IMG/VR virus record: IMGVR_UViG_3300024308_000023
Span: 1-64,000 of that record
DNA: 64,000 nt
DNA from: a virus
Direction: 5' to 3' (one strand)
Under the pieces are notes generated by a model, which saw only the letters and a program-made list of their open reading frames with translations, made no database searches and was not told where the DNA came from. Numbering within the stretch: the first letter of the stretch is position 1; the number at the start of each line of letters is the position of its first letter. Positions 1 through 64,000 of the stretch are shown here, one piece after another. A program made the translations under genes and the position numbers.

Positions 1-989
1 GAGGCTGCCGCAGTCTCTAGAGATTTCTTGGAAAGATTGGCTAAGCCAGGTAGAAGTTGTTTAGAAATTCCTGCAGCAAATAATACAGCAGCTCCCGCTA
101 AGGCTCCCTGGGAAGACCCCAGAATACCTGCTAAAGGTTTTGCCGCTACATTAATAAAGTTAAGAATAGTATTAGTTAAGTCGCTGAAATTAGACGCCAG
201 CTTATCGTACGCTGTACTATTACCAGCGCTTTCAGATAATCCTCCAAACTTAAGATTAGCTTCGTCAAGAACAGCATTTAAGAAACCTTGACGCTTTTCA
301 AAGTTACTCAACTGAGATACGTTCTTATTTAGAACAGCTGCATACTTAGTATTAGACTCATTAATCTTGGTCATAATACCAAGTTCGTCTAATAGTTCTG
401 GCTCTAGCTTAACGACACCTCTGGTCAAACGATCTAGGGAATCTGTTAGATTGCGACCCAGCGCGAACGAAGTATCTCTCGCAGCTTTACCTAAAGCCTC
501 AATTTCTTTTGCGCCGAATCCGGCGGATGCAATCTGAGCGGTTGAACGTAACGCTTGCTCAGTACTAATAGCATTACCGGTAACGGTCTTTAGGTTTTCG
601 GCTACAATAGACAGAGTCTGCCCAGTTCTAGCTCCGGCAGCTTCTAAGCCTCTGAAAACCTGCTCTACCTGTGAAGCCTGCCTTAAAGCATTAAAGGCAG
701 CAGTTACCGCGAAGACGTTAGCTGCAAGCGTAGCATACGCCCCAACAACGCCTCCCGAACCGCTGCCTAAAGTTTCGGCTAACTTCGAGAAACTCTTAGT
801 AGAGTTGGCAGTTCCAATAACACCCTTCTTCTGAGTGTCAAAGAACTCTTTACCGGTTTTGTCTGCATCCTTCTGGCGCTTCTTTACTCTCTCGACGCTA
901 TCACCAAGAGCTTCAAGATCTTTTATTACTATTTTTTGCGTACCTTTGTCGGTTACTATTACCTCAAAAGTTACTTTATTTTGTGCCAT
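1..989 (-). CDS. Tape measure protein, N-terminal part (runs off window)
   Basis: The minus strand is open from an ATG at 989 to the window edge with no stop, giving about 329 residues of an unfinished protein. It begins MAQNKVTFEVIVTDKGTQK and continues as an Ala/Ser/Lys-rich alpha-helical chain (ETLGSGSGGVVGAYATLAA), typical of siphophage tape measure proteins. Tape measures set tail length and help DNA delivery. It follows the two tail chaperone frames, the expected position. The rest lies outside the window. Confidence 0.85.
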   Translation of the reverse strand, partial: MAQNKVTFEVIVTDKGTQKIVIKDLEALGDSVERVKKRQKDADKTGKEFFDTQKKGVIGTANSTKSFSKLAETLGSGSGGVVGAYATLAANVFAVTAAFNALRQASQVEQVFRGLEAAGARTGQTLSIVAENLKTVTGNAISTEQALRSTAQIASAGFGAKEIEALGKAARDTSFALGRNLTDSLDRLTRGVVKLEPELLDELGIMTKINESNTKYAAVLNKNVSQLSNFEKRQGFLNAVLDEANLKFGGLSESAGNSTAYDKLASNFSDLTNTILNFINVAAKPLAGILGSSQGALAGAAVLFAAGISKQLLPGLANLSKKSLETAAA

Positions 990-1012
990 AATATGAGACC
1001 AACCAAAAGGTC

Positions 1013-1345
1013 TTAGGCTCCTCGTTTAGCCTGTGATTCCATTTCTTTTCGCTTCCTAGCTACTGCTTCTCGGGACTTTTCGATAACTCTGCTATCTAGT
1101 CTAAGCATAGTCTCTAGGAACATTTCTTTATCTTGTACCTTCATTACGTCCATATGGACTTGAAGAGGGGAATAGTCTTTTCCCAGATAACCAATATCTG
1201 CTACAAGCCTATCCCCTAATTTGTTAAATACTACAATCGCTTTCTGCATATCATCCGGAAGATCGGATAATTCCGGTGGAATCTTATCCGGGTTTGGCTC
1301 TTCATTCAACTGCTCACACATGCGCATGTATTTCTCATACGTCAT
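1013..1345 (-). CDS. Tail assembly chaperone, downstream (T) frame
   Basis: 110 residues starting MTYEKYMRMCEQLNEEP, highly charged. The reading frame stays open upstream of this ATG, encoding VQDQKEEAWKRLERWQNN in the +1 frame relative to the preceding gene, so it is probably mostly made as an extension of that gene by programmed frameshifting, as lambda G-T is. Such chaperones keep the tape measure soluble for tube polymerisation. It lies 24 nt before the tape measure start. Independent initiation at this ATG is possible but no strong ribosome site is seen. Confidence 0.75.
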   Translation of the reverse strand: MTYEKYMRMCEQLNEEPNPDKIPPELSDLPDDMQKAIVVFNKLGDRLVADIGYLGKDYSPLQVHMDVMKVQDKEMFLETMLRLDSRVIEKSREAVARKRKEMESQAKRGA

Positions 1346-1358
1346 GCCCGATTCAGTG

Positions 1359-1805
1359 TTATTCTGCCACCTCTCCAGACGCTTCCACGCTTCTTCCTTT
1401 TGGTCCTGTACGAAAGTTATCTAAGTTAAAGACCTCCTCGTTCAACCAGGTATCAAACTCAGAAGAGTTAGATACTAGAAGATGGGCGTTTTCCTGATCA
1501 TAGTCCAGAACGGCTTCCGGGTCTTGACCAGTAAGGTCTACAAGCATGAGCTCTTCAAGATACTTTAATTTAAGACCTTTCCAGTTTGTAATCGTAGCAT
1601 CCGTGAAAGCTCGAACAAACTTTTTCTCGTCTAGCGTCTCATACGGGACTCTGGTCTTTCTATCTACCTTTGTGTAAGTGCATTCCTTACGAAGGGATAC
1701 TAGACGGTCTCTACCTAGGTTAACCAGTTCGACCTCGAAACCTTCCATACCAGGAAAATCTACCCAAGCGGACTTGGTGTCAACCATAAGATTCTTTAAA
1801 TTCAT
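1359..1805 (-). CDS. Tail assembly chaperone, upstream (G) frame
   Basis: 148 residues, MNLKNLMVDTKSAWVDFPG onward, a soluble alpha/beta protein lying between the tail proteins and the tape measure, where siphophages place chaperone G. A +1 (or -2) shift near codon 131 would fuse it to the 132-residue downstream frame and give a product of about 263 residues. The stop is at 1359-1361. The function rests on gene order and the overlapping open frame. Confidence 0.75.
   Translation of the reverse strand: MNLKNLMVDTKSAWVDFPGMEGFEVELVNLGRDRLVSLRKECTYTKVDRKTRVPYETLDEKKFVRAFTDATITNWKGLKLKYLEELMLVDLTGQDPEAVLDYDQENAHLLVSNSSEFDTWLNEEVFNLDNFRTGPKGRSVEASGEVAE
1395..1415 (-). promoter_or_regulatory. Putative programmed ribosomal frameshift site (+1 or -2)
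   Basis: On the minus strand the G frame reads AAC TTT CGT ACA GGA CCA AAA GGA. The next frame is open through the same bases (GTA CAG GAC CAA AAG GAA). Slippage of TTT to TTC (+1), or a -2 slip on CCA AAA, would join the frames. Which of the two is used cannot be told from sequence. Confidence 0.6.
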
Positions 1806-1814
1806 TATTACTCC

Positions 1815-2729
1815 TTAAATAGTATTTAAACTTATAATAGTCGATAGGCTAGTAGGGCTTGACGTTAATCTAAAATCAAAGCTCTGTATGTAAATATCCT
1901 GAACGTCTAGCCTATTCGTGTAGACGACAGTAGGGAGGTTAAAATCTAATAAATAAGCGGAGCTAGAAGCGCCTACTCTTATTCTTAGAGGTACATCTAC
2001 GGCCCAACTGTTGACCGTGGAATTATTATCATCTGTGATATATTTCTGTATGGAGCCTGATACGTTTCTTTTAGACACAACAAAAGTCTCAGGATACATA
2101 GTTCCCGAGACGTCCGTAATGGATAAGCTTTTATGCAGGGTGTCGTAATCTAACCATTGTACACTATTGGAAACCTCTAACGAAACTGCCGTTACGTAGG
2201 CTTGAGTTATGGAATTTACCTGAATACTCATAGCGTTAGGGGCTACATACGTACTAGAACTAGATCTAGCAATCACTACTCCTGGAATAGTACCAGTAAA
2301 TTCATATAGCTTACTACCAGAACCAGAAACAGCTAAAGATATAAATCTATCTTTAACTATTTGGAAGACGCCAGATTCAATCACGCAATTATTAATAGCA
2401 TACGTAACTGTATCTAATTTGAAGTATAAATCGAACCTTTTCAAAGTTACTTCAGTATTAGTTGTATCATAATCAATTAATAAATCGAATATAACTTTAA
2501 GATCCGATTGTCTTAACAATGGTATAGTGAAGTTAAAATTAGCCGGATTAGCTCTAGTAATCGTGGCTTTATCGAACATATTATATTGATTGTGCAGCGT
2601 TTTTACTTCTATTGGCGTTTCATTGAAAGTCTGGGAGAAAGATACGTCTGGATATATATCTACAGAGTATTGATTACCAGCATACACTAGGTACAATTTT
2701 GTCTTTTGTTTAAAATTATAAAAAGGCAT
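1815..2729 (-). CDS. Tail-associated structural protein
   Basis: 304 residues, beta-rich and Ser/Thr-rich (MPFYNFKQKTKLYLVYAGNQY). I chose the ATG at 2729 because CAGGA lies just upstream; the longer upstream reading has no site. It has its own minus-strand promoter at 2783-2811 and lies between the major tail protein and the chaperones, where a second tail tube or decoration protein would be expected. No family recognised. Confidence 0.65.
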   Translation of the reverse strand: MPFYNFKQKTKLYLVYAGNQYSVDIYPDVSFSQTFNETPIEVKTLHNQYNMFDKATITRANPANFNFTIPLLRQSDLKVIFDLLIDYDTTNTEVTLKRFDLYFKLDTVTYAINNCVIESGVFQIVKDRFISLAVSGSGSKLYEFTGTIPGVVIARSSSSTYVAPNAMSIQVNSITQAYVTAVSLEVSNSVQWLDYDTLHKSLSITDVSGTMYPETFVVSKRNVSGSIQKYITDDNNSTVNSWAVDVPLRIRVGASSSAYLLDFNLPTVVYTNRLDVQDIYIQSFDFRLTSSPTSLSTIISLNTI

Positions 2730-2750
2730 ATCCTGGTTCCTGAAACGCGT

Positions 2751-2772
2751 AGGGGAGCACAAACGCTCCCCT
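2751..2772 (-). promoter_or_regulatory. 5' leader hairpin
   Basis: AGGGGAGC and GCTCCCCT pair over a 6-nt loop and begin within a few nt of the predicted start of transcription from the promoter at 2783-2811. This would be a stabilising 5' stem on the tail-protein mRNA. No U-tract follows, so it is probably not a terminator. Confidence 0.5.
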
Positions 2773-2782
2773 ATTTGTTTAC

Positions 2783-2811
2783 AGTATAATGTTTTCAGAC
2801 CAAAAAGTCAA
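2783..2811 (-). promoter_or_regulatory. Sigma70-type promoter
   Basis: Reverse strand: -35 TTGACT (2811-2806) and -10 TATACT (2788-2783), 17-bp spacer. Drives the tail gene ending at 1815. Confidence 0.7.
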
Positions 2812-2822
2812 GAACTATTTTG

Positions 2823-3977
2823 TTAGACTCCAACGTAGGAAATCTTAGAGATTTCGTCCGTAGCACCGATAGTGCTTGGAAGCGCTGCGAAGGCTACGTC
2901 TACGGAAATAACGTCACCCGTATCAAATGATGGTAGTGACAAGTGAGCCTGAGGAATCTTAAACTGAACACCAGGCCCTACAGGTGCGTCACCAGCGGCC
3001 TTACCACCAACATAGAAGTCCAAAGCGAACGAGTTAGTGATTGCGGTAGTTGCGTTAGAAAGATCCTCGAATAGTTCGATAGAGCCATTAGTCTTTTCGT
3101 CCAGATAGCAAGTGAAGTTACCGGAGACCGTTCTAGCACCCGTGATGTGTCCTAGCGGCTGGTTTACTCGTCCTAGAACTTCTGGGATCAAGTAGGTAAG
3201 GTTGTTGCTAATTGTAATGCTACCACCGGTAAGGGTAATCGCATAAGTCTTAGACGATCCGGAAACAGAGCTAACAGCTTGCAGCTGTGTAAGCTTGTTA
3301 CGGATGAAGTTGTTGGTCTGATTCGTACCGGCAACAATAGCAGTGCTTGCATTGAAGGAAGTAACTTCCTTTACGCTACCACCCATACCACTCCAAGAAA
3401 TGGTGGCGATACCTTCGATATCGAAGGTAATAGCGGCTTCGTTGATGGAAGCATCTGCAATCTTGTAGATAGTAGTGTCACCGTCCGCAAGATAACTAAA
3501 TGCTGCTGTACCTGGGCTGGCCTTAGAGGCGCCTAGTACGAAGTAGATGTCAAATACACCTAGCGTAGTCTTATTAGAAGAGTTGAAGTTGATATCGAGC
3601 GCTGTAGCGCCAATAGTAACACCGCTAGCCCAGGCTGGGGTTGCTGGTGTGAAGGTATTTGCGGCTACAAAGTTAGCCCAAAGTGCCTCTTCAACTGCTC
3701 TCATCTTGTTTGGGGTACCAGTTACAAGATAAGGACGTACGTAAGTGTCAAAACTCCATTCTGAAGGAGCGAACGAGTCAGTGAAATAAGCTCTACCGCG
3801 ACGGCTATTGCCTGCGGAGTCGGCCATTTCATTGAGAGTCACTTCAGAAGTGTTTGTAGTCTGATTGTAGGAATATCCAGATAGAACTGGAATTTCCCAA
3901 ATGTTAGAGCCTTGCTGAATGTATACTCTGGTATCCTTACCGAAGTATAGATTGGAAGCACCTGCTGCTACTGGCAT
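2823..3977 (-). CDS. Major tail tube protein
   Basis: 384 residues, MPVAAGASNLYFGKDTRVYI. It is beta-rich, with NEMADSAGNSRRGRAYFTDS and SEWSFDTYVRPYL segments typical of large major tail proteins. Such proteins polymerise as rings forming the tail tube. It sits downstream of the neck/terminator genes and upstream of the chaperones. The length is larger than lambda V and nearer to T5-like tube proteins with an added C-terminal domain. Assigned from sequence style and position. Confidence 0.75.
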   Translation of the reverse strand: MPVAAGASNLYFGKDTRVYIQQGSNIWEIPVLSGYSYNQTTNTSEVTLNEMADSAGNSRRGRAYFTDSFAPSEWSFDTYVRPYLVTGTPNKMRAVEEALWANFVAANTFTPATPAWASGVTIGATALDINFNSSNKTTLGVFDIYFVLGASKASPGTAAFSYLADGDTTIYKIADASINEAAITFDIEGIATISWSGMGGSVKEVTSFNASTAIVAGTNQTNNFIRNKLTQLQAVSSVSGSSKTYAITLTGGSITISNNLTYLIPEVLGRVNQPLGHITGARTVSGNFTCYLDEKTNGSIELFEDLSNATTAITNSFALDFYVGGKAAGDAPVGPGVQFKIPQAHLSLPSFDTGDVISVDVAFAALPSTIGATDEISKISYVGV

Positions 3978-4038
3978 TAAATTCTCCTATAGTCTCGAAA
4001 AGACCTAGATCCTGAACAATTGTTCGTGTCTGGTATTT

Positions 4039-4491
4039 TCAATAATGAACTTGGAGTAGTATTTCTCCTACGCCTATGGGATTTAGAGCTCCCTCATCCG
4101 TATTAATACGTTCAATACGAATATCGTGAGTGAAATTGGTAGTTCCTAGAGAATCTTGATAAGCCAACCTGCCATTTTCTTCAATTACAGTCTCAATATC
4201 CTCTAGGAGTCCCTCTAGTACTTCCGCTGCGTCATCATCTTGTACGTAACATCTGACAGTTACATATAGATAACGATCTTTATACCCGCCACCTTGGTAT
4301 TCTCTTAGCTCCTCGCCGGGAGTTAAATGGACGGCTGGATATTCTGAAATTTCATCCCAGAAAAGCAGTTTAGGGTGTACGTTTTCATATAGATTTGTAT
4401 TGTAAGAGCCAGTACCATCAATTTGTTTAAGTAGTTCAGCAATAGACTTAGCTATTGAATTCCTCTTAGTAGTAAAACTTCTAGTAGTCAT
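4039..4491 (-). CDS. Tail terminator / tail completion protein
   Basis: 150 residues. The segments YPAVHLTPGEELREYQGGG and DDDAAEVLEGLLEDIETVI resemble tail terminators that cap the tail tube at the neck. Its start overlaps the end of the upstream gene by 4 nt (ATGA type), and it lies directly before the major tail protein, the usual location. Family call is by pattern only. Confidence 0.6.
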   Translation of the reverse strand: MTTRSFTTKRNSIAKSIAELLKQIDGTGSYNTNLYENVHPKLLFWDEISEYPAVHLTPGEELREYQGGGYKDRYLYVTVRCYVQDDDAAEVLEGLLEDIETVIEENGRLAYQDSLGTTNFTHDIRIERINTDEGALNPIGVGEILLQVHY

Positions 4492-5732
4492 GTAGCCCTC
4501 TTAACATAAAATCTGCCTATAGCTAAATCTTTAGCTATATCTCTAATGGATCGTTCGATTAGTGCTTTAGGGTCTCTACCTGGAGTATTCCAAGGAGCCT
4601 TGCCTAATACAGGGTCGAACACGTCGTAAGGGCTTCGTTGATATGTGTAGTTTAGTCTAGGATAACCTTGTGGGGTCTCCGTAATAGATATAACCTTTGC
4701 ACTCTCAGAAAACCTTCCCGTCTTGTTGTGTAGTCTAGGACCAGTCATATTCGCGCGAATAGCGGGAGGTAGTCTGGCGTTTATTAGATTTATCATACTG
4801 ATATAAGATCCTTGACTTTTCTTCTTTATACCAGTTGTAAGGTCTGGGTCAAAAGGCTCTACCTTACCTCCCTTACCTTTAATAGTGTCAGTTTTAGTGG
4901 CTCTAGATGAGGTTCTATTAATAGTCTCCTTCTTAGCACGACCCTTCTTTCTGACACCGGCATTAATTAGTTCTTTTCTAACAGTATCAAGGTAGGAGTC
5001 TGAAGACTCTTGGTTAGCCCAATCATTGTTATCAATGAACTTTCTTGCTTCTGATAAGAATATTTTTCGGAATAATGCTTCGTTTTTAGCTCTGTTAGGC
5101 CCTTTAGCCTCTAATATAGTCTGAACTACGAATCTTTTGTCTCCGTTTCTTGAGAAACTAGAGGCTATTTCGCTGATATGCTTTATTTCTGGTAGTGGTA
5201 GGGTTGCTAAAAACTGCTTCGTAGGAGTATCATTAATAGCTCTAGCGAAAGCCTGCCCTATTTGAATATCAGCGTTAGACCCTTCATTATGCCCTATATC
5301 AAAGATATTGTCTTTAATCGGGTCAAAATTTACTTTCTCTAAGAGTCTATTAATTCGATTTTTTAGAAGACCAGTCGCGGATTTAGTAACTTCATAAATA
5401 GCTTTAAAGTTACTACCAGAACCATCTGCTGTGATCACCGAGCCGTTAGACCCATAAGGTTCCACAGAGACGATACTACTATTTCTAGCCTTAGCTAGAA
5501 TATTGTTGTAGCATTCCTGTGCTAGCTGTTTGGCATTGTCTTTAATGGGCTTTGGCACATCCCCGCGTTTAGTTGGGCGTACGAAAGCTATTTCGGACAT
5601 TATCTCGCGTTCTATAAGCTCCGGAGACACGTAAAGGCTAGTTACGAAGCGATCTCCTACCTCTGCTCTATATTGCTTGGTAGAAATTTCCGTTAACGCA
5701 TTAAGCGCCGCTTGTAATCTAGCCTTTGACAT
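4488..5732 (-). CDS. Putative neck / head-tail joining protein
   Basis: 414 residues, basic, with a Lys/Arg-rich middle (KKGRAKKETINRTSSRATK) and a C-terminal part (LHNKTGRFSESAKV, then YQRSPYDVFDPVLGKAPWN) like HK97 gp10-type neck proteins fused to a long N-terminal extension. It overlaps both neighbours by one to four nt in the connector-terminator cassette, supporting a head-tail joining role. Far longer than normal gp10-like proteins, so the N-terminal half is unexplained. Confidence 0.5.
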   Translation of the reverse strand: MSKARLQAALNALTEISTKQYRAEVGDRFVTSLYVSPELIEREIMSEIAFVRPTKRGDVPKPIKDNAKQLAQECYNNILAKARNSSIVSVEPYGSNGSVITADGSGSNFKAIYEVTKSATGLLKNRINRLLEKVNFDPIKDNIFDIGHNEGSNADIQIGQAFARAINDTPTKQFLATLPLPEIKHISEIASSFSRNGDKRFVVQTILEAKGPNRAKNEALFRKIFLSEARKFIDNNDWANQESSDSYLDTVRKELINAGVRKKGRAKKETINRTSSRATKTDTIKGKGGKVEPFDPDLTTGIKKKSQGSYISMINLINARLPPAIRANMTGPRLHNKTGRFSESAKVISITETPQGYPRLNYTYQRSPYDVFDPVLGKAPWNTPGRDPKALIERSIRDIAKDLAIGRFYVKRAT

Positions 5733-6310
5733 TAGTAATTCCTATAGTTATCTAACAATAGTCTAATATGCGAAGGCCACTCATCAGCTTTGGTAAGTGT
5801 GTTTATAATAGTACTTCCCATAATAGTCTTAGATTGTCTAAACTGCTCTTCTTTATAGTAGTTTACGAGTTCTATAGCAGCTAGCTTCACATCGCTAGGA
5901 GTATCTTCATATCCGGCTCGATAAGTGATTTTAACTGTATTAGGACCCTGGGGCCAGTATCCGAAACCTCCGGTACCGGGAACTCTTACAATAGTATCTC
6001 CCGATACGTAATAGTCGCTTTCGGCTGTTAGAGGGACGTGAATTGTGCTATCCCACGTGTATCTATCCTGTTCTGTAATCTCTACAACGTCTCTAATTGG
6101 CCATAGCTTAGGAAAATAGACATTTGTGTCATAGTCGAAACTGGCGTACTCTACGACCGGAGTGTCGTAGTTGCCTGTTAAGTCGTATCCTAGATAGGCT
6201 TTTATTAAACTACTTACCGAAGAAATTAGAAAACTAATTTTAGTATCATCATCGGGTTTCCTAAGACCCATATAATTTTTAAATTCTTGAAGTGTAATTA
6301 GGTCTGTCAT
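5732..6310 (-). CDS. Head-tail connector protein (gp6-like)
   Basis: 192 residues. The N-terminus MTDLITLQEFKNYMGLRK and the following helix DDDTKISFLISSVSSLIKAYL match phage gp6-like connectors, which form a ring below the portal. It lies just after the capsid gene and its terminator, and its stop overlaps the next start. Confidence 0.75.
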   Translation of the reverse strand: MTDLITLQEFKNYMGLRKPDDDTKISFLISSVSSLIKAYLGYDLTGNYDTPVVEYASFDYDTNVYFPKLWPIRDVVEITEQDRYTWDSTIHVPLTAESDYYVSGDTIVRVPGTGGFGYWPQGPNTVKITYRAGYEDTPSDVKLAAIELVNYYKEEQFRQSKTIMGSTIINTLTKADEWPSHIRLLLDNYRNY

Positions 6311-6315
6311 AATCT

Positions 6316-6352
6316 AATAAAAACCGTGGGAGGGGCGGACCCCTCCCAACTT
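6316..6352 (-). terminator. Terminator after the capsid gene
   Basis: Reverse strand: TTGGGAGGGG pairs with CCCCTCCCA over a short loop and is followed by a T-rich run (TTTTTATT). It sits right after the capsid stop at 6356 and before the connector gene, which would uncouple the highly expressed capsid from its neighbours. Confidence 0.75.
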
Positions 6353-6355
6353 GTC

Positions 6356-8350
6356 TTAGCTGGCTGCGTACTTGAGACCAACAACGCTCGTGGCGTTAGG
6401 GATGATCTCGTCGAAACCAAGGCGCTGGCTGGTAACAAGAACCTTTCTCTGATTCTCAACCTGATATTCGCTTTCAACGGTAAGACCACGAAGACGTGGA
6501 ACAACGAAGTTGCGACGGTTAAGAGCAAGAGCGAAGTACTTGCCGGCTGCAGGAGCGGCGAACTCGTCGCACATAACAACCTGGGAGCCGTATAGGCGAC
6601 CGACTTCACCGGTAAGCTTGTTAGCCTGGCTGCCAACAAGGTCCATATCAGCGAACTCTGGATCTTCGATAAGCTCGAAGTAAGCCTGCTGAGAGACAAC
6701 GTAGATGATGTCGCGTGGGTTAAGTCCGTACTTACCCATAAGCTTACGCATACCGAATAGAGCAGCGCTGGTAAGCTTGGTGTTGGTAGCAGCGGTGGTA
6801 AGTGTACGACCGTTGGTGCTAGCAAAGCTAAGAAGTCCGTTAGCAGCACCGGAGGTATAAACACCATCAACGTGATTACCTGCAAGAAGCATATTCTCGA
6901 CACCGCGAGCGTGTGAACGAGCCATGCTCTCCTTGATAAGAGGTAGAATTGGAAGAATTGCGTCTTCTTCAGTCTCGTTACCAAGATAGGACTTACTGAT
7001 CATCTTGACAGTGCTTAGGATCTTCTCAGTTAGGGTGATACCCTGGTAAGGAGCTCCGTAACCAGCACCACGCTGATCCATGTTACCGTTTGGCTGTGTA
7101 CCAGAAGCAGTGGTGTTGCTGGTAATTTCAGCGTAACCAGCGTCTGGCATGATTGGGAACGTCATCTGAGCGCTGTTCATGTTGATTTCACGGAACAGAG
7201 GAGCAAGAATCAGCTCGTTCCAGATATCGCGCTCAATATTGGTGCTAACGGTCGTTTCTAGACGGTCGGTACCAACAGTGACGGTAGAGTGTGTGTTGAA
7301 CTTCTCGGATACTTCCTTACCAAGCTTGGTGTCGGAGAATCCCTTTCCTAGAACCTTACCAAGAACGAAAGCGTCCTCAGCGTCCTGCATGAAGTCCTTA
7401 TTCTTAGACCAGTCGTCGCCTAGGCCACGCTCACCGAAGATCTTCTTGCTTTCGCGCATCTTAAGCAGCTCAGCATTCTTTTCCTCAAGGTCAGTCTTTA
7501 GCTCGCCAATGGTCTTCTGTAGGTCTTCACCATTAGCCTTTAACTTTTCATCGAAGGCCTTCATTAGAGCTTCTTCACGAGTCTCTACGATAGCCTGAGC
7601 AGCAATGGTTGCCTTTTCGGCAATTGCCTTCTCAGAAGCTTCCTTCTCAGCAGCGTCCTTTGCAGCCTTAGCCTTAGCTTCTTCCTGAGCAGCAATAGCA
7701 TCAAGAGCAACTTGCTTAGCCAGTGCAGCAATATCTTCTGGGTTCATTCTTTTAATCTCCGTTGATGCTTCTTTAGCATCCTTCTTAGGTGAGCTGTCGT
7801 CGTCCGGAGTATTTACTTCGGTAATAACTTCCTGCTGGCCTTTGAGAGCATTTACTTCTTTGTTAAAATTAGCACGATCTTCTGCAGACTGCAATGACTT
7901 TGCAATGCTGAAGGTTGCTGCTTGGTTGCAAGGAACAGAAACTACAGATACTTCTAGGAGTTCCGCTTCCTTAATAATGTAGCCGTCGGTGACTTGGTTA
8001 TAATCCGCGTCTTTAATCATGAAACCAACTGAGAATGTGGTTAGCACGCCGTCTTTGATTAACCCATAAGCCTCGCCGGCAGACCTGCTAATTAAGCAAG
8101 TGATCTTCAGACCGATGGCATCAACCTCAATATCTACAGCCTTACCGATTGGTCTACCGTAGTTGTGGTTGAAAAGGATGATTGGGTTTTTCTTGAAATT
8201 CTCTAGGCCACCCTTTAGCCAGGCGTCGGGGAGTACGACGTCCCCGACCCTGTCCGTATCAGCTGTGCTCGCATATCCCGAGATCTTCAGCTGATCATTA
8301 TCCTCTTCAATCTTCTCGATTGGGGATAGTAGTTTAAAGATATGCGCCAT
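6356..8350 (-). CDS. Prohead protease-scaffold-major capsid fusion
   Basis: 664 residues in three parts. Residues 1-150 are an HK97-type prohead (U35) protease with GYASTADTDRVGDVV, the His segment IILFNHNYGRPIG, the Ser segment LTTFSVGF and VSVVSVPCNQ. Residues about 170-300 are an Ala/Glu/Lys-rich coiled coil, the delta-type scaffold. The rest is an HK97-fold capsid protein with GLNPRDIIYVVSQQAYF and FALALNRRNFVVPRLRG. Protease, scaffold and capsid are usually two or three genes. The protease should cut itself and the scaffold away during maturation. The cleavage point is probably near the end of the coiled coil; I cannot place it exactly. Confidence 0.9.
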   Translation of the reverse strand: MAHIFKLLSPIEKIEEDNDQLKISGYASTADTDRVGDVVLPDAWLKGGLENFKKNPIILFNHNYGRPIGKAVDIEVDAIGLKITCLISRSAGEAYGLIKDGVLTTFSVGFMIKDADYNQVTDGYIIKEAELLEVSVVSVPCNQAATFSIAKSLQSAEDRANFNKEVNALKGQQEVITEVNTPDDDSSPKKDAKEASTEIKRMNPEDIAALAKQVALDAIAAQEEAKAKAAKDAAEKEASEKAIAEKATIAAQAIVETREEALMKAFDEKLKANGEDLQKTIGELKTDLEEKNAELLKMRESKKIFGERGLGDDWSKNKDFMQDAEDAFVLGKVLGKGFSDTKLGKEVSEKFNTHSTVTVGTDRLETTVSTNIERDIWNELILAPLFREINMNSAQMTFPIMPDAGYAEITSNTTASGTQPNGNMDQRGAGYGAPYQGITLTEKILSTVKMISKSYLGNETEEDAILPILPLIKESMARSHARGVENMLLAGNHVDGVYTSGAANGLLSFASTNGRTLTTAATNTKLTSAALFGMRKLMGKYGLNPRDIIYVVSQQAYFELIEDPEFADMDLVGSQANKLTGEVGRLYGSQVVMCDEFAAPAAGKYFALALNRRNFVVPRLRGLTVESEYQVENQRKVLVTSQRLGFDEIIPNATSVVGLKYAAS

Positions 8351-8359
8351 CAGCGTATA

Positions 8360-9061
8360 TTACTTCTTGTCGGTTGCCTTAGCAGTCGTGGTGGTCTTCT
8401 TCTCTTCACCTTCACCGCCTAGAGCAGCTACGGTTGCGATAGAAGCGCTACCCTGGCTACCACCGTCAGTGGCATCGCCAGTCTTAACGTCAGTGGTCTT
8501 TACAGCATTTTCAGCTTCAACCTTAGCCTTGATACCGGCTGGAGTATCGGAAGTGACCTTAGGGTCAACAATTTCCGGCTGAACGTCAACAACCGTACGT
8601 TCCTTAGTTACAGGGTCTACATTAACAGTAGCACCTGCTAGCTCGTACTTTGGCTGCTCGCCTGGCAGCGGACCACCGATTGCAATCTTGTTTGCGTTTG
8701 CACCCTCTGGAGTAGCAGCATTCTTAGCAAGTGTCTCTGCAACTACCTGAGCTTCTGCTTCTCTACGAGCCTTCTTGTCCTGATTCTCACTAGCTTCCTT
8801 CCAAGAGGCTTCTAGTTCGGCGGCTGCCTTGTTACGGGCTGCAAGAACGTCGTCGATGTCAGTAATAACATCTGGTGCAGTTCTACCTTCTCTTGCCATT
8901 AATAATTTCTCCACTTTATTCCAGGTTCCGAACATACTGCGGATTTGCTGGACACGTATGGGGGTGTCTAGTTCGCGAGAATACTCTTGATAACTTAGTA
9001 CACGGCCCTTTTCTTTAAAGTACTCGGCTAAAGTCTCAATAGCCTTCGTTTTACTTGCCAT
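8360..9061 (-). CDS. Head-associated protein, unknown function
   Basis: 233 residues. The N-terminal 65 residues have a helical, possibly DNA-binding fold (YFKEKGRVLSYQEYSRELD, then VQQIRSMFGTWNKVEKLL), followed by an acidic, Ala/Thr-rich low-complexity tail. The start is ATG 9061: AAGGAG lies 6 nt upstream. It overlaps the end of the portal gene by 11 nt. It could be a minor capsid or decoration protein. Confidence 0.6.
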   Translation of the reverse strand: MASKTKAIETLAEYFKEKGRVLSYQEYSRELDTPIRVQQIRSMFGTWNKVEKLLMAREGRTAPDVITDIDDVLAARNKAAAELEASWKEASENQDKKARREAEAQVVAETLAKNAATPEGANANKIAIGGPLPGEQPKYELAGATVNVDPVTKERTVVDVQPEIVDPKVTSDTPAGIKAKVEAENAVKTTDVKTGDATDGGSQGSASIATVAALGGEGEEKKTTTTAKATDKK

Positions 9062-10235
9062 TGGTTGGCTCCTTTTTAGGCGCACCACCTTCTATAGGGT
9101 TAGCAGCACTGCCCGCAATATTAGCTGGTATTCTTAACTTATCGCTCATTGGGTCTTCGTCTGGAGGAAGACTCAAAGCTACTCTAGCTTCGTTCGGCTT
9201 CATAATGCCACCGTTAACTAGAGATTGGTAATAAGCTGCTTCTTCTTGTAACTCAGGTCGTAGAGCTTCGATATAAGCTGTATCTTCATACACCTCAAAA
9301 CCGAAGAAATGCTCCATTGCTGAGTTTATCTTGTTCATGATCGGAATAATCGTCTCAAGATAGTACAATCTGTGATTTGGTCTAAGGTTAGCATTGTTGC
9401 CACTGTCCAGCAGAACCGGAGGAACACCAATAGCCTTTACAACGACCTTCTCACACTCAAGAATAGCATTTTGGAAGTCTAAGTCTTTGAAACTAACGTT
9501 TGAGATAGCATCAATCTCTAGACCGCCGTCAAGAATAATTGGTCTTTTACCACCAGCACTAGGGCGGAACTTCTGTGACCACTCAGCAGTTAATCTGTCT
9601 TTTAAACGCTGGTTTAGAGTGCTTTCCGTTTTAAGTACTAAACCAGGAACGGCTCCGTTCTTAAAGAAGTTATCCTGAAACTTTCTCATTTCTAAAATGA
9701 GTCGCATTGTTCTCAACGCAGGTTCAAGACGGGAACTTCCTCTAAACAGAGTCTTATATGTGTTGTCTTTGATATGTATGATTTCTTTAGGCGAGAATGT
9801 ATCTCCGCCGTCATACTTATATCCAGAAACGTAAATCTTTGGGTCACTTATTACGGTCATCTTAACCGCAGGTAAGTGATACATGTGCACACCATCAAAA
9901 TAGATGAAAATATTTCCATCTATAATCAGGTCTAGGATCATGGCTCGTCTAAAGGAGTCAATGTCCTGATACGGATTAGGCTCAAGGTTAAGTAGTCTAT
10001 CTAGAGTCTTTTTCTTTACTCCAGGTACGACACTGGTCGTTCTAGGCTCTCCGATCTTGTTCTTAATAGCGGCCGCGTCATCAACAATCATGTTAACGGC
10101 TCGGTTGACTATTTCGATCTGCTCATAACATTGCTGATATGAATAAGTAGGAGACTCGCTAGCGACTTCTTCTCTTCCTTCCGTATAATTTGGTGCGACA
10201 TTAATCTTATTAACTGTCCACTGGAGGAAGCCCAT
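9051..10235 (-). CDS. Portal protein
   Basis: 394 residues of the HK97 gp3-like portal family: YSYQQCYEQIEIVNRAVNMI near the start, then GNIFIYFDG, the motif FFKNGAVPGLVLKT, GVPPVLLDSGNN and ETIIPIMNKINSAMEHFF. The dodecameric portal is the DNA entry and exit vertex. It lies downstream of terminase and HNH genes and upstream of the capsid fusion. Its start overlaps the HNH gene by 26 nt. Confidence 0.9.
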   Translation of the reverse strand: MGFLQWTVNKINVAPNYTEGREEVASESPTYSYQQCYEQIEIVNRAVNMIVDDAAAIKNKIGEPRTTSVVPGVKKKTLDRLLNLEPNPYQDIDSFRRAMILDLIIDGNIFIYFDGVHMYHLPAVKMTVISDPKIYVSGYKYDGGDTFSPKEIIHIKDNTYKTLFRGSSRLEPALRTMRLILEMRKFQDNFFKNGAVPGLVLKTESTLNQRLKDRLTAEWSQKFRPSAGGKRPIILDGGLEIDAISNVSFKDLDFQNAILECEKVVVKAIGVPPVLLDSGNNANLRPNHRLYYLETIIPIMNKINSAMEHFFGFEVYEDTAYIEALRPELQEEAAYYQSLVNGGIMKPNEARVALSLPPDEDPMSDKLRIPANIAGSAANPIEGGAPKKEPTNGK

Positions 10236-10602
10236 GTTTTTCTCTCTGTATATTTACCCAACGCATTTCTTTCTTAGCGAAATGCAACGGCGGGTCTTTA
10301 CCATATACTGAGTGAAGCTGCATGTGGTGTTCGTGACAAAGAGTTACTGTGTGATCGTACAACTCTGCTTGATGCTCATCTATAAACCTGTCACGTACAC
10401 TAAGAACGTCCTGCTCAGTATTGATTGAAAGCTTGTTTGCCTTTAACCATTTGTTAAAGAGCGGAGTAAGCGTATAGAAGTGATGGAAATCTAAATTGTC
10501 TCTAGTTCCACAAATAAAGCACTCTGATCCTTTTTTATAGTTAGCTTTGGCTTTATCTCGAACATATTTGATCGGATCTCTCTTTAAATCGGTACTCACC
10601 AC
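10210..10602 (-). CDS. HNH endonuclease of the packaging module
   Basis: 130 residues with a zinc-bound HNH core: CFICGTRDNLDFHHF, then TLCHEHHMQLH. In many siphophages an HNH protein next to the terminase assists cos or genome-end cleavage. GTG 10602 is used as start because AAGGAG lies just upstream. A promoter lies at 10622-10650. The compact size and place between terminase and portal favour a packaging nuclease over a homing gene. Confidence 0.75.
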   Translation of the reverse strand: MVSTDLKRDPIKYVRDKAKANYKKGSECFICGTRDNLDFHHFYTLTPLFNKWLKANKLSINTEQDVLSVRDRFIDEHQAELYDHTVTLCHEHHMQLHSVYGKDPPLHFAKKEMRWVNIQREKHGLPPVDS

Positions 10603-10621
10603 TTCTCCTTTTATTCACACA

Positions 10622-10650
10622 AGTATAGTCGATCCCTAGGATAAAGTCAA
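10622..10650 (-). promoter_or_regulatory. Sigma70-type promoter with overlapping inverted repeat
   Basis: Reverse strand: -35 TTGACT (10650-10645), -10 TATACT (10627-10622), 17-bp spacer. TCCCTAGGA and TCCTAGGGA, a perfect 9-bp inverted repeat (about 10632-10668), span the -35, so this may be an operator. Confidence 0.65.
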
Positions 10651-10691
10651 GGACAATTTTTCCTAGGGATGCTAAAATCAGCTGTATGGCT

Positions 10692-11996
10692 TTATGTATT
10701 AATTCTTTTCTTTACAAATTCACTAGGGATCATACAGTCTAAGGTGCCTGCAGAGACTTTAGTCTTTACGTACGCCACGAGACTTCTATAGTCCTCCTCA
10801 TACCAATACAATGTATCTGCTGGCGGGGTCGATCCAGTACCTCCGGCCGTTAAACCGTGGCAAAAAATATCTACAGTAACTCCTAGTTGTTCTGCCATAT
10901 CTACATAGTTTTTGGCCGTGGTAAAGGTCTTACCGCCAAGATTAAGAGCTCCATAACCTAACAGCTTGGGACCGGCGTTGTATTGATTAGGATGAATAAC
11001 CCATGCCCACCCAGACCTAGCCATAGGAACGTCTTTTTTAGCTAATATCGCGTCCGTATCTACATCATTAGCAGATAGGGGATAACTAAATAGATTTATG
11101 GCTCTGGTAAAGCTCCATTTAGACATTATACCTCTAGCGTAGTCAATGTGAGAAGCTAGAAGAGCTTTATTAGCCGGCTGCGTATAGTCTCCGTGGTCTT
11201 TACCCTGCGTAATTGCATCCCAACCTTCTTCGTACACCTGAGATAGTAGACTGAGACTAGAGCTTGGATTTTCAATAAGATTGGCGTCACCCGCCCAATA
11301 TCCCTTGAAGCCCTGTGCTTTAAGAATTGGAAGAGCTTTTCCAGGTATAGAGGCTTCTCCGTATTTATCAAAACCAAACATCACAGCACCTCTGGTAGGT
11401 ACAGCTGTATGGTAGAATATACCGCCAAGATAGATCTCGGTCTCCACTGCTCCATTGGTGCTTATTTGCACTTCAATGCCGTTGACTGTGTCCGAATCTA
11501 AAAATCCACCGGCTACTGTCCAGCTTGATCCATTAGGATTTACAGCGGCGGTGCCTGCGGGTTTAACAGTTAATAGATTCCAGCCTTTATGCAACTGACC
11601 GGACCAAGCCCAACTAAAAGTTTTGTTTTTAGTACTGAAGTTGTCCGAAGTGAACCTTAAAGCCACTGAACCTTGATTTGCGCCCCAATATACCCACATT
11701 CCTACAATTAGGGCATTCTGCAGCTTGAAATTGGCGGGAATCTGAGCTGCGGGCCATCTAGCTGCTACGAATGTATCGGCTGCCAGCGATTTGATAGATA
11801 GACCCGAAGTTGCTCCAGAAGGATGAGCCGCGGGATATGCTTTAGTCGCTAGCACCGCGGCGGAGGCCGCCGCCACTCCTGTAGCCGTACTAGTAGGGGT
11901 TAGTATAGTACTACTCCCTACTGCGGTATTCTCCTTATTCTCTCTATAGGCACGGCGTTTAAGCCAGTACCATCTAGAGGCATTCGTCATTGCCAT
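10692..11996 (-). CDS. Polysaccharide deacetylase-like virion or receptor protein
   Basis: 434 residues. The N-terminal third is Ala/Ser/Thr-rich, then a beta-sandwich-like domain (VALRFTSDNFSTKNKTFSWAW). The C-terminal half resembles the CE4/NodB fold: RGAVMFGFDKYGEASIPGKA, KAQGFKGYWAGDANLI, IDYARG and IFCHGL. The expected Asp-Asp of active CE4 enzymes reads Asp-Lys, so it may bind rather than deacetylate glycans. Its start overlaps the terminase stop (TAATG). Its place inside the packaging module is unusual for a tail-spike gene. Confidence 0.55.
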   Translation of the reverse strand: MAMTNASRWYWLKRRAYRENKENTAVGSSTILTPTSTATGVAAASAAVLATKAYPAAHPSGATSGLSIKSLAADTFVAARWPAAQIPANFKLQNALIVGMWVYWGANQGSVALRFTSDNFSTKNKTFSWAWSGQLHKGWNLLTVKPAGTAAVNPNGSSWTVAGGFLDSDTVNGIEVQISTNGAVETEIYLGGIFYHTAVPTRGAVMFGFDKYGEASIPGKALPILKAQGFKGYWAGDANLIENPSSSLSLLSQVYEEGWDAITQGKDHGDYTQPANKALLASHIDYARGIMSKWSFTRAINLFSYPLSANDVDTDAILAKKDVPMARSGWAWVIHPNQYNAGPKLLGYGALNLGGKTFTTAKNYVDMAEQLGVTVDIFCHGLTAGGTGSTPPADTLYWYEEDYRSLVAYVKTKVSAGTLDCMIPSEFVKKRINT

Positions 11997-13432
11997 TACA
12001 TCTTTCCTACAGAGGATTCGAAGCTGTACAGAGCATATCTAATAGCGTCAGCCATGTGAGATGCAATATCGTGCTTCGGCTTCTCCTTGACGAGGTTAGG
12101 ATTAGGATCCCACTTATAAGCGTCAAATGCTCTCAGTACCTCACGACAGTGCTTTGGTACAATTACTTTCTTATTATCAACTAGGGAAGCTACGAAACCG
12201 ATACCGTCATTAACGGATTTAGTCGCGTTAATTGTCGGAATGTCGTAATCTTTAGCAAGGTCGAACTTAGTCTGTTGCGCTGCCGAGTCGATAAATACGT
12301 AGTCAATTTCCCACTTTTTGATCAAGCGCTCTATTTCCTGCGCGTGACCCGAAGTGGTCTTCTCGTTGTCAAAATACTCGTCTAGAACGTAGTAAATATC
12401 AGCCGCATAATCATATCCAATGACACACATTGCCGTTGGATCCTTGAAACCAAGGTCTAGACCCGCGACGATATCCAACTTATGGCGATCGTTGCCGCGA
12501 AGATAGGGATGCTTGAGCCTGATCTCGCTAACAAACGAGCCGTCTGGAGCTGTAACAGGATTCCCGCGATCGTCTTCAAGAAATACTTCATGCGTCTCTC
12601 CTTCCTCAACTATACAGTCGTCCGTTAAGTTCCAAATCTGACCTTCGTAGTTGTTGAACGATGCCTCATATTCCTGCTCAAATAGAGCCTTAGACATTGT
12701 ACGACGTGCCTCAGCGACGTCATCCTCAGTCATTCTAGGATTATCGGCCCAGGTTGCGTGAATCGAACACCAGTCAGGAAACTTCTGCATCTGGCCATCT
12801 TCACCAATGTCGTAACCGCGGTTATAAAGCACGCTAAACCAGTTCGACTTACCACGAGGCGTCGAAATAAAGATAGCCTTCGAATTCGGTTTATCCAACG
12901 TAGGTCTCAAAGCCTGCGAGAATGCCTCCATTCCGTCAGTCAGTGCCGCCTCGTCGAAAATAATCAAATCGTAGCTACGTCCAACGCTAGAGTCAACCTG
13001 ATTGATCGAACCCATACGGATCGTAGATCCGTTCGACAGCTCAACCACTCGGTCCTTAGCATTATCGCGCTCCGTCTCAATATCATGAAACTTCAACAGC
13101 TTATGCTGCTCGTCCCACGAAATCGAGCTCAGCTGGTAATTCGGTGACATAATCAACACGTTCGAACCAGGAACCAGTGTCACGCACTGCCCAATGATAT
13201 TCGCAATAAACGTCTTCCCCTGTCGTCGAGACAATGCCGCAACAACAAAGCGATACTTATTTATCGCATTAATCAAAGCCATCTGAGAAGGCAACGCCTC
13301 CTCAAATCCCTGATAACGACCCTCGGCCAGGGTCTCAAGGTACCGTGAAATCGGTACCTTGAGAAAACGCCCCGGCAAGTCTTCAACAATATGTGTGTCT
13401 ACTACGTCAGCTCTGCTGATCTTGACTGCCAT
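11996..13432 (-). CDS. Terminase large subunit
   Basis: 478 residues. The ATPase domain has a Walker A variant ALSRRQGKT, Walker B LIIFDEAAL and coupling motif ISTPRG. The C-terminal RNase H-like nuclease has GLDLGFKDPTA, FIDSAAQ and HDIASHMADAIRYAL. The motor cuts and packages DNA. ATG 13432 is chosen because GAGGA lies 6 nt upstream; a TTG 12 nt earlier is less likely. It overlaps the preceding membrane gene by 26 nt. Confidence 0.95.
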   Translation of the reverse strand: MAVKISRADVVDTHIVEDLPGRFLKVPISRYLETLAEGRYQGFEEALPSQMALINAINKYRFVVAALSRRQGKTFIANIIGQCVTLVPGSNVLIMSPNYQLSSISWDEQHKLLKFHDIETERDNAKDRVVELSNGSTIRMGSINQVDSSVGRSYDLIIFDEAALTDGMEAFSQALRPTLDKPNSKAIFISTPRGKSNWFSVLYNRGYDIGEDGQMQKFPDWCSIHATWADNPRMTEDDVAEARRTMSKALFEQEYEASFNNYEGQIWNLTDDCIVEEGETHEVFLEDDRGNPVTAPDGSFVSEIRLKHPYLRGNDRHKLDIVAGLDLGFKDPTAMCVIGYDYAADIYYVLDEYFDNEKTTSGHAQEIERLIKKWEIDYVFIDSAAQQTKFDLAKDYDIPTINATKSVNDGIGFVASLVDNKKVIVPKHCREVLRAFDAYKWDPNPNLVKEKPKHDIASHMADAIRYALYSFESSVGKM

Positions 13433-13772
13433 TTTGATCCTCAATAATTACACCATTTCTAGTAACATTGATCGATCTCTTAACGAACATGCCTACCAGG
13501 CCGGTGAATATCATAAATATGTTTAACATTGCAAATAGTCCGAGATAGTATGCGTAGCGCGGATACTCCTGAACTAGATACAGAACTATAGATGCGTAGA
13601 TTGTCATCATTGCACCACCGCCGGCTAGGAAAAATAGGGCGAAGCCCTTTCTGCGATCCGAGGCGGCGAGATATGTGCTAGGGACGACGACCGACGCGGG
13701 CTGAACAGCTACTACGGCAGGTGCTACCGCCGATGTATTAGTCGCTGTCTCCGTCGTTGTTACTGTCGTCAT
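13407..13772 (-). CDS. Small membrane protein before the terminase
   Basis: 121 residues. A Thr/Ala/Val-rich N-terminus of about 35 residues is followed by two transmembrane helices (GFALFFLAGGGAMMTIYASI and YYLGLFAMLNIFMIFTGLVG) and a polar tail. No family recognised. It lies inside the terminase operon, overlapping both neighbours. Confidence 0.6.
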   Translation of the reverse strand: MTTVTTTETATNTSAVAPAVVAVQPASVVVPSTYLAASDRRKGFALFFLAGGGAMMTIYASIVLYLVQEYPRYAYYLGLFAMLNIFMIFTGLVGMFVKRSINVTRNGVIIEDQNGSQDQQS

Positions 13773-14157
13773 TAACGTCTGCGGCTAGCATATCTGCTGT
13801 GATAGATCCTGCAGGGATCTTGGTAGCTTCTACAGTCTGAAGATCCTCCGAGTCAATCGGCTCCACGGCTTCTGGGACAGGATTCCCCTCGTCATCTACA
13901 GCAAGCTGTTCAGCAGTAAGAACATCATCTGGTGCAGCCTTCAAAGCCTCTAGAACGGCTTCAGCGTCCTCCTGACCTTCCAGTTCACGCTCCAATAGAA
14001 ATTCTTCTGCAGCTTCATTAAGTCGACGAACTTCCTCTGCGGCGATCTGGTCTTCAACGGATGCGGAAGCTAGCAGATCGGGGTGCTTGTAAAGGGGCTC
14101 CTTGTGGAAAACACCGTTCTCTTCCCACTTCACGTATCCTCTCTTAATAGTCTTCAT
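13738..14157 (-). CDS. Acidic hypothetical protein
   Basis: 139 residues, strongly acidic, ending in an Asp/Asn-rich tail. MKTIKRGYVKWEENGVFHKE starts at ATG 14157, which overlaps the small terminase stop. No fold recognised. Confidence 0.6.
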   Translation of the reverse strand: MKTIKRGYVKWEENGVFHKEPLYKHPDLLASASVEDQIAAEEVRRLNEAAEEFLLERELEGQEDAEAVLEALKAAPDDVLTAEQLAVDDEGNPVPEAVEPIDSEDLQTVEATKIPAGSITADMLAADVNDDSNNDGDSD

Positions 14158-14585
14158 TACTTTTTCTCCAGAAGCCTTTCCATAAGCTTCCCGTAACTAG
14201 AGTCTCCGTATTGGTTGACCTGAATGTTGGTCTGGGAGTCAATAGTTTTCTCTTCTTTTTGTAACTTTATTTCGTCCATGCGAAGCTTATGAGCTAGTTG
14301 TAATATATCTATCAAGTCTTTACTTGAGTATATGCCTGTCTCTTCAGCTTCTTCTAGCTTGGCATCGATCACTTTATCCAGAACAGAAGCTAGTTTAGTT
14401 CTATTACGGTAGCCTAAGTCTAAATAGACTCCATCTAGGTATTTTTTAACATGAGTCAGTTGTAGTTGTCTTACGACCTCATGCTGTGGTATTTCCAATT
14501 CATAAGCTACAGTTTTAACATCACCATATTGTAGGTATGCGTTTGCAACTTCTAGCCCCTCCGGTGAAATGGTTAGTGCGGTCAT
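14157..14585 (-). CDS. Terminase small subunit
   Basis: 142 residues. The N-terminal helix-turn-helix (VANAYLQYGDVKTVAYELEI, then VVRQLQL) and a central coiled coil fit TerS, which recognises the packaging site and loads the large subunit. First gene of the packaging operon, with GGAG upstream and a promoter at 14608-14637. Confidence 0.7.
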   Translation of the reverse strand: MTALTISPEGLEVANAYLQYGDVKTVAYELEIPQHEVVRQLQLTHVKKYLDGVYLDLGYRNRTKLASVLDKVIDAKLEEAEETGIYSSKDLIDILQLAHKLRMDEIKLQKEEKTIDSQTNIQVNQYGDSSYGKLMERLLEKK

Positions 14586-14607
14586 TAAAATTCTCCTTAT
14601 TTTGAGT

Positions 14608-14637
14608 AGTATATCAAATTCACCTAAAGAGAGTCAA
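14608..14637 (-). promoter_or_regulatory. Promoter of the packaging operon
   Basis: Reverse strand: -35 TTGACT (14637-14632), -10 TATACT (14613-14608), 18-bp spacer. Divergent from the promoter at 14666. Confidence 0.65.
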
Positions 14638-14665
14638 GGTAAATTTTCAAATGTTATAAAAATTC

Positions 14666-14694
14666 TTGACATTTGATCAAAATTAATCTATACT
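14666..14694 (+). promoter_or_regulatory. Promoter of a leaderless transcript
   Basis: -35 TTGACA, -10 TATACT, 17-bp spacer. The ATG follows the -10 by 6 nt, so the mRNA would start at or next to the start codon. Confidence 0.75.
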
Positions 14695-14700
14695 CTAAAC

Positions 14701-15606
14701 ATGAAACGATGGACAAAAGAAGAAGATCAAATTATAATTAACGCCAGAGAGAGGGATGAATTTCCGGAAATAGAGGGAAGAACTACAAAGGCGATACAAT
14801 GTAGAATATCTAAATTAATACAATACGGGGTACTAGAATCTAACGTAATTAGAGAATCCTGGAAAGACTATGAGGATGAATTACTTATAGAGTTATATGA
14901 ATCGAAAGAAACTTATAAAGCTATAGCTAAACAATTGGGCCGTACGGAGGCTTCTATATCTAGAAGATTGTCTAAGCTGGAGGGGCTCGAAAAGGTTCGT
15001 AGAGGTAAAAAGCATAGAGAAGGTTCTTGGATCGAGGCTGATATTAGTAAAGTCAAAGAACTAATAGAGAAGGGTCATCAGTACAAGTACATTGCAGAGG
15101 TTCTAGGGCGTAGTGAAGCTGCTATAACTAACGTGGTACGTACTAGAGGTTTGGGAGTTAAGAAAGAATATACAGATGAGTATCTGCTGGATTTGGTTAG
15201 AAAATATGTAGTCAAAGAAAGATTAGATTACTTCCGAGAGGATGAAGAACCTAGCTCTATGGCGGTCGTGGGGCGTTTTGGTAGTTGGGTAAAAGCCTTG
15301 GAGTTAGCCGGATTAGATATAAATCATAGTGTTCTTAAGAAGAATAAAGAAACTTATTTATATTTAGTAGATTTTGGTAAATTTAAAAAAATAGGTATAA
15401 CTCAGAGAGACACAGAAAGTCGTTTTAGGGGGTTCCCAGCGTATAAGTTATTAGACTTCGTGAAGTTTCCAGATTTAGATGAGGCAATTGAAACAGAGCG
15501 GGAAATTTTGTGGAAATTGAGGGAAAGTAGGGTAAATCCGGGGTTGCCCAATGGCAATACGGAATGTTTCATATCTGAATGTAATTGTATCGAGGATTTG
15601 ATTTAA
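14701..15606 (+). CDS. Homing-type endonuclease: Myb/HTH repeats plus T5orf172-like GIY-YIG nuclease
   Basis: 301 residues. There are three Myb-like or HTH units (WTKEEDQIIINARERDE; WKDYEDELLIELYESKETYK; WIEADISKVKELIEKG), each with a GRTEA- or GRSEA-type recognition helix. Then comes a segment like homing-endonuclease-associated repeats (MAVVGRFGSWVKALELAGLD). The C-terminal T5orf172/MUG113-type GIY-YIG domain has YLYLVDFGKFKKIGIT, an Arg in the middle and NTECF. Typical of free-standing phage homing genes that cut intron- or island-free relatives. Its mRNA seems leaderless. It stands at the border between the late block and the pre-early island. Confidence 0.8.
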   Translation: MKRWTKEEDQIIINARERDEFPEIEGRTTKAIQCRISKLIQYGVLESNVIRESWKDYEDELLIELYESKETYKAIAKQLGRTEASISRRLSKLEGLEKVRRGKKHREGSWIEADISKVKELIEKGHQYKYIAEVLGRSEAAITNVVRTRGLGVKKEYTDEYLLDLVRKYVVKERLDYFREDEEPSSMAVVGRFGSWVKALELAGLDINHSVLKKNKETYLYLVDFGKFKKIGITQRDTESRFRGFPAYKLLDFVKFPDLDEAIETEREILWKLRESRVNPGLPNGNTECFISECNCIEDLI

Positions 15607-15896
15607 CAGCACCCTTTTTTGAAATCAGAAAAATCCAATTTACCGCATGTGGGTGGGACCTGGGAATGGGTATTTTTACTTGTCTCGTAACCGCCCCTAT
15701 ACTTGTCAAGCGATTTCTTTTACTTCGCTTAATTTAGGCAATACTTGTCAATAGCAATGTATTACTTGGCAGATACTTGAATCTATACTTGGTCCAGAAA
15801 AATCTTATAAGCCATTGAAAACACACGATTCTTTTTTCACACAAGGGGCAAAATATGTGTATAATCGGAGGTGTTGACAACGAAGGAAACGAAGCC
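15607..15896 (+). other. Intergenic border region with ACTTG repeats
   Basis: No gene seen. It marks the change from A/T-rich late-gene codon use to the island. It holds six ACTTG repeats (15678-15791) and a TATAAT at 15860-15865 before the first island gene. No clear -35 is seen. Confidence 0.6.
15678..15791 (+). repeat. Six short direct repeats, ATACTTGTC-like
   Basis: ACTTG cores start at 15678, 15701, 15743, 15764, 15775 and 15787. Most are preceded by AT or TT and followed by TC or GC. The spacing is irregular (23, 42, 21, 11, 12). They might be protein-binding sites or a terminal-repeat landmark. Confidence 0.5.
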
Positions 15897-16115
15897 ATGA
15901 CCAACGAGCTGCCCGCCTGCCTGGCCTGCTACTTCACTATCGTTAATGGCGATACTGAAACGCCCTTGCTCTCGCTGGAAGGTGTGGATGCATGGGAAGC
16001 GATACGTAACCATGTTCTAACGCGCAGCTATGAACAGCTAAAGGCGGAAATAGCGGATCTTCGCATTGACGTTATAGATGATCCCGAGCGCTATGCCGTT
16101 ATCGTCTATCTGTAA
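15897..16115 (+). CDS. Hypothetical small protein of the pre-early island
   Basis: 72 residues, MTNELPACLACYFTIVNGD. I chose the internal ATG 15897 since AAGGA lies 9 nt upstream. Not recognised. First gene of the island; followed after 13 nt by the next. Confidence 0.6.
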   Translation: MTNELPACLACYFTIVNGDTETPLLSLEGVDAWEAIRNHVLTRSYEQLKAEIADLRIDVIDDPERYAVIVYL

Positions 16116-16128
16116 AGGAACCCTGACT

Positions 16129-16314
16129 ATGAATTTCATCGTAACCAACATCATCTGGGCGCATGACGATTGGGGCGTCGCTACCTTCATGCTTCCCGAG
16201 GAAGTCTATGTGTCGTGGGAAAATGGCTGCATGACGAAGGAGGAGGCAATCGACTTCGTTAGCGAAGCTAACGACAATCGCATGATAGAACATTGCGAAG
16301 TCTTTGAAGACTAA
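16129..16314 (+). CDS. Hypothetical small protein
   Basis: 61 residues, acidic, MNFIVTNIIWAHDDWGVATF. AAAGGA precedes ATG 16129. Not recognised. Confidence 0.6.
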   Translation: MNFIVTNIIWAHDDWGVATFMLPEEVYVSWENGCMTKEEAIDFVSEANDNRMIEHCEVFED

Positions 16315-16322
16315 GGCTCTCA

Positions 16323-16346
16323 CTATCCCGCCTCGCGGCGGGATAG
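16323..16346 (+). terminator. Stem-loop, possible terminator
   Basis: CTATCCCGCC and GGCGGGATAG form a perfect 10-bp stem with a TCGC loop, 8 nt after the preceding stop. There is no U-tract, so it may be an mRNA 3' end stabiliser instead. Confidence 0.5.
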
Positions 16347-16418
16347 CATTAGCTTTAGGCTAAATGAGAACGCCTCGCAGGAGGCGCCGAAATCCAGCAA
16401 TATCAAGGACTTAGCAGC

Positions 16419-16559
16419 ATGTCGGACGTTATCGCATCCATCGGTGTCATCGCAATCGTATACGGAGCGGTGATATGGTATTTCATATCCGGGCAGGCGG
16501 CGCTGGCGGAACGGAACGGGAACGGAACGAGAACAGACCGGGAACAGGACGAAAATTGA
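16419..16559 (+). CDS. Small single-pass membrane protein
   Basis: 46 residues. ATG 16419 has AAGGA 9 nt upstream. SIGVIAIVYGAVIWYFI forms one transmembrane helix, followed by a polar Arg/Asn/Gly-rich tail. Confidence 0.55.
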   Translation: MSDVIASIGVIAIVYGAVIWYFISGQAALAERNGNGTRTDREQDEN

Positions 16560-16611
16560 TCTAAGTTATAAGTCAATATTCAATGAGCGCATTTTCAATG
16601 CGCTCAAATTG

Positions 16612-16655
16612 GCGCCGATTTTAGCACAGATTCAATTCAATGTCAACTGAAAAGA
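16612..16655 (+). repeat. Copy of the island intergenic module (GCGCCGATTTT ... GTCAA)
   Basis: GCGCCGATTTTAGCA is followed by GTCAACTGAAAAG just upstream of the promoter at 16660. Related copies of the first motif lie at 17577, 18528, 19573, 21515, 22610, 23316 and 23922. Confidence 0.6.
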
Positions 16656-16659
16656 TTTG

Positions 16660-16688
16660 TTGACAAGGTGCTTTTTTCGTTTTATTAT
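16660..16688 (+). promoter_or_regulatory. Sigma70-type promoter
   Basis: -35 TTGACA, -10 TATTAT, 17-bp spacer; drives 16715-17151. Confidence 0.7.
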
Positions 16689-16714
16689 AAGGCTCAATTT
16701 CAGGAGATAAGGCA

Positions 16715-16888
16715 ATGTCGTTCGAGGCTTGGAAGGCAAAGGTGGACAATCTTGTCGCGGAACAGCTTAGCTGCTTGACCACCGATGACTTGCCCGATCA
16801 GATGTATTGGGATATGTATGAGCAGGGGGATTCGCCGGAGGAAGTCGCCAGCGAAACCGTCGAATTGTTCCTTAATGGAGAATTGTAA
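16715..16888 (+). CDS. Hypothetical small protein
   Basis: 57 residues, MSFEAWKAKVDNLVAEQLSC, acidic helical. AGGAGATAAGGCA leads to the start. Its stop overlaps the next start as TAATG, so the two are translationally coupled. Confidence 0.6.
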   Translation: MSFEAWKAKVDNLVAEQLSCLTTDDLPDQMYWDMYEQGDSPEEVASETVELFLNGEL

Positions 16889-17151
16889 TGCGCGTTATCA
16901 TTCAGGGTAATTGGGCGCCCTATGTCGGCACGGACTATTGCGATGCGCTGGGCATATATGACAGCCTAGAGGCTGCGGAAACCGACGCCCACTGCTATGC
17001 GTGGGAACGCTGGGAAGCGCCCGAGGAGGAAAGTGGGCTCGAGGACGAGGGGCCGGATTATTGGGTCGAGGAATACGATCCCTATAAGCACGACATGCTG
17101 CGCGTTGGTGGCAATTCCTTCGCGGAAGAATTTGAGGCGATGGAAAAATAA
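16888..17151 (+). CDS. Hypothetical acidic protein
   Basis: 87 residues, rich in Glu, Asp, Trp and Tyr (ERWEAPEEESGLEDEGPDYW). A highly acidic small protein could be a DNA mimic or an inhibitor of a host enzyme, but this is only a guess from charge. Coupled to the preceding gene. Confidence 0.6.
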   Translation: MRVIIQGNWAPYVGTDYCDALGIYDSLEAAETDAHCYAWERWEAPEEESGLEDEGPDYWVEEYDPYKHDMLRVGGNSFAEEFEAMEK

Positions 17152-17154
17152 ATG

Positions 17155-17182
17155 TTGACTCGATTGGTAGGGCTGCTAAGAT
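17155..17182 (+). promoter_or_regulatory. Promoter inside an inverted repeat
   Basis: -35 TTGACT, -10 TAAGAT, 16-bp spacer. GGTAGGGC (17166-17173) and GCCCTACC (17184-17191) flank the -10, which lies in the loop. This has the geometry of an operator. Confidence 0.65.
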
Positions 17183-17209
17183 GGCCCTACCAACTGAGGA
17201 GACACGGAC

Positions 17210-17368
17210 ATGAATGCATCGCCCTTCGTTATCGTTGATATCAAGAGCAACGCGCTTCTCGCAACTGCCGCGACCCGCAAGGGTGGGCAGGAAATGATCG
17301 ACCGTATTCCGGCATGGCGCGGCACGGCCGGTGTCAAGATGCGGGCAGATTGGAAGGGGGCGCGCTGA
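17210..17368 (+). CDS. Hypothetical small basic protein
   Basis: 52 residues, MNASPFVIVDIKSNALLATA, with a basic C-terminus. GAGGAGA lies upstream of ATG 17210. Not recognised. Confidence 0.6.
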   Translation: MNASPFVIVDIKSNALLATAATRKGGQEMIDRIPAWRGTAGVKMRADWKGAR

Positions 17369-17369
17369 T

Positions 17370-17507
17370 ATGATTATCAACATTCGCAAAGAGGTGGAAA
17401 GCCTTCTCGGTCGCAAGATGACAAGGGCGGAGGAGAGGACATTCAAGAGCCTTCGCTATTGTGGTTATGCCAACCCATATGACATAGAAAGAAAACTCAA
17501 AGAATGA
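17370..17507 (+). CDS. Hypothetical small basic protein
   Basis: 45 residues, MIINIRKEVESLLGRKMTRA, basic helical. It follows the previous stop by 1 nt; the terminator stem begins at its stop codon. Confidence 0.55.
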   Translation: MIINIRKEVESLLGRKMTRAEERTFKSLRYCGYANPYDIERKLKE

Positions 17508-17528
17508 GGCTTCGGCCTCATTTTTTAT
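17505..17528 (+). terminator. Intrinsic terminator
   Basis: TGAGGC, TTCG loop, GCCTCA, then TTTTTTATTT. Overlaps the stop codon of the preceding gene. Confidence 0.85.
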
Positions 17529-17557
17529 TTGACTGCCATATGCAGACTTGCTATAAT
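17529..17557 (+). promoter_or_regulatory. Sigma70-type promoter without an obvious gene
   Basis: -35 TTGACT, -10 TATAAT, 17-bp spacer. The next 170 nt carry only the repeated GCGCCGA module and a 21-codon frame, so this may make a short RNA. Confidence 0.6.
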
Positions 17558-17698
17558 GGGATGACGACCCCATTTTGCGCCGAAAATTTTGGCCGATTTC
17601 CCAGCCATACATTACATATATACTAGCGTGAAGGTGGCGTCAAGCGAAAAATGTGTCAAGAGCAAAGATTTTTATTTTTACTTGACACGTTTTTTCTG

Positions 17699-17726
17699 TT
17701 GCATGGGTTGGCGAATTTGATATAAT
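17699..17726 (+). promoter_or_regulatory. Sigma70-type promoter
   Basis: -35 TTGCAT, -10 TATAAT, 16-bp spacer; ATG of the next gene follows after 6 nt, another leaderless design. A TTGACA further upstream is too far from this -10. Confidence 0.6.
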
Positions 17727-17732
17727 CGGGGC

Positions 17733-17897
17733 ATGAAAACGAACAAGCAAGCTGCACAATACATCGCCGGTCTTCGCGACGGCAAGGCCGCCTTTATCAA
17801 TGGCGACTTGACAGGCTCGCGGGAATGGTCTAGTGAATATAAGCGCGGATATAGCGACGGATATTGGAAAGCAAAGGGAAGGCCGAAAAAATGGTAA
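17733..17897 (+). CDS. Hypothetical small basic protein
   Basis: 54 residues, MKTNKQAAQYIAGLRDGKAA, rich in Gly, Lys, Tyr and Trp. No ribosome site; the transcript is predicted leaderless. Overlaps the next start by 7 nt. Confidence 0.55.
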   Translation: MKTNKQAAQYIAGLRDGKAAFINGDLTGSREWSSEYKRGYSDGYWKAKGRPKKW

Positions 17898-18115
17898 CAC
17901 AAGCCCTAATTCAACTGGAACGTCTGGCCGCCGGATATGATAACGGCGACGTTCCTCCGACTTTCACCTTGACGCTAACGGAAAGCGAAGTCGATTATTT
18001 GCATGAATTGCTGGAAGATGAAATCGTCATGTATGGCGCAGACATTCCCGAAATTCAGTCGCTCTTGCTTCGCGTCAAGCGGCTTAAAGGGATTGACTTG
18101 CATGTCGTCAACTAG
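17891..18115 (+). CDS. Hypothetical small protein
   Basis: 74 residues, MVTQALIQLERLAAGYDNGD, with an acidic helical C-terminal half (LTESEVDYLHELLEDEIVMY). ATG 17891 is preceded by GGAAGG. Not recognised. Confidence 0.6.
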   Translation: MVTQALIQLERLAAGYDNGDVPPTFTLTLTESEVDYLHELLEDEIVMYGADIPEIQSLLLRVKRLKGIDLHVVN

Positions 18116-18245
18116 AAAATTCGATCCACCTTTCATCGGAACGCTTGACAGCGGCAAGGCCGCTGCTAAGATAAGGAAGGAATGGCAATATAAAATTCAG
18201 CTTTCGGTCTGGAGACAGAATAATGAGCAAAGCAAAGGCATTTGA
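18102..18245 (+). CDS. Hypothetical small basic protein
   Basis: 47 residues, MSSTRKFDPPFIGTLDSGKA. Overlaps the ends of both neighbours (14 and 23 nt), as do most genes of this operon. Confidence 0.5.
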   Translation: MSSTRKFDPPFIGTLDSGKAAAKIRKEWQYKIQLSVWRQNNEQSKGI

Positions 18246-18486
18246 GGCTGGCGGATATGTCGGAATTTGCCTTATTCAAGGCGCGGCAATCCCTAGTCTG
18301 GTCGGCGTGATTATGGGCTGGTCCCATGAATTGCCGCCGCTTTCAATGGTCCTTATGGTCTGGGCTGGACTCTTTTTGTTCCTGCTGCGCTCCATATACA
18401 ATCGCCAGATGCTTTACATTGTTTCGGAAAGCGTCGGAATTTTCTTGCAATCCATTTTGCTGGCTTTGATTGTATTTCCGACATAA
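18223..18486 (+). CDS. Membrane protein, three predicted helices
   Basis: 87 residues. Hydrophobic stretches near residues 12-31, 40-56 and 67-85 (SIPSLVG-like, VLMVWAGLFLFLL and FLQSILLALIVF) indicate an inner-membrane protein. Last gene of the operon before a strong terminator. It could act in host envelope changes or superinfection exclusion, but nothing proves this. Confidence 0.6.
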   Translation: MSKAKAFEAGGYVGICLIQGAAIPSLVGVIMGWSHELPPLSMVLMVWAGLFLFLLRSIYNRQMLYIVSESVGIFLQSILLALIVFPT

Positions 18487-18488
18487 GC

Positions 18489-18525
18489 AAAGGGGTTATT
18501 GAGATTGATTCTCAATAACCCCAAT
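18489..18525 (+). terminator. Intrinsic terminator-like hairpin
   Basis: GGGGTTATTGAGA pairs with TTCTCAATAACCCC across a short loop. A similar GAGAATNATTCTC core recurs at 19537 and 23293. Confidence 0.7.
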
Positions 18526-18679
18526 TTGCGCCGATTTTAGGGCCGGCGCAGGCATTTGTCAAGCGAAAATTTTCAATAAATAAATCTTTTTAATCGTATT
18601 TTTAGGCTTGCAATCATCGCTGGGTTAAGGCATAACAATTTCAGCGATAGGGAAACATCGCTTAAAAAAGGAAACCAAA

Positions 18680-19192
18680 ATGGCTTATGTGATTTTTGAC
18701 TTGGATGGCACTGTCATCGACACGTCGCATCGCTACCGTAACAATGCAGATGGCCATTGCGACCTCGATTTTTGGTTTGCTAATAGCACGCCGGAAATGA
18801 TCGCTCGCGATACGCTCTTGCCGCTGGCGGCTTCCATGCGGACTATGTTTGCCGCCGGTCATACAATCGTCATTTGCACGGCGCGTGATTTTTCGCCGCT
18901 GAATGGCGTTGACTTGGGCGCAATTTATACGCAATTCTTGGCCGATAATGGTTTGCATCATCATGCTTGCCTGCATCGGCTGATGGCTGGCCCGGATCAC
19001 GAAACGATGGGCGACGGCGCGCTGAAAATCAAGCTACTGTCAGACTATGCGTTTTCGCAAGGTTTCGACACTATCCGCGAAATGGGCGCGATCATGTTCG
19101 ATGACAATCTAGGCGTCATTCGGGCACTGGCTGATGATGTCATGATGATTGACGCGACGCGGGAAAATGCCCGCCTGCGGCTGGCCGCATGA
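18680..19192 (+). CDS. HAD-family phosphatase, possibly the counterpart of T5 Dmp nucleotidase
   Basis: 170 residues. HAD motif I is FDLDGTVIDTSHR, motif II ICTARD, motif III-region Lys in KIKLLSDYA, and motif IV MFDDN. Such enzymes remove phosphate from nucleotides or polynucleotide ends. In T5 the pre-early region encodes the 5'-deoxyribonucleotidase Dmp next to A1 and A2. Here a HAD enzyme precedes an A1-like and an A2-like gene, which suggests the same role. It is shorter than Dmp, and the acidic motif set also fits Pnkp-type 3'-phosphatases, so the substrate is open. Confidence 0.75.
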   Translation: MAYVIFDLDGTVIDTSHRYRNNADGHCDLDFWFANSTPEMIARDTLLPLAASMRTMFAAGHTIVICTARDFSPLNGVDLGAIYTQFLADNGLHHHACLHRLMAGPDHETMGDGALKIKLLSDYAFSQGFDTIREMGAIMFDDNLGVIRALADDVMMIDATRENARLRLAA

Positions 19193-19365
19193 ACGAAACG
19201 GAAAAGGGTGAAGCTAGGGCGCAAGGCGCTTTAGCTTCATTCCTCGCGGAAATGGTAACGAAAATTCGCGACCGGCCGTTAGAGTATCGCCGCGCTTTTT
19301 GGCGCGAAATGCAACTGCAAATGCGCGATATGATCGCGTTGGAGGATTTAGCAAATGTGGACTGA
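19189..19365 (+). CDS. Hypothetical small helical protein
   Basis: 58 residues, MNETEKGEARAQGALASFLA, charged helical. Start overlaps the HAD stop as ATGA. Confidence 0.55.
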   Translation: MNETEKGEARAQGALASFLAEMVTKIRDRPLEYRRAFWREMQLQMRDMIALEDLANVD

Positions 19366-19531
19366 AACTATCCTGTCTATTTTTGGCATATTGCTTTGCG
19401 TTTTCATTTACTGGACGTTGCTAAAGTCAAATATGGACGTTCCACCCAACGCGGAAAAGGCGCTAGGGCCGTTGGGGCGGCTGAAATTTGCGCTTGACAA
19501 TGACTTGCCGGTCAAAACGCCGCTAAGCTAA
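19355..19531 (+). CDS. Small single-pass membrane protein
   Basis: 58 residues. N-terminal helix ILSIFGILLCVFIYWTLL, then a polar tail. GGAGG lies 11 nt upstream of ATG 19355. Overlaps the previous gene by 11 nt. Confidence 0.55.
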   Translation: MWTETILSIFGILLCVFIYWTLLKSNMDVPPNAEKALGPLGRLKFALDNDLPVKTPLS

Positions 19532-19536
19532 AAATG

Positions 19537-19571
19537 AGGCTCTTGAGAATGATTCTCAAGAGCCTTAATTT
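19537..19571 (+). terminator. Intrinsic terminator
   Basis: GGCTCTTGAGAAT pairs with ATTCTCAAGAGCC, followed by TTAATTTT. Then comes the GCGCCGATTTTGGCA module. Confidence 0.75.
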
Positions 19572-19739
19572 TGCGCCGATTTTGGCAGGTTCGCCGCGAC
19601 TTGTCAAGCGAAAAAATTTTCTAAATAAAATCGCACTAATCGAATTTTCCCTATTGTGTTATCCGCTGGCGTCTGTATAAGGGGAGGGCAAGGACGGGAA
19701 ACGGACTTGCAAATTCTTAGTGGCAAAGGAGCCTATGAA

Positions 19740-21404
19740 ATGAATACAGAAATCATCGCATTTGCAAGCGCGGCTGGCGTATTTCGCAAGAAAACGCCGG
19801 AAAATCAGCGCAAGGCATGGGATGACTTGTCGGGTGACTTCGCGGCGGAATTTGATCGCGATCCTACCGACGATGATTGGCAGATGCTGGTCAACTATCA
19901 GGCGGAAAAGGCAGACGCCAAGCGCAAGCGCGAAGCCGCGAAGCTGGCGCGTGACGCCGCGAAGCTGGCGAAGCTGGAAGCCATGCCGGTTTCGGCTTCT
20001 CAGGAAGCTGGCGACCATATTGACGCTTTCCCGGCTGGCCGCTATATCCTGACCGTCGCGCAGAATAACACTGATGTTGACCGCGATTTTCTCGCGGCAC
20101 TGGAACGCTACGCGGAAATGCACGGCGCGAAAATTCTGGTCGCGCAGACGGTCTATAATAAAAAGGCGTTTCGTCAAGTGTCGCTTGACGATATGGGCAG
20201 CGGTGATCCCGAGGCAAATATCTGGTTTGATCCGGCGATCAAGCGCTATATTGTTCGCGGCACAATCGACTTGCACGGCGCGCATTTTCTGGCCGACGCA
20301 AATGTCATCGTGACGGCACAATGGCCGACGCAAGGATTCGATGGCAATACGCCTCCCGGCGTTCATGCTATCGTGCCAACGTCCAAAATTGAGCTTCGCG
20401 TAGGCGCGGCACTGAAGGGCGCGAAAACGAAAACCATCGTCGGCACTGGCGCAGTTACCAAGCGTAACTATATCGTTCGCGGTCGCGGCGCTAAGGCAAG
20501 CGCGGCGCATTGCATCGGCGCGGTGTTTGTCGATACTGTCACGAACGAAATGCGGCATTTGCACAAGCTGGACGGCGAAAGCGGCTTCTATGATGTGGAC
20601 GGTTTCTATTCCGCATCGGCTTTCGTTCCCTTGTCGCGTGGCGACGTTGCGGCTTTGCAATTCGGTGACATTCATGCGGAAAAGATGGAGCAAGCCAATC
20701 TCGATCGCGCTTGCGAAATGATCCTGAATTTCAAGCCGTCAAATGTGATCCTGCATGACGTTTTGGATTTTTCCAGCCGGAACCATCATAATATCAAGGA
20801 TCCGACTTTCCTGCATGAACAATTCGTCAAGGGCAATACGGTGCGCGGCGACCTGCAAAAGCTGGCCGACGTTCTGGACGCCATTGCGGAAACGACTTTC
20901 CGCCATGACGGGCAGATTCACATTGTGGAAAGCAACCACGATTTGGCCATAAATACTTGGCTGAAAAATGCTGACTTTAAGATTGATCCGATAAACGCAC
21001 TTGTCTATCTGGATTGCATGACGGCGCTTTACCGCCATAAAGAGGAAGGAAACGGCGATTATTTCAATATGCTGCAATATGCATATGAAGAAATTGGCGA
21101 AGGCGGTTATTCGGATCAAATCAATTTTCATGAAACCGATGAAAGCCTAGTTATCGCCGGTGTCGAAATGGGCAATCATGGGCACAATGGTGTCAACGGG
21201 TCGCGCGGGTCGCCAAAACAATTTGCGGCGCTTGGCGTTCCGATGAACACCGGGCACACACACAGCCCTAGCATTTTCTATCCTTGCTTTACGGCTGGCG
21301 TAACGGCATCGCTGGAAATGGGATATAATATCGGCGCATCGTCATGGGCAATCGCGGATACTATCACATATGCCAACGGGCAGCGGCAAATCATTTTTGC
21401 CTAA
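19740..21404 (+). CDS. T5 A1-like metallophosphoesterase (pre-early)
   Basis: 554 residues. Residues about 50-85 form a Lys/Ala-rich charged coil. The C-terminal half has metal-binding signatures of the calcineurin/Mre11-like phosphoesterase fold: QFGDIHAEK, LHDVLDFSSRNHHN, IVESNHDLA, MGNHGHNG and NTGHTHSPSIF (the DxH, GNHD-like and GHxH blocks). T5 A1, a pre-early protein of similar length, is needed for host DNA breakdown and for transfer of the rest of the phage genome. The neighbours (HAD phosphatase, an A2-sized protein) match that module. ATG 19740 was chosen; AAAGGAG lies upstream. The A1 link is inference from fold, size and order. Confidence 0.7.
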   Translation: MNTEIIAFASAAGVFRKKTPENQRKAWDDLSGDFAAEFDRDPTDDDWQMLVNYQAEKADAKRKREAAKLARDAAKLAKLEAMPVSASQEAGDHIDAFPAGRYILTVAQNNTDVDRDFLAALERYAEMHGAKILVAQTVYNKKAFRQVSLDDMGSGDPEANIWFDPAIKRYIVRGTIDLHGAHFLADANVIVTAQWPTQGFDGNTPPGVHAIVPTSKIELRVGAALKGAKTKTIVGTGAVTKRNYIVRGRGAKASAAHCIGAVFVDTVTNEMRHLHKLDGESGFYDVDGFYSASAFVPLSRGDVAALQFGDIHAEKMEQANLDRACEMILNFKPSNVILHDVLDFSSRNHHNIKDPTFLHEQFVKGNTVRGDLQKLADVLDAIAETTFRHDGQIHIVESNHDLAINTWLKNADFKIDPINALVYLDCMTALYRHKEEGNGDYFNMLQYAYEEIGEGGYSDQINFHETDESLVIAGVEMGNHGHNGVNGSRGSPKQFAALGVPMNTGHTHSPSIFYPCFTAGVTASLEMGYNIGASSWAIADTITYANGQRQIIFA

Positions 21405-21413
21405 TGTCAAGGG

Positions 21414-21440
21414 AAAAGGGGCTGAAAAGCCCCTTTTCTT
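21414..21440 (+). terminator. Intrinsic terminator
   Basis: AAAAGGGGCT, GAAA loop, AGCCCCTTTT, then CTTTTATTT. Confidence 0.85.
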
Positions 21441-21585
21441 TTATTTATTTTAGGGGCTTGACAAATTCTCGCGATTGCTTTATCATCGTGCCGCCAAAAA
21501 TCGATCCCGATTTTGCGCCGAAATTTTAGCAGGTTTTTCAGCCCATGTCAAGAGAAAAGATTTTCAGATTTTTTGTCGATTTTTG

Positions 21586-21614
21586 TTGACGGGATGCTTC
21601 GCCCGATATATAAG
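21586..21614 (+). promoter_or_regulatory. Sigma70-type promoter
   Basis: -35 TTGACG, -10 TATAAG, 17-bp spacer; drives the A2-like gene. Confidence 0.6.
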
Positions 21615-21679
21615 GATTACATCAAGAGGCGATGAGGCAGCTTGATAGAGAAACACTAAAGTCAAAAGGACTCTTAAAA

Positions 21680-22087
21680 ATGGACAACACCGCAAACGCC
21701 AAGCCGACCAACTATACCGCCGCTCAGGAAGCAATCATTCGTGCGGCTTGCGAAGCCGGCCCCAACGGAAAGGGCAATCTGGAAATCGCCAAGGCGCTGG
21801 CGGAACGCCCCGACATGCGCGATAGCGACGGCAAGGAACGTTCCTATCGTTCGCTGGTCGCCAAGATTGGCCGGATGGGCCTGCCCTACGCGGGCAAGGA
21901 ACCGACCTCCAAGGACGGCAGCCCCATCGTCAAGAAAACCGACCTTGTCGAACGCATCGGCGCTATCGTGACGGGCAATCTGGACGGTCTGGAAAAGTCG
22001 CCAAAGGCCGCACTGGTCGCTATCGCCGCCTATGTTGAGGCAGCGGCCAGCCGCGTTTCGCTGGAAAAGACCGGCACGGACGACTAA
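21680..22087 (+). CDS. A2-like pre-early DNA-binding candidate, RSVIAK-family paralogue
   Basis: 135 residues, MDNTANAKPTNYTAAQEAII. A helix-turn-helix-like N-terminal half (NLEIAKALAERP, then YRSLVAKIGRMGLPY) is followed by SPIVKKTDLVERIGAIV and a helical end. The same plan occurs at 37251-37580 and 38140-38490, so this is one of three paralogues. In T5, A2 is a small DNA-binding pre-early protein acting with A1 in second-step transfer; size and place fit. ATG 21680 is preceded by AAAGGA. An in-frame ATG 48 nt upstream is an alternative. Confidence 0.6.
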   Translation: MDNTANAKPTNYTAAQEAIIRAACEAGPNGKGNLEIAKALAERPDMRDSDGKERSYRSLVAKIGRMGLPYAGKEPTSKDGSPIVKKTDLVERIGAIVTGNLDGLEKSPKAALVAIAAYVEAAASRVSLEKTGTDD

Positions 22088-22095
22088 CGGGATTA

Positions 22096-22125
22096 GGGCC
22101 GGTCAAAATAATTCTTGACCGGCCC
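22096..22125 (+). terminator. Terminator hairpin carrying the next -35
   Basis: GGGCCGGTCAA pairs with TTGACCGGCCC. The right arm is itself the -35 of the promoter at 22115, so a terminator and a promoter share bases. Confidence 0.65.
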
Positions 22126-22143
22126 GCCCAAAACGTCTATAAT
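22115..22143 (+). promoter_or_regulatory. Promoter of a non-coding RNA
   Basis: -35 TTGACC, -10 TATAAT, 17-bp spacer. Confidence 0.75.
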
Positions 22144-22149
22144 CATCGC

Positions 22150-22451
22150 ATAAGGTTTGGATTCGATTAGCCTGATTTGTCATAGCTTCCATTTCCCCTT
22201 TCACTCGCGGCTTGAAAAATAGCAATTAAAGACGGGGCGAACGGGAAGCGTGACAAACGAAAAGCGATCATTAGTTAGGTTTGGTTGAAATGGAGATAGG
22301 TCAGACTTAGCAAGGGGCTTTCCGTAATTCTCATTAAACCGGAATTGTCACCCTATAACAGTATCGTCTGCTGAATAGTTAAAACGGCGTTTTGCTAGTC
22401 AACCGATACGGCTAGATAGAAAAACCGGAGATGGCCATCTCCGGTTTTTTG
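22150..22451 (+). ncRNA. About 300-nt stand-alone RNA with a possible pseudoknot
   Basis: A clear promoter (22115-22143) and a perfect 22-nt palindromic terminator (22424-22451) bracket about 300 nt with no plausible ORF. TTTGTCA (22176) can pair with TGACAAA (22251), and TCCATTTC (22188) with GAAATGGA (22287). These helices interleave, so both together would make a pseudoknot. It lies between the A2-like gene and the next operon. No family recognised. Confidence 0.6.
22424..22451 (+). terminator. Intrinsic terminator
   Basis: ACCGGAGATGG/CCATCTCCGGT stem followed by TTTTTT. Confidence 0.85.
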
Positions 22452-22464
22452 ACGTTCTAGCAAT

Positions 22465-22700
22465 GTGATGATATATCATATCATGGGGCGACCGAAACGG
22501 GGCGATTATAGCATTTTTATAGACATACCTGTCAACCGAAAAATTATGCAAAAAAGCAAATTTTTCGCTTGACAGACCGCCAAAACGGCGTTATGTTTAT
22601 CCATAGGGAGCGCCGAAAATTTGGTCACGGTTTGTTCTCATAAATTACATGTTGACATGGGCGTTTGTTCCGCCTAAGCTGGCACTGGAAAGGATTGAAT
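22465..22700 (+). other. Intergenic region with a palindromic site and promoter
   Basis: Holds one copy of the palindrome ATGATATATCAT (near 22470), a GCGCCGAAAATTTGG module copy at 22610 and the promoter at 22652. No gene. Confidence 0.5.
22652..22680 (+). promoter_or_regulatory. Sigma70-type promoter
   Basis: -35 TTGACA, -10 TAAGCT, 17-bp spacer; drives 22701-23255. Confidence 0.6.
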
Positions 22701-22871
22701 ATGTATTATGAGATTTTCACGCTTCACGGCCTCGACTGGTTTGACTACTGGAGCGGCTCCGACAAACTGGAAGCAAAAAAGATATTTAATGACTTGATTA
22801 ACGCTGGAAATAGCGTTAAGGTGGTGGAATGTCGCGACCTTAATAGCGGCAAAACATGGCTGGAGGATTAG
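22701..22871 (+). CDS. Hypothetical small protein
   Basis: 56 residues, MYYEIFTLHGLDWFDYWSGS. ATG 22701 has AAAGGA upstream and fits the promoter. Not recognised. Confidence 0.6.
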   Translation: MYYEIFTLHGLDWFDYWSGSDKLEAKKIFNDLINAGNSVKVVECRDLNSGKTWLED

Positions 22872-22873
22872 CT

Positions 22874-23023
22874 ATGGAACGCAACGCTACCTATTATGCG
22901 AAGATGAAAAAACTGCGCAAGAAAATGGAAAAATGCTTGCGCGAGCCTTTCACCCCTGCTAAGGATAATGAGCGCATAAGGCTCTTGCGCGAAATTAGGG
23001 AATTGGAAAATGGCGATTGTTAA
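22874..23023 (+). CDS. Hypothetical small basic coiled-coil protein
   Basis: 49 residues, Lys/Arg/Glu-rich (MKKLRKKMEKCLREP). It starts 2 nt after the previous stop and overlaps the next gene by 14 nt. Confidence 0.55.
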   Translation: MERNATYYAKMKKLRKKMEKCLREPFTPAKDNERIRLLREIRELENGDC

Positions 23024-23255
23024 AATTCGCGTTCCAGCGCGCTATGACAATGGCGGCGGCAATATTTTTACCGTTGCTGAATTTAAGCTAGGGCGTGGCC
23101 CTTGCGGCAAGGTGGTGGCATCCCTTCGCTGCGGCTGGGAAGGGGGGCGGCAGGATATTTTCTGGGTCCATCAAATGCACGTTGACGGAACCGAAAAAAT
23201 GTTTTACTATAGGAACGCGGACCTAATCGGACGGGTCGAGGTGGAGAACGAATAA
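23010..23255 (+). CDS. Hypothetical protein
   Basis: 81 residues, MAIVKIRVPARYDNGGGNIF, beta-rich with Gly- and aromatic-rich segments. Last gene before the non-coding end of the island. Not recognised. Confidence 0.6.
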   Translation: MAIVKIRVPARYDNGGGNIFTVAEFKLGRGPCGKVVASLRCGWEGGRQDIFWVHQMHVDGTEKMFYYRNADLIGRVEVENE

Positions 23256-23261
23256 AGACTT

Positions 23262-23284
23262 GGGCCGCAAGGCCCTTTTCTTTT
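23262..23284 (+). terminator. Intrinsic terminator
   Basis: GGGCC, GCAA, GGCCC, then TTTTCTTTT. Confidence 0.85.
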
Positions 23285-23373
23285 GTCCTCTACTGAGAAT
23301 CATTCTCAATAACTTGCGCCGATTTTGGCAGACTAGCAAGCCCGCGTCAAGCAAAAATTTATTTTTCTTGGGC

Positions 23374-23401
23374 TTGACACGACCGCGAACGCTGCTATAA
23401 T
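23374..23401 (+). promoter_or_regulatory. Strong promoter reading into palindromic repeats
   Basis: -35 TTGACA, -10 TATAAT, 16-bp spacer. No gene follows for over 1.3 kb. Confidence 0.65.
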
Positions 23402-23423
23402 CGTGCCCCCTGAGACCGGCTAG

Positions 23424-23507
23424 GATATGTTATAACATGACGATATGATATAACGTAACATCAGGATATGATATATCATCACATAGGGATATGATATAAC
23501 GTAACAT
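23424..23507 (+). repeat. Four imperfect palindromic repeats, GATATGATATAACGTAACAT-type
   Basis: Units start with GATATG at 23424, 23442, 23465 and 23488. Unit 1 has the palindrome ATGTTATAACAT and unit 3 ATGATATATCAT; units 2 and 4 share GATATGATATAACGTAACAT. The regular 23-nt period of the last three is about two helical turns, as for a cooperative DNA-binding protein. Confidence 0.75.
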
Positions 23508-23830
23508 TTGGCGGCCGGTCGGTTCCAGCTAAGTCATTGAAAACAAAGGATTTTTTATTGCTAATGATTCGCAATAGCGCTGCTATTGCGCCGGCGGCAG
23601 TAGTAGTTCAACAACTATTTTTACGTGTGGCCAATAAAGTGCTAATTCGACCAGTGCTAAAGCTACCCAGCTAGGCATCTTCGTGCCAAAGACAGATTTC
23701 GACCAAAATTTCTCTAGCGCCGAAACTCACCTGCGCCGGCGGCAGTGCAAATTCAATATCAGTGCAAAATCTACCATATTCGGTAAACGCCACGATTATA
23801 AGCCTTATTTTGCGTAAAGTCAAGATTTAT

Positions 23831-23859
23831 TTGACAAAGTGCTGATTTAACCACATATT
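23831..23859 (+). promoter_or_regulatory. Possible promoter before the structured RNA
   Basis: -35 TTGACA, -10 CATATT, 17-bp spacer. Reads towards the RNA at 24202. Confidence 0.4.
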
Positions 23860-24201
23860 TTTATTTTCTGCCACTTTGCTCGATGATAACGGGATGCAAC
23901 GGGTGGTTTGCGGGAAAAGTTGCGCCGAATTTAGTGCAAATTCGAGCGGATTCAGAAAAATTTGCTGCGGACCTGTGGCAGGTTGCAACCGACTACGGGC
24001 CTTTCAACGGGTGTAGCAGACCAACGCACACTACAGTATTTACTCAATCTAGGGTGATGGGAATGAAGTGCGTATGCTTAGGACAAAATAAAAGCCTGCT
24101 ACAACCCTTTAAAGGTCATAATAAGCTAGAGCATGTTCACGAAGCTAGGAGGTGGGGCGGCCGGTAGCGGAGTTCGTTCCAATTTTATGAAATAGATGAA
24201 A

Positions 24202-24507
24202 ATTGGTATGCAACCCATCAAGTTGCCTTAGTATTCCATAGTGAATTAAATCACTTTAGCACGTTGCATTGGTCTTCACGTAGTGAAGACGCAATACGAT
24301 GAGGACCTTTGACTTATTGTAAAATGATCTTACCGCTTTGGTAAGATTAAATTACCTGCGGAGGATATGTCCCTAATAGACATTCAGTTAAGGTACCCGA
24401 GAATTCCCTCCGTCCAGAGGCCTCTTCCTTCTCTTCAAAGTACCTTACCTAATGTAATTAGGGACATCCTCCGCAGTCTGATAAATCAATTTTTGCATAC
24501 TACCAAT
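24202..24507 (+). ncRNA. Multibranched structured RNA, about 306 nt
   Basis: ATTGGTATGCAA (24202) closes with TTGCATACTACCAAT (24493). Inside are hairpins AGTGA/TCACT (24240), GTCTTCAC/GTGAAGAC (24272), ATCTTACC/GGTAAGAT (24327) and a long arm CTGCGGAGGAT...GTCCCTAAT (24356) with its complement at 24457. That arm continues with TAAGGTAC/GTACCTTA and a GAGAA/TTCTC tip. This is too regular for chance. No known family recognised. It lies exactly where the island ends. Confidence 0.7.
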
Positions 24508-24532
24508 CTGTAACTACGTTACTATAGTATCA

Positions 24533-24562
24533 TGACTTTTGCCAAAAGTCAAGAATTATTTT
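24533..24562 (+). terminator. Probable intrinsic terminator
   Basis: GACTTTTG and AAAAGTC pair with a tiny loop, followed by AAGAATTATTTTT. It would end the structured RNA. Confidence 0.5.
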
Positions 24563-24678
24563 TCCCAGGGTCGTAACTATCTAGCACAAGCGCTTAGTCG
24601 AATAATATAACCAGACTAAAACGAGGGGGAATGGGTATATTTTCAAGTTATAATAGTCTGTTTTTCTGAAAATAGTAG

Positions 24679-24707
24679 TTGACCCACTAATTGTTAAGTG
24701 CTAATAT
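24679..24707 (+). promoter_or_regulatory. Promoter of a leaderless transcript
   Basis: -35 TTGACC, -10 TAATAT, 17-bp spacer; ATG 24714 follows by 6 nt. Confidence 0.65.
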
Positions 24708-24713
24708 GATAAC

Positions 24714-25043
24714 ATGTATAGAGTAGAAGAAAAACACGGCGGAATTTATAAAGTTTTCGCTAAAGTTAATGGAACCGAGGAACTACTATCCTTTGTAGAT
24801 AATGAAATTATTCCTTTTAACGGTAGCAACAGAATAGAAGCTTCTTTTAGTAGTGATAAGCTTTTAGATGATTATTATATGAAAGGGAAATATAAAGTCT
24901 GGTATTTAGACGGAGTATGGAAAAAGCTACCTAGAGGTTTTAAGAACAAAGCGCACGCTTTGTCTTGTATGAATGGGCTAAGATTTTTATTTCCCGAAGT
25001 GCTAGTAGTAGATAGTGAAACCGTCGAAAATTATATTTCTTGA
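24714..25043 (+). CDS. Hypothetical protein
   Basis: 109 residues, MYRVEEKHGGIYKVFAKVNG, mixed alpha/beta, basic. Leaderless by promoter position. First gene after the island; codon use returns to the A/T-rich style. Not recognised. Confidence 0.6.
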   Translation: MYRVEEKHGGIYKVFAKVNGTEELLSFVDNEIIPFNGSNRIEASFSSDKLLDDYYMKGKYKVWYLDGVWKKLPRGFKNKAHALSCMNGLRFLFPEVLVVDSETVENYIS

Positions 25044-25068
25044 CTTTGAGGTCAAACTATACTATAGT
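25040..25068 (+). promoter_or_regulatory. Sigma70-type promoter
   Basis: -35 TTGACT, -10 TATAGT, 17-bp spacer; overlaps the end of the preceding gene. Confidence 0.65.
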
Positions 25069-25117
25069 ATACTTCTAAACAATGAAGTTTAGATCGTACA
25101 CAAAAGGAAAATCTCAT

Positions 25118-25519
25118 ATGTACTATGTAAAAACCGAAACTGAAAAATATACCATCACCTCTAGTTATGTAACTGAGAAGCAGGCACGCCGCTATGGTGG
25201 TGAACCTGTGAAACAAGATCTTCACCTTATGGATGACGGATTCACTGCACAAATTGTAGAATTTGACGAAGATTTGAAAGATATTGGTACTGTAAGAACC
25301 GTATTCCACTCTAGAATGGACGGAAAAGAGGCCGGTAGATTCTTACTGTACTTGCAAGATGAAGACAATGACTGGTACTACACTGGTATTAGTTTCCATA
25401 GCTATAGCGATGCTAACCAAGCTGTAAAAGGGGCGTTAAGCACTACTTTTGGGGATATGCTAATTTTAGAAGTAGATGCCATTACTCCCACCTCCAAAGA
25501 GGAATATAAACTAGCTTAA
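25118..25519 (+). CDS. Hypothetical protein
   Basis: 133 residues, MYYVKTETEKYTITSSYVTE. AAAGGA lies 8-9 nt upstream of ATG 25118. An in-frame ATG at 25082 lacks a site but could serve. Acidic alpha/beta protein, no family recognised. Confidence 0.6.
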   Translation: MYYVKTETEKYTITSSYVTEKQARRYGGEPVKQDLHLMDDGFTAQIVEFDEDLKDIGTVRTVFHSRMDGKEAGRFLLYLQDEDNDWYYTGISFHSYSDANQAVKGALSTTFGDMLILEVDAITPTSKEEYKLA

Positions 25520-25524
25520 ATGAT

Positions 25525-25556
25525 AGCCACCTAGCTTCGGTTAGGTGGCTAAAATT
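25525..25556 (+). terminator. Intrinsic terminator
   Basis: AGCCACCTA pairs with TAGGTGGCT over a TTCG-containing loop, then AAAATTTTA. Confidence 0.75.
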
Positions 25557-25560
25557 TTAC

Positions 25561-25589
25561 TTGACTTTTTGGTCCTTTTTTGTTATGCT
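25561..25589 (+). promoter_or_regulatory. Promoter of a leaderless transcript
   Basis: -35 TTGACT, -10 TATGCT, 17-bp spacer; ATG 25597 follows by 7 nt. Confidence 0.65.
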
Positions 25590-25596
25590 ACAAGCT

Positions 25597-25884
25597 ATGG
25601 CATATGGACTACAGATATTTGGCCCCAACGGGGCCACCTGGTTAGATACGACCAGAAAGACAACTAGACAAATGGGTACAGTCACTATCACTGCAGGAGG
25701 CGGCACTACTACAGTAAGTGTGCCAAAAACTGGCTCCGCCACAATCTGGGCCTTCACCTACGGAAGTAACGGAGGAGTCGCTATTCTAGGCATAAATGAG
25801 GCAAATTCCACAGTGACTTATGGCCCAGGTCGTGATCCCTGGCCAGCAGGTGCCGTGGCCTACGTATTCTGGGGGACTGCATAA
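25597..25884 (+). CDS. Tail-fibre-like or adhesin-like protein
   Basis: 95 residues, MAYGLQIFGPNGATWLDTTR, beta-rich and Gly/Thr-rich (TAGGGTTTVSVPKTGSATIW). The N-terminus has the pattern of small phage fibre or spike-tip proteins. It shares this beginning with the next gene (MAFGFQSFTEDGTLQIDETT), so they look like paralogues. Unusual far from the late block and under an early promoter. Stop overlaps the next start. Confidence 0.5.
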   Translation: MAYGLQIFGPNGATWLDTTRKTTRQMGTVTITAGGGTTTVSVPKTGSATIWAFTYGSNGGVAILGINEANSTVTYGPGRDPWPAGAVAYVFWGTA

Positions 25885-26609
25885 TGGCTTTTGGCTTTCA
25901 ATCTTTCACAGAAGATGGAACCCTTCAGATAGACGAAACAACCCCATGTCTTCAGCTTAGACAAAAGGGCCAGCTAACAGTTGCCTCAGGTACTAATACC
26001 GCCCATATTACAGCAAATCTCACCTACTCGGGAGGCTCTACTCCTCTAGTAGCCCTCAGAGTGCCGCCAGAACGACAAGCCTACGCAACCATGACCGGTG
26101 CCAAACTAAGTGGAGGAACCTGGACCTTTAAGATAGCCATGGAAAACTGGTCAGGACTTCAGGGTACCTACATTGTAGACTATTATATTTTCGACAGGCC
26201 CAACACTAGAGATTCCTGGGGACTAGCAATATATGATGCTTCGGGAAATCTCACCTACAGCTCCGCTCAGCAAGCTATGCTAGTAGAAACCCGCAGCCCT
26301 ACATATAATTCCAGCAGGCAGGGCTGGGTCGTAGATGATTCTAGAACTTATGCTTTGGCACTTTGTTCAGGCTATGGCTATCGTGAGCAAGAGCACGAAA
26401 TTTCTAACCCTTCTGGGCCTCCTACTTATTATTGGACTTGGGAGCAGAATCTAACAATGGGTACTAATGTTTTGGGCGGATACCGAATCGATCTTATCTC
26501 GACTAATGGTGGCGATGGATTTGCTCCAGCCTATAGTGATTATGAAATGTATGGAGACTTCGCAGAAGGTTCAGCGAATTTCCTTCTAGTAGATGTAACG
26601 GGGATGTGA
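25884..26609 (+). CDS. Tail-fibre-like or adhesin-like protein
   Basis: 241 residues, beta-rich, with many Tyr, Thr and Gly residues (YSGGSTPLVALRVPPE, GSGG-like turns, YYWTWEQNLTMG). Similar N-terminus to the preceding protein. May be a virion surface protein or host-surface modifier. No enzymatic motif seen. Confidence 0.5.
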   Translation: MAFGFQSFTEDGTLQIDETTPCLQLRQKGQLTVASGTNTAHITANLTYSGGSTPLVALRVPPERQAYATMTGAKLSGGTWTFKIAMENWSGLQGTYIVDYYIFDRPNTRDSWGLAIYDASGNLTYSSAQQAMLVETRSPTYNSSRQGWVVDDSRTYALALCSGYGYREQEHEISNPSGPPTYYWTWEQNLTMGTNVLGGYRIDLISTNGGDGFAPAYSDYEMYGDFAEGSANFLLVDVTGM

Positions 26610-26610
26610 A

Positions 26611-27105
26611 ATGCAATTACCGATTTTAGTAGGTTCTAAGGCCGCAGAGTATTGGGGATATTTACCTCCGTGGAGAAACGGCTTCACAAAAGATATTGAT
26701 CTAATAGCTTCCGAAGAACAAGTAGACTGGCTACACGAACACTTAAAAGGCCCTTTAATTAAGACTCCTACACGCAGAATTATGTCCCAGAATGGGGTTA
26801 CTCTAGATATTGACATTAGAGATAATAGTGTTAATAGGAAGGTCAGAGAGTGGTCTACAGAGATTATACCCTATGACTTTAACAGTGGTAGAGGTTCCGA
26901 AGTACTGAAGTGTAGAGTAGCTCCTATGAAAGTCGTGGTAGGTTGTCATCTTTATACCATGGGCTTTAACGGTGCGACGTTTAGAAAGACTTTGAGGGAC
27001 ATGTTGTACTATGAAAGTCTGGGAATAGAGTTGGACTTGGATTGGTGCGAGGACTATAGAAAGACGGCTATAGAGACTTATAAGACTTATTATCTGGATT
27101 ATTGA
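26611..27105 (+). CDS. Nucleotidyltransferase-fold protein
   Basis: 164 residues. ILVGSKAAEYWG and TKDIDLIAS give the GS...DxD signature of the Pol-beta nucleotidyltransferase superfamily; LDIDIRD supplies a third acidic residue. Such enzymes modify tRNA, proteins or small molecules (MNT, AbiEii, KNT-like). No toxin-antitoxin partner is seen, so a target cannot be named. Starts 1 nt after the preceding stop. Confidence 0.65.
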   Translation: MQLPILVGSKAAEYWGYLPPWRNGFTKDIDLIASEEQVDWLHEHLKGPLIKTPTRRIMSQNGVTLDIDIRDNSVNRKVREWSTEIIPYDFNSGRGSEVLKCRVAPMKVVVGCHLYTMGFNGATFRKTLRDMLYYESLGIELDLDWCEDYRKTAIETYKTYYLDY

Positions 27106-27114
27106 TTTGGATTG

Positions 27115-27143
27115 TTGACTCTGGGTGCCTATCTTGCTATAAT
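27115..27143 (+). promoter_or_regulatory. Early promoter
   Basis: -35 TTGACT, -10 TATAAT, 17-bp spacer. The leader GGCCT...AGGCC can form a hairpin exposing GAGG before ATG 27167. Confidence 0.75.
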
Positions 27144-27166
27144 GGGCCTTCAAGAGGAGGCCGATA

Positions 27167-27370
27167 ATGACCGTACGTGAGCTCATTAAGTATCTACTTA
27201 CCCTGGACCAAGACATGATAGTGGCCCACCGGATGTTTAGTGAACAGTGTGAGCTGAACATTGACGAAATAGCAGTAGTAGACCTATGCTACCCTAGGTC
27301 CGATGGTTGGATTCAGAATGCTAGGCCGGATATGCCTACGAGGAAATATCTTTTGCTTCCGGGCAACTAA
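27167..27370 (+). CDS. Conserved phage small protein
   Basis: 67 residues, MTVRELIKYLLTLDQDMIVA, a pattern often seen in small phage and prophage proteins of unknown role. Has its own promoter. Confidence 0.6.
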   Translation: MTVRELIKYLLTLDQDMIVAHRMFSEQCELNIDEIAVVDLCYPRSDGWIQNARPDMPTRKYLLLPGN

Positions 27371-27372
27371 TA

Positions 27373-27429
27373 AAAGGGCGGAGAGAGTACGACTACTAAA
27401 TCTAGCTGTTGACTCACTCCGCCCTTTTT
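27373..27429 (+). terminator. Terminator with promoter elements nested in its loop
   Basis: AAAGGGCGGAG pairs with CTCCGCCCTTT and a TTTTTG tail. The -35 of the next promoter lies in the loop and the T-tract lies in its spacer. Confidence 0.65.
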
Positions 27430-27437
27430 GTTATAAT
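27409..27437 (+). promoter_or_regulatory. Early promoter with conserved leader
   Basis: -35 TTGACT, -10 TATAAT, 17-bp spacer, then GAGGCATCAAGA and AGGAG before ATG 27461. Confidence 0.8.
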
Positions 27438-27460
27438 GAGGCATCAAGACAGGAGACCAC

Positions 27461-27772
27461 ATGGCGGCAATTGATAAAACCTATGGCACGCCTCAACAGA
27501 GTGCTCAAATGTACTACTGGATGAAGCGATGCGGGACGCTACGTTACCATTATGGTCTAGATTGGATCACGGATCAGGACGAGGTGGTTGTAATTAACAC
27601 ACCCACATGGCTGGACAAGTTTCATGCTCGGTTCTGTCCGTTTAGGTTCGTTCTAGAGAGAATTGTGGATGTTTATTCAGCCGACAGTAAGTTGGTAAAG
27701 ATCTGCAAGCAACGTCTGGCCTCTACCACTTCCGATCATGTTCCCACTTACCGAACTCTCGTTAAAGGATAA
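27461..27772 (+). CDS. Hypothetical protein
   Basis: 103 residues, basic, MAAIDKTYGTPQQSAQMYYW. First of an operon of about fifteen overlapping small genes reaching 30.85 kb. Not recognised. Confidence 0.6.
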   Translation: MAAIDKTYGTPQQSAQMYYWMKRCGTLRYHYGLDWITDQDEVVVINTPTWLDKFHARFCPFRFVLERIVDVYSADSKLVKICKQRLASTTSDHVPTYRTLVKG

Positions 27773-27775
27773 CTT

Positions 27776-28075
27776 ATGCGTTACGTGATGATTGAAAAGA
27801 TTGCCGAAGAGATCGCTTACGACAACGGTTGCGTGAGTGCGGACCAGTCGCTTGAGAAGATTATCGACAAGCTGTATCTGTTTCTGACGGATTACGACGA
27901 TGATTTCCTGGCGTGTGTCGAGTCTTATCTGTCGACGCTGGATCACAGTGAAATGGTGCAGCTGGCTTGCGGCACTGAGGACGAAATGAAGGTTTATGAC
28001 AGCGAGTTCGCTGATCTGTATGGCTTCAATGGTCTGAACGAGTTCCTGGACGAAATGTTTGAAGGTGCGATGTGA
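27776..28075 (+). CDS. Hypothetical acidic protein
   Basis: 99 residues, Asp/Glu-rich helical, MRYVMIEKIAEEIAYDNGCV. AAAGGA lies before the ATG. Its stop overlaps the next start. Confidence 0.6.
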   Translation: MRYVMIEKIAEEIAYDNGCVSADQSLEKIIDKLYLFLTDYDDDFLACVESYLSTLDHSEMVQLACGTEDEMKVYDSEFADLYGFNGLNEFLDEMFEGAM

Positions 28076-28278
28076 GATACTTTCTTAAAGGTGTCATCCC
28101 GACGCTAGTACTACTCTTCATTGTGGTGGTTCTGACAGTCGGTTGCGCTATAGCGGTTATATCCGTTATACATATTTTTATTCTTTCACCCTTGACAGCA
28201 GTTGCCGGAATTCTTCTTGGTGTGTTTATTTGGGTGTGTTATTGGGTTGGAAAAGCCCTTAGCGGGAGTACTGAATAA
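28072..28278 (+). CDS. Membrane protein, two helices
   Basis: 68 residues from GTG 28072. Hydrophobic stretches VIPTLVLLFIVVVLTVGCA and LTAVAGILLGVFIWVCYWVG. Part of a run of four small membrane genes (28.07-28.88 kb). Confidence 0.6.
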   Translation: MRYFLKGVIPTLVLLFIVVVLTVGCAIAVISVIHIFILSPLTAVAGILLGVFIWVCYWVGKALSGSTE

Positions 28279-28475
28279 TGTTACTAGTTATAGTAGGACT
28301 TTCGCTCGTTATAATAGTATGTCTTATCGCTCTCAGTGCTCTAGTGAATTCTATGAAAGATTTGGCATTGAAGATGGACCAAGATCGAAAGAATCTTGCT
28401 GCAGCTATTCTGAATAACCCTAAAGGCCACGAGACTAGCATCATCAATCTTGCAACGAGGGCTTTTCATGAGTGA
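28278..28475 (+). CDS. Single-pass membrane protein
   Basis: 65 residues. N-terminal helix LLVIVGLSLVIIVCLIALSA, then a charged tail. TAATG overlap with the preceding gene. Confidence 0.6.
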   Translation: MLLVIVGLSLVIIVCLIALSALVNSMKDLALKMDQDRKNLAAAILNNPKGHETSIINLATRAFHE

Positions 28476-28641
28476 TTATATCTATCGAGGGCTGCTACCT
28501 GCATTTATGATCGTACTATCGATCTGTATGCTTTATATGGGCATTTTCTTCACAGTAATCGGTTATTTGGCTATTATGTTCGCCGCCGTTCTAGCACTAC
28601 TGTCTTTGGCTTATGTTATTGGAAGGATTACCTCACCATGA
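28468..28641 (+). CDS. Membrane protein, two helices
   Basis: 57 residues, almost wholly hydrophobic (LLPAFMIVLSICMLYMGIFF, then YLAIMFAAVLALLSLAYVIG). ATG overlaps the previous stop. Confidence 0.6.
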   Translation: MSDYIYRGLLPAFMIVLSICMLYMGIFFTVIGYLAIMFAAVLALLSLAYVIGRITSP

Positions 28642-28883
28642 GAGACACTCTAGAAGACGGCTTTTTGCCGGCACTGTGGGCTTTTATCCTGCTATGCGGG
28701 TCAGCAGCTATCATAAACCAGCTAGGCTTCGATAAATTTATTGTAGCGATGGGATTTTTCATCGGAGGAATTCTATCTTTTCTGGTTATGTGCTATAGTA
28801 TGGGGAAGGTTATTCAACTATGGAAATCGGGACCAAAGTCACGCGGTCTGAAAAAGGCTCGTGGGGTGTCGCTGAGGTCGTAA
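28638..28883 (+). CDS. Membrane protein, two helices
   Basis: 81 residues. LWAFILLCGSAAIINQLG and FFIGGILSFLVMCYSMG, basic C-terminus. ATGA overlap with the preceding gene. Confidence 0.6.
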   Translation: MRDTLEDGFLPALWAFILLCGSAAIINQLGFDKFIVAMGFFIGGILSFLVMCYSMGKVIQLWKSGPKSRGLKKARGVSLRS

Positions 28884-28990
28884 GTCTTGAGCTTTTTATG
28901 GTGTCATTTTACGGCAATCCGCCCGTAAGTCGTAATCCTGAGGATTACGAAGAGTTTATTCCCTGGTATAAAAGAAAGCGTGGGTTATGA
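28820..28990 (+). CDS. Hypothetical small protein
   Basis: 56 residues, MEIGTKVTRSEKGSWGVAEV, SH3-like beta start. Overlaps the preceding gene by 64 nt in another frame and the next start by ATGA. Confidence 0.5.
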   Translation: MEIGTKVTRSEKGSWGVAEVVSLELFMVSFYGNPPVSRNPEDYEEFIPWYKRKRGL

Positions 28991-29178
28991 TCCATATTGT
29001 AGAAATCCGTGAAGATGGCTATAGTGTTTCTAAGCGCATCAAAGATGATGACATTCAGGAATATGGAGATAGCATCATGCAAGGAGATAACGCACCACTA
29101 GCAGTGGCTATCTACACTATGGATGCTTTCGGCCACTATAGTAAGATGGAGTATTTCGATGGTACTTCTTACGCATGA
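28987..29178 (+). CDS. Hypothetical small protein
   Basis: 63 residues, MIHIVEIREDGYSVSKRIKD, acidic. Not recognised. Confidence 0.55.
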   Translation: MIHIVEIREDGYSVSKRIKDDDIQEYGDSIMQGDNAPLAVAIYTMDAFGHYSKMEYFDGTSYA

Positions 29179-29179
29179 A

Positions 29180-29488
29180 ATGATAAAAGCTATCGAAGAA
29201 GTAGTGGAGGAATATATGACTAGCATGGGAACTATTATCGGCTGGGAGCAAGATGCTGAGAGGCTGGAAGCACAGGCTCGCGGGCTTCGCCGCGCAGCTA
29301 AAGAAGCCAAGCAGAAACTCGTCGCTTCGCATCTAGGAGACATCAACAGTTCCGAGCTCAGTGTAGATACTGACTACTGGGCCTGGGATTGCCCCACTTC
29401 ACCCACTAAAAAGTGTGTGTATAATGACGAATTAGATTGGTGTCATGATGAGTGTATATTCTGTGGAGACCCCTATGAGCGGAAGTAG
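29180..29488 (+). CDS. Hypothetical protein with coiled coil and Cys-rich end
   Basis: 102 residues. Helical coil (EQDAERLEAQARGLRRAAKE) then a tail with Cys pairs (WDCPTSPTKKC and WCHDECIFCG), which may bind zinc. The start is placed 1 nt after the previous stop. Confidence 0.55.
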   Translation: MIKAIEEVVEEYMTSMGTIIGWEQDAERLEAQARGLRRAAKEAKQKLVASHLGDINSSELSVDTDYWAWDCPTSPTKKCVYNDELDWCHDECIFCGDPYERK

Positions 29489-29711
29489 TTGGTATAATTC
29501 ACAAAACATCAAGCAACTTCGCGCTGAGGGTAAATCACTACATCAGGCTAAAAATCTCCTGATTAAAGCCGAACTCCAAGAAGCCCTAACTGAGAACCCT
29601 CGCAATCTTGTCCCAATTCTAGACAATATCATAAGGAACATGGATTTTCATGACATATACCATCTGGATCGACTTAGGCAACGGCCTATGGGACTACGAA
29701 AGTGCGAATAG
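29475..29711 (+). CDS. Hypothetical small helical protein
   Basis: 78 residues, MSGSSWYNSQNIKQLRAEGK, basic helical. Overlaps both neighbours. Confidence 0.5.
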   Translation: MSGSSWYNSQNIKQLRAEGKSLHQAKNLLIKAELQEALTENPRNLVPILDNIIRNMDFHDIYHLDRLRQRPMGLRKCE

Positions 29712-29838
29712 TTTGGTGGAAGCTATTGCTATTGGCGATGCAACCAACGCTGCTGATATCATTTATGGTGATCAGGTCTATCGCAGAGTTGGCGATGCTT
29801 GGTCCTCTTATACTATGGTGACTATTGATGTTACCTGA
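29650..29838 (+). CDS. Hypothetical small protein
   Basis: 62 residues, MTYTIWIDLGNGLWDYESAN, acidic alpha/beta. Overlaps the preceding gene by 62 nt. Confidence 0.5.
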   Translation: MTYTIWIDLGNGLWDYESANSLVEAIAIGDATNAADIIYGDQVYRRVGDAWSSYTMVTIDVT

Positions 29839-30055
29839 GCCGTTTAGACCCTCTGATGGTGCCTATCAGTATGTTGTTCTGTCCAGAACCACCTATAACG
29901 GTATGCCAGAATTTAATCGCCATACACTAGCGGAAAATGCGGGTAGCTTCGAAGCAGCTCTGATTTATGCTGCAAGGCGTCAGAAAGCCGGTTACTGGGT
30001 AGATATTTATAAGGAACTTGCATATGCTCTTCCTGCTGACACTTCTAACGCTTAA
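29828..30055 (+). CDS. Hypothetical small protein
   Basis: 75 residues, MLPEPFRPSDGAYQYVVLSR. Overlaps both neighbours. Not recognised. Confidence 0.55.
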   Translation: MLPEPFRPSDGAYQYVVLSRTTYNGMPEFNRHTLAENAGSFEAALIYAARRQKAGYWVDIYKELAYALPADTSNA

Positions 30056-30383
30056 GCATTTCGTCTTCGACTTCCTTTATCAACCACCTTATCAGTGGCA
30101 GAATAAGGGAACGTACGGACACTGGGGTGGACTTGTTCATTCCGGCCAGCATATGCTTGCTAGTTTTGTGATCCTGCTCTTCTTTGTTAGCGTGCCATGG
30201 GCGGCGCTAATAGCGTTGGGTGAATTCATTATCCATTATCATATGGATTGGTTCAAGATGAACCTAAACAAGCGCAAAGGCTGGACTGCAACGACTCATA
30301 ATGAGTTCTGGATTCTGACCGGTTTCGATCAATTTGTTCACTCTCTTACTTATATAGGAATGACCTATGTCGCAATCACCTGA
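30024..30383 (+). CDS. DUF3307-like membrane protein
   Basis: 119 residues. LKHFVFDFLYQPPYQWQNKG, HSGQHMLASFVILLFF, FIIHYHMDWFKM and WILTGFDQFVHSLTYIGM match the DUF3307 family: conserved His/Asp/Gln residues between three or four membrane helices. Function unknown; common in phages and bacteria. Confidence 0.75.
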   Translation: MLFLLTLLTLKHFVFDFLYQPPYQWQNKGTYGHWGGLVHSGQHMLASFVILLFFVSVPWAALIALGEFIIHYHMDWFKMNLNKRKGWTATTHNEFWILTGFDQFVHSLTYIGMTYVAIT

Positions 30384-30591
30384 AGAATTCTCAGCTGCTA
30401 TTGTATCTCTACAGAAGTCTCTTTCTCAGACGAAAAAAGAGAGGGATTCTCTATGGCATGTGTTAAATTCAGTTCTGGAAAGAATTGAAGACTCGGACCT
30501 TTGGTGGTTTGATGTGCCTGATCGAGGTGGATTTGACGTGGAAAAGATTCGTGCAGTTTTAACTATGAAAGGCTTGAATGATGTCAGCTGA
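30367..30591 (+). CDS. Hypothetical coiled-coil protein
   Basis: 74 residues, MSQSPEEFSAAIVSLQKSLS, one long helix then an acidic end. Not recognised. Confidence 0.55.
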   Translation: MSQSPEEFSAAIVSLQKSLSQTKKERDSLWHVLNSVLERIEDSDLWWFDVPDRGGFDVEKIRAVLTMKGLNDVS

Positions 30592-30853
30592 GTTTCTTGT
30601 AAAAATCACTCATGGCTCTGTGTCTGGGTTTAACGGACCTAAGCCAGATGTTACCGTCATATTCTCAATAGGTGGTATAGCAGTCACGTACGAACGAGAA
30701 ACCCTTACTAATAAGGCTCAGGCTTTTAATATCTATGATCCTGTGATTATTAAAGCACGACTTATTATGGAATCTTTAGACTTAAACCCGCAAGATTTAA
30801 TCGTAGAGGTGTATGAATATCAACCCGTATACGAATTGAAACAAATTAGGTAA
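30578..30853 (+). CDS. Hypothetical protein
   Basis: 91 residues, MMSAEFLVKITHGSVSGFNG, beta-rich. The second ATG (30581) could also be the start. Last gene of the operon. Confidence 0.55.
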   Translation: MMSAEFLVKITHGSVSGFNGPKPDVTVIFSIGGIAVTYERETLTNKAQAFNIYDPVIIKARLIMESLDLNPQDLIVEVYEYQPVYELKQIR

Positions 30854-30859
30854 CGATGA

Positions 30860-30889
30860 AGACGGCTCTTGACTGGGGCCGTCTTTTTT
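30860..30889 (+). terminator. Terminator containing the next -35
   Basis: AGACGGC pairs with GCCGTCT and is followed by TTTTTTC. TTGACT lies in the loop, and TATAAT comes right after the T-tract. Confidence 0.75.
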
Positions 30890-30897
30890 CGTATAAT
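30869..30897 (+). promoter_or_regulatory. Early promoter nested in a terminator
   Basis: -35 TTGACT, -10 TATAAT, 17-bp spacer. In the leader, GGCTGT and ACAGCC pair around the ribosome site AAAGGAG. Confidence 0.75.
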
Positions 30898-30917
30898 GGG
30901 CTGTAAAGGAGACAGCC

Positions 30918-31232
30918 GTGAAGCTTTTATGTGGATTTCCATATCCCAACGAAGTCATTATGTATGGCTCAGACTTTGTAGACTCTTTAGCTTGTAGATG
31001 TAAGCACAGACCTTCAACCACTGACGGATACCGATGTGCTAGTAGACTTAGGCAAGCTTTTGGCTATCGACGATTGCACGATGAAAATGGCAGAACTCTA
31101 GTAGGTATTATTCCTATGATTTTGCCTGAGTTTGATAACAGGATCATTCCAACAGATCCATATGATGAATGGGGTTATGTACGTGAAGATTATCTTTTTA
31201 GACATGGACGGAGTGATATTATCTGGGCCTGA
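30918..31232 (+). CDS. Hypothetical protein
   Basis: 104 residues from GTG 30918, MKLLCGFPYPNEVIMYGSDF, with several Cys and Arg. Overlaps the HAD gene by 56 nt. Not recognised. Confidence 0.55.
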   Translation: MKLLCGFPYPNEVIMYGSDFVDSLACRCKHRPSTTDGYRCASRLRQAFGYRRLHDENGRTLVGIIPMILPEFDNRIIPTDPYDEWGYVREDYLFRHGRSDIIWA

Positions 31233-31629
31233 TCTTTGGAACAGTTCCTATATTCCACGCAACCGTACAATCCCTCAGGATAAGATCGAGCTTCTTAAAA
31301 AGTTGTGTGACTCTACAGATGCTAAAGTCGTGGTGTCTAGTACCTGGCGAAGTGATGAGAACACGAGAGATCGTCTCCGCGATCTTGGGGTGCCGTTGCA
31401 TGAGGATTGGCGCACTTGTCATAGCTGGACACCAGAATTTACGGAGGCTCATCAGGGACGTGGTTATCAGGTTCAACTATGGCTAAATAAACATCCAGAG
31501 GTCACGAAGTTCGTGTGTCTCGATGACGATGATGATTTTATACCAGATCAGCCGGTAGTATATACGGATTTTATGGTTGGATTGACCGAGCTAGATATTC
31601 TAGAAGCGGAGGTAATTTTGAATGGCTAA
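31177..31629 (+). CDS. HAD-superfamily hydrolase (SAK-type)
   Basis: 150 residues. IIFLDMDGVILSG is HAD motif I, VVVSSTWR motif II and CLDDDDDF motif IV. The spacing resembles HAD domains of RNA/DNA repair proteins. Substrate unknown. One of at least three HAD enzymes in the window (also 18680 and 50954). Confidence 0.75.
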   Translation: MYVKIIFLDMDGVILSGPDLWNSSYIPRNRTIPQDKIELLKKLCDSTDAKVVVSSTWRSDENTRDRLRDLGVPLHEDWRTCHSWTPEFTEAHQGRGYQVQLWLNKHPEVTKFVCLDDDDDFIPDQPVVYTDFMVGLTELDILEAEVILNG

Positions 31630-31786
31630 ATATGTAGCAATTGTTGAGCTGGCTTTTTACGTAAGTGACGAAGACTTTGACCCTAGTCTTTGCGAGAGGG
31701 ATAACGTCTATGATGCTGTAAAAGATCATATTCCTCCAGACGCTGAGATTGAAGAGCTAAAATTTTGGGAGAAGGTTAGTGGGTGA
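31622..31786 (+). CDS. Hypothetical small acidic protein
   Basis: 54 residues, MAKYVAIVELAFYVSDEDFD. Overlaps both neighbours. Confidence 0.55.
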   Translation: MAKYVAIVELAFYVSDEDFDPSLCERDNVYDAVKDHIPPDAEIEELKFWEKVSG

Positions 31787-32006
31787 GTGGGCTGATTGGT
31801 GTCGTATGCACAATAACGAAGGCTACGATGACTATACTAAATCTGAACGAGAACGTTCAGCCCTAGAACGTTATGCTGAAATGGATACCAAAATGTCCAT
31901 AGAGCTTAATTACTGGGCTAATATCGAGCGTATTAAACAACTGTACGAAACTACACGCGATTTCGAAACCATCTATCATAGTGTATGGGATATTATACAT
32001 GAGTAA
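31779..32006 (+). CDS. Hypothetical small protein
   Basis: 75 residues from GTG 31779, acidic helical (RERSALERYAEMDTKMSIEL). Not recognised. Confidence 0.5.
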   Translation: MGEWADWCRMHNNEGYDDYTKSERERSALERYAEMDTKMSIELNYWANIERIKQLYETTRDFETIYHSVWDIIHE

Positions 32007-32196
32007 AATATTGGAAAGCTATATGGCGGAAGGTTGGACTGAACATAAGACGGATGGTGGTAAACGTCCCGACTGGCTAGAAGATGGGGTCACGATTATA
32101 GTCAGGTACGGATGGCCTGCAGGAACCTATATCGGTCCAGCTAATCGTGCTATCTGGGATTGTTTCACTAGATCATTTTGGGTGAAAAATGGGTGA
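31999..32196 (+). CDS. Hypothetical small protein
   Basis: 65 residues, MSKILESYMAEGWTEHKTDG, Trp/Gly-rich beta segment. Overlaps both neighbours. Confidence 0.55.
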   Translation: MSKILESYMAEGWTEHKTDGGKRPDWLEDGVTIIVRYGWPAGTYIGPANRAIWDCFTRSFWVKNG

Positions 32197-32578
32197 ATAT
32201 GCAGACCTTTTTACTGACAACCTTATGTTCGGTGGACTAAATCCTTGGGGAGGTAAATCTCGTGGAGGACACAAACCTACCAGAGTTAAGTGTGATACTT
32301 GCGGATGTACGGTTAAATGGCTTGAGGACAGCTCCGGCTGGTATCTTGCTGAGTATAATGATGGAGAATGGATTCGACATGCCTGTCGAATGGGTAAATT
32401 TCCTAAGAAGCCAGTATTTACACCAGAACGAGCTTACGCCGCCCTCGTCATGCTGAGGACTCGTGAAATTATGGATCGTATTGAAGTAGGTATGCCCCCT
32501 ACAGAAGCTATGGCTCGCCAATGGGCTATTGAAGAACTTAAGAAGAACGGACAAATACCGGAGGATTATGAACTTTGA
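32189..32578 (+). CDS. Hypothetical protein with CxxC motif
   Basis: 129 residues. VKCDTCGCTVKW and HACRM may form a zinc site; the C-terminal half is helical. Overlaps both neighbours. Confidence 0.55.
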   Translation: MGEYADLFTDNLMFGGLNPWGGKSRGGHKPTRVKCDTCGCTVKWLEDSSGWYLAEYNDGEWIRHACRMGKFPKKPVFTPERAYAALVMLRTREIMDRIEVGMPPTEAMARQWAIEELKKNGQIPEDYEL

Positions 32579-32762
32579 ATCGGACGAAGGCGATGACGGA
32601 GACTACGGTCCTGATACATCGCAGAACTTCAGAACCTTCCCCTCGGCTAAAGAACTGGCTGAGCGTGAACGATGGCGGAAGAAGCGAGAAGCAGACGCAC
32701 ATATTAGCCGTCAATTTAACTCTTACTTAATTGAATTGTTCAATGCTCAAAATCGGTCTTGA
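32568..32762 (+). CDS. Hypothetical small protein
   Basis: 64 residues, an acidic start (MNFESDEGDDGDYGPDTSQN) then a basic helix (AERERWRKKREADAH). Stop lies in the next -35. Confidence 0.5.
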   Translation: MNFESDEGDDGDYGPDTSQNFRTFPSAKELAERERWRKKREADAHISRQFNSYLIELFNAQNRS

Positions 32763-32787
32763 CTCTAGCTGCTGAACGCGGTATAAT
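32759..32787 (+). promoter_or_regulatory. Early promoter with conserved leader
   Basis: -35 TTGACT, -10 TATAAT, 17-bp spacer, then GAGCGATCAAGA and AGGAG. Confidence 0.8.
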
Positions 32788-32810
32788 GAGCGATCAAGAC
32801 AGGAGATTAC

Positions 32811-33032
32811 ATGGCTGAAAATGAAACTCGCATCCGAACTAATAAGTTCGATGTAGAATGGCAGTTCGCAAAAAGGTGCTGGACCTGGCTAAGCCAAGGG
32901 CTGGATACCCCTCAACCTGCTGTACCTAACTACTCTATCTGGAAGGTAGTTAATGGTAAGGAAACTTTCAGCGGGTCTAAGCCCATTAGCCCAAAACGAG
33001 TATCTTGTGCAGGAGTAGTTTTGTTCCCATGA
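32811..33032 (+). CDS. Hypothetical small protein
   Basis: 73 residues, basic, MAENETRIRTNKFDVEWQFA. First gene of the operon at 32.8-35.4 kb. Confidence 0.55.
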   Translation: MAENETRIRTNKFDVEWQFAKRCWTWLSQGLDTPQPAVPNYSIWKVVNGKETFSGSKPISPKRVSCAGVVLFP

Positions 33033-33217
33033 GTTACGCGATTATGATAAATAAGCTGGATCGTAAAGGTTGGGTGCTAGCGGAGCAGGGGGTTACCCAT
33101 CCGTTTTATGACCAGAAACCAGCAGCTACCAGAGCCTGCGATACGTTCAAAGAACTTTTCGGTGAAAAGAACGTGAAGCTTTTTAAGGAGATTGAAGTTG
33201 GAACAGTGGCAGATTAA
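33029..33217 (+). CDS. Hypothetical small protein
   Basis: 62 residues, MSYAIMINKLDRKGWVLAEQ. ATGA overlap with the preceding gene. Confidence 0.55.
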   Translation: MSYAIMINKLDRKGWVLAEQGVTHPFYDQKPAATRACDTFKELFGEKNVKLFKEIEVGTVAD

Positions 33218-33374
33218 GGCGATCGCAGCAGTTGAGGCAGGCCGTGATGCCTTTATTCGTGACATAAATATTGCAGCGGATAAGTATCTGGAGGATATTG
33301 CATCAGGTAATAGGGAAGATTGGCACGAATTGGAAGCCGAGGATGTTATCCAGTGGCTGTGGGAGAGCGCATGA
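33192..33374 (+). CDS. Hypothetical small acidic protein
   Basis: 60 residues from TTG 33192 (AAGGAG upstream). QIKAIAAVEAGRDAFIRDIN, helical. Overlaps both neighbours. Confidence 0.5.
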   Translation: MKLEQWQIKAIAAVEAGRDAFIRDINIAADKYLEDIASGNREDWHELEAEDVIQWLWESA

Positions 33375-33580
33375 GCGAGTCTGTTCGTAAACTAAAGTTA
33401 CTAGGAATATTCCTCCTAGTGATGGGTATTCTTGCCGTTGTTTACTACTTAGTAGTAATAGTTTTACTCGTAGTCATTTATTATCCGCTAGCATGGCTGC
33501 TGGGACCTGTAGCTGCCCAGTGGGCGACAGGAATTGGTGGATTTATTTTCTTTCTTTGGCTTATTTGGAGGGACCTGTGA
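33371..33580 (+). CDS. Membrane protein, two helices
   Basis: 69 residues. LLGIFLLVMGILAVVYYLVV and GIGGFIFFLWLIW. Start overlaps the previous stop (ATGA). Confidence 0.6.
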   Translation: MSESVRKLKLLGIFLLVMGILAVVYYLVVIVLLVVIYYPLAWLLGPVAAQWATGIGGFIFFLWLIWRDL

Positions 33581-33753
33581 AGATTTTCACTACGGGCGGT
33601 ATATACGCCCACAATCTCGAAGCTAGAGGGCAGAGGATGTTAGATGATTTGGGACGATACTTACGAGACAAAAAGCTCACGACAGCCGATGTCGAATTCT
33701 TCCAATCCACAGAGAGCCACTGCGTTATCCTCACGGCAATTGTTAAACACTGA
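33577..33753 (+). CDS. Hypothetical small protein
   Basis: 58 residues from GTG 33577, KIFTTGGIYAHNLEARGQRM. Not recognised. Confidence 0.5.
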   Translation: MKIFTTGGIYAHNLEARGQRMLDDLGRYLRDKKLTTADVEFFQSTESHCVILTAIVKH

Positions 33754-33781
33754 TTTACTGCCCTCAGGTCCTACCGGCGCT

Positions 33782-34315
33782 ATGGCTAGCATATATGGCC
33801 GTCCAGTGATTGGTTACCGAGGAGTTTGGTACGAAGAGAAGTTGCTTTTCGGGTCCGGCAAAGTTGATATTGATTGCTATGATAAGGCTTACCAGTTCCT
33901 AGGTACTCTATATAATATGCGTGTTCCTGAGTGCCAGCTACCTAGAAGCACACGACTGGTTAGACCCAGTAGTCGTACAAGTCCGGCTACTAGACGAGAA
34001 GTGGCAAAAAAGCGTGAAATTGTAGAGCGAATAAACGAAAAATTTCGTGATAATGCTATACAGAAAGCCTCTATTAAAGAGGTAGTTTCCGCTACCCCAA
34101 AGCAGCCTGTAGTAGATATAAAGCTACGCTTAGACTTCTGGAACTATCCTGACTGGGATAAATCTGGTAATCTAAAGGACGGTGCTCAGCCTTTTTGGAT
34201 GTTCGATAATGTTGAGCCTAAGCCAGATCCTGTACCCGAACCGCCAAAGCCTACACACAAGCGCGTAGTCAAGAAAGTCGCGGGTGTAGAAGTTATTATT
34301 ATGGAGCCACTATGA
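33782..34315 (+). CDS. Hypothetical protein
   Basis: 177 residues from ATG 33782. The frame is open further upstream, so the start is uncertain. Basic coil (TRREVAKKREIVERINEKFR) then a Pro-rich segment (EPKPDPVPEPPKP) before a basic end. Not recognised. Confidence 0.5.
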   Translation: MASIYGRPVIGYRGVWYEEKLLFGSGKVDIDCYDKAYQFLGTLYNMRVPECQLPRSTRLVRPSSRTSPATRREVAKKREIVERINEKFRDNAIQKASIKEVVSATPKQPVVDIKLRLDFWNYPDWDKSGNLKDGAQPFWMFDNVEPKPDPVPEPPKPTHKRVVKKVAGVEVIIMEPL

Positions 34316-34485
34316 AGAAAACCTCGGCTGAATGGATGAAGACTGAGAAATATCGCTCGCTAGTGATCTTTGACCCGGATGGTTGGGATCGCAGGAACTT
34401 TGAGCGTTCCTGGAATGAAGAAATTACAGAAGAGGAGTTCGAACGACGTGTTTGCCTATCTACCACCGTTTTTAAGTCGCTTTAA
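34312..34485 (+). CDS. Hypothetical small protein
   Basis: 57 residues, MKKTSAEWMKTEKYRSLVIF, charged. ATGA overlap with the preceding gene. Confidence 0.55.
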   Translation: MKKTSAEWMKTEKYRSLVIFDPDGWDRRNFERSWNEEITEEEFERRVCLSTTVFKSL

Positions 34486-34660
34486 AGGTAATTTCTTTTT
34501 CGATACCTTTATGTTGGGGTTAGGCTTAGCTATACTGGCTATGGTATCTCTAGGGGTAGTATCGGTTATTATGCGCTTCTTCGGACAGGAAGTAGGTGTC
34601 ATTGCTCTTATTGCCTTCTGTATTTCTTTTATTTTCAATCTCTTTAAAAGGATTCCTTAA
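34448..34660 (+). CDS. Membrane protein, two helices
   Basis: 70 residues from GTG 34448 with GAGGAG upstream. FFFDTFMLGLGLAILAMVSL and VGVIALIAFCISFIFNLF. Overlaps the preceding gene by 38 nt. Confidence 0.55.
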   Translation: MFAYLPPFLSRFKGNFFFDTFMLGLGLAILAMVSLGVVSVIMRFFGQEVGVIALIAFCISFIFNLFKRIP

Positions 34661-34824
34661 TGGCTTTTCTCAATAACGAACTCCAGGCTCGCACGTACCG
34701 CAATATCGCCACTAAGGCTCTGGATGAAGTAGTTCGTCTGGACAATCTGGACCCTGAATTTATCGTCCATCTTACTAAGTTGGAAGGTGCTCTGGATAAT
34801 CTCTACAATATGGCTCGCAAATGA
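34660..34824 (+). CDS. Hypothetical small helical protein
   Basis: 54 residues, MAFLNNELQARTYRNIATKA. TAATG and ATGA overlaps with both neighbours. Confidence 0.6.
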   Translation: MAFLNNELQARTYRNIATKALDEVVRLDNLDPEFIVHLTKLEGALDNLYNMARK

Positions 34825-35156
34825 CTTGTAGAGAGGACATTCGTCTATCTGGCAAGCCTTACCCTAGGTCTTGTCCAATATGTAAATTCGGTCCGTGCCC
34901 TAGAGGCCACGATTACGGGAAAATTAAGTTGAAAGATCAATACGCAGTAGTTTATGAAAATAGCTACACAGAAGGCACTGGATATGACACCTCCACTGTC
35001 AGGTACGAAACCCTGAAATATTTTGATACGGAGCAGCAACTAAAAGAGTTTCTAGTCCAAGAAAGCGTCAAGACGTATACTAAATGTAACATCAAGCGTA
35101 TTATTAAATTCCAGGAACTTAAAGCTACTACCACTGTGGAGGTCACTCTTGTTTAA
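34821..35156 (+). CDS. Hypothetical protein with N-terminal Cys cluster
   Basis: 111 residues. TCREDIRLSGKPYPRSCPIC and GPCPRGH suggest a small zinc site. The rest is alpha/beta. Not recognised. Confidence 0.55.
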   Translation: MTCREDIRLSGKPYPRSCPICKFGPCPRGHDYGKIKLKDQYAVVYENSYTEGTGYDTSTVRYETLKYFDTEQQLKEFLVQESVKTYTKCNIKRIIKFQELKATTTVEVTLV

Positions 35157-35403
35157 ATTTCTTTCAGATGGGCCTTTATACCTTCGTATTCCGGCCTATT
35201 TCACTCTCGGTACACTAGCAACCGCTATTGTACTAACTCTAGTAATTGCTGTCATCGCTTTCGCGATTTCTCTGGGTTGGTGGGGTTTTCTATTTATCTT
35301 CGCACTGATTGGGGGACTTGTAGTTACTTGTGCAGCTCTTACCGCTATCGAGCATGAAAAGCTAGAGAAAGAGGCGCGGGAAAAGAGGCAGCAACGCCTA
35401 TAA
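35149..35403 (+). CDS. Membrane protein, two helices
   Basis: 84 residues from TTG 35149. LGTLATAIVLTLVIAVIAFA and GFLFIFALIGGLVVTCAALT, then a charged Glu/Arg tail. Confidence 0.6.
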   Translation: MFKFLSDGPLYLRIPAYFTLGTLATAIVLTLVIAVIAFAISLGWWGFLFIFALIGGLVVTCAALTAIEHEKLEKEAREKRQQRL

Positions 35404-35409
35404 AAGCTC

Positions 35410-35438
35410 TTGACTCCGTGTCTTATGTCTTATATAAT
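35410..35438 (+). promoter_or_regulatory. Early promoter inside an 11-bp inverted repeat
   Basis: -35 TTGACT, -10 TATAAT, 17-bp spacer, GAGGCATCAAGA leader. CTCCGTGTCTT and AAGACACGGAG flank the -10, so the leader can fold back on the promoter region or act as an operator. Confidence 0.75.
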
Positions 35439-35464
35439 GAGGCATCAAGACACGGAGATTTTTT

Positions 35465-35749
35465 ATGCTTTCGGACGATATTCGACAGAAGATTATAGAC
35501 TGGTTCCACCTTGAAGTTCAGGGCGGAACTTGTGAAGACGTCTTCAGTCTTTTTGACAAGATGATTGACGAAGGTGTACTTGAGCAGGAGTTTTTCGATG
35601 CTCATGAGGGAAATATTTGCACTCTGGTAGACTCTTTGTGGTTTACCTGTCAAGGCTGTGGTTGGACTATGCCTATCGAAGAGCAAGATGAGCGCGGTGA
35701 TTGGCACTGCAAGCAGTGTATGGACGAGGAGCACGGATATGACGATTAA
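35465..35749 (+). CDS. Zinc-ribbon hypothetical protein
   Basis: 94 residues, acidic. CQGCGWTMPIEE and WHCKQCMDE give two CxxC pairs about 23 residues apart, a likely zinc ribbon at the C-terminus. Overlaps the next gene. Confidence 0.6.
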   Translation: MLSDDIRQKIIDWFHLEVQGGTCEDVFSLFDKMIDEGVLEQEFFDAHEGNICTLVDSLWFTCQGCGWTMPIEEQDERGDWHCKQCMDEEHGYDD

Positions 35750-35930
35750 TGAAGTAATTGATGATCTTCGTCGTATTGCCGCAGAAGATGCTAAAAGTTG
35801 GTATCCCGGCAAAGAGAAGACTCGTGCTGAAATCATCGTAAGCTACATCGAGTATCTTGAGAAGCGTAATGCACAACTCAATGCCGATCTTTCAAATCTA
35901 CTCTGGAAGGACACGAAATGGGGCGCTTGA
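35739..35930 (+). CDS. Hypothetical small helical protein
   Basis: 63 residues, MTINEVIDDLRRIAAEDAKS, ending in a coiled coil (YIEYLEKRNAQLNADL). Not recognised. Confidence 0.55.
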   Translation: MTINEVIDDLRRIAAEDAKSWYPGKEKTRAEIIVSYIEYLEKRNAQLNADLSNLLWKDTKWGA

Positions 35931-36067
35931 CCGATATTCATCCCGTAGACTATATTATTGACCATTGGCCTAGCCCGGAGCTGAAGCCCATTCACTGGGG
36001 CTATAAAGCTGGCGGACTTATTTTCTGCCTCGCTTGGGCTGGACTTATTATTGGAGCATTGCTTTGA
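35918..36067 (+). CDS. Small single-pass membrane protein
   Basis: 49 residues. C-terminal helix AGGLIFCLAWAGLIIGALL. GGAAGG precedes ATG 35918. Overlaps both neighbours. Confidence 0.55.
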   Translation: MGRLTDIHPVDYIIDHWPSPELKPIHWGYKAGGLIFCLAWAGLIIGALL

Positions 36068-36384
36068 AGATTATAATTAAACGAACCGAACCTTTTCCAT
36101 ATTCCCACAATGACTATAACGAATGGGTGCAGCCTACTCATAAGTTTATGGTATATGTAGAGGAGACTAAACTTAAAAATAAGATAGCCGAATTTACCAA
36201 GGAGTCAGAAGCTCTAGGTTTCGTGGAACCTTTCAAGCGGGCAGGCGCAGAAATTATCACTAGCTGGAAGAGGTCTTTCCGAGTGACTACTACGGTTGTC
36301 GCTAATACGGAGGAAGAGGCTCTTGACCGTCTCTGCGGTGATGACATTGAGGCCCGAAAGCTAGCGGTGGTTGTAACTGTATGA
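36064..36384 (+). CDS. Hypothetical protein
   Basis: 106 residues from TTG 36064, alpha/beta, basic. Overlaps both neighbours by 4 nt. Not recognised. Confidence 0.5.
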   Translation: MKIIIKRTEPFPYSHNDYNEWVQPTHKFMVYVEETKLKNKIAEFTKESEALGFVEPFKRAGAEIITSWKRSFRVTTTVVANTEEEALDRLCGDDIEARKLAVVVTV

Positions 36385-36833
36385 TTAAGATGTATGCCAT
36401 TTTCTGCCGAGAAACTCTCTCGCAGATGAAATTTGAAGGTAAGCTAGCCGCTCAGGCAGGACACGCTTACCTACATGCTTGGTGGGATGCAGAGGATCGC
36501 ACTAATTCAGAACATGAAGAAGCCCCAGGATTTCTAGGGTATGATTATTGCGATACTATGGATGACTACCGTAACGGTGACGATGCCCGTAAGATCGCTC
36601 TAGTAGTAGATACTGTACAGGACCTGGAACACTTATATGAACTTTATAAGCCGTACATGGGTGCTACTATTGTGGATGATTGTGGCTATACTGTGTTTGA
36701 GTGTACCACTACCACCGCCGTTGGTCTAGGTCCTGTTAACGATGAGTGGTTTAGAGAGGACGGCCACCCTCAGCTACTTAAAAGCCTTTACACTCTTAGA
36801 AACGAGATTCACCGAAATGCCAACAGCGCCTGA
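36381..36833 (+). CDS. Peptidyl-tRNA hydrolase, Pth2 family
   Basis: 150 residues. MYAIFCRETLSQMKFEGKLA and AAQAGHAYLHAWW match the Pth2 start (KxxxGKxAAQxxHA). Then KIALVVDTVQDLEHLYELYK, IVDDCGYTVFECTTTTAVGL and the GP that closes the Pth2 fold. These enzymes free tRNA from peptidyl-tRNA dropped by stalled ribosomes. Pth2 is normally archaeal and eukaryotic, with scattered bacterial and phage members; bacteria use unrelated Pth. Together with the tmRNA and tRNAs here it suggests a phage translation-rescue kit. Start overlaps the previous gene by ATGA. Confidence 0.8.
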   Translation: MIKMYAIFCRETLSQMKFEGKLAAQAGHAYLHAWWDAEDRTNSEHEEAPGFLGYDYCDTMDDYRNGDDARKIALVVDTVQDLEHLYELYKPYMGATIVDDCGYTVFECTTTTAVGLGPVNDEWFREDGHPQLLKSLYTLRNEIHRNANSA

Positions 36834-37023
36834 TTACCTCAGAGACGAGTGGGGAACTGATGAAAGCCAAGCTATCACTTACTTAGAGGGTAGAGGCTTT
36901 AAGCTCACTCGTGATTGGCTGTGGAAGATGCCAGTAAATAGAGCGAGCCTTACTCCAAAAGAGGTAAGCGCTATTGACTTTCTAATTATGGAATGGGATT
37001 ATGGAGGACTTGACCTTGATTGA
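36817..37023 (+). CDS. Hypothetical small protein
   Basis: 68 residues, MPTAPDYLRDEWGTDESQAI, acidic. Overlaps both neighbours. Confidence 0.55.
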   Translation: MPTAPDYLRDEWGTDESQAITYLEGRGFKLTRDWLWKMPVNRASLTPKEVSAIDFLIMEWDYGGLDLD

Positions 37024-37192
37024 AGATGATGCAGAAGCCCGTATCTTGAAGGCGCTAGCAGATGCTAAGCGTTTTGGAGAGGATTTTACCAAGGTACGTA
37101 CAGAGGACTTAGACATTTGGGTTAATGCTCTAGAAGATGCTCTCAAGGGGCTAGAAGCGGGCTTGACTCGTATCGAGGAATGCTTTAACTAA
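37001..37192 (+). CDS. Hypothetical small acidic helical protein
   Basis: 63 residues, MEDLTLIEDDAEARILKALA. Ends just before the next promoter. Confidence 0.6.
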   Translation: MEDLTLIEDDAEARILKALADAKRFGEDFTKVRTEDLDIWVNALEDALKGLEAGLTRIEECFN

Positions 37193-37195
37193 GTA

Positions 37196-37224
37196 TTGAC
37201 TTGACCCGCTTATCGCGATATAAT
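37196..37224 (+). promoter_or_regulatory. Early promoter with conserved leader
   Basis: -35 TTGACT, -10 TATAAT, 17-bp spacer, then GAGTCATCAAGAACGGAGA. Confidence 0.8.
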
Positions 37225-37250
37225 GAGTCATCAAGAACGGAGAAATAACT

Positions 37251-37580
37251 ATGGCACAGACTTATACCGACGCTCAGATTGAAGAACTCAAGTCTGTGCC
37301 GAAGATGAACTATGAGATTGCTACCGTATTTGCAGAAAAGCACAATATTGGTGTCCGAAGTGTTATCGCGAAGGCGAAGTCGCTCGAAATTCCTTACGAG
37401 ACGAAGGCCCCTGGCGATAAGAAGAAGTCGGCTGTCAAGAAGAAGACCAAGGCTGACATTATCAAGGAGTTCTACGGTGCTTACTATGGCCCGGAACTGC
37501 CCTCGCTGCCTAGCATGACTGTTACCGACCTCGAAAAGCTGACCAATTATCTCATTGCGGTCAATGCTACCGATGCCTAA
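37251..37580 (+). CDS. RSVIAK-family DNA-binding candidate
   Basis: 109 residues. YTDAQIEELKSVPKMNYEIA, then the HTH-like AEKHNIGVRSVIAKAKSLEI, then a Lys-rich linker and KADIIKEFYG. It shares this plan with 38140-38490 and the A2-like 21680-22087. Many large phages carry such proteins, role unclear. Single-gene transcription unit. Confidence 0.65.
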   Translation: MAQTYTDAQIEELKSVPKMNYEIATVFAEKHNIGVRSVIAKAKSLEIPYETKAPGDKKKSAVKKKTKADIIKEFYGAYYGPELPSLPSMTVTDLEKLTNYLIAVNATDA

Positions 37581-37588
37581 CTTAGCTA

Positions 37589-37617
37589 TTGACTTCTACT
37601 GTTGACTGTTGTATAAT
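37589..37617 (+). promoter_or_regulatory. Early promoter with RBS hairpin
   Basis: -35 TTGACT, -10 TATAAT, 17-bp spacer. GGACCCTC and GAGGGTCC right after the -10 form a hairpin that buries GGAGGG next to ATG 37642. Confidence 0.75.
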
Positions 37618-37641
37618 GGACCCTCAATAAACGGAGGGTCC

Positions 37642-37794
37642 ATGCACAGGTTAGATTACTTTAAGCAACTGGCAACCCGGCTGTTCCCTAGTGATATGGA
37701 CGACGCGGAATTTCTGAAATATCTTATAGAGCTGGATAAATGGGATGATAACCGGACCAAAGAAGCTAGTGAAGATGGCAGTCTTTCTGACTAA
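37642..37794 (+). CDS. Hypothetical small acidic protein
   Basis: 50 residues, MHRLDYFKQLATRLFPSDMD. Its ribosome site lies in a hairpin, so translation may be controlled. Overlaps the next gene. Confidence 0.55.
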   Translation: MHRLDYFKQLATRLFPSDMDDAEFLKYLIELDKWDDNRTKEASEDGSLSD

Positions 37795-38143
37795 TGTTCT
37801 AAACATTGAGAAAGATTTCACTCTGGAAATCAAGCGTAAAAAGCTGAGCGATGTTAGCGCTGAATGTCTTCGCATTGATGATTCCGAGTTCGAGATTAAT
37901 CTGTCAAAGAATGCTGTATCAACGGATATCGAGCTTCTTGGGCACGAAATGGTTCACCTCAAGCAATACCTAGAGGGTAGGCTTATTGATGGGGGACCAA
38001 TCCCGGAAGGGTATCTATATCACTGGGAGGAAAAGCCCTATGTTTGCGGCAAGCTTATGGACGATTATTTCCTGTGTCCTTGGGAAATGGAAGCACGTGC
38101 GCTAGAGGCGTACCTAAGTTATCGGTGGACGAGTAGGAAATGA
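37775..38143 (+). CDS. Zincin-like metallopeptidase
   Basis: 122 residues. IELLGHEMVHLKQYLEGRL carries HExxH, and WEMEARALEAYL supplies a downstream Glu in the gluzincin manner. Similar short proteins occur in large phages. The substrate is unknown; it may cut a host regulator. Starts within the previous gene and ends in an ATGA overlap. Confidence 0.7.
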   Translation: MAVFLTNVLNIEKDFTLEIKRKKLSDVSAECLRIDDSEFEINLSKNAVSTDIELLGHEMVHLKQYLEGRLIDGGPIPEGYLYHWEEKPYVCGKLMDDYFLCPWEMEARALEAYLSYRWTSRK

Positions 38144-38490
38144 GCTATACAGAAGAACTAACAAAACAGATTATAGCTGAGTATGAAGCTAACCCGACGC
38201 GAGAAACAGTAGATGCTATTGCTGCTCGTATCGGTAAAAGTGCGCGTTCCGTAATCGCAAAACTAGCGGCGGCGCATGTGTATCAGACTCCTCAGCGACT
38301 TACTAAAACTGGCGAGGCCATCGTCAAGAAAGAAGAGCTTGTAGCTGATATCGAGCGCTGGCTCGAAATCGAGGCTCCTAGCCTGGCTAAAACGGGTAAA
38401 CTGGAGTTGAAACGACTCCATACAGCCTTAGCGGAGATATTCCAGGATGAACTTCAAGAAGGCGAATTGGATAGCAGCACAGATGCCTAA
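38140..38490 (+). CDS. RSVIAK-family DNA-binding candidate
   Basis: 116 residues. YTEELTKQIIAEYEANPTRE, the HTH-like AARIGKSARSVIAKLAAAHV, then KKEELVADIERWLEIEA. Close in pattern to families seen in many large phages and to the paralogues at 37251 and 21680. Confidence 0.65.
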   Translation: MSYTEELTKQIIAEYEANPTRETVDAIAARIGKSARSVIAKLAAAHVYQTPQRLTKTGEAIVKKEELVADIERWLEIEAPSLAKTGKLELKRLHTALAEIFQDELQEGELDSSTDA

Positions 38491-38641
38491 GGGCACTGAT
38501 CCAGAAGACGTGCTGGACGTACTGCTAGGAAATATTACTAATCCGAGCGAATTTGTCGCTCAAGTGCAAATGCTTGCAGATGAATACGATACTGATTTCG
38601 ATAAGCACACTGGCAAGCTACAGAGATATTACAATGACTGA
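38447..38641 (+). CDS. Hypothetical small acidic protein
   Basis: 64 residues, MNFKKANWIAAQMPKGTDPE. Overlaps both neighbours. Confidence 0.5.
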   Translation: MNFKKANWIAAQMPKGTDPEDVLDVLLGNITNPSEFVAQVQMLADEYDTDFDKHTGKLQRYYND

Positions 38642-38846
38642 ATATGAATACATCCAGAAAGAACTGGCACAAGACGAAACTCACCCTTCTGTAGAGGGTA
38701 TCAAAAAGATTCTGGAAGGCAAGCCTCATAGTTTCGAGGACTGGCTAGTAGACTTGGTATGGGATTTACACTATGAGTGGGTTGAGCTTAGCGGTGTACG
38801 TCTACTTGGGGATGCGCAAGGAGAAGTGGCCCCATCTGACGCCTGA
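38634..38846 (+). CDS. Hypothetical small acidic protein
   Basis: 70 residues, MTEYEYIQKELAQDETHPSV. Not recognised. Confidence 0.55.
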   Translation: MTEYEYIQKELAQDETHPSVEGIKKILEGKPHSFEDWLVDLVWDLHYEWVELSGVRLLGDAQGEVAPSDA

Positions 38847-38955
38847 GACCATTCAAGGTTTCATGGACGAGCCGAAATGGCTAGATGACGAGGAAGATCA
38901 AGCTTTCATTGACTGTTTTTATAAATACTTTGAAGCTTGGCATCGCTTAGATTGA
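38812..38955 (+). CDS. Hypothetical small protein
   Basis: 47 residues from ATG 38812 (GGGG upstream); an ATG at 38773 in frame is an alternative. MRKEKWPHLTPETIQGFMDE, acidic. Confidence 0.45.
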   Translation: MRKEKWPHLTPETIQGFMDEPKWLDDEEDQAFIDCFYKYFEAWHRLD

Positions 38956-38958
38956 TTG

Positions 38959-38987
38959 TTGACTTTCTCTGTCCGTCTCAGTATAAT
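38959..38987 (+). promoter_or_regulatory. Early promoter with conserved leader
   Basis: -35 TTGACT, -10 TATAAT, 17-bp spacer, then GAGGCATCAAGAGCGGAGA. Confidence 0.8.
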
Positions 38988-39012
38988 GAGGCATCAAGAG
39001 CGGAGACAGAGC

Positions 39013-39432
39013 ATGAAGTATCCTTCGGATTGGAAAGAAGAACTTTCTAAGAAGCCTATTTGCGGTGTTCTGGCTACAGCTGTGGCTGCGAGCGTAACTT
39101 TTGAGAAGGCTACTGATGCTATCAAGCGTAGTCTTATGCCTTGGCAAAAGCGGCATGGAGGTAAGACATACCCTGAGCAGGTTGCTGAGGCCATGAATAA
39201 GTTGGGTGTTAACTACACTCAGCTTCCTCAGCCAGAGCGCATGACACTGCATAAGTGGCACTCGCTCTATGCTATGCCAAATGTTCACTATATGGTCTGG
39301 ACTTCGGGTCATGTGGTAACTGTGCAAAATGCCTACGCCATGGATCAGTATGAAATTGCTCATATTGACGAGTTTGGTCCGCGTCGCTGCTATGTTAGAG
39401 AAGTTTTCATCATTAACTCAAATGAGTGTTGA
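39013..39432 (+). CDS. Papain-like fold candidate
   Basis: 139 residues. CGVLATAVAASVTFEKATDA gives a Cys at the start of a helix, and MVWTSGHVVTVQNAYAMDQ gives a His on a strand followed by a polar residue, the Cys-His order of papain-like (C39-type) enzymes. Catalysis is not proven. Single-gene unit with its own promoter. Confidence 0.5.
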   Translation: MKYPSDWKEELSKKPICGVLATAVAASVTFEKATDAIKRSLMPWQKRHGGKTYPEQVAEAMNKLGVNYTQLPQPERMTLHKWHSLYAMPNVHYMVWTSGHVVTVQNAYAMDQYEIAHIDEFGPRRCYVREVFIINSNEC

Positions 39433-39457
39433 CTTTAGCTGCCCGCCACGTTATAAT
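39429..39457 (+). promoter_or_regulatory. Early promoter with conserved leader
   Basis: -35 TTGACT, -10 TATAAT, 17-bp spacer, then GAGTCATCAAGAACGGAGA. Confidence 0.8.
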
Positions 39458-39481
39458 GAGTCATCAAGAACGGAGAAAGAC

Positions 39482-39691
39482 ATGGTTCGAATTATTGAGT
39501 TTTCAGAGAGTCCTTTCGGTTTCGGTGCAAAGGACAATTACGGACAGCAAGTGTTCGTAGCCACGTGTGAAGTCAGTGAAGACGGTAAGTATGATGGCTT
39601 CTCTTTCCTAGAAGGTGATGAAGAGCCTATGTCGGGAGTGTTTGATCCCGCAAATTACCGGATCGAAGTTGCGAAGTTGATGGGTTTCTAA
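39482..39691 (+). CDS. Hypothetical small acidic protein
   Basis: 69 residues, MVRIIEFSESPFGFGAKDNY, beta-rich. Last protein gene before the RNA region. Confidence 0.6.
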   Translation: MVRIIEFSESPFGFGAKDNYGQQVFVATCEVSEDGKYDGFSFLEGDEEPMSGVFDPANYRIEVAKLMGF

Positions 39692-39699
39692 AATAATTC

Positions 39700-39728
39700 T
39701 TGACTTGAGACCCTAAAGTTGATATAAT
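39700..39728 (+). promoter_or_regulatory. Promoter of a 1.86-kb non-coding transcription unit
   Basis: -35 TTGACT, -10 TATAAT, 17-bp spacer, GAGACATCAAGA leader, but no GGAG and no gene; next terminator at 41561. Confidence 0.8.
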
Positions 39729-39736
39729 GAGACATC

Positions 39737-40315
39737 AAGACGCGAATACGAAGTTAGGCCGGTATCCACAGGGTGCCTTGCCGAGCGTCTTATAGGTTAG
39801 CACAATATTATACGCTATTAAATCCGAGAAAGTTATGTGCATCGGAGCCTACATCAATTGGTGGCACTGAGAAGGTGTTAATGTCGTGGGACGCGAAACA
39901 GCCGATATTCATATGAGTTATTAACCACCAGACCCTGCACTGGCTCATATGTCTTAGTAATTGAGGGTTAGCTTATCGGGCTGATGGCGACATGCTGGCT
40001 AGAAGCGGATTGCAAGAGAAACCTCCAAGGAGGCGTACGTGATAAACCAGTGTCTTGATTATGATTCTGCGAGTCAATCCGGATTTAAACCGGAATAAAG
40101 GTAGGTTGGATTCCTACATCAAGAAAAGTGTGGCAACAGGCACTTAACATTTGGTGTTGCTTAGTTGTGAGTGGTAATTAACTCTCCCGAAGACTGATAT
40201 TAATGGGATGAAACCCAGGGTCTGTGCCTCTCGGATATAGAATGAGGAAGTCTAGCTGCCAGGGTTGGTTACGTTAAGTAAGAGGGTTCGAGTCCCCGTT
40301 AAGCTAGCAATGTGG
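39737..40315 (+). ncRNA. Large structured RNA, first domain
   Basis: No credible plus-strand ORF. Visible helices: AAGACGC (39737)/GCGTCTT (39785), TCCGA/TCGGA (about 39822-39846), CATATGAG (39910)/CTCATATG (39943) with CCACCA in its loop able to pair with TGGTGG upstream (pseudoknot), GCAACA/TGTTGC (40133-40158), TGGG/CCCA with flanking AGAC/GTCT (40190-40222), and CTAGCT (40252)/AGCTAG (40302) closing a stem that holds GGGTTCGAGTCCC, a T-loop mimic. Size, phage setting and nearby tRNAs recall the GOLLD and ROOL classes, but I cannot confirm membership. Confidence 0.6.
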
Positions 40316-40346
40316 TTTGCAGATGGCACGTTAAACGCAATCTGTC

Positions 40347-40376
40347 AAGAGAACGGGACTCTTGCGAAGAACCCGT
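40347..40376 (+). ncRNA. H-type pseudoknot
   Basis: CAAGAG pairs with CTCTTG, and ACGGG in that loop pairs with CCCGT seven nt downstream. Compact and perfect, part of the same transcript. Confidence 0.65.
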
Positions 40377-40455
40377 ACATGCAGCACAGTCGCTAAGCGT
40401 CTGTATCTGTTCGATCGAGTAGTAGCGCTTAAATGCTCGGTCAACCCTTCGCGAG

Positions 40456-40525
40456 GGACGCAGGTAGTGTAACGGCAGCACCCCGGCCTATGATCGGGAG
40501 TCTGGGTTCGAGTCCCAGCCTGCAA
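40456..40525 (+). tRNA. tRNA-like element, degenerate (anticodon loop CCTATGA)
   Basis: GTGT/GCAC D-stem, CCCGG/TCGGG anticodon stem and CTGGG-TTCGAGT-CCCAG T-arm are good. But the acceptor pairs only five bases (GCAGG/CCTGC), CCA is not encoded, and position 33 would be C rather than U. It may be a decayed tRNA or a tRNA mimic inside the larger RNA. The nominal anticodon is TAT (Ile). Confidence 0.4.
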
Positions 40526-40530
40526 ACGCG

Positions 40531-40643
40531 CATATTATATAGATTCAGTAGTTTAACCGGGCGTTAAAAACGACTCCTCGAACAGCTCCGAGAATTAGAG
40601 TATTTCGCTGGCAATGCTGACCAGCCTGACTCTATATAATATG
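40531..40643 (+). ncRNA. 113-nt RNA closed by a 13-bp perfect stem
   Basis: CATATTATATAGA (40531-40543) is perfectly complementary to TCTATATAATATG (40631-40643), and TCAG/CTGA extends it after one mismatch. Inside are CTCG/CGAG and GCTGG/CCAGC hairpins, giving a multi-branch junction. It lies between two tRNA-like elements. Confidence 0.65.
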
Positions 40644-40648
40644 ATTTT

Positions 40649-40797
40649 GGTGCGACTATCGCTTGACTATCAGTAACCTAGAACGGGAAGGCCTTTCTGT
40701 CTAGAAGTGATGTTAGGAGAGTAAAAGGTTTGTAGATAGCATGGAAGTTCTATAGGCTTCATATCATGTCGGGTTCGATTCCCTAACGCACCACCAG
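40649..40797 (+). tRNA. tRNA-like RNA with a long insertion in the D-arm region
   Basis: GGTGCGA at the 5' end pairs (six of seven) with ACGCACC, followed by discriminator A and CCA. GTCGGG-TTCGATT-CCCTA forms an imperfect T-arm. An anticodon-like arm GAAGT-TCTATAG-GCTTC lies before it. Between acceptor and this arm are about 75 extra nt with CTATC/GATAG, AACC/GGTT and a GGAAGG/CCTTTC hairpin. The total of 149 nt is twice a normal tRNA. It may be a tRNA with an intervening sequence or a tRNA-like end of a longer RNA. Confidence 0.4.
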
Positions 40798-41594
40798 AGT
40801 TCCGAGAAGTGGAAAGTAAGATAGAGGCTCCTTAATCCAGACGCGGGTTGATCTCCGCTACAAGCTGGGCTAAATCGTGGAGCAAACTTGTTACTACTGC
40901 GATTGCTGGCATCCTAGGAAAAATTGCCTGTGACCAGTCAAAGAATTCCCCGGACTAACCTCCGGCTCGGTTTAACAGTTCAGGAGATCAACGACCCGAC
41001 GATGAAAGAGGTTTCCGACGTACGCGGTGTAATCGAAGACGACCTCAACTCCTGATTCATATTGGGGTAGTTAACCCTGATAGGCGGCTCTAGCCTAAAG
41101 AGAGACGGTCTTTGTTGTGTAGAACAAAGCGGATGTGCGTGGTCGAGACACTTCACGTACCATTAAGGATTGCCGAACAAGTTCATGTAAGAGACTAACG
41201 GTAAATCTAGGCTTAGCGGCTTAGTAGGATTTTGTGGTCCGGTTCGCGGCCGCAGACGACAATTAGACGGGAACCGCGGGTCAAGGCCGGCTATGCGGTT
41301 GGTGAGGAGCAGGTGGTGAGCGACCTCACGTTCAGTTTAGGCATGGTGCAGCCTTGAGATAGCTGAGATTACGTCATAAGTCTCCTTGGTCCTCAAAATG
41401 TGTCTACTTTGGCAGAAGTTAAAACTGCCTTATACCGGAGAACCGGCCCGTCCTCGCGGGAAATATCTGAGGAGGTAACAAGCGGAGTAATTAACCCACC
41501 TAAAGACCTGAAGCGCAGAAGTTCAGGCCGGATCAACCCGTAATACGAATTTGCCGGGGCATGGGCAGCAACTTTCGGGTTGCTGCCCATTTTG
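40798..41594 (+). ncRNA. Large structured RNA, 3' domain
   Basis: No convincing plus-strand ORF. Many local hairpins: TTGCCG/CGGTAA (41169), CGGTTC/GAACCG (41240-41276), GTGAGG/CCTCAC (41302-41328), GAGATTA/TAAGTCTC (41365-41384), GGCAG/CTGCC (41411), CCGG-AGAA-CCGG (41435), CCCG...CGGG (41448) and CCTGAA/TTCAGG (41507-41526). Ends in a strong terminator. Not recognised as RNase P, 6S or 23S-like. Confidence 0.55.
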
Positions 41595-41596
41595 CT
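41561..41596 (+). terminator. Strong intrinsic terminator
   Basis: ATGGGCAGCAAC pairs with GTTGCTGCCCAT over a 6-nt loop, then TTTTGCT. Confidence 0.85.
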
Positions 41597-41638
41597 GTGC
41601 GCCGACCACCGCATTTCAAGCACTTCCAAAGTTACGTG

Positions 41639-41667
41639 TTGACTCACATGTTTAGTTGGCGTATAAT
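41639..41667 (+). promoter_or_regulatory. Early promoter with conserved leader
   Basis: -35 TTGACT, -10 TATAAT, 17-bp spacer, then GAGTCATCAATAGGAGA. Confidence 0.8.
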
Positions 41668-41688
41668 GAGTCATCAATAGGAGATTTT

Positions 41689-41982
41689 ATGGCCAGATAC
41701 AGAGTTATTAGGCGTAGGATTACTAAAGCCGAGTGGGACAATCTCCCCAGGGGTCGCAAGTATAATATTTCAGAAAAAGCGGTAGTATTCATCCCCCAGC
41801 GAAAGGTAACGCTGCTGGGTTGGATGTGTTTGGATGCCGATCAACCACTAGAGGTCTACTTCAGTCAGGAAGAAGCCGAAGAGCAAATCTTCCTTGAAAA
41901 AGCCGGCGTTGAAGTAGTTATTTCTGAATTTATAAGTAAGGATGACCCACTTTATAGGGTCAAGGTGCCGAATGAATCTTAA
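41689..41982 (+). CDS. Hypothetical protein
   Basis: 97 residues, MARYRVIRRRITKAEWDNLP, basic start then acidic. Not recognised. Confidence 0.6.
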   Translation: MARYRVIRRRITKAEWDNLPRGRKYNISEKAVVFIPQRKVTLLGWMCLDADQPLEVYFSQEEAEEQIFLEKAGVEVVISEFISKDDPLYRVKVPNES

Positions 41983-42142
41983 ATGTTTAATCAAAGGGCA
42001 CGACTTTAGAGACGAGTATACATATTTAGAAGGTTTTGACTACTCCGTCCAGAAAGTCTGTCTCAGATGTGGTAAAAAGAAGAAAGATAAGCGAACAGTC
42101 ACATGGAAGAGTACGAAAATATCCAGATTGCGCGGAGGGTAA
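41972..42142 (+). CDS. DUF1660-like zinc-binding small protein
   Basis: 56 residues. MNLKCLIKGHDF and VQKVCLRCGKKKKDKR fit the small DUF1660-type phage protein (C, GHDF, CxxCG). Overlaps both neighbours. Confidence 0.65.
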   Translation: MNLKCLIKGHDFRDEYTYLEGFDYSVQKVCLRCGKKKKDKRTVTWKSTKISRLRGG

Positions 42143-42261
42143 CTAGACTTATCCGTGACGCAGGGAAGCCGACCTTCCCACTTGTAACGATGATGTACAT
42201 CTTTCTCCTTCTAGCCACGGCTATTATAGGAATAAAGGAACTTATCAGTGCAATTATCTGA
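42103..42261 (+). CDS. Small single-pass membrane protein
   Basis: 52 residues. C-terminal helix LVTMMYIFLLLATAIIGI. Overlaps both neighbours. Confidence 0.55.
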   Translation: MEEYENIQIARRVTRLIRDAGKPTFPLVTMMYIFLLLATAIIGIKELISAII

Positions 42262-42529
42262 ACATACTTATACTGTGCCCAATACTCATTGGCTCTACGG
42301 AGTGCCGTGGACTAAATCCGGAACCAAATTCGGAGCTAGCTTCCATCGTTCTTACGCAGATGCCAAGAAGTACATTAGTAACAACTCTAATAGTGAGCTG
42401 AAATCTTCTAGCCCTAAAATGGTTAGAGTATCCGACTGGCTTGCGGATTGGGTACATGAGTATGGAGATTATTGGGCTCCTATTAACTTCTTGTCAGAAG
42501 CTGTGAATTATGAGCCTACCTTGCATTGA
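42248..42529 (+). CDS. Hypothetical protein
   Basis: 93 residues from GTG 42248, aromatic-rich, QLSEHTYTVPNTHWLYGVPW. AAAGGA upstream. Confidence 0.5.
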   Translation: MQLSEHTYTVPNTHWLYGVPWTKSGTKFGASFHRSYADAKKYISNNSNSELKSSSPKMVRVSDWLADWVHEYGDYWAPINFLSEAVNYEPTLH

Positions 42530-42532
42530 GTG

Positions 42533-42561
42533 TTGACTTGCTTGCCGATTTTTATTATAAT
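42533..42561 (+). promoter_or_regulatory. Early promoter with conserved leader
   Basis: -35 TTGACT, -10 TATAAT, 17-bp spacer, then GAGTCATCAAGAACGGAGA. Confidence 0.8.
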
Positions 42562-42586
42562 GAGTCATCAAGAACGGAGAACGACA

Positions 42587-42817
42587 TTGGACCCCATCAC
42601 ATTCATGCAGATTGAGGCAGAAGTTTTCAAGGCTTGCCAAGGCCTTCGGGCAACTCCTGACGACTATAAGGATGCCATTGTCGAAGTCTACGCAGACTTT
42701 ACACATCTTACCGATCAGGATATTGATCGGCTATACGCAGACTTCTGCGAATACAAGATGGAACAGCAAATGCTGGGAGGCGTGGTTGTCGACATTCTCC
42801 GAAACTTCTTTAAGTGA
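42587..42817 (+). CDS. Hypothetical acidic helical protein
   Basis: 76 residues from TTG 42587, placed by the GGAG in the conserved leader. DPITFMQIEAEVFKACQGLR onward. First gene of the operon that leads to the SPFH protein. Confidence 0.55.
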   Translation: MDPITFMQIEAEVFKACQGLRATPDDYKDAIVEVYADFTHLTDQDIDRLYADFCEYKMEQQMLGGVVVDILRNFFK

Positions 42818-43028
42818 TAAAGCACTTATTTCTTTTCTAATCATAGACGCCGGGTTTAGTAAAAAGACAGCCAGGCTTGCTCTAGAGTGGTTAAAGCTAG
42901 ATAAGCTCTCTGAAGAGGAGAAAGAAATCTTTTTCAAGATTAGGCTTAACCCAAAGGACGCAGCTAAGGCAGAGTATTTTGCCGCCCAGCTTAACAATCT
43001 CAATTGGAGGCTAAGTAGTGTTTGTTAA
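42787..43028 (+). CDS. Hypothetical helical protein
   Basis: About 80 residues; start uncertain (TTG 42787 is my choice). DKALISFLIIDAGFSKKTAR and AAKAEYFAAQLNNLNWRLSS are helical. Overlaps both neighbours. Confidence 0.45.
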
Positions 43029-43212
43029 AACGCTAATTCTTCTGACGTTTGCATGTCTAGCGGTAGCTATCGTGCTGTACGCATTATATTTAATTTTGAA
43101 GTGGGGATACGATCACATCCTTACGACTCGTGCCAAGGAAAAACGGGAACTTGACGCGAAGATTGCAGACCTCCGTGAACTTACTGAAACTTTGAAGGAA
43201 TTGAATAAGTGA
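43018..43212 (+). CDS. Membrane-anchored coiled-coil protein
   Basis: 64 residues from GTG 43018. Helix VKTLILLTFACLAVAIVLYA then a charged coil (KEKRELDAKIADLRELTETL). Directly before the SPFH gene, with a 4-nt overlap, so it may partner it. Confidence 0.6.
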   Translation: MFVKTLILLTFACLAVAIVLYALYLILKWGYDHILTTRAKEKRELDAKIADLRELTETLKELNK

Positions 43213-44012
43213 AGAAGATTTTTGCCGCCGCCCTCCTCGCTGCCTCGGCCATGTCGCTGGGTGCCTGTACTCAGATTGACGACGGCACTGTTGGCCTCCG
43301 TAAGGTTTACGGTGAAGTCGAAGATACCCCGATCAAGGGCTTCCAGTGGTATGAGCCGTGGTCGACGGATATTCTCGTTATGGATACCACCGGTCAGAAG
43401 ATGGACAGTAAGCTGACTACTCCAACTGCTGACATTCAGCAGATCACCGTGGAGTCCGTAGCTACGGTTAGTCTGATCCCAGGACAGGCCGCCAAGGTAT
43501 ACCGTGCCTACAATACGGAATGGAAGGACCGCGTAGTTCCTCAGCTGCTTTATAGCGTGCAAAAGAACGAAATCGGTCGTTGGCGCGCTGTAGATATCAT
43601 CGCAAAGCGTTCCATCGTTGAAGCCAACATTCAGAACGAACTGACCAAGCAGCTGCTTGCTAAGGGTATCCGGCTGGATGAATACAGCCTTACGGGAACT
43701 TCGTTCTCCGAAGCGTTCATGGATGCGGTTGAGGCGAAGGAAATTGCCGTCCAGAAGGGTATTGCGGCTAAGAACAACACTGTGAAGATCCAGGAAGAGG
43801 CTAACCAGGCTGTTATCAGTGCAGAAGGTGAGGCTAAGGCTATGCAGGCTAAGGCTGCGGCGGCGAGCAATCCTTTGGCGATGCGTCTTCGTGAACTTGA
43901 AGTTCAGGAGCTGGCCATCAAGACCTGGAATGGTGATGTTCCTAGCACTGTGATGGGCGGAAACGGTGCAGGTGTTCCCTTCATCAATGTACCTCTGAAC
44001 GGTAGCAAGTAA
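43209..44012 (+). CDS. SPFH/prohibitin-like lipoprotein
   Basis: 267 residues from GTG 43209. A signal peptide ends in the lipobox SLGAC (Cys about 20). The SPFH core follows (GTVGLRKVYGEVEDTPIKGF, IQQITVESVATVSLIPGQAA, VDIIAKRSIVEANIQNELTK, LDEYSLTGTSFSEAFMDAVE), then the coiled coil KEIAVQKGIAAKNNTVKIQE. SPFH proteins form rings or rafts on membranes and often bind FtsH-type proteases. A lipid-anchored phage version suggests periplasmic membrane scaffolding or control of host proteolysis. Codon use is GC-richer than neighbours. Confidence 0.8.
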   Translation: MKKIFAAALLAASAMSLGACTQIDDGTVGLRKVYGEVEDTPIKGFQWYEPWSTDILVMDTTGQKMDSKLTTPTADIQQITVESVATVSLIPGQAAKVYRAYNTEWKDRVVPQLLYSVQKNEIGRWRAVDIIAKRSIVEANIQNELTKQLLAKGIRLDEYSLTGTSFSEAFMDAVEAKEIAVQKGIAAKNNTVKIQEEANQAVISAEGEAKAMQAKAAAASNPLAMRLRELEVQELAIKTWNGDVPSTVMGGNGAGVPFINVPLNGSK

Positions 44013-44311
44013 TGAAGACCTTTACGCTAGGTGTCGCAGGAGTGCTAGGGCTTATTGCTCTAGCGTTCCTTGAGTTCCTGATTAAGGGCTGGGTACTTTC
44101 GGTAATGTGGCTGTGGTTTATGGTGCCTTTTGGGCTTCCAGCTATTGGCATTGCCTGGAGTGTTGGTGTAGCTATGGTCGTCGGAGTCATGGCCCGACAG
44201 ACAGACTACAAGCAAGACGATCGTCCTACTGATTGGGACAAGGTTGTTCTGGCTTATATTGGGCCGTTTATCATTCTCGGTATCGCTTGGATTGTTCATC
44301 AGTTCATGTAA
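44012..44311 (+). CDS. Membrane protein, three helices
   Basis: 99 residues. TLGVAGVLGLIALAFLEFLI, LWFMVPFGLPAIGIAWSVGV and VVLAYIGPFIILGIAWIVHQ. TAATG overlap with the SPFH gene. Confidence 0.65.
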   Translation: MKTFTLGVAGVLGLIALAFLEFLIKGWVLSVMWLWFMVPFGLPAIGIAWSVGVAMVVGVMARQTDYKQDDRPTDWDKVVLAYIGPFIILGIAWIVHQFM

Positions 44312-44314
44312 AAG

Positions 44315-44346
44315 AAAGGCGAGTCTTCGGACTCGCCTTTTTTCGT
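44315..44346 (+). terminator. Intrinsic terminator
   Basis: AAAGGCGAGTC, TTCG, GACTCGCCTTT, then TTTCG. Confidence 0.85.
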
Positions 44347-44348
44347 TC

Positions 44349-44377
44349 TTGACACGGACCCTATTTTCGTGTATACT
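44349..44377 (+). promoter_or_regulatory. Promoter of a leaderless transcript
   Basis: -35 TTGACA, -10 TATACT, 17-bp spacer; ATG 44386 follows by 8 nt. Confidence 0.65.
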
Positions 44378-44385
44378 GCGTCTCT

Positions 44386-44550
44386 ATGATAAAGATGTAT
44401 CTTTCAGACGGTTCCGTCTTCGAGTTCGAGGAATACTGTCAGCTCAAGGCGTGGGTAGATATTTTTCATGTTATGAAAGGAGACGTTATGCGTATTGAAG
44501 GAGTCGGAGGTATCACATTAGAGTTACCGGAGATTGATGATGGCGATTGA
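44386..44550 (+). CDS. Hypothetical small acidic protein
   Basis: 54 residues, MIKMYLSDGSVFEFEEYCQL. Leaderless by promoter position. Confidence 0.55.
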   Translation: MIKMYLSDGSVFEFEEYCQLKAWVDIFHVMKGDVMRIEGVGGITLELPEIDDGD

Positions 44551-44767
44551 AATAGTACATAGGGGTAAACACCCCAAAGATACGGATTATGAAGGCACTT
44601 GTTATACGTGCAAAACTAAAATCAAGTGCAAGCAGTCAGATGGCAGGATCAAGCCCGCTTACGATCAGCGCGATAGAGAATCCTTAATGGTAACTTGCCC
44701 TGTATGCAGTGCAACTATCAATTGCTATGAAATACGACCAAATACCAGTAACTGGTATGATAGATAA
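44540..44767 (+). CDS. Zinc-ribbon protein
   Basis: 75 residues. CYTCKTKIKCK and TCPVCSATINC give two CxxC knuckles about 35 residues apart. An ATG 3 nt upstream is equally possible. Confidence 0.6.
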   Translation: MAIEIVHRGKHPKDTDYEGTCYTCKTKIKCKQSDGRIKPAYDQRDRESLMVTCPVCSATINCYEIRPNTSNWYDR

Positions 44768-44772
44768 AATAA

Positions 44773-44808
44773 AAGCCCGCTGGAAATACTCCGGCGGGCT
44801 TATTTTAT
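44773..44808. terminator. Bidirectional terminator
   Basis: AAGCCCGC pairs with GCGGGCTT, with T-rich ends on both strands. It separates the plus operon from the minus endolysin gene. Confidence 0.8.
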
Positions 44809-45146
44809 TTGTAAAAGGCATGATTACCGATTACTGTTGTTAGCTTATACTTCCATCTAATATTGTTATTAGACTTAAAGTAAAGGGCTCCTCCAGTAGG
44901 ATCCCTTCCTAAATAGTTAGCTATCTGCCAAGCTTTGTTCCAAGCCTTACCAGAGTACCTGGTTTTAAACTTGAAACTAAATTGACCAGGTTGTCTAATT
45001 ATCGAGCAAGGTGGTTTCTTCTGCTTTTTGCTTCTATTGATAATAACGTGGCCAACCGCTCTCTGTCCTAGTTCGCTCTCGCCTCTGGCCTCATGCCATA
45101 TAGCTTGAGCAACACACACTACTTGCTGCGGTGGTAGATCTATCAT
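44805..45146 (-). CDS. Cell wall hydrolase, SleB-type endolysin
   Basis: 113 residues. VVCVAQAIWHEARGESELGQ, RAVGHVIINR and the GALYF segment match the SleB/Hydrolase_2 family, which cuts peptidoglycan. No signal peptide, so it needs a holin or another route. The spanin pair at 48362-49010 would complete lysis. Short single-domain form. Confidence 0.8.
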   Translation of the reverse strand: MIDLPPQQVVCVAQAIWHEARGESELGQRAVGHVIINRSKKQKKPPCSIIRQPGQFSFKFKTRYSGKAWNKAWQIANYLGRDPTGGALYFKSNNNIRWKYKLTTVIGNHAFYK

Positions 45147-45208
45147 AACTTAATGGGGTGTACTCTGACTTAACCCAAAATTTACTCCTTATTTCATAGG
45201 CACAAAAA

Positions 45209-45231
45209 TAAAGCCCCCGAAGGGGCTTTAT
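45209..45231 (-). terminator. Terminator after the bS21 gene
   Basis: AAAGCCCC pairs with GGGGCTTT; reading on the minus strand it is followed by ATTTTTG. Confidence 0.75.
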
Positions 45232-45232
45232 C

Positions 45233-45430
45233 TTACTGAACCTCTTGCTGAAGTCGCTGTGCCTTACGAGACCTCGCTACGGCAGCGCGCTTCAGACGGC
45301 GCTTACGATCGCTAGGCTTCTCGTAGAATCGCCTCTTCTGTAGCTCCTGAAACAGACCCTCGTCTGTCAGCTTTCGCTTGAGCACTCGAATAGCGCGATC
45401 GACATTGTTATTCCTTACTTCAACTTTCAA
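45233..45430 (-). CDS. rpsU: Ribosomal protein bS21 homologue
   Basis: 65 residues, very basic. MKVEVRNNNVDRAIRVLKRK, LTDEGLFQELQKRRFYEKPS and DRKRRLKRAAVARSRK match bS21 along its whole length, including the FYEKPS motif; it most resembles alphaproteobacterial forms. bS21 sits near the anti-Shine-Dalgarno end of 16S rRNA and helps initiation. A phage copy could replace the host protein and bias ribosomes to phage mRNA. Lies 2 nt after dut in a minus-strand operon. Confidence 0.9.
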   Translation of the reverse strand: MKVEVRNNNVDRAIRVLKRKLTDEGLFQELQKRRFYEKPSDRKRRLKRAAVARSRKAQRLQQEVQ

Positions 45431-45432
45431 AC

Positions 45433-45888
45433 TTAATTCCTTCCAGTAGAGCCGAAACCGCCGGCTCCTCGTTCCGTTTCGTCGAGTTCATCGACCTCAA
45501 TGACATTGGCCTGCGTCACAGGTGCCAGCACTAGCTGAGCAATTCTATCGCCTCTGTTTACTTCAAAGGCTCTAGGAGCGGCAGCTCCCGTATTGCTAAG
45601 GTTATGCAGCAACACGCAAATCTCTCCGCGGTAATCGCTGTCAATAGTCCCAGGCGTATTAGCTACGGTAATATTATTCTTCGCAGCCAAACCAGACCTA
45701 GGTCTGACCTGTACCTCATAACCCTCGGGAATAGCTACGGCGAATCCCGTCTTAATCATTTTTGTAGTACCCGGCCAGATATCTGCATCTTCCGCTGCAC
45801 AAATATCCATGGCAGCCGCACCAGCCGTAGCATATCTAGGTAAGGGCAATCCCTCACCGTTTTCTAACCTCTTAAATTTAAGCTCCAT
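45433..45888 (-). CDS. dut: dUTP diphosphatase
   Basis: 151 residues with all five dUTPase motifs: [53 protein letters not shown] and the C-terminal [11 protein letters not shown]. The trimer turns dUTP into dUMP, feeding the phage ThyX (55982). Start overlaps the upstream gene by 11 nt. Confidence 0.95.
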
Positions 45889-46069
45889 TAGCTACCTCTA
45901 TTTGCATAAGTGTCATGATTGTGGAGCAATGGTACAAAAATTTAGGGCTTTGAATATCCACCCCCTGCCTTTCGGCAAATTCAGTATAAGCCCTCATAAT
46001 GTCTTGGAGCTTACCTGTGCCGACAACCGGCTCGTATTTATCTTTAAAGAGTGGAATAACATTACTCAT
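45878..46069 (-). CDS. Hypothetical small protein
   Basis: 63 residues, [20 protein letters not shown]. The start could also be 12 nt earlier. Overlaps both neighbours. Confidence 0.55.
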
Positions 46070-46233
46070 CCAAAAGTCCATCCTCGTTTTCTTAAATAAT
46101 TAACCTGTGAATAGATGCTGGATAAGCTTCTATTTGGTAGAAGTATAAGAAGTTCTGAGTTAGGGACTCGTCCATAATGCTTCTTTAGTATAAATCTTTC
46201 TTCCCTACTCCAAGGGGCCTTTTTATACTTCAT
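46066..46233 (-). CDS. Small Myb/SANT-like DNA-binding protein
   Basis: 55 residues. WSREERFILKKHYGRVPNSE, then NRSLSSIYSQVNYLRKRG, one Myb/SANT-like helical unit similar to those of the endonuclease at 14701. Leaderless; first gene of the dut-rpsU operon, so it may regulate it. Confidence 0.6.
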   Translation of the reverse strand: MKYKKAPWSREERFILKKHYGRVPNSELLILLPNRSLSSIYSQVNYLRKRGWTFG

Positions 46234-46239
46234 GCTGCA

Positions 46240-46268
46240 AGTATAACAATATTTAGCTTTCAAGTCAA
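46240..46268 (-). promoter_or_regulatory. Promoter of the dut-rpsU operon (leaderless)
   Basis: Reverse strand: -35 TTGACT (46268-46263), -10 TATACT (46245-46240), 17-bp spacer; ATG 46233 lies 6 nt further. Confidence 0.75.
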
Positions 46269-46324
46269 GAACTATTTTATAAGTTAGTCGGTGGTATATT
46301 ATTAACCAGTTGCTTAATCCAGAG

Positions 46325-46353
46325 TTGACTCTGGTCCTTATCTTGGATATAAT
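46325..46353 (+). promoter_or_regulatory. Early promoter
   Basis: -35 TTGACT, -10 TATAAT, 17-bp spacer; GGGAG precedes GTG 46378. Confidence 0.75.
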
Positions 46354-46377
46354 GGGTGCAACAAAGGGAGACAAAGC

Positions 46378-46533
46378 GTGAGGCTTGAAGAGTTTACAAC
46401 ATGGATTAGAGAGCAAATTCGTTTGTTTGATAAGTTCAATCGCGAGTGTAGTCGAGAAGACCCTAAGCGATTCCCGCTGCGGTTTTCCAAGGAAGAATAT
46501 ATTCAACAGTTCAAGGATTTTATTGATGTCTGA
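46378..46533 (+). CDS. Hypothetical small protein
   Basis: 51 residues from GTG, RLEEFTTWIREQIRLFDKFN, helical and charged. Overlaps the next gene. Confidence 0.6.
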   Translation: MRLEEFTTWIREQIRLFDKFNRECSREDPKRFPLRFSKEEYIQQFKDFIDV

Positions 46534-46963
46534 ACCCACGTATGACGATCTCATGAAGTTTGTAGTTGACTTCCGCAATTATTACGACGAATATGGCATT
46601 GAAGATAAGCTGAACCGTCAAACTAATCGAATGGAGACGTCTTCCGGCGTTCATGAGCTTGTTCTTCGTGCTAAGAAGATTTCGCCGCCTACCAAGCTGA
46701 AAAATGCGGCTAAGGTGATGCGCGATATGGGCGAGGAAGAGCGCGAAAAGGCAATCGAGACCAGCGATAACGTGATTAATCTGCGAACGCAGTTTTCTCG
46801 CAAGACTGCTGAAAATGGCGGTACTCGTGGGCTGATCGCTGATCTGGTAGACGCCTACAACAACGGAGATACCAGTAGCTTCGCGGACGCACTGGCTAGC
46901 ATGGAAAAGTTCACTCGTGCGGAGCGGGGTGAAGAAACCTTTGGAGAAAAGAATGATCGATAA
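46526..46963 (+). CDS. Hypothetical helical protein
   Basis: 145 residues, MSEPTYDDLMKFVVDFRNYY, charged helical. GC-richer codons than neighbours. Not recognised. Confidence 0.6.
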   Translation: MSEPTYDDLMKFVVDFRNYYDEYGIEDKLNRQTNRMETSSGVHELVLRAKKISPPTKLKNAAKVMRDMGEEEREKAIETSDNVINLRTQFSRKTAENGGTRGLIADLVDAYNNGDTSSFADALASMEKFTRAERGEETFGEKNDR

Positions 46964-47180
46964 GAAGCCCTGTAAGCGTCCTGGTAAGGGCGTAACGAAA
47001 GAAATGCTGCGCGATGCTCATAAGGTGAAGATGGAGGCTAAGAAGATTCTTAACGCTCATAATCGAGACCTTTATCGTACTAATGAGTATATCATGGCTA
47101 ATCTGTCAGTGAATCATCCCAATTTCGGGGATACGCCTCAAGAAGACGAAAAGCGGAAGCGTTCGGAAAAAAGTTCTTGA
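46953..47180 (+). CDS. Hypothetical basic protein
   Basis: 75 residues, MIDKKPCKRPGKGVTKEMLR, Lys/Arg-rich. Overlaps the preceding gene; its stop overlaps the tmRNA promoter. Confidence 0.6.
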   Translation: MIDKKPCKRPGKGVTKEMLRDAHKVKMEAKKILNAHNRDLYRTNEYIMANLSVNHPNFGDTPQEDEKRKRSEKSS

Positions 47181-47205
47181 CTTGACGGCTCAAATTTAGT
47201 ATATT
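47177..47205 (+). promoter_or_regulatory. Promoter of the tmRNA gene
   Basis: -35 TTGACT, -10 TATATT, 17-bp spacer. Confidence 0.75.
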
Positions 47206-47221
47206 GAGACATAACGAGATT

Positions 47222-47338
47222 GATAAGTATATTGTTCTCTACCCTGCGTGGTAACATTATACTTATCTAACTAAATAGCCGCTTGAAGCGACTTAATAGC
47301 AGCTGAAGACGTGGGTTTGACTCCCACCTGCTCCACCA
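47222..47338 (+). ncRNA. ssrA: Two-piece tmRNA, acceptor piece
   Basis: A 10-bp stem GATAAGTATA/TATACTTATC opens the piece. The T-arm GTGGG-TTTGACT-CCCAC is followed by CTGCTCC, discriminator A and CCA (47336-47338). CTGCTCC pairs with GGGGCAG, the first bases of the coding piece at 47514, including one G-U. The order acceptor piece first, coding piece second is the permuted form found in alphaproteobacteria. Confidence 0.85.
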
Positions 47339-47513
47339 TTATTCTAGTATAGGGACTCCCTGCTTTTACCGAGGCACTACTCTCCCGACAAGACGAATGA
47401 CCATTCTGCGGTAACAGAAAAACAAAGCGCTCGATTGCAAAACGAGAGATTCCTATGGTCTAAGGACGTTGGCATGGGTCAGTGTAGCTTAGAAGTTTTA
47501 CTAGAATATTGAT
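47339..47513 (+). other. tmRNA intervening segment, probably removed
   Basis: TATTCTAGTA (47340) and TACTAGAATA (47499) are perfectly complementary and would bring the two pieces together. The 150 nt between hold small hairpins and a Cys-anticodon-like loop (TTGCAAA) without T-arm. Confidence 0.7.
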
Positions 47514-47693
47514 GGGGCAGAACTGAGATCGATTCGGCGTGAAAAAAGCACGTTAGGCTATAGTCTGGCTAAACTTAAACTGGCCACAAAAAGTAAACGC
47601 AAACGACAATGACGTTGTCGCTTTCGACGAGATTCGTCTCGCCGCATAAGTGACCGGGGTCTGGCCCACCTTGTTACCCAACGGGCCACAGAA
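47514..47693 (+). ncRNA. ssrA: Two-piece tmRNA, coding piece with tag
   Basis: Begins GGGGCAG and has the D-loop-like GATTCGGCG. Upstream of the tag is AAGTAAACGCAAACGAC, the usual resume context. The tag frame starts at GCA 47599 and ends at TAA 47647-47649: ANDNDVVAFDEIRLAA, with the classic ANDN start and LAA end that targets ClpXP. A hairpin TGGCCC/GGGCCA (47662, 47683) closes the 3' end. tmRNA frees ribosomes stalled on broken mRNA and tags their products. Confidence 0.9.
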
Positions 47694-47708
47694 TTTAGGA
47701 GATACTCT

Positions 47709-47912
47709 ATGGATGACGCTAATCTTATATTTGAATTGCGAGTTTTGGCAGATGTAGAGGAGTCTATGTATAAGAGCGATCCAGATCCGCGAGCGGTATA
47801 TATGGGCGCTGCTAATGCACGAATGCTGCGAGAGGCTGCTAATAGGATTGAGTTTCTGGCCGCATGTAAGCTAGATGAATTTCTGGCACAAAGGAGAGCT
47901 AATCGTGTATGA
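47709..47912 (+). CDS. Hypothetical small protein
   Basis: 67 residues, MDDANLIFELRVLADVEESM, helical; AGGAG upstream. Probably in the tmRNA transcript. Not recognised. Confidence 0.6.
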   Translation: MDDANLIFELRVLADVEESMYKSDPDPRAVYMGAANARMLREAANRIEFLAACKLDEFLAQRRANRV

Positions 47913-47997
47913 AAACGAATGGCCTATAGAGCCAGATCCATGGGTATTCCTCGCACTGATCTGTCTAGGATTGGCGCTTTGTTGGTTGATTTTTTAA
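47905..47997 (+). CDS. Tiny membrane protein
   Basis: 30 residues from GTG 47905 with AAAGGAG upstream. WVFLALICLGLALCWLIF is one membrane helix. Near the spanins, so it might be a small holin-like protein; no proof. Confidence 0.5.
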   Translation: MYENEWPIEPDPWVFLALICLGLALCWLIF

Positions 47998-48010
47998 GTA
48001 AGAGGTTCAT

Positions 48011-48352
48011 ATGTGGGTTGATCCCAAAGTTGTAATTGTTCCTACTCTTTCCGAAGAAATGGAGCAGTGGGTAGATAGTGTGGGTCCCGGCTGGCGTCCT
48101 CTTCTAGAGCGATACGCTAGGAATATTGACTATCAGGTTTCCAAAGGTGATATGCCTCCGGTTTCTATCTCTCAGGTAAAAGAGAAGTTCGGTACTCTAC
48201 GTATATATACCCAAGGCGGAAACGAACTTAGCTCTATTCTAGAAGCTTTTATAGAGGATCTATCTGGCTACTATTGCGAGGACTGCGGTAAGCTTGCCAG
48301 TATGGGCAACAAGCAAGGATGGTTCAGGACTACGTGTGAGGACCACAAATAA
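48011..48352 (+). CDS. Conserved phage protein with CxxCG
   Basis: 113 residues. VGPGWRPLLERYARNIDYQV, SISQVKEKFGTLRIYTQGG and YYCEDCGKLASMG match a widespread family of small phage proteins with a C-terminal zinc site; function unknown. Confidence 0.65.
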   Translation: MWVDPKVVIVPTLSEEMEQWVDSVGPGWRPLLERYARNIDYQVSKGDMPPVSISQVKEKFGTLRIYTQGGNELSSILEAFIEDLSGYYCEDCGKLASMGNKQGWFRTTCEDHK

Positions 48353-48361
48353 GGAGCACAG

Positions 48362-48892
48362 ATGTGGGCAGCATTTAAACTGCTACCTAACAAGCTAAAG
48401 ATAGCGTGGCTAGGAACTATCCTGGTCACGCTAGCTGCATTGTTAGCGGCTACGGCTTTCGTGTCGTACAATAAGGGATTTAATGAGTCTCGTTTTGCTA
48501 TTATACAATACGAGAAAGAAAAAACAGAATTAAAATCTAAATTAGACGCTGCCACATCGAAGGTAGATATTAAGTATATCACCAAATATGTGAAAGATGT
48601 AGAATATATAGATAGAGTGCAGACTAAAACGGTTGAGGTTATTAAGACGGTCGTTCCTGAGCAATATAAATTGAGTCAGGGATGGATTAATACTTATAAC
48701 GCTTCCGTTGTTGGCGCCGAACCTCAGGATGCAGGTAACTCAAATCCTTCCGCGTTTAGTGACAGGTATGCACTTGAAAGAATCGCAAAGAATAACGCTC
48801 AGTGTTTAGCAAATGCTAACCAATTAGAAGCTTTGCAGAGTCTCATAACTGAGAGGGAGGCCGAAATTGCTAAGATTACTGGTAATAAGTAG
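48362..48892 (+). CDS. i-spanin (Rz-like)
   Basis: 176 residues. One N-terminal membrane helix (IAWLGTILVTLAALLAATAF), then a long periplasmic coiled coil (YEKEKTELKSKLDAATSKVD) and an ending coil (LEALQSLITEREAEIAKI). With the overlapping lipoprotein it would fuse inner and outer membranes at lysis. Confidence 0.75.
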   Translation: MWAAFKLLPNKLKIAWLGTILVTLAALLAATAFVSYNKGFNESRFAIIQYEKEKTELKSKLDAATSKVDIKYITKYVKDVEYIDRVQTKTVEVIKTVVPEQYKLSQGWINTYNASVVGAEPQDAGNSNPSAFSDRYALERIAKNNAQCLANANQLEALQSLITEREAEIAKITGNK

Positions 48893-49010
48893 TCTGTTGG
48901 CTCTAGCTGCGTGCGGACCGAAAGTCACGCTACCAGACCCAACAGTTAAGATACAGCCGATACCGGCAGAATTAATGACACCACCTAGAAAGATGGAGCC
49001 TATAACTTGA
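48867..49010 (+). CDS. o-spanin (Rz1-like lipoprotein), embedded
   Basis: 47 residues from TTG 48867, overlapping the i-spanin end in another frame. Signal helix RLLVISSLLALAAC with lipobox LAAC at Cys 16, then a Pro-rich mature part (LPDPTVKIQPIPAELMTPPR), the classic Rz1 pattern. Confidence 0.75.
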   Translation: MLRLLVISSLLALAACGPKVTLPDPTVKIQPIPAELMTPPRKMEPIT

Positions 49011-49648
49011 CAGTAGAAAACACTCTGGCCGAGCGTGGAGCACGTTACGGCCAATTTATTGACCACGCAGAGATTGCACAGGGTATTCAGGAAGTTTACC
49101 GTAAGGGACGTAACTGGGATACTTTAGATTATGACATTCGTCAGTGTCTAGTTGTTATCTCTGATAAGATTGCAAGGATTCTCAACGGAGATCCTTACTA
49201 CACTGATAATTACCATGATATCCAAGGCTATGCTAAATTAGTCGAAGATCGACTAAAGAAGCTTGAGGTATCAAATGATACTACTCCGGTGATTACAGTT
49301 ACTAACTATGTCACTGGAACAACCACAGATAATAGTGAGCAACTGAAAGAGCTTATTCAGGGAATGATTCAAAGGAATCAGAAGGCTAGAGAATCTGTAG
49401 TTCAGAAACAAACTCTAAAGGATGATGTACTAGATCATCTTCCTAGAATGAATGAAGTCGGTAGCTATAATGTAACTGGCTATGATAATTATGATTGGCA
49501 ACCGCCACGTATGATTATTAGAGACAATGCTATTGCTTGGACTAATGATAAAGGTCAGGTTGTAGGTAGGGTCGGTAACTGGGATGGTTTGGAAACCGCC
49601 GAAGTATCAGCTAAGAGTAAGTTAAATCAGTTCTTGACTCGGAACTGA
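49007..49648 (+). CDS. DUF6378-like phage protein
   Basis: 213 residues from TTG 49007. ERGARYGQFIDHAEIAQGIQ, VVISDKIARILNGDP and NYHDIQGYAKLVED match a common phage family of unknown function. The C-terminal half is unrelated and ends in a beta-rich part. Its 3' end contains the next -35. Confidence 0.65.
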   Translation: MTVENTLAERGARYGQFIDHAEIAQGIQEVYRKGRNWDTLDYDIRQCLVVISDKIARILNGDPYYTDNYHDIQGYAKLVEDRLKKLEVSNDTTPVITVTNYVTGTTTDNSEQLKELIQGMIQRNQKARESVVQKQTLKDDVLDHLPRMNEVGSYNVTGYDNYDWQPPRMIIRDNAIAWTNDKGQVVGRVGNWDGLETAEVSAKSKLNQFLTRN

Positions 49649-49662
49649 AAATTTCATACAAT
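49634..49662 (+). promoter_or_regulatory. Early promoter
   Basis: -35 TTGACT, -10 TACAAT, 17-bp spacer, GAGTCATATCAAGAAGGGAG leader. Confidence 0.7.
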
Positions 49663-49689
49663 GAGTCATATCAAGAAGGGAGTCTTCTA

Positions 49690-50706
49690 ATGAAATATGA
49701 TCTGCTAGTTTTTATCGGGCGCTTTCAGCCACTTCACTTGGGCCACCAGGAAGTGATTGAACGCGCTCTTTCTTTGTCCGAACGAGTTCTGGTTCTGGTA
49801 GGCGGAGAGGGGAAGGCGCGTTCCACGCGCAATCCGTTCACTTATCTCGAACGTCGGAATATGATTAAGACGATCTACCCGAATGTTATCGTTCGTGGGG
49901 TCAAGGACCACACTTACAACGATACCGCTTGGATTGAGGAAGTCCAGAAGAATATCAAGGAAGTTGCACTTGGAGACAAGTGGACTGGTCTTGGGATGAA
50001 GGATCTCAAGGTAGGTCTGATAGGTCACGCCAAGGACAACACTAGCTACTACCTGAAACTGTTCCCCGAGCTCCTCAGCGAGGACGTTCCTGTTGCTAGT
50101 CCGCTTAATGCGACTGCAATCCGTGAAATGTTCTTCGCGGAAGATCACCAGGCCTTTGAACTGTCCACGATTATGCATCGTGATACTGTTCGTTGGATTA
50201 AGAACGAGTTCATGGGAACTCCTGAAGCTGATCGCCTTCGTAGCGAGTTTGAATACATCAAGAACTACAAGAAACTGTGGGGTAATGGTGTCTTTTTGAC
50301 GGCTGATGCGCTGGTCCAGGTGGGTGGTAACATCCTGCTTATTACTCGTGGTAAGGAGTATGGTCAGGGCTTGCTGGCACTGCCTGGCGGTTTCGTAAAC
50401 CCTGACGAGACTTGCTTTGATGCTGCTTTCCGTGAGCTGAAGGAAGAGACTCGACTGAAGGTGCCCCTGCCAGTACTTAAGGGCAGCGTGCATGGTAACT
50501 TCTTCGCGGATCATCCTAATCGCTCGGAGCGCGGCCGTATCGCGTCTCTGGTGCAGCATATCAAGCTGCGCAATGAGACTAGCCTGCCAGAAGTTCGAGG
50601 TTCGGATGATGCCGATCATGCTGATTGGTACCCGATCTCTGATCTGCGTGAAGAGCTGTTCTTCGAGGACCACTATCACATCATTAAGAATATGTTGGGA
50701 CTGTAA
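49690..50706 (+). CDS. nadM: Bifunctional NMN adenylyltransferase / Nudix hydrolase
   Basis: 338 residues. The N-terminal NMNAT domain has FIGRFQPLHLGHQEVIERAL, the (H/T)xGH-type site, and RSTRNPFTYLERRNMI; PLNATAIREMF closes it. The C-terminal Nudix domain has LPGGFVNPDETCFDAAFREL then KEETRLKV, the Nudix box. It would join NMN to ATP giving NAD+, and hydrolyse a nucleotide such as ADP-ribose. With NAMPT (52606) it forms a two-step NAD+ route from nicotinamide. GC-richer codons than its neighbours suggest separate acquisition. Confidence 0.9.
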   Translation: MKYDLLVFIGRFQPLHLGHQEVIERALSLSERVLVLVGGEGKARSTRNPFTYLERRNMIKTIYPNVIVRGVKDHTYNDTAWIEEVQKNIKEVALGDKWTGLGMKDLKVGLIGHAKDNTSYYLKLFPELLSEDVPVASPLNATAIREMFFAEDHQAFELSTIMHRDTVRWIKNEFMGTPEADRLRSEFEYIKNYKKLWGNGVFLTADALVQVGGNILLITRGKEYGQGLLALPGGFVNPDETCFDAAFRELKEETRLKVPLPVLKGSVHGNFFADHPNRSERGRIASLVQHIKLRNETSLPEVRGSDDADHADWYPISDLREELFFEDHYHIIKNMLGL

Positions 50707-50954
50707 TGTTTACTAAGGCGGAGAAACTAGCTTTTCTTATTTATATGGATAAATATCTCGAAGCAGGATCTCCGCCTTTGAGACATTTCTTCCGTAAGAT
50801 ATTGAACAGTGATGAGCGCTATTGGTGCTTTTACGTAATTAATGAGGTTAACAGAGTGGATAAAAATGTTGAAGAAGAGGAAGTTCTAAAACCTCGTAAA
50901 ACAGCGGAAGAAGGTGCAGAAATTCTCAAACGACATACAAGGCCTATTGACTAA
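50706..50954 (+). CDS. Hypothetical small charged protein
   Basis: 82 residues, MFTKAEKLAFLIYMDKYLEA, acidic end. TAATG overlap on both sides. Confidence 0.55.
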   Translation: MFTKAEKLAFLIYMDKYLEAGSPPLRHFFRKILNSDERYWCFYVINEVNRVDKNVEEEEVLKPRKTAEEGAEILKRHTRPID

Positions 50955-51454
50955 TGCAAATATTTTTAGATTCAGACGGCGTACTAGCCGATTTTGACAA
51001 ACTAGCTGGGGAAATCCTCGGTATGCCTTCTCGTGAGTTCGAGAAGGTAAAGCATCATGGTCCAGGAGAAATGTGGGCGCGACTGTATGCTCACGATGAT
51101 TTCTTCTATAAGATCCCTAAGATGCACGACGCAGATGATCTAGTCAACGGTGTGATAGAGCTAGGTTTTGATCCTATTGTTCTCACCGGCATCCCTAGCA
51201 AGGATGGGAGCGACTGGGCCATTGGCCAGAAAATTCGCTGGTATCAGGATCATTATCCGGATTTGCCGGTTATCACCTGTAAATCTAAAGACAAGCTGCT
51301 GCATATGATCGAGGGTAAGCATAATGTGCTTATCGACGACTGGACACAGCATAAGGCTGCGTGGGAAGAGGCGGGCGGTACTTTCATCGTCCACACTAGC
51401 GCGAAGGACTCTCTGGAACGCTTGAATGAAATCATTCATATTAGGGGGCTTTAA
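50954..51454 (+). CDS. 5'(3')-deoxyribonucleotidase-like HAD hydrolase
   Basis: 166 residues. QIFLDSDGVLADFDKLAGEI is HAD motif I, IVLTGIPSK motif II and VLIDDWTQHKAAWEEAGG motif IV, in the layout of NT5C-type nucleotidases. It may drain or balance nucleotide pools. Coupled to both neighbours. Confidence 0.75.
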   Translation: MQIFLDSDGVLADFDKLAGEILGMPSREFEKVKHHGPGEMWARLYAHDDFFYKIPKMHDADDLVNGVIELGFDPIVLTGIPSKDGSDWAIGQKIRWYQDHYPDLPVITCKSKDKLLHMIEGKHNVLIDDWTQHKAAWEEAGGTFIVHTSAKDSLERLNEIIHIRGL

Positions 51455-51576
51455 TGGACGGAAGTGCTTTCAGAGGCATAGGAGAAGCTATAGAATTTCT
51501 CTTCTATGCAGCTATTGTAATGGCCATAATTATCCTAGTTCTCCTAGGTGTTATTGTTTATCAGAATTTCTTTTAA
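51454..51576 (+). CDS. Tiny membrane protein
   Basis: 40 residues. Helix LFYAAIVMAIIILVLLGVIV. TAATG overlap with the preceding gene. Confidence 0.55.
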   Translation: MDGSAFRGIGEAIEFLFYAAIVMAIIILVLLGVIVYQNFF

Positions 51577-51584
51577 GAGGGTTT

Positions 51585-51773
51585 ATGTCTGGGATTTTTC
51601 TACATAAGAAAACAAGAACGCTTTACCAATATATTGGTATTGCACAACATACTGATGACGTTAGTCCTATGGTAGTCTATGCTCGTAAGTTCGCGGGCAC
51701 GGATATTTTGGGAACGATCTGGGTTCGTCCCGCTGATGAATTCTTCGACGGACGCTTTGAAAAAGTATCGTAG
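51585..51773 (+). CDS. DUF1653-like small protein
   Basis: 62 residues. TLYQYIGIAQHTDDVSPMVV and WVRPADEFFDGRF resemble the small beta-barrel DUF1653 family. Function unknown. Confidence 0.6.
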   Translation: MSGIFLHKKTRTLYQYIGIAQHTDDVSPMVVYARKFAGTDILGTIWVRPADEFFDGRFEKVS

Positions 51774-51793
51774 ACCCAGATAAAATTTACACC

Positions 51794-51822
51794 TTGACGA
51801 TGAGGTGTAAATTTGTTATTAT
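51794..51822 (+). promoter_or_regulatory. Promoter of a leaderless transcript
   Basis: -35 TTGACG, -10 TATTAT, 17-bp spacer; ATG 51828 follows by 5 nt. Confidence 0.7.
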
Positions 51823-51827
51823 AATTT

Positions 51828-52556
51828 ATGTTCGACAAAGATAAATTATATGAAACTTACGGCATACAGCCTAGTAAAATACTTGTAACAAAGTTTGGTA
51901 GCAGACAAGAGGCTACTCAAGAAGACGTAATTGATGCATTATATCTATTTGATAAAGATGCAGCAAATTTTTTAGGTATGTCGTCTCAAACTTTAAGACG
52001 TTATGTAAAGGAACTATTCCCAGACATTGATCTAAGGTCTATGGCTAATAGATCCTGGGAGAGTTTATTTTTAACCTTTACAAATGTTAAAAGATGTTCT
52101 AGATGTAGAGAGCTTGTAAATAGAGAATTATTCTCTAAAGATAAGTACACTCCAGACGGGCTAAAACATGAGTGTAAAAATTGTGTGAGAAACAACACAA
52201 CACTTAAACCTGAATATGCAGAGCGCTGGTCCGAGTACAATAAAATAAGATATCAAGAAAACTTAGAATATAATAGAAAATGGCGAAGAGATTATTATCA
52301 AAGAAATAAAGATAAGTACTTTGCTAATTCAGCCAAAAGAAGAGCTGCTCAACTACAGGCTATACCTCTTTGGGCTGATTTAAATAAAATTGAAGAAATT
52401 TATTTAAATAAACCTAAAGGTTATAACGTGGATCATATAATCCCACTACAAGGAGATTGTGTATGTGGATTACATGTAGAGAATAATCTTCAATATCTAA
52501 CCGAATCAGAAAATAAATCAAAAGGTAATAAATTGTTACCTGAATTTAGTTGTTGA
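51828..52556 (+). CDS. HNH homing endonuclease
   Basis: 242 residues. N-terminal HTH (AANFLGMSSQTLRRYVKELF), a zinc finger (CSRCRELVNREL with CKNC), a basic helix and the HNH core VDHIIPLQGDCVCGLHVENN, NLQYLTESENKSKGNK. Typical of free-standing homing genes. Very A/T-rich and leaderless, and inserted between nadM and NAMPT. Confidence 0.85.
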   Translation: MFDKDKLYETYGIQPSKILVTKFGSRQEATQEDVIDALYLFDKDAANFLGMSSQTLRRYVKELFPDIDLRSMANRSWESLFLTFTNVKRCSRCRELVNRELFSKDKYTPDGLKHECKNCVRNNTTLKPEYAERWSEYNKIRYQENLEYNRKWRRDYYQRNKDKYFANSAKRRAAQLQAIPLWADLNKIEEIYLNKPKGYNVDHIIPLQGDCVCGLHVENNLQYLTESENKSKGNKLLPEFSC

Positions 52557-52581
52557 CACAGCTGCTAAAGTTTCATATAAT
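52553..52581 (+). promoter_or_regulatory. Early promoter
   Basis: -35 TTGACA, -10 TATAAT, 17-bp spacer, GAGACAACAAAGAGGGAGA leader. Confidence 0.8.
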
Positions 52582-52605
52582 GAGACAACAAAGAGGGAGA
52601 CTCTA

Positions 52606-53985
52606 ATGAACAAGTTTAATTTCGTACTAAATACCGATTCATATAAATTGAGCCACTTTCTGGGCTATCCCCAGGGCGCTACTCACGTATACAGTTACGC
52701 TGAGAGCCGTGGTGGTAAATACCCCGCAACTGTTTTCACTGGTATTCAGAAGTTCGTCCAGGAGCTGGCCGAAGTTCGTGTAACTCGTGCGGATGTCATT
52801 GAAGCGGCTGCTTTTGCTGCTGCTCATGGCGAACCTTTCAACGAGGAAGATTGGCTGATTATCGTCTTTGAACACAATGGGCGCATCCCCGTGCGCATCA
52901 AGGCGGTACCGGAAGGTACGGTTGTGCCTACCCGCAATGTTCTCGTAACGGTTGAGAACACTGATCCACGTATGCCGTGGCTGACCAGCTACATCGAAAC
53001 CGCTCTGCTTCGTGCTGTGTGGTATCCGGTAACTGTTGCCACTCGCGTCCACGAAATGAAGAAGAAGATCAAGCCTTACTATGACCGTACCAGTGATCGA
53101 GGTGATATGGCTTTCGCTCTTCTCGATTTCAGTGCTCGCGGCGTCTCTAGCCGTGAAACTTCCGAGGTCGGTGGCATGGCTCACCTTCTTAGCTTTGTTG
53201 GCTCTGACAATATTCCAGCTGTGCTTGCCGCACGTCGCTATTATGATGAGCCGATGGCAGCTTACTCTGTAGCAGCCACGGAACACAGTGTCATGACCGG
53301 CTTCGGTGAAGAGAACGAGTTCGCTTCGTTCGAATATCTGATTGACAACATGATGCCTGAAAACTGTATCCTGAGTGTCGTTAGTGATACCTGGAACGTT
53401 TATCGTGCTTGCGAATATTGGGTTAAGCTGGCGGACAAGATCCGTGCCAAGAACGGTACTCTCGTTGTTCGTCCGGATAGCGGTGACATGCGCGAAGTGT
53501 TTGCTAAGATCCTGCCGATCCTCGCAGAAGGTTTCGGCTACGATATCAACAGTAAAGGCTTCAAGGTTCTGAAGAATGTCAAAATTCTCCAGGGTGACGG
53601 TATAAATGAGGACACTGTAGTTACTCCGTTTCAGATTGCTGAGGAGCTGGGCATCAGTGCTGATAGCATTATGACTGGTTCGGGTGGTGGCCTGATGCAG
53701 GCTAACATTGACAGAGATACCTGCAAGTTTGCCTTCAAGGCGAGCAATATCACGATTGACGGTAAGGATATTGGCATTGCCAAGAACCCTATCACCGATC
53801 CTGGTAAGATGAGCAAGAAAGGCCGTATGAAGCTCATTAAGACTGAATGGGGCGAATTCAATACCACTAGCGCTACGGCAGCTATGTCGTATCATGATCA
53901 ATTGAGGACTGTATACGAAAATGGCAAGGTCTCCAACATGGAAACTTTCGGAACCATCCGAGAAAGGCTTTCCACCTATCTGTAA
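52606..53985 (+). CDS. nampt: Nicotinamide phosphoribosyltransferase
   Basis: 459 residues. VLNTDSYKLSHFLGYPQGAT, LLDFSARGVSSRETSEVGGM, AATEHSVMTGFGEENEF, VSDTWNVYRACEYW, VVRPDSGD and the ILQGDGIN...GSGGGLMQ block match NAMPT throughout. It makes NMN from nicotinamide and PRPP. NMN would then become NAD+ through the phage NMN adenylyltransferase. GC-richer than neighbours. Confidence 0.95.
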   Translation: MNKFNFVLNTDSYKLSHFLGYPQGATHVYSYAESRGGKYPATVFTGIQKFVQELAEVRVTRADVIEAAAFAAAHGEPFNEEDWLIIVFEHNGRIPVRIKAVPEGTVVPTRNVLVTVENTDPRMPWLTSYIETALLRAVWYPVTVATRVHEMKKKIKPYYDRTSDRGDMAFALLDFSARGVSSRETSEVGGMAHLLSFVGSDNIPAVLAARRYYDEPMAAYSVAATEHSVMTGFGEENEFASFEYLIDNMMPENCILSVVSDTWNVYRACEYWVKLADKIRAKNGTLVVRPDSGDMREVFAKILPILAEGFGYDINSKGFKVLKNVKILQGDGINEDTVVTPFQIAEELGISADSIMTGSGGGLMQANIDRDTCKFAFKASNITIDGKDIGIAKNPITDPGKMSKKGRMKLIKTEWGEFNTTSATAAMSYHDQLRTVYENGKVSNMETFGTIRERLSTYL

Positions 53986-54187
53986 GACCTGCTTCCATTA
54001 TTGGAGTGGGCAATGCAGACGTAAGAAGGTATGGTCTAATGTTCAAGGCTGGCAGAGTAACCCTGTATCAGCCCACTGGGAGCGCATGAAAAGCTGGTTC
54101 GGTAGAGATAAATGCGGACCCGAAGGTAAGTATTGGCTATCAGAAAAAGAGCACATGCCTCTGCCACCAGCTAGACCTACTAGATAA
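53921..54187 (+). CDS. Hypothetical Cys-containing protein
   Basis: 88 residues from ATG 53921, overlapping the NAMPT end by 65 nt. PPICKTCFHYWSGQCRRKKV suggests a small zinc site. The start is uncertain. Confidence 0.5.
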   Translation: MARSPTWKLSEPSEKGFPPICKTCFHYWSGQCRRKKVWSNVQGWQSNPVSAHWERMKSWFGRDKCGPEGKYWLSEKEHMPLPPARPTR

Positions 54188-54190
54188 AAT

Positions 54191-54222
54191 AAAGGGCTGC
54201 GCGTAAGCGTGGCCCTTTTACT
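54191..54222 (+). terminator. Intrinsic terminator
   Basis: AAAGGGC pairs with GCCCTTT over a GC-rich loop, then TACTTT. Confidence 0.7.
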
Positions 54223-54238
54223 TTGCAAAAAACATTTC

Positions 54239-54267
54239 TTGACAAATAGGTCGGGTTTTGGTATATT
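54239..54267 (+). promoter_or_regulatory. Early promoter
   Basis: -35 TTGACA, -10 TATATT, 17-bp spacer; AAAGGA before ATG 54290. Confidence 0.75.
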
Positions 54268-54289
54268 GAGCTATTACGAAAGGAAATCC

Positions 54290-54511
54290 ATGCAAGAAGT
54301 ATATCGTATTATAGTAAAGCCTTATGGGTACGACCATTGGGACATCTTTACGGAGGACAAAGAACTCTTCGACTCCATTAGGAAACTAGGTAATACGGAT
54401 CAGGTACGAGCGTACCTGGGGGCTGATAAGTGGGCAGACTTAGTGGACAGCGACTTCGCTATTCCTCCTTATGTTCTGCTCGGCGAGACTACGATACACC
54501 ATCGAGACTAA
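54290..54511 (+). CDS. Hypothetical small protein
   Basis: 73 residues, MQEVYRIIVKPYGYDHWDIF. First gene of the operon that carries thyX. Confidence 0.6.
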   Translation: MQEVYRIIVKPYGYDHWDIFTEDKELFDSIRKLGNTDQVRAYLGADKWADLVDSDFAIPPYVLLGETTIHHRD

Positions 54512-54513
54512 CC

Positions 54514-55179
54514 ATGAACTTATTCGTATTAGATACTGATCTAGACAAATGTGCGCAAGCACACATTGACTTGCACGTAGGCAAAATGCAGTTAGAAGCT
54601 GCGCAATTGCTCTCTACCACTGTATGGATTGATAGTGTATTCGGCTATTTACCTCGTGCTTTGCATAAGGAAGAACTTGATGAGCTTAAGAAACGAGTCG
54701 CGCCTGCAAGAAATGAACCGATTGATGAAAGAAAGGCAAAGGGTTATCCGGCACGCTATTTGCCTACCCACCCTAATCATCCTTGTGCTATTTGGGTTCG
54801 GACTAATTTATCTAATTACGAGTGGACCCTGTCTTATGTAGGCGCATTAGACTGTGAAAATCAGTGGCGTGGAAATAAACCCCACGCCAGTTGCGCCGAA
54901 GCGTTTAGCTTACCAGACCCTAAAAGTTTGCCGTGCGACCCCTTGAGTCCATTTGCTCTAGCAATGCCGGATGAATATAAATTCGGAGACGCTGTAGATG
55001 CTTATCGCCATTATTACATGGGCGAGAAGGCAGATATAGCTGTATGGAAAAGGCGTGGTAAGCCCGACTGGTGGGATGAGAATCTTGTTATGCGTGCGGG
55101 AGACGATCCGCACGAGAACTACCTTAAAACAGTTAAAGCAGCCGTAAATAAGACCAAAGCCTGGTCGAAAGGATATTAA
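54514..55179 (+). CDS. Conserved phage protein, unknown function
   Basis: 221 residues. MNLFVLDTDLDKCAQAHIDL, HVGKMQLEAAQLLSTTV, HPNHPCAIWVRTNLSNYEWT and VDAYRHYYMGEKADIAVWKR are hallmarks of a family found in many large phages. Conserved His, Lys, Glu and Cys residues suggest an enzyme, unidentified. Confidence 0.7.
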   Translation: MNLFVLDTDLDKCAQAHIDLHVGKMQLEAAQLLSTTVWIDSVFGYLPRALHKEELDELKKRVAPARNEPIDERKAKGYPARYLPTHPNHPCAIWVRTNLSNYEWTLSYVGALDCENQWRGNKPHASCAEAFSLPDPKSLPCDPLSPFALAMPDEYKFGDAVDAYRHYYMGEKADIAVWKRRGKPDWWDENLVMRAGDDPHENYLKTVKAAVNKTKAWSKGY

Positions 55180-55349
55180 TGCGCACAATAGAAGATACTA
55201 GATCGAGGGCTCTACTATATGCTAGTGGATTGCCTAATATATACAAAGCAGAGGATTTAATTCGAGAAGCAATAGCTATAGAAGCTTACCTGATCTCGCT
55301 CAATAACCCTAAGGATCTTACTAAGGAAGATCTTTATGGGCCACTATGA
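55179..55349 (+). CDS. Hypothetical small protein
   Basis: 56 residues, MRTIEDTRSRALLYASGLPN, helical. TAATG overlap with the preceding gene. Confidence 0.55.
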   Translation: MRTIEDTRSRALLYASGLPNIYKAEDLIREAIAIEAYLISLNNPKDLTKEDLYGPL

Positions 55350-55551
55350 CGATCTGCGAGAGTACGAGTACGAAAAGAGTCGTACTGCTAAGAGAGCGGC
55401 GTTAATAGCCGCCTTAGCAGACCTTAGGGAGTTTCGATACCACAAGGCTGGAAAACAGTGGGCTGTGTCACATATCTATGACGGAGATAGATTGTTGAAT
55501 CAGCTAGAGCGAAATATTAAATCAGAACTTTATGAACTAGGAGGCACATAA
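55336..55551 (+). CDS. Hypothetical small protein
   Basis: 71 residues, MGHYDDLREYEYEKSRTAKR, charged helical. Overlaps both neighbours. Confidence 0.55.
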   Translation: MGHYDDLREYEYEKSRTAKRAALIAALADLREFRYHKAGKQWAVSHIYDGDRLLNQLERNIKSELYELGGT

Positions 55552-55877
55552 TGTGCGTAGTAAGCATGGTTGGAGACGATTGGTCTCGTAGAGATAGATG
55601 GCCGCAGTGGCCAGATAGCATTCCATTTCCTGATAGGGCTACTGTTCCTGAAAGTGGAACCAGTTTCAGGTTGGGACAGCTAGAAAAAGAATTGGCCGAG
55701 CTTAAAAAAGCTTTCGCTGAAATGAAAGCTCAATTGGAAGCCGCTAAAAAGCAGGATATCGAAGAAGGCAATCCAGATTGTGAAATGGATTCCAAGACGA
55801 TTATCCTCAAGAAGATCGCTGATCTGCTAGGAGAATCCCTAGATGGCATTTTTTCAGAAAAGAAACCTATTCGTTAA
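55551..55877 (+). CDS. Hypothetical coiled-coil protein
   Basis: 108 residues. A polar start, then the coil LGQLEKELAELKKAFAEMKA. TAATG overlap with the preceding gene. Confidence 0.6.
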   Translation: MCVVSMVGDDWSRRDRWPQWPDSIPFPDRATVPESGTSFRLGQLEKELAELKKAFAEMKAQLEAAKKQDIEEGNPDCEMDSKTIILKKIADLLGESLDGIFSEKKPIR

Positions 55878-56022
55878 ACTCAATGATTATGATCCAGTCT
55901 ATGACGATGAAGACGAGGACGAAGAGTTTGAGTTTTATGATGACTGGTATATAGATACAACCATTTACGGAGAGAAACCTCTTGGCACATTGCCGATTAG
56001 TTGCACTAAGCAAACCTTATGA
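55843..56022 (+). CDS. Hypothetical acidic protein
   Basis: 59 residues; middle is YDDEDEDEEFEFYDDW, extremely acidic. AGGAGA upstream of ATG 55843. Overlaps thyX by 41 nt. Confidence 0.55.
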   Translation: MAFFQKRNLFVKLNDYDPVYDDEDEDEEFEFYDDWYIDTTIYGEKPLGTLPISCTKQTL

Positions 56023-56848
56023 TACCGTTGACGTGGACACAGCAGAGGAGCTTATTGCTTACTGTGCCCGCGTCAGCAATCCTGCAAACCAAAACAACAA
56101 GAAAACAGCTGCTAAGCTGATTAAATACCTCATTGAAAATGAGCACTGGTCTCCACTAGAAATGGTGTCAATGACCATTGAGATCAATACAACTAGAGAT
56201 ATTGCTAGGCAGATTCTTCGCCACCGTAGCTTTAGTTTCCAGGAGTTTAGTCAGCGTTACGCCGAAGTAGTAGACTTCTCGTCCCCGCGAGAAGCACGTC
56301 TACAGGACAAGAAGAACAGACAGAACTCTATTGAGCATGACAATGACGACCTAACTGAGTGGTGGAATAACTCTCAGCAAGTAACTATGGACCTAGCTGC
56401 AGGAACTTATAAAGCCGCGCTAGCGGAGGGCATTGCTAAGGAGCAGGCTCGTGCTGTTCTTCCTGAGGGGCTTACTAACTCCACTCTATACATGGCCGGT
56501 ACTCTGCGTAGCTGGATCCACTATTGTCAACTTCGTATGGCTAATGGCACTCAGAAAGAGCACGCTGAAATAGCTAACCTTTGCTGGGCTATTATCTCTG
56601 AGCACTTCCCAGCTATCTCCGGTATTTTCCAGAAGGATCCTATTGACCTTCTGATTGAAAAGTTCTCGGAAGCACTAGAGGCCAAGCTGCGCGCTAGTGA
56701 AGATAAATACGAATGGAACGATGGGTTTCAGAATCCTCATTGGGAGGAGTCACTTCGTACAGAACTTCGTAAACATGTAAGCAAAGGCGATCCGCTAGAC
56801 GTTGCGGCTTATTGTGCTTTTGCTCATTACCACGGATGGAAGATATAA
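55982..56848 (+). CDS. thyX: Flavin-dependent thymidylate synthase
   Basis: 288 residues from TTG 55982 (GGAGAG upstream). The ThyX signature RHRSFSFQEFSQRYAEV is present, with NEHWSPLEMVSMTIEI before it and LRSWIHYCQLRMANGTQKEH after. It makes dTMP from dUMP using folate and FAD, and pairs with dut. Confidence 0.95.
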   Translation: MAHCRLVALSKPYDTVDVDTAEELIAYCARVSNPANQNNKKTAAKLIKYLIENEHWSPLEMVSMTIEINTTRDIARQILRHRSFSFQEFSQRYAEVVDFSSPREARLQDKKNRQNSIEHDNDDLTEWWNNSQQVTMDLAAGTYKAALAEGIAKEQARAVLPEGLTNSTLYMAGTLRSWIHYCQLRMANGTQKEHAEIANLCWAIISEHFPAISGIFQKDPIDLLIEKFSEALEAKLRASEDKYEWNDGFQNPHWEESLRTELRKHVSKGDPLDVAAYCAFAHYHGWKI

Positions 56849-57033
56849 TGGAAAGTCAGTGGATTGACTTAGAGTATGTACATTTCGGGCGCAGAATTTT
56901 TGCGTCAGGATGTATTGAAGATAAAGAATTTTGCATCGAACTCAGCGAAGAACAGCGTGAGAAGGTGTGGGACTTTAACGACAAACAAAGGCGTGAGAAA
57001 ACTAAGTTTCTCACAGAACTTTTAGAGCTATGA
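56848..57033 (+). CDS. Hypothetical small acidic protein
   Basis: 61 residues, MESQWIDLEYVHFGRRIFAS. TAATG overlap with thyX. Confidence 0.6.
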   Translation: MESQWIDLEYVHFGRRIFASGCIEDKEFCIELSEEQREKVWDFNDKQRREKTKFLTELLEL

Positions 57034-57194
57034 AAATTCAATATAGTTATCCAGTAAGACCAGGCCGTAAGGTAGAGAAGTATATCTCCGCCCCAGCCGA
57101 GCGTTCCAACGAGGTAGCTCTTGATATATTCAAGAGCTTATTAAACATTCCGGGACTGAACTTTAAATATGAAGGCATATTACAGAACAGCTGA
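57030..57194 (+). CDS. Hypothetical small basic protein
   Basis: 54 residues, MKIQYSYPVRPGRKVEKYIS. ATGA overlap with the preceding gene and 26-nt overlap with the next. Confidence 0.55.
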   Translation: MKIQYSYPVRPGRKVEKYISAPAERSNEVALDIFKSLLNIPGLNFKYEGILQNS

Positions 57195-57378
57195 AGGTCA
57201 CGAAGGTAATTTCGAGTACCCAGTGATTATCCCCCAAGAATCAGAACATGAAGGTTTCACTCTAGTAGGCTTTGACGACTTTGAAATGGTCAGTGAAGGT
57301 AAAATGAGTGGAGCTATTACAGGACTACTGGAGTTTAGATTAGATCATGCAAGAAAAATCGGTTTTGGAAATAGATGA
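57169..57378 (+). CDS. Hypothetical small acidic protein
   Basis: 69 residues, MKAYYRTAEGHEGNFEYPVI. Overlaps both neighbours. Confidence 0.55.
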   Translation: MKAYYRTAEGHEGNFEYPVIIPQESEHEGFTLVGFDDFEMVSEGKMSGAITGLLEFRLDHARKIGFGNR

Positions 57379-57517
57379 GATCAGTGGCAATTTCGTAATT
57401 GCCCTGACAGATGATATCGTAGAAGAACTAGAATATTGGGAAGAGGGAGATAAAGTAACCCTAGAGGTTCAGTCCACTCGCAACGGTGATAATGTTCTAG
57501 TCGTGCGAAGGATTTAA
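57347..57517 (+). CDS. AbrB/MazE-like swapped-hairpin protein
   Basis: 56 residues. FVIALTDDIVEELEYWEEGD and KVTLEVQSTRNGDNVLVVRR resemble AbrB/MazE-type DNA-binding or antitoxin halves. No toxin is seen nearby. Confidence 0.55.
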   Translation: MQEKSVLEIDEISGNFVIALTDDIVEELEYWEEGDKVTLEVQSTRNGDNVLVVRRI

Positions 57518-57527
57518 AATTTAGTTC

Positions 57528-57556
57528 TTGACTTGAAGCCTCAATATGTGTATATT
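57528..57556 (+). promoter_or_regulatory. Promoter covered by a 13-bp perfect inverted repeat
   Basis: -35 TTGACT, -10 TATATT, 17-bp spacer. GAAGCCTCAATAT (57535-57547) and ATATTGAGGCTTC (57552-57564) fill the spacer, the -10 and the start site. A likely operator. Confidence 0.8.
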
Positions 57557-57585
57557 GAGGCTTCATTGATTGATAGGAGACATGC

Positions 57586-58278
57586 GTGGCCAAGATTAAG
57601 AAGAAGGAAGGTGAAAACCTGACTGAAACGAACATCGAGAAGGTCATCGGGCTTCTTGAACAGGAAAAGCCTATCACTAAGAAGCAGGCTTGTGAAATCC
57701 TGAATATCTCTTATAACACTACTCGACTCACTAAGATCATCGAGGAATATAAAGAAGAGAAACTTCGTGACGAGAGGCGTCGGGCTGCTAATCGAGGCAA
57801 GCCGGTACAACCTCACGAGATTCAGAGCGTTATCTCTAGTTATCTAGATGGTGACTCTCTCAGCGATATTGCTAAAAACCTTTATCGCTCGGTAGCTTTC
57901 GTAAAGCGCATTATTGAGGATATTGGTATTCCGTCCAAGACGGTAGGCCATGACTACTTCAAGCCGCCTGTCCTTCCTGAGAAGTGTATGAGCGATACGT
58001 TCGAAACGGGTCAGATCGTTTGGAATACTCGTCATAATGGCATGGCTATTGTGCTAGGAGAAGCTCCATCCCGTCAAGATTATAAGGTCTATAAGGTCTA
58101 TAATCTTGAAGTTATTGAAGAAGAATCTCCTTATTTCCGGTCGGTCCAAGATTACGGCGGGTATCACGCTAACACAGCGGCTTTTGACCTCGGCAACCTG
58201 GAACACCTTAAGGAGTATGGTATTGACATTTACAAGCCATACCGGAATACTTTCCCTAAGTGGCTTGCTGGGAGGTAG
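57586..58278 (+). CDS. HTH transcriptional regulator, probably autoregulated
   Basis: 230 residues from GTG 57586. Two HTH-like units: ITKKQACEILNISYNTTRLT and LSDIAKNLYRSVAFVKRIIE. The C-terminal half is a mixed alpha/beta domain of unknown type. GAGA lies upstream. Its promoter lies under a perfect inverted repeat, which it may bind itself. Confidence 0.7.
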   Translation: MAKIKKKEGENLTETNIEKVIGLLEQEKPITKKQACEILNISYNTTRLTKIIEEYKEEKLRDERRRAANRGKPVQPHEIQSVISSYLDGDSLSDIAKNLYRSVAFVKRIIEDIGIPSKTVGHDYFKPPVLPEKCMSDTFETGQIVWNTRHNGMAIVLGEAPSRQDYKVYKVYNLEVIEEESPYFRSVQDYGGYHANTAAFDLGNLEHLKEYGIDIYKPYRNTFPKWLAGR

Positions 58279-58647
58279 TTGTTGTTAGAGCATAAGCATC
58301 TTATTATCAGAGCGGAGGTAGAAAAGCCTCCGCTTGATATGGAATATATGAAGGGCTGGCTTTCAGCTCTTATTGATCGTCTTGGCATGAAGATAATGGC
58401 CGGACCTTTTGGCGGTTATTCTCCTATTGAGGGTAATCGTGGTCTGACCATTGGTGCCATTATAGAAACTAGCCATGTGGTATTACACAGCTGGGATGAA
58501 GAGTACCCTTATATGTTGCAGGTCGACGTATACAGCTGCTCTGATGTAGTTCCTGGTATTGTATTCGAAGCAATTGAAGAGTTCAAACCAGTACACGTGG
58601 ACTATAAGTTTCTGGATAGAAAGAGCAAGTTCATTGAGATGCTATAA
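58279..58647 (+). CDS. speD: SpeD-like pyruvoyl decarboxylase
   Basis: 122 residues from TTG 58279. IIETSHVVLHSWDEEYPYML aligns with the AdoMetDC site (ESHxSIHTWPE), with the pyruvoyl-forming Ser before His; VDVYSC supplies the proton donor Cys. It is self-cleaving in known members. It might be an S-adenosylmethionine decarboxylase or a changed-specificity amino-acid decarboxylase, feeding polyamines. The residue before Ser is Thr, not Glu. Confidence 0.75.
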   Translation: MLLEHKHLIIRAEVEKPPLDMEYMKGWLSALIDRLGMKIMAGPFGGYSPIEGNRGLTIGAIIETSHVVLHSWDEEYPYMLQVDVYSCSDVVPGIVFEAIEEFKPVHVDYKFLDRKSKFIEML

Positions 58648-58655
58648 AATAGTTC

Positions 58656-58684
58656 TTGACTTTACTTGCTAATTTAGATATAAT
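58656..58684 (+). promoter_or_regulatory. Promoter of the tRNA region
   Basis: -35 TTGACT, -10 TATAAT, 17-bp spacer, GAGTCATCAAGAGCGGA leader. Confidence 0.8.
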
Positions 58685-58766
58685 GAGTCATCAAGAGCGG
58701 AAACGGCGATAACGGGATTAGCCTCCCAAGGGTTGTTAAATCAACGCCGCTATTACATAGTTTCAT

Positions 58767-58843
58767 GCACGACGAGATAGCTTGGTGAAATCGCCCTCCT
58801 TACAAGTGGGAAATGATAGGTTCGAATCCTATGTCGTGTACCA
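58767..58843 (+). tRNA. tRNA-Val (TAC)
   Basis: Acceptor GCACGAC/GTCGTGT, loop CTTACAA, T-arm with TTCGAAT, CCA encoded. Confidence 0.85.
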
Positions 58844-59196
58844 GTTTTGCTAGAAGGTGGGAACAGCTTCCCCACACACCAAGTACGGGCTTGGTAAAGT
58901 AACTAACATGGGTCGTTACCTGATGAGTGAAGAGATCGTACTTTGCAATACGTCTAGCAAAAGCCAGGGTGCGCTCCACCCTACCGGCCCCAAGCATAGG
59001 ATGATCGTGCTTGTAAAATATTTGATCTATTCTGGGAGCGACACACGGCCCAGATGGTGGAACCGTCTCCGGACGGCCTCAACAGCCAAAGTACCTCCTT
59101 GGCTGTATAAATATGGAACGGGAGTTATCGCCCGCGGATGGTTAAGTTTCCGGTGCATGTACTTCAAACCGGCTAGTTTCGTGCGAATGCACACAT
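58844..59196 (+). ncRNA. Structured non-coding stretch between tRNAs
   Basis: TTTTGCTAGA (58845) pairs with TCTAGCAAAA (58953), closing about 118 nt with AAAGTA/TACTTT and GTAAC/GTTAC inside. Then AGGGTG/CACCCT, AAGCA/TGCTT and CAGCCAA/TTGGCTG hairpins. No ORF is convincing. Unknown. Confidence 0.55.
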
Positions 59197-59271
59197 GCTC
59201 ACGTCGTCTAATGGCTAAGGCTGCCGCCTGATTAGCGGCCTATCGGGGTTCGAGTCCCTGCGTGAGTACCA
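59197..59271 (+). tRNA. tRNA-Ile (GAT)
   Basis: Acceptor GCTCACG/CGTGAGT, stem GCCGC/GCGGC with loop CTGATTA, CCA encoded. Confidence 0.9.
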
Positions 59272-59289
59272 GTTTATAGGGGGATAAAT

Positions 59290-59466
59290 ATGAGTATTGT
59301 TGGCGTTATTTGGCTTGTTTTGATTATTCTCAAGATCGTAGGCGTCATTGCCACCAGTTGGCTGTTGCTCATCTTCTGGCCTATTATTCTATTCCTAATT
59401 CTAGCGTTGATTTTCCTCGTTTTCGGGGTGAGCATCGCAGGTGTTAGTGCTTTCGTAAGTCGCTAA
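59290..59466 (+). CDS. Small membrane protein between tRNAs
   Basis: 58 residues, almost all hydrophobic: VIWLVLIILKIVGVIATSWL and LILALIFLVFGVSIAGVSAF. It lies 18 nt after one tRNA and 6 nt before the next. Confidence 0.65.
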   Translation: MSIVGVIWLVLIILKIVGVIATSWLLLIFWPIILFLILALIFLVFGVSIAGVSAFVSR

Positions 59467-59472
59467 CACCAT

Positions 59473-59549
59473 TCCCCGTTGCGCTATCGGGTAAGGCGGC
59501 TAGGTTTTGGCCCTAGTGAGTGTGGGTTCGAGTCCTACGCGGGGATCCA
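59473..59549 (+). tRNA. tRNA-Gln (TTG)
   Basis: Acceptor TCCCCGT/GCGGGGA, stem CTAGG/CCTAG with loop TTTTGGC, CCA encoded. Confidence 0.9.
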
Positions 59550-59575
59550 TTTTTCAACAACGGAAAGGTAAGTTA

Positions 59576-59779
59576 ATGTTCAATCGTAGTCTTGATAATA
59601 TTCTTGGAGCCTTCAGCAAGGTTCAGCGTGATCTCGAAACTTATATCGACGCTGAGAATGCCAAGAACGTGAAAGACCAAGAAACCATTGTCAAGCTCAG
59701 TGCTGGTGTAGATGCCCGCGCTAGCGAGATTGAGCGCGCTGCCCGCGTTCGCGATAAGGTCATCGCAATTACAGCTTAA
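59576..59779 (+). CDS. Small helical protein between tRNAs
   Basis: 67 residues, MFNRSLDNILGAFSKVQRDL, a charged helix. GGAAAGG upstream. One nt separates its stop from the next tRNA. Confidence 0.65.
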   Translation: MFNRSLDNILGAFSKVQRDLETYIDAENAKNVKDQETIVKLSAGVDARASEIERAARVRDKVIAITA

Positions 59780-59780
59780 C

Positions 59781-59873
59781 GGAAGGTTATCCTGGGCGGC
59801 CCCAGGCCTAGTCTTGAAAACTAGTGGACTCGTAGCGATACGGTTGGGGATCGACACCACCAGCCTTCCTCCA
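59781..59873 (+). tRNA. tRNA-Ser (TGA)
   Basis: Acceptor GGAAGGT/GCCTTCC, stem CTAGT/ACTAG with loop CTTGAAA, long variable arm, CCA encoded. T-stem has one mismatch. Confidence 0.85.
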
Positions 59874-59879
59874 TTTCAT

Positions 59880-59950
59880 GCCGACACCTCTGGCGAGGAC
59901 AACGGCTTCGTACGTCGTTTAGTTGGGCTCGAACCCCAATGTCGGCTCCA
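59880..59950 (+). tRNA. tRNA-Thr (CGT)
   Basis: Acceptor GCCGACA/TGTCGGC, stem ACGGC/GTCGT with loop TTCGTAC, T-arm TTGGG/CCCAA, CCA encoded. The D-loop is very short. Confidence 0.8.
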
Positions 59951-59965
59951 TATAAGGATTATCAT

Positions 59966-60211
59966 ATGTTTAATAAGTTACTCACAGGACTGTTTTTACT
60001 AGGGTTGGCTGCTGGCAGTCCCGCCAATGCAGACCCGCGCGTAATTGTTACCGCAGGGCCTAATGCAGTAATACTAGATAGTGAATATCATAAAACTGTG
60101 TATAACAGTGAACCAAACTGTAATAGTGATAAGCCTTTTCTAATTAAAGACAAGAAGTTGAATCGCATGATCTGCGTAGATCGAGCGACCTACGAAAAGT
60201 CTGAAGGCTAA
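59966..60211 (+). CDS. Secreted small protein
   Basis: 81 residues. Signal peptide LLTGLFLLGLAAGSPANA, cut before DPRVIV, leaving about 58 residues with two Cys (NCNSDKPF and MICVDR) that may form a disulfide. Probably periplasmic. Confidence 0.65.
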   Translation: MFNKLLTGLFLLGLAAGSPANADPRVIVTAGPNAVILDSEYHKTVYNSEPNCNSDKPFLIKDKKLNRMICVDRATYEKSEG

Positions 60212-60214
60212 TGT

Positions 60215-60285
60215 GGCAGTCCCTCAGGGAGGGGTTCGGGCTCATATCCTGGACTAGCTAGGATCGTTACCTAGGTCTGCTACCA
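60215..60285 (+). tRNA. tRNA-Met (CAT)
   Basis: T-arm CTAGG-ATCGTTA-CCTAG, anticodon loop CTCATAT, CCA encoded; acceptor GGCAGTC/GTCTGCT has one mismatch. Starts 3 nt after the preceding stop. Could be a modified tRNA-Ile2. Confidence 0.75.
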
Positions 60286-60293
60286 TCTATTAT

Positions 60294-60328
60294 AGCCGAG
60301 GTTCTCGACGGAGCCTCGGCTATTTTTA
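60294..60328 (+). terminator. Intrinsic terminator
   Basis: AGCCGAGG pairs with CCTCGGCT, then ATTTTTATA. Confidence 0.85.
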
Positions 60329-60387
60329 TAGCTTTCGGGGATGAATCTCTGTAATTAAAACGGATTCAACCTCTTAAAATTTAGTTC

Positions 60388-60416
60388 TTGACTTTGACCG
60401 CCAACCTTGTTATAAT
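60388..60416 (+). promoter_or_regulatory. Early promoter with conserved leader
   Basis: -35 TTGACT, -10 TATAAT, 17-bp spacer, CATCAAGAGCGGAGA leader. Confidence 0.8.
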
Positions 60417-60440
60417 TGGGCATCAAGAGCGGAGACTACC

Positions 60441-60614
60441 ATGTTGTGTCACAAATGCGGCGGAAGTGGTAACTTATTCAAGCCTAAGCGTGGCTCGAAA
60501 TTCAAAGACAAATTTCGCATCTGCTGTGCCTGTCACGGAACAGGTAATCTAAAAGCAGATCACGCCATCGTTGTGGCGGTTAAACAGCAACGAGAGATAA
60601 TGGACCGATCTTAA
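60441..60614 (+). CDS. DnaJ-type zinc-finger mini-protein
   Basis: 57 residues. CHKCGGSGN and CCACHGTGN are two CxxCxGxG knuckles of DnaJ type, about 24 residues apart, enough for one zinc centre. Its last codons overlap the start of a tRNA. Confidence 0.75.
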   Translation: MLCHKCGGSGNLFKPKRGSKFKDKFRICCACHGTGNLKADHAIVVAVKQQREIMDRS

Positions 60615-60678
60615 TAATAGGCTAATACCGGGACTCTTAATCCTTGGGATCGAGGTTCAAATCCTCGTCGGTTCACCA
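60602..60678 (+). tRNA. tRNA-Lys (CTT), overlaps upstream ORF
   Basis: Acceptor GGACCGA/TCGGTTC, loop CTCTTAA, T-arm CGAGG/CCTCG, CCA encoded. The first 13 nt are the end of the zinc-finger gene including its stop. Confidence 0.8.
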
Positions 60679-60694
60679 ATTACTGAAATAGTTC

Positions 60695-60723
60695 TTGACT
60701 TTCACTACTGCCTTTGTTATAAT
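60695..60723 (+). promoter_or_regulatory. Early promoter with conserved leader
   Basis: -35 TTGACT, -10 TATAAT, 17-bp spacer, GAGGCATCAAGAGCGGAGA leader. Confidence 0.8.
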
Positions 60724-60747
60724 GAGGCATCAAGAGCGGAGATAGCA

Positions 60748-60942
60748 ATGAACGATCATACTTGGGAAGAGATTGAAGCTAATGAAGACTTAGCTGAACG
60801 TCTTGTTCATGAGTTGTCTAATGAACTTAGCACTTATGAAGAAGAGTCCGAAGAGTGGTATTCGGTTCATTATGAACTTTGTGACGCAGAAAATGAGCTG
60901 ACCTATTGGCAGCTTCAAAAGGAATATTTCACGGACGTGTAG
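60748..60942 (+). CDS. Hypothetical acidic protein
   Basis: 64 residues, MNDHTWEEIEANEDLAERLV, strongly acidic helical. Its last 10 nt are the start of the next tRNA. Confidence 0.65.
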   Translation: MNDHTWEEIEANEDLAERLVHELSNELSTYEEESEEWYSVHYELCDAENELTYWQLQKEYFTDV

Positions 60943-61008
60943 CTCAGTTGGCAGAGCGCGGGACTCTTAATCCTTAGGTCGTGGGTTCGAACCCCACCTC
61001 GTCTACCA
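60933..61008 (+). tRNA. tRNA-Lys (CTT), overlaps upstream ORF
   Basis: Acceptor GGACGTG/CTCGTCT, D-arm GCTC...GAGC, loop CTCTTAA, T-arm GTGGG/CCCAC, CCA encoded. The upstream stop TAG is tRNA bases 8-10. Confidence 0.9.
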
Positions 61009-61021
61009 TTTTAGGTGCTTT

Positions 61022-61180
61022 ATGTGGCAAAGGTTGAAAAGCTGGTTCAGCCCTGAGTTTGAGCCGCTGAAAATTTCAAATTTCAAACTATTCAACTCAC
61101 TAGGGGAGGTGATATTTGAAATGGCGGTCGACTATAAAAATCCTGAATACAGTAAGATTGTAATTAATAAGCTGGATTAA
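61022..61180 (+). CDS. Hypothetical small protein
   Basis: 52 residues, MWQRLKSWFSPEFEPLKISN. AGGTG upstream of ATG 61022. Lies between two tRNAs. Confidence 0.55.
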   Translation: MWQRLKSWFSPEFEPLKISNFKLFNSLGEVIFEMAVDYKNPEYSKIVINKLD

Positions 61181-61214
61181 GTTCCAGCTATAGCCGAGGT
61201 TGAACAGTCATCAT

Positions 61215-61291
61215 GGACCGGTAGTTCAATAGGCGGAACGGCGGACTTTTAATCCGCGCGTATGTGGGTTCGAACCCCACCCGGTCTACCA
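61215..61291 (+). tRNA. tRNA-Lys (TTT)
   Basis: Acceptor GGACCGG/CCGGTCT, stem GCGGA/TCCGC with loop CTTTTAA, CCA encoded. Confidence 0.9.
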
Positions 61292-61307
61292 GTTAGAAAA
61301 ATAGTTC

Positions 61308-61336
61308 TTGACATTGAAACTGACTTGAATTATAAT
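61308..61336 (+). promoter_or_regulatory. Early promoter
   Basis: -35 TTGACA, -10 TATAAT, 17-bp spacer; GAGGAG leader. Confidence 0.8.
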
Positions 61337-61362
61337 GAGTTTATCAAGAGAGGAGTCGGGAC

Positions 61363-61437
61363 TTGAAGACCCGCCCCAATGCAGAAGTTTACGAGCTTAT
61401 TGCAACTCTTGATAACGTTGTGATGAACATGCGTTAG
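61363..61437 (+). CDS. 24-codon ORF (leader peptide?)
   Basis: TTG start with GAGGAG upstream; KTRPNAEVYELIATLDNVVM. It may be a real micro-protein or only a leader before the RNA that follows. Confidence 0.35.
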   Translation: MKTRPNAEVYELIATLDNVVMNMR

Positions 61438-61791
61438 GTTCATCCGGTCGCTCTACGAATAGATGCGGGGCTAGTCATTCCGTTGACATGGGACTAGCGG
61501 GCTAGAGAGTGGACGGCACTCTAGCCACTTGAGATTGGGTGATGGTCCTAAAAGCGCTATTCATCTGCCCGGACTGATTGTATTCGGGACTAAATTGAGC
61601 CGGTATCCTGCTCTGCCAATAAAGCTGTGCTACTACTCGGTAGAGCGGCGAGGCATCCGGACCGCCCCAGCCATTAGGATGAGAACCTAATGTGCCGCCT
61701 TCTCGGGGGAGCTGCTTACCAGTGCAGCAGGAAACACAGAGCACGCATCACTCAGTGAGGTGTTATAGGTGAACTGGTCCAGTTTTTTCAT
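61438..61791 (+). ncRNA. Structured non-coding stretch before tRNA-Pro
   Basis: Hairpins GCTAGTC/GACTAGC (61471-61500), GGCTAGA/TCTAGCC (61500-61528), GCTCTGCC/GGTAGAGC (61610-61650), CATTAGG/CCTAATG (61673-61693) and GCTGC/GCAGC (61710-61728). No ORF convinces. Unknown function. Confidence 0.55.
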
Positions 61792-61867
61792 CTGGGAGTA
61801 GCGCAAGTGGTAGCGCACCTGCTTTGGGAGCAGGGGGTTGCAGGTTCAAGTCCTGTCTCCTAGACCA
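61792..61867 (+). tRNA. tRNA-Pro (TGG)
   Basis: Acceptor CTGGGAG/CTCCTAG, stem CCTGC/GCAGG with loop TTTGGGA, CCA encoded. Confidence 0.9.
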
Positions 61868-61967
61868 GTTTTACAGCTACGGCTGCTGAGCCTCCCCGCT
61901 CGCTCGATAAGCGATACTGATGCTAGCAATCAGTCGAGGAAACGAGTTAAAGAGGGACAAGTTTAAT

Positions 61968-62042
61968 GCAGGCGAGCATAAGGTATGCGGTCGGTCTTCC
62001 AAACCGTACATAGAGCGGGTTCGATTCCCGTCGCCCGCTCCA
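61968..62042 (+). tRNA. tRNA-Gly (TCC)
   Basis: Acceptor GCAGGCG/CGCCCGC (one mismatch), loop CTTCCAA, T-arm with TTCGATT, CCA encoded. Confidence 0.85.
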
Positions 62043-62080
62043 GTTCCGAGGAGTACTTCCTCATCACATTAGGAGACAAA

Positions 62081-62563
62081 ATGAAGTTTATTGCACTTGC
62101 AGCGGCTGCTGCCCTCGCCACTACCCCTGCCATTGCGCAGACCAATGCTGCCTTCACTGGTGTTCGTGCCGAAGTAACTGCCGGATATAATGACATTCAG
62201 AACAGCCCAGACGCTAACGACGTGGTTTACGGAGCCGCAGTCGGTGTCGATGCTCCGCTCGGCGACCGAGTGACTATCGGTGTCGAAGCCAATAGCTCGA
62301 ATTTCTTCGAAAAGGAGCGCATGATTGGTGCTAGCGCACGTCTTGGTTACGCTTTCACTCCACGCACTCTTGGCTATGTCCATGCTGGTTACGATAACTA
62401 TCGCGACGTTTTCAGTCGTAAGCTTGATGGCTTCAAGGTAGGTGCCGGTGTTGAGCGCAAGATTAGCGACGTTACCTATATCAAGGCTCAGTACAATTAC
62501 TCTGAGTTTGACCGTAATACCGGTAGCCATGCCCTGCTTGCAGGCGTAGGTTTCCGCTTCTAA
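62081..62563 (+). CDS. Outer-membrane beta-barrel protein
   Basis: 160 residues. Signal peptide FIALAAAAALATTPAIAQ, then about eight alternating strands with turns (VRAEVTAGYND, VVYGAAVGVDA, VTIGVEANSSNFF, ASARLGYAFT, LGYVHAGYDNYR, FKVGAGVERK, TYIKAQYNYSEF) and the terminal strand LLAGVGFRF ending in Phe, the BamA signal. Resembles OmpA-like or porin-like alphaproteobacterial proteins. May block reinfection or alter the host surface. Ends close to a tRNA. Confidence 0.8.
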   Translation: MKFIALAAAAALATTPAIAQTNAAFTGVRAEVTAGYNDIQNSPDANDVVYGAAVGVDAPLGDRVTIGVEANSSNFFEKERMIGASARLGYAFTPRTLGYVHAGYDNYRDVFSRKLDGFKVGAGVERKISDVTYIKAQYNYSEFDRNTGSHALLAGVGFRF

Positions 62564-62621
62564 TTTGATGGGCTCCTTTCGGGGTATAAAGATCCATGCT
62601 TGGGGGCGGCCGGATATACAT
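62564..62621 (+). other. Short spacer before tRNA
   Basis: No gene; a weak CCTTTCGGGG run after the barrel stop. Confidence 0.3.
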
Positions 62622-62697
62622 GCTCCAGTAGCCAAACGGCAGAGGCAATCGGCTAAGAACCGTAAATTTGTGAGTTCAAGTCTCACCTGGAGTACCA
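62622..62697 (+). tRNA. tRNA, anticodon uncertain (AAG by geometry)
   Basis: Acceptor GCTCCAG/CTGGAGT and T-arm GTGAG/CTCAC are perfect and CCA is encoded. The anticodon stem has only three good pairs around CTAAGAA, and no long variable arm is present as a bacterial Leu tRNA should have. Confidence 0.65.
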
Positions 62698-62906
62698 GTT
62701 TGGTTGGGCACAGTCCCGTATAAAGTGTTCCCTGAGGTTACAGGAGCCGACCTAGTAAACATGTAAGGTTACACGCGGGAGCTGCAAATCTACAGCTTGT
62801 CTGGCAACAGTCTGGAGAAGAGACGTTAACTACGCCCTTATATGTATAGATCCGTAGATCCCAGCTATGTGTAGCGAGCCGGCTTAGCCGGTACTGGGAG
62901 AGTTTC
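62698..62906 (+). other. Non-coding stretch between tRNAs
   Basis: No ORF. A GCCGG/CCGGC-type hairpin near 62880. Little else seen. Confidence 0.4.
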
Positions 62907-62992
62907 GGGGTTGTGGTGTAATGGTAGCCGCGCTGCGCTTAGAACGCAGTGGATGAAAGTCCGTGTGGGTTCGAGTCCCACCTTCCCCACCA
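62907..62992 (+). tRNA. tRNA-Leu (TAG)
   Basis: Stem CTGCG/CGCAG with loop CTTAGAA, variable arm GGA/TCC, T-arm GTGGG/CCCAC, CCA encoded; acceptor has two mismatches. Confidence 0.8.
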
Positions 62993-63008
62993 GTTTAGAA
63001 AGGTTATT

Positions 63009-63194
63009 ATGCGTATTAAAAGCATCCATCCTATTAGCTCAGTGATTGTACGAACCACCGAGAAGCCTTGGGGCGAGTATCAACGTTATAGCGCGGATAA
63101 TTGGCAATTGTTAATGGGTATGTCTTGGGAAGAAGTTGATGGTACGGAATTAGAGAAATTATATCAAGAGTATATAGCTGTACCGCATTGGTGA
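63009..63194 (+). CDS. Hypothetical small protein
   Basis: 61 residues, MRIKSIHPISSVIVRTTEKP. AAAGG upstream; between two tRNAs. Confidence 0.6.
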   Translation: MRIKSIHPISSVIVRTTEKPWGEYQRYSADNWQLLMGMSWEEVDGTELEKLYQEYIAVPHW

Positions 63195-63203
63195 TTTTAA
63201 TTG

Positions 63204-63232
63204 TTGACTTGAGAAGCTAAAACGGATATAAT
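63204..63232 (+). promoter_or_regulatory. Early promoter
   Basis: -35 TTGACT, -10 TATAAT, 17-bp spacer; reads into tRNA-Leu. Confidence 0.8.
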
Positions 63233-63253
63233 GGCTTCAACAAAGAGAGACAT

Positions 63254-63336
63254 GTCCACGTGGCGAAATGGTAAACGCAGGAGACTTAAAATCTCCCGGT
63301 TAATCCTTGTGGGTTCGAGTCCCACCGTGGATACCA
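63254..63336 (+). tRNA. tRNA-Leu (TAA)
   Basis: Acceptor GTCCACG/CGTGGAT, stem GGAGA/TCTCC with loop CTTAAAA, long variable region, CCA encoded. Confidence 0.9.
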
Positions 63337-63355
63337 GATTAAAAAGGAACATCAA

Positions 63356-63934
63356 ATGCTTATTTTTGCACTGGCTCTAGCCGCTGTAGGTGTTATTGAT
63401 AACGGAATGCCTTCGGACGCTTCCGTGACAGTGACTCAGGTTAGTGCCAAATCCACTGATTATAAGCATGGAGACTTGGTGCTAAAGGCCATCAAGGAAA
63501 ATGCTCCTAACGTTAAAGTTTATTATGCGTCACCTTTCGAGCGTGACCCAGACGCTACTCGACCCAATGAAGTGATTATTGACTGGCAGATAGCCTATAA
63601 AGCAATGATCGAAATGAAAAAGGCCGGAGTAAAGTATGTTTGTACTTCTTTCTCTACTAATGATGAGAAGGGCGCAAAAGATTTCAAGTTTGTAGCTGAC
63701 CAGCTTGGCCTAACGATTGTGGCCTCGCTTGGTAACGACAAGAGTGAAGGTATCTATCCAGCAGCCTTGCCCGGTGTGGTAGCTGTATTGGGAACGGAGC
63801 AGACGACTAAGGTAAGTCACGCTGCTCGAAATAGGGCCGATTTTGTTGTATCAGGAGATATGGGTAATGGAGTTCGCGGGAGCAGCTTCGCTAGTGCTCG
63901 TGTCTGTGGTAAGCTAGCGCATATGGGCGGGTAA
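63356..63934 (+). CDS. Subtilase (S8-like) protein, short form
   Basis: 192 residues. GVIDNGMP supplies the Asp, YKHGDLVLKAI the His, VVASLGNDKSEGIYPAALPG the oxyanion Asn and substrate strand, and GSSFASARVCG the Ser, in subtilase order. It is much shorter than usual S8 domains (about 270) and lacks a propeptide; the Asp strand is at the very N-terminus. A similar plan is known among phage mini-subtilases. May process host or phage proteins. Ends inside the next tRNA. Confidence 0.75.
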   Translation: MLIFALALAAVGVIDNGMPSDASVTVTQVSAKSTDYKHGDLVLKAIKENAPNVKVYYASPFERDPDATRPNEVIIDWQIAYKAMIEMKKAGVKYVCTSFSTNDEKGAKDFKFVADQLGLTIVASLGNDKSEGIYPAALPGVVAVLGTEQTTKVSHAARNRADFVVSGDMGNGVRGSSFASARVCGKLAHMGG

Positions 63935-64000
63935 AGCTAGTGGTTCTAGCACGCGGTCTGTAAAACCGCTCGGTTAACCCCGGAGTGATTCGATCTCACA
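63927..64000 (+). tRNA. tRNA-Tyr (GTA), cut by window end
   Basis: D-arm GCTA/TAGC, stem GCGGT/ACCGC with loop CTGTAAA, variable arm, T-loop TTCGATC. The 3' end is missing. Its first bases overlap the subtilase stop. Confidence 0.75.

Follow-up and report, generated by a model that had tools for sequence, protein, structure and literature searches.

A permuted ssrA gene in the window

The window, i.e. the whole 64,000-nucleotide stretch of viral DNA analysed here, contains at positions 47177-47693 a circularly permuted, two-piece tmRNA gene (Table 1). From the sequence alone it had been proposed that this region holds a complete permuted ssrA gene with a removable spacer bracketed by an inverted repeat. 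All parts named in that proposal can be located in the sequence, and its identification of a phage-encoded two-piece tmRNA is upheld by a full-length match to the Rfam model RF04321 (tmRNA_permuted; 47275-47649, model positions 1-213 of 213, 85.6 bits against a cut-off of 47, E = 5.6e-15), the lack of any covariance-model hit being the outcome that had been named as speaking against it. The alphaproteobacterial model RF01849 (alpha_tmRNA), with which the check had been suggested, also aligns over its full length (47231-47690, model 1-355, E = 3.9e-10) but yields only 41.1 bits and stays below its cut-off of 50; the RNA is alpha-like but by score not assigned to the clade model RF01849. ARAGORN reported no tmRNA gene over the window, and misses by this program are common, as it calls a tmRNA in only 6 of 14 IMG/VR loci from records that pass RF04321.

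Table 1. Parts of the permuted ssrA gene in the window and unannotated permuted tmRNA genes of named phages
Feature	Sequence	Position	Strand	Basis or remark
Candidate sigma-70-like promoter TTGACT-17-TATATT	window	47177..47205	+	10/12 consensus matches; consensus match alone
Hairpin 5' of acceptor piece, 20-nt arms, 85% complementary	window	47217..47272	+	inverted repeat; also in predicted fold
Acceptor (3') piece	window	47231..47338	+	RF04321, RF01849; 5' end is the RF01849 match start, unmapped
Inter-piece helix, strand 1, ATAGCC	window	47275..47280	+	RF04321 alignment, sequence check
T arm GTGGG-TTTGACT-CCCAC	window	47311..47327	+	RF04321 alignment, sequence check
Acceptor stem 3' strand CTGCTCC + A73 + encoded CCA	window	47328..47338	+	RF04321, sequence check
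Intervening segment (spacer), 175 nt	window	47339..47513	+	longest of 35 distinct phage spacers measured
Clamp helix, left arm, TATTCTAGTA	window	47340..47349	+	inverted-repeat search, register test, sequence check
Clamp helix, right arm, TACTAGAATA	window	47499..47508	+	inverted-repeat search, register test, sequence check
Unpaired leader TGAT before G1	window	47510..47513	+	commonest leader among phage copies
Coding (5') piece	window	47514..47693	+	RF04321, RF01849; 3' end approximate
Acceptor stem 5' strand GGGGCAG	window	47514..47520	+	RF04321, sequence check
Inter-piece helix, strand 2, GGCTAT	window	47556..47561	+	RF04321 alignment, sequence check
Tag frame: resume codon GCA, peptide ANDNDVVAFDEIRLAA, stop TAA	window	47599..47649	+	sequence
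3' hairpin TGGCCC...GGGCCA near coding-piece end, then CACAGAA	window	47662..47688	+	sequence, RF01849
Permuted tmRNA, Phaeobacter phage MD18	MT270409	21785-22073		unannotated; full-length
Permuted tmRNA, Caulobacter phage CcrPW	MH588545	140753-141047		unannotated; full-length
Permuted tmRNA, Caulobacter phage CcrBL10	MH588544	101295-101613		unannotated; full-length
Permuted tmRNA, Brevundimonas phage Kabachok	ON529852	194435-194690		unannotated; full-length
Permuted tmRNA, Erythrobacter phage vB_EliS-L02	OL955261	75768-76055		unannotated; full-length
Permuted tmRNA, Mesorhizobium phage Cp1R7A-A1	MT188704	58735-59021		unannotated; full-length

The acceptor stem consists of 7 bp, including G3-U70, with its 3' strand lying upstream of its 5' strand; G3-U70 and A73-CCA are alanine identity elements of both tmRNA and tRNA-Ala. 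All six pairs of the inter-piece helix can form, while the second, 4-bp helix of RF04321 has mismatches. The tag frame is open and ends in LAA, a C-terminal end of the type that directs degradation by ClpXP, and the CACAGAA following the 3' hairpin agrees with the alpha consensus CAACAGAA. In piece order, acceptor stem, inter-piece helix, tag frame and CACAGAA-like 3' end the gene resembles chromosomal alphaproteobacterial tmRNA genes (RF01849, RF04321), from which it differs in that theirs have short spacers, mostly without the clamp helix described below. The T-loop UUUGACU was dropped as an oddity because T-loops differ widely within this class of RNA. Of 47 phage copies, 7 have a promoter-like site with at least 10 of 12 consensus matches, and of 47 bacterial copies 4 have one, versus about 3% in shuffles; a promoter common to all phage copies was accordingly rejected, and a promoter is claimed for the window's own site only.

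Permuted tmRNA genes in phages of Alphaproteobacteria

While the identity of the RNA thus stood, the accompanying view that a permuted copy is unusual on a phage did not. In 2014 a survey listed ssrA in ten phages (PMC4131195), an ssrA/tmRNA gene has been annotated in the Sphingobium phage Lacusarx since 2017 (PMC5648845), the 2022 paper on phage Melnitz counted 53 two-piece tmRNAs in phage genomes from 2021 data, mostly from marine or aquatic sources (PMC9004378), and the tmRNA database of 2025 contains 79 phage sequences (PMC11915505). A pattern search of IMG/VR with one conserved string around the resume codon returned 44 stretches, and in 41 of these 44 records the RF04321 cut-off is passed. 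It is likewise passed by all seven alphaproteobacterial phages searched whole, namely Phaeobacter phage MD18, Mesorhizobium phage Cp1R7A-A1, Erythrobacter phage vB_EliS-L02, the Caulobacter phages CcrPW and CcrBL10 and the Brevundimonas phages Bajun and Kabachok, but not by two Vibrio T5-like phages. Together with Lacusarx, the layout of whose ssrA gene was re-read here as permuted, eight named phages carry the gene, which is annotated in Bajun and Lacusarx only and unannotated in the other six (Table 1). Large alphaproteobacterial phages commonly carry a permuted tmRNA gene, which is under-annotated in them, and with model Caulobacter phages among the carriers its role becomes directly testable.

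In MD18 the permuted tmRNA adjoins a GOLLD RNA with a tRNA inside (positions 2055-2522 of our locus L065, 169.6 bits). A second, phage-like permuted tmRNA with the tag ANDNSPVAMAA lies in a bacterial assembly (L337, 9555-9813; G185:C5:288554-288812), next to genes for a terminase, a Tad2-like protein and three tRNAs, and belongs to a prophage or to a phage contig within that assembly.

A clamp helix around the discarded spacer

In the phage copies the two ends of the spacer pair in a fixed register, base k after the CCA with base 4 + k before G1. The resulting outer helix, here called the clamp, stacks past the acceptor stem with four bases on each side between the two helices, N73-CCA facing the leader. 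In the window the clamp comprises 10 bp (pairs 2-11). Pairs 2-10 formed in register in 31 of 200,000 shuffles of the spacer and in 2 of 9,115 segments of the window, and the bracket is not a product of chance.

For the comparison between phages and bacteria, spacers were picked by a script from acceptor and T-arm pairing alone, blind to their content. The bacterial side was drawn from 142 genomes of Alphaproteobacteria, 131 of which have the gene over the cut-off, and comprised 110 fetched copies plus further chromosomal hits; the phage side is a small set, partly drawn with one string, of 35 distinct spacers, 33 of them long enough for the clamp test. At least seven of eight clamp pairs are present in 31 of these 33 phage spacers versus 16 of 84 testable bacterial ones, whereas in any other register this holds for zero to two phage spacers, and for 0.85% of shuffles. 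The eight named phages, which had been found by other routes, all have the helix except Kabachok (six of eight pairs). Phage spacers are also longer (median 88 versus 34 nt in bacteria), and among spacers of at least 60 nt the clamp occurs in 29 of 30 from phages versus 3 of 13 from bacteria. With one copy retained per 80% identity group, which is the fairer contrast as to relatedness, it is found in 20 of 23 phage versus 4 of 11 testable bacterial copies (p = 0.005, Fisher's exact test). One copy, L316, is both among the three long clamped bacterial spacers and among these four, and because a terminase gene, a capsid-like gene and a Tad2-like gene adjoin it, it represents phage DNA. The leader TGAT, too, precedes G1 in 29 of 35 distinct phage spacers versus 10 of 121 bacterial ones. 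Nearly all phage copies, unlike most bacterial copies, clamp the middle segment that is discarded, and the clamp may therefore serve as a marker that separates phage copies from the majority of chromosomal ones. A jumbo virus record of 435,856 bases (IMGVR_UViG_3300034073_003340; L084/L166) holds a clamped permuted tmRNA as well, with a tag of the NDNDVV type.

The clamp is lacking in L019 and L043, which have spacers of 27 nt, and in L032 with a spacer of 12 nt, while only six of eight pairs form in L002 (75 nt) and Kabachok (36 nt). Since the L019/L043 group is clamp-free and the L032 spacer measures only 12 nt, the helix is not indispensable; and since the unclamped copies have just these 12- or 27-nt spacers, it is plausible that a longer insert needs a clamp. 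The clamp in phage permuted tmRNA seems to have been undescribed before: those passages of PMC11915505 that name the intervening sequence do not mention a spacer helix, older processing papers lying outside this comparison.

Conservation of the clamp and content of the spacer

Among 20 phage copies with mature parts less than 80% alike and spacers of at least 40 nt, each of pairs 2-9 forms in 19 or 20 of the 20, and between three and six kinds of base pair occur at each of these positions, so that the helix covaries across diverged phage tmRNAs. A close pair of copies is equally instructive: the mature parts of L018 and L031 are 99% alike, but their spacers measure 160 and 71 nt and are 38% alike, and both are fully clamped with different bases. 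Spacers thus change rapidly, yet the helix persists in them.

As to what the window spacer holds, several candidates were rejected. A nested tRNA was not found there by ARAGORN even at a lowered threshold, which gave only weak calls in some other phage spacers; nor does the window spacer contain an Rfam match that would indicate a known RNA or riboswitch, or a gene-like open frame, and its fold beyond the bracket is unremarkable (z-score -0.99). That the spacer functions as an RNA in its own right or as a small gene, with the helix as its own stem instead of a processing clamp, is nevertheless worth weighing, because no other spacer of the phage set is as long as that of the window and because a small reading frame with a ribosome-binding-like site is conserved in some phage spacers (the L010 family). 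We consider this reading unlikely, as the register of the helix is fixed to G1 and CCA, the inner part of the spacer is unrelated between phages, and the window spacer itself has neither a notable frame nor an Rfam match nor a notable fold.

The small frames just mentioned begin within the spacers of the IMG/VR copies L010, L011, L015, L023, L029, L030, L035, L038 and L044. They read, e.g., MFDRLTEFFIKLFNIQEKTTVRYLSG... in L011 and MRQWLLNLKLVV...YLSG... in L035, YLSG being common to diverged copies, and those of L010 and L011 extend into the coding piece. Such a frame is possibly a gene nested in the tmRNA.

The carrier phage and its likely host

The window is part of a virus record of 115,141 bases. 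Its terminase is nearest to those of T5-like Vibrio phages (47%), one of which is labelled Demerecviridae, and the record also encodes an A1-like DNA transfer protein (phrog_1745, E = 7.9e-145; about 40% to T5-like A1). With a T5-type terminase and an A1-like protein the carrier is, judged by these sequences, a T5-like phage related to the Demerecviridae, and the carriers of two-piece tmRNA now include this type of phage. No other T5-like carrier was found: no tmRNA was seen in the T5-like IMG/VR records retrieved with a terminase profile, most of which, however, are short fragments that may not extend over the region. Neither DNA relatives of the window in INPHARED nor close relatives spanning the gene in IMG/VR (by acceptor string, terminase or nicotinamide phosphoribosyltransferase) were found. 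As the nicotinamide phosphoribosyltransferase of the window is nearest to versions in Caulobacter, Brevundimonas and Phaeobacter phages, the host is likely an alphaproteobacterium. An assignment via a common tag was abandoned, the tag pattern that the window shares with Lacusarx and vB_EliS-L02 being unmatched in bacterial genomes.

The gene for this enzyme (52606-53985) and one for an NMN adenylyltransferase/Nudix protein (49690-50706) form an NAD salvage pair, which co-occurs in Caulobacter, Brevundimonas and Phaeobacter phages. Further downstream, nine clustered ARAGORN tRNAs and two weak Rfam tRNAs lie at 58767-63336, with an OMP beta-barrel gene (61985-62563) within the cluster. About 1.9 kb at 39700-41650 are without a gene-like frame on the + strand and contain a tRNA-Ile(tat) of weak score (34.1 bits) and a tRNA-Stop(tta) called by ARAGORN; large RNA families are unmatched there and the fold is unremarkable.

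Function and origin of the phage tmRNA

SmpB (PF01668) is absent from the record and from 17 other phage records, most of which have a tmRNA, while the same profile matches in 10 of 14 control genomes. The phage RNA, if working, must therefore use the SmpB of the host. In a phylogenetic tree the window copy joins the IMG/VR copies L005, L019 and L027 (support 99/99) on a long branch and with a placement flagged as unsure. The long branch and the RF01849 score under the cut-off mark the RNA as diverged. Its tag resembles that of the same group (ANDNDVAFALAA) as well as those of Lacusarx and vB_EliS-L02.

In our assessment the locus is very probably a working phage ssrA gene with a clamped precursor, whose product is processed, charged with alanine and used with host SmpB for ribosome rescue. 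The single transcript would fold such that the acceptor stem forms between its ends, in line with the clamp. Sitting exactly four bases out from G1 and opposite N73-CCA, the clamp would join the distant ends across the long insert and leave the cut sites single-stranded in a 4-by-4 internal loop. RNase P prefers substrates in which the leader is unpaired, the base at -1 is U and the RCCA end is free. With the clamp formed, four leader bases lie opposite NCCA, which suggests that the helix may serve the end processing of the precursor. Host tRNA-processing enzymes would then excise the spacer, and pairing in the acceptor stem and in the inter-piece helix would keep the two resulting pieces together. 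By analogy with known tmRNAs, the two-piece RNA would be charged by the host alanyl-tRNA synthetase (AlaRS) and bound by host SmpB, whereupon stalled ribosomes would be rescued by trans-translation with addition of the tag ANDNDVVAFDEIRLAA. The phage might benefit by keeping rescue going during infection; both gains considered in the original prediction, replacing host tmRNA or tagging host proteins, had already been proposed (PMC9004378), as had a gain from keeping ribosomes free.

An opposite role is conceivable, in which the RNA competes for SmpB or AlaRS and blocks trans-translation in the host: two papers describe a tmRNA of mycobacteriophage DS6A that is tRNA-like only, and molecules of this kind as inhibitors of tmRNA (PMC4131195; PMC11915505). 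But the window gene retains the whole tag frame, the resume context and the LAA end, although an inhibitor has no need of a tag, and a full-length model match is retained in 41 IMG/VR phage records, all of which makes inhibition very improbable. Decay of an acquired host ssrA copy, which the phage would carry as a mere passenger, could in turn account for the long branch and for a score of 85.6 bits versus mostly 111-166 bits for chromosomal copies, but it is scarcely credible given that the functional parts are all intact and that the phage copies, though falling into several groups, cluster in the tree (5 changes of label between phage and bacterial copies versus a mean of 21 after shuffling) and share a clamp and TGAT leader that are mostly absent in bacteria. 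Because of this clustering and these common features, the phage copies rather represent old, maintained phage lineages.

Beyond the working gene favoured here lies a broader proposition, on which the arguments for and against seem to us evenly balanced, namely that phage permuted tmRNAs form a distinct class of precursor, in which a fast-changing cassette is enclosed by a covarying clamp of fixed register that is a phage adaptation and mostly absent from chromosomes. If so, the clamp might provide for fast, host-independent end processing or allow the segment to carry cargo, and it offers a simple, testable rule for how the ends of a permuted precursor can be kept together around a long, fast-changing insert.

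Among known systems, the gene is similar to those of the OM43 phage Melnitz and of Melnitz-like marine phages (PMC9004378) in that a phage carries a permuted ssrA of alphaproteobacterial type, with a promoter of its own (in the window a candidate) close by; unlike the T5-like window phage, Melnitz is a myophage, and its ssrA has a predicted glutamine riboswitch, whereas no riboswitch was found with Rfam at the window gene. Lacusarx (KY629563, PMC5648845) and vB_EliS-L02 have clamped permuted tmRNAs with tags of the same pattern as that of the window (ANDNDVVTAEVRLAA and VNDNDVVVARDEVRLAA, respectively). In contrast to the window phage, they are not T5-like by terminase (tested for vB_EliS-L02), their spacers measure only 74 and 88 nt, and the window copy groups in the tree with the three IMG/VR copies named above instead.
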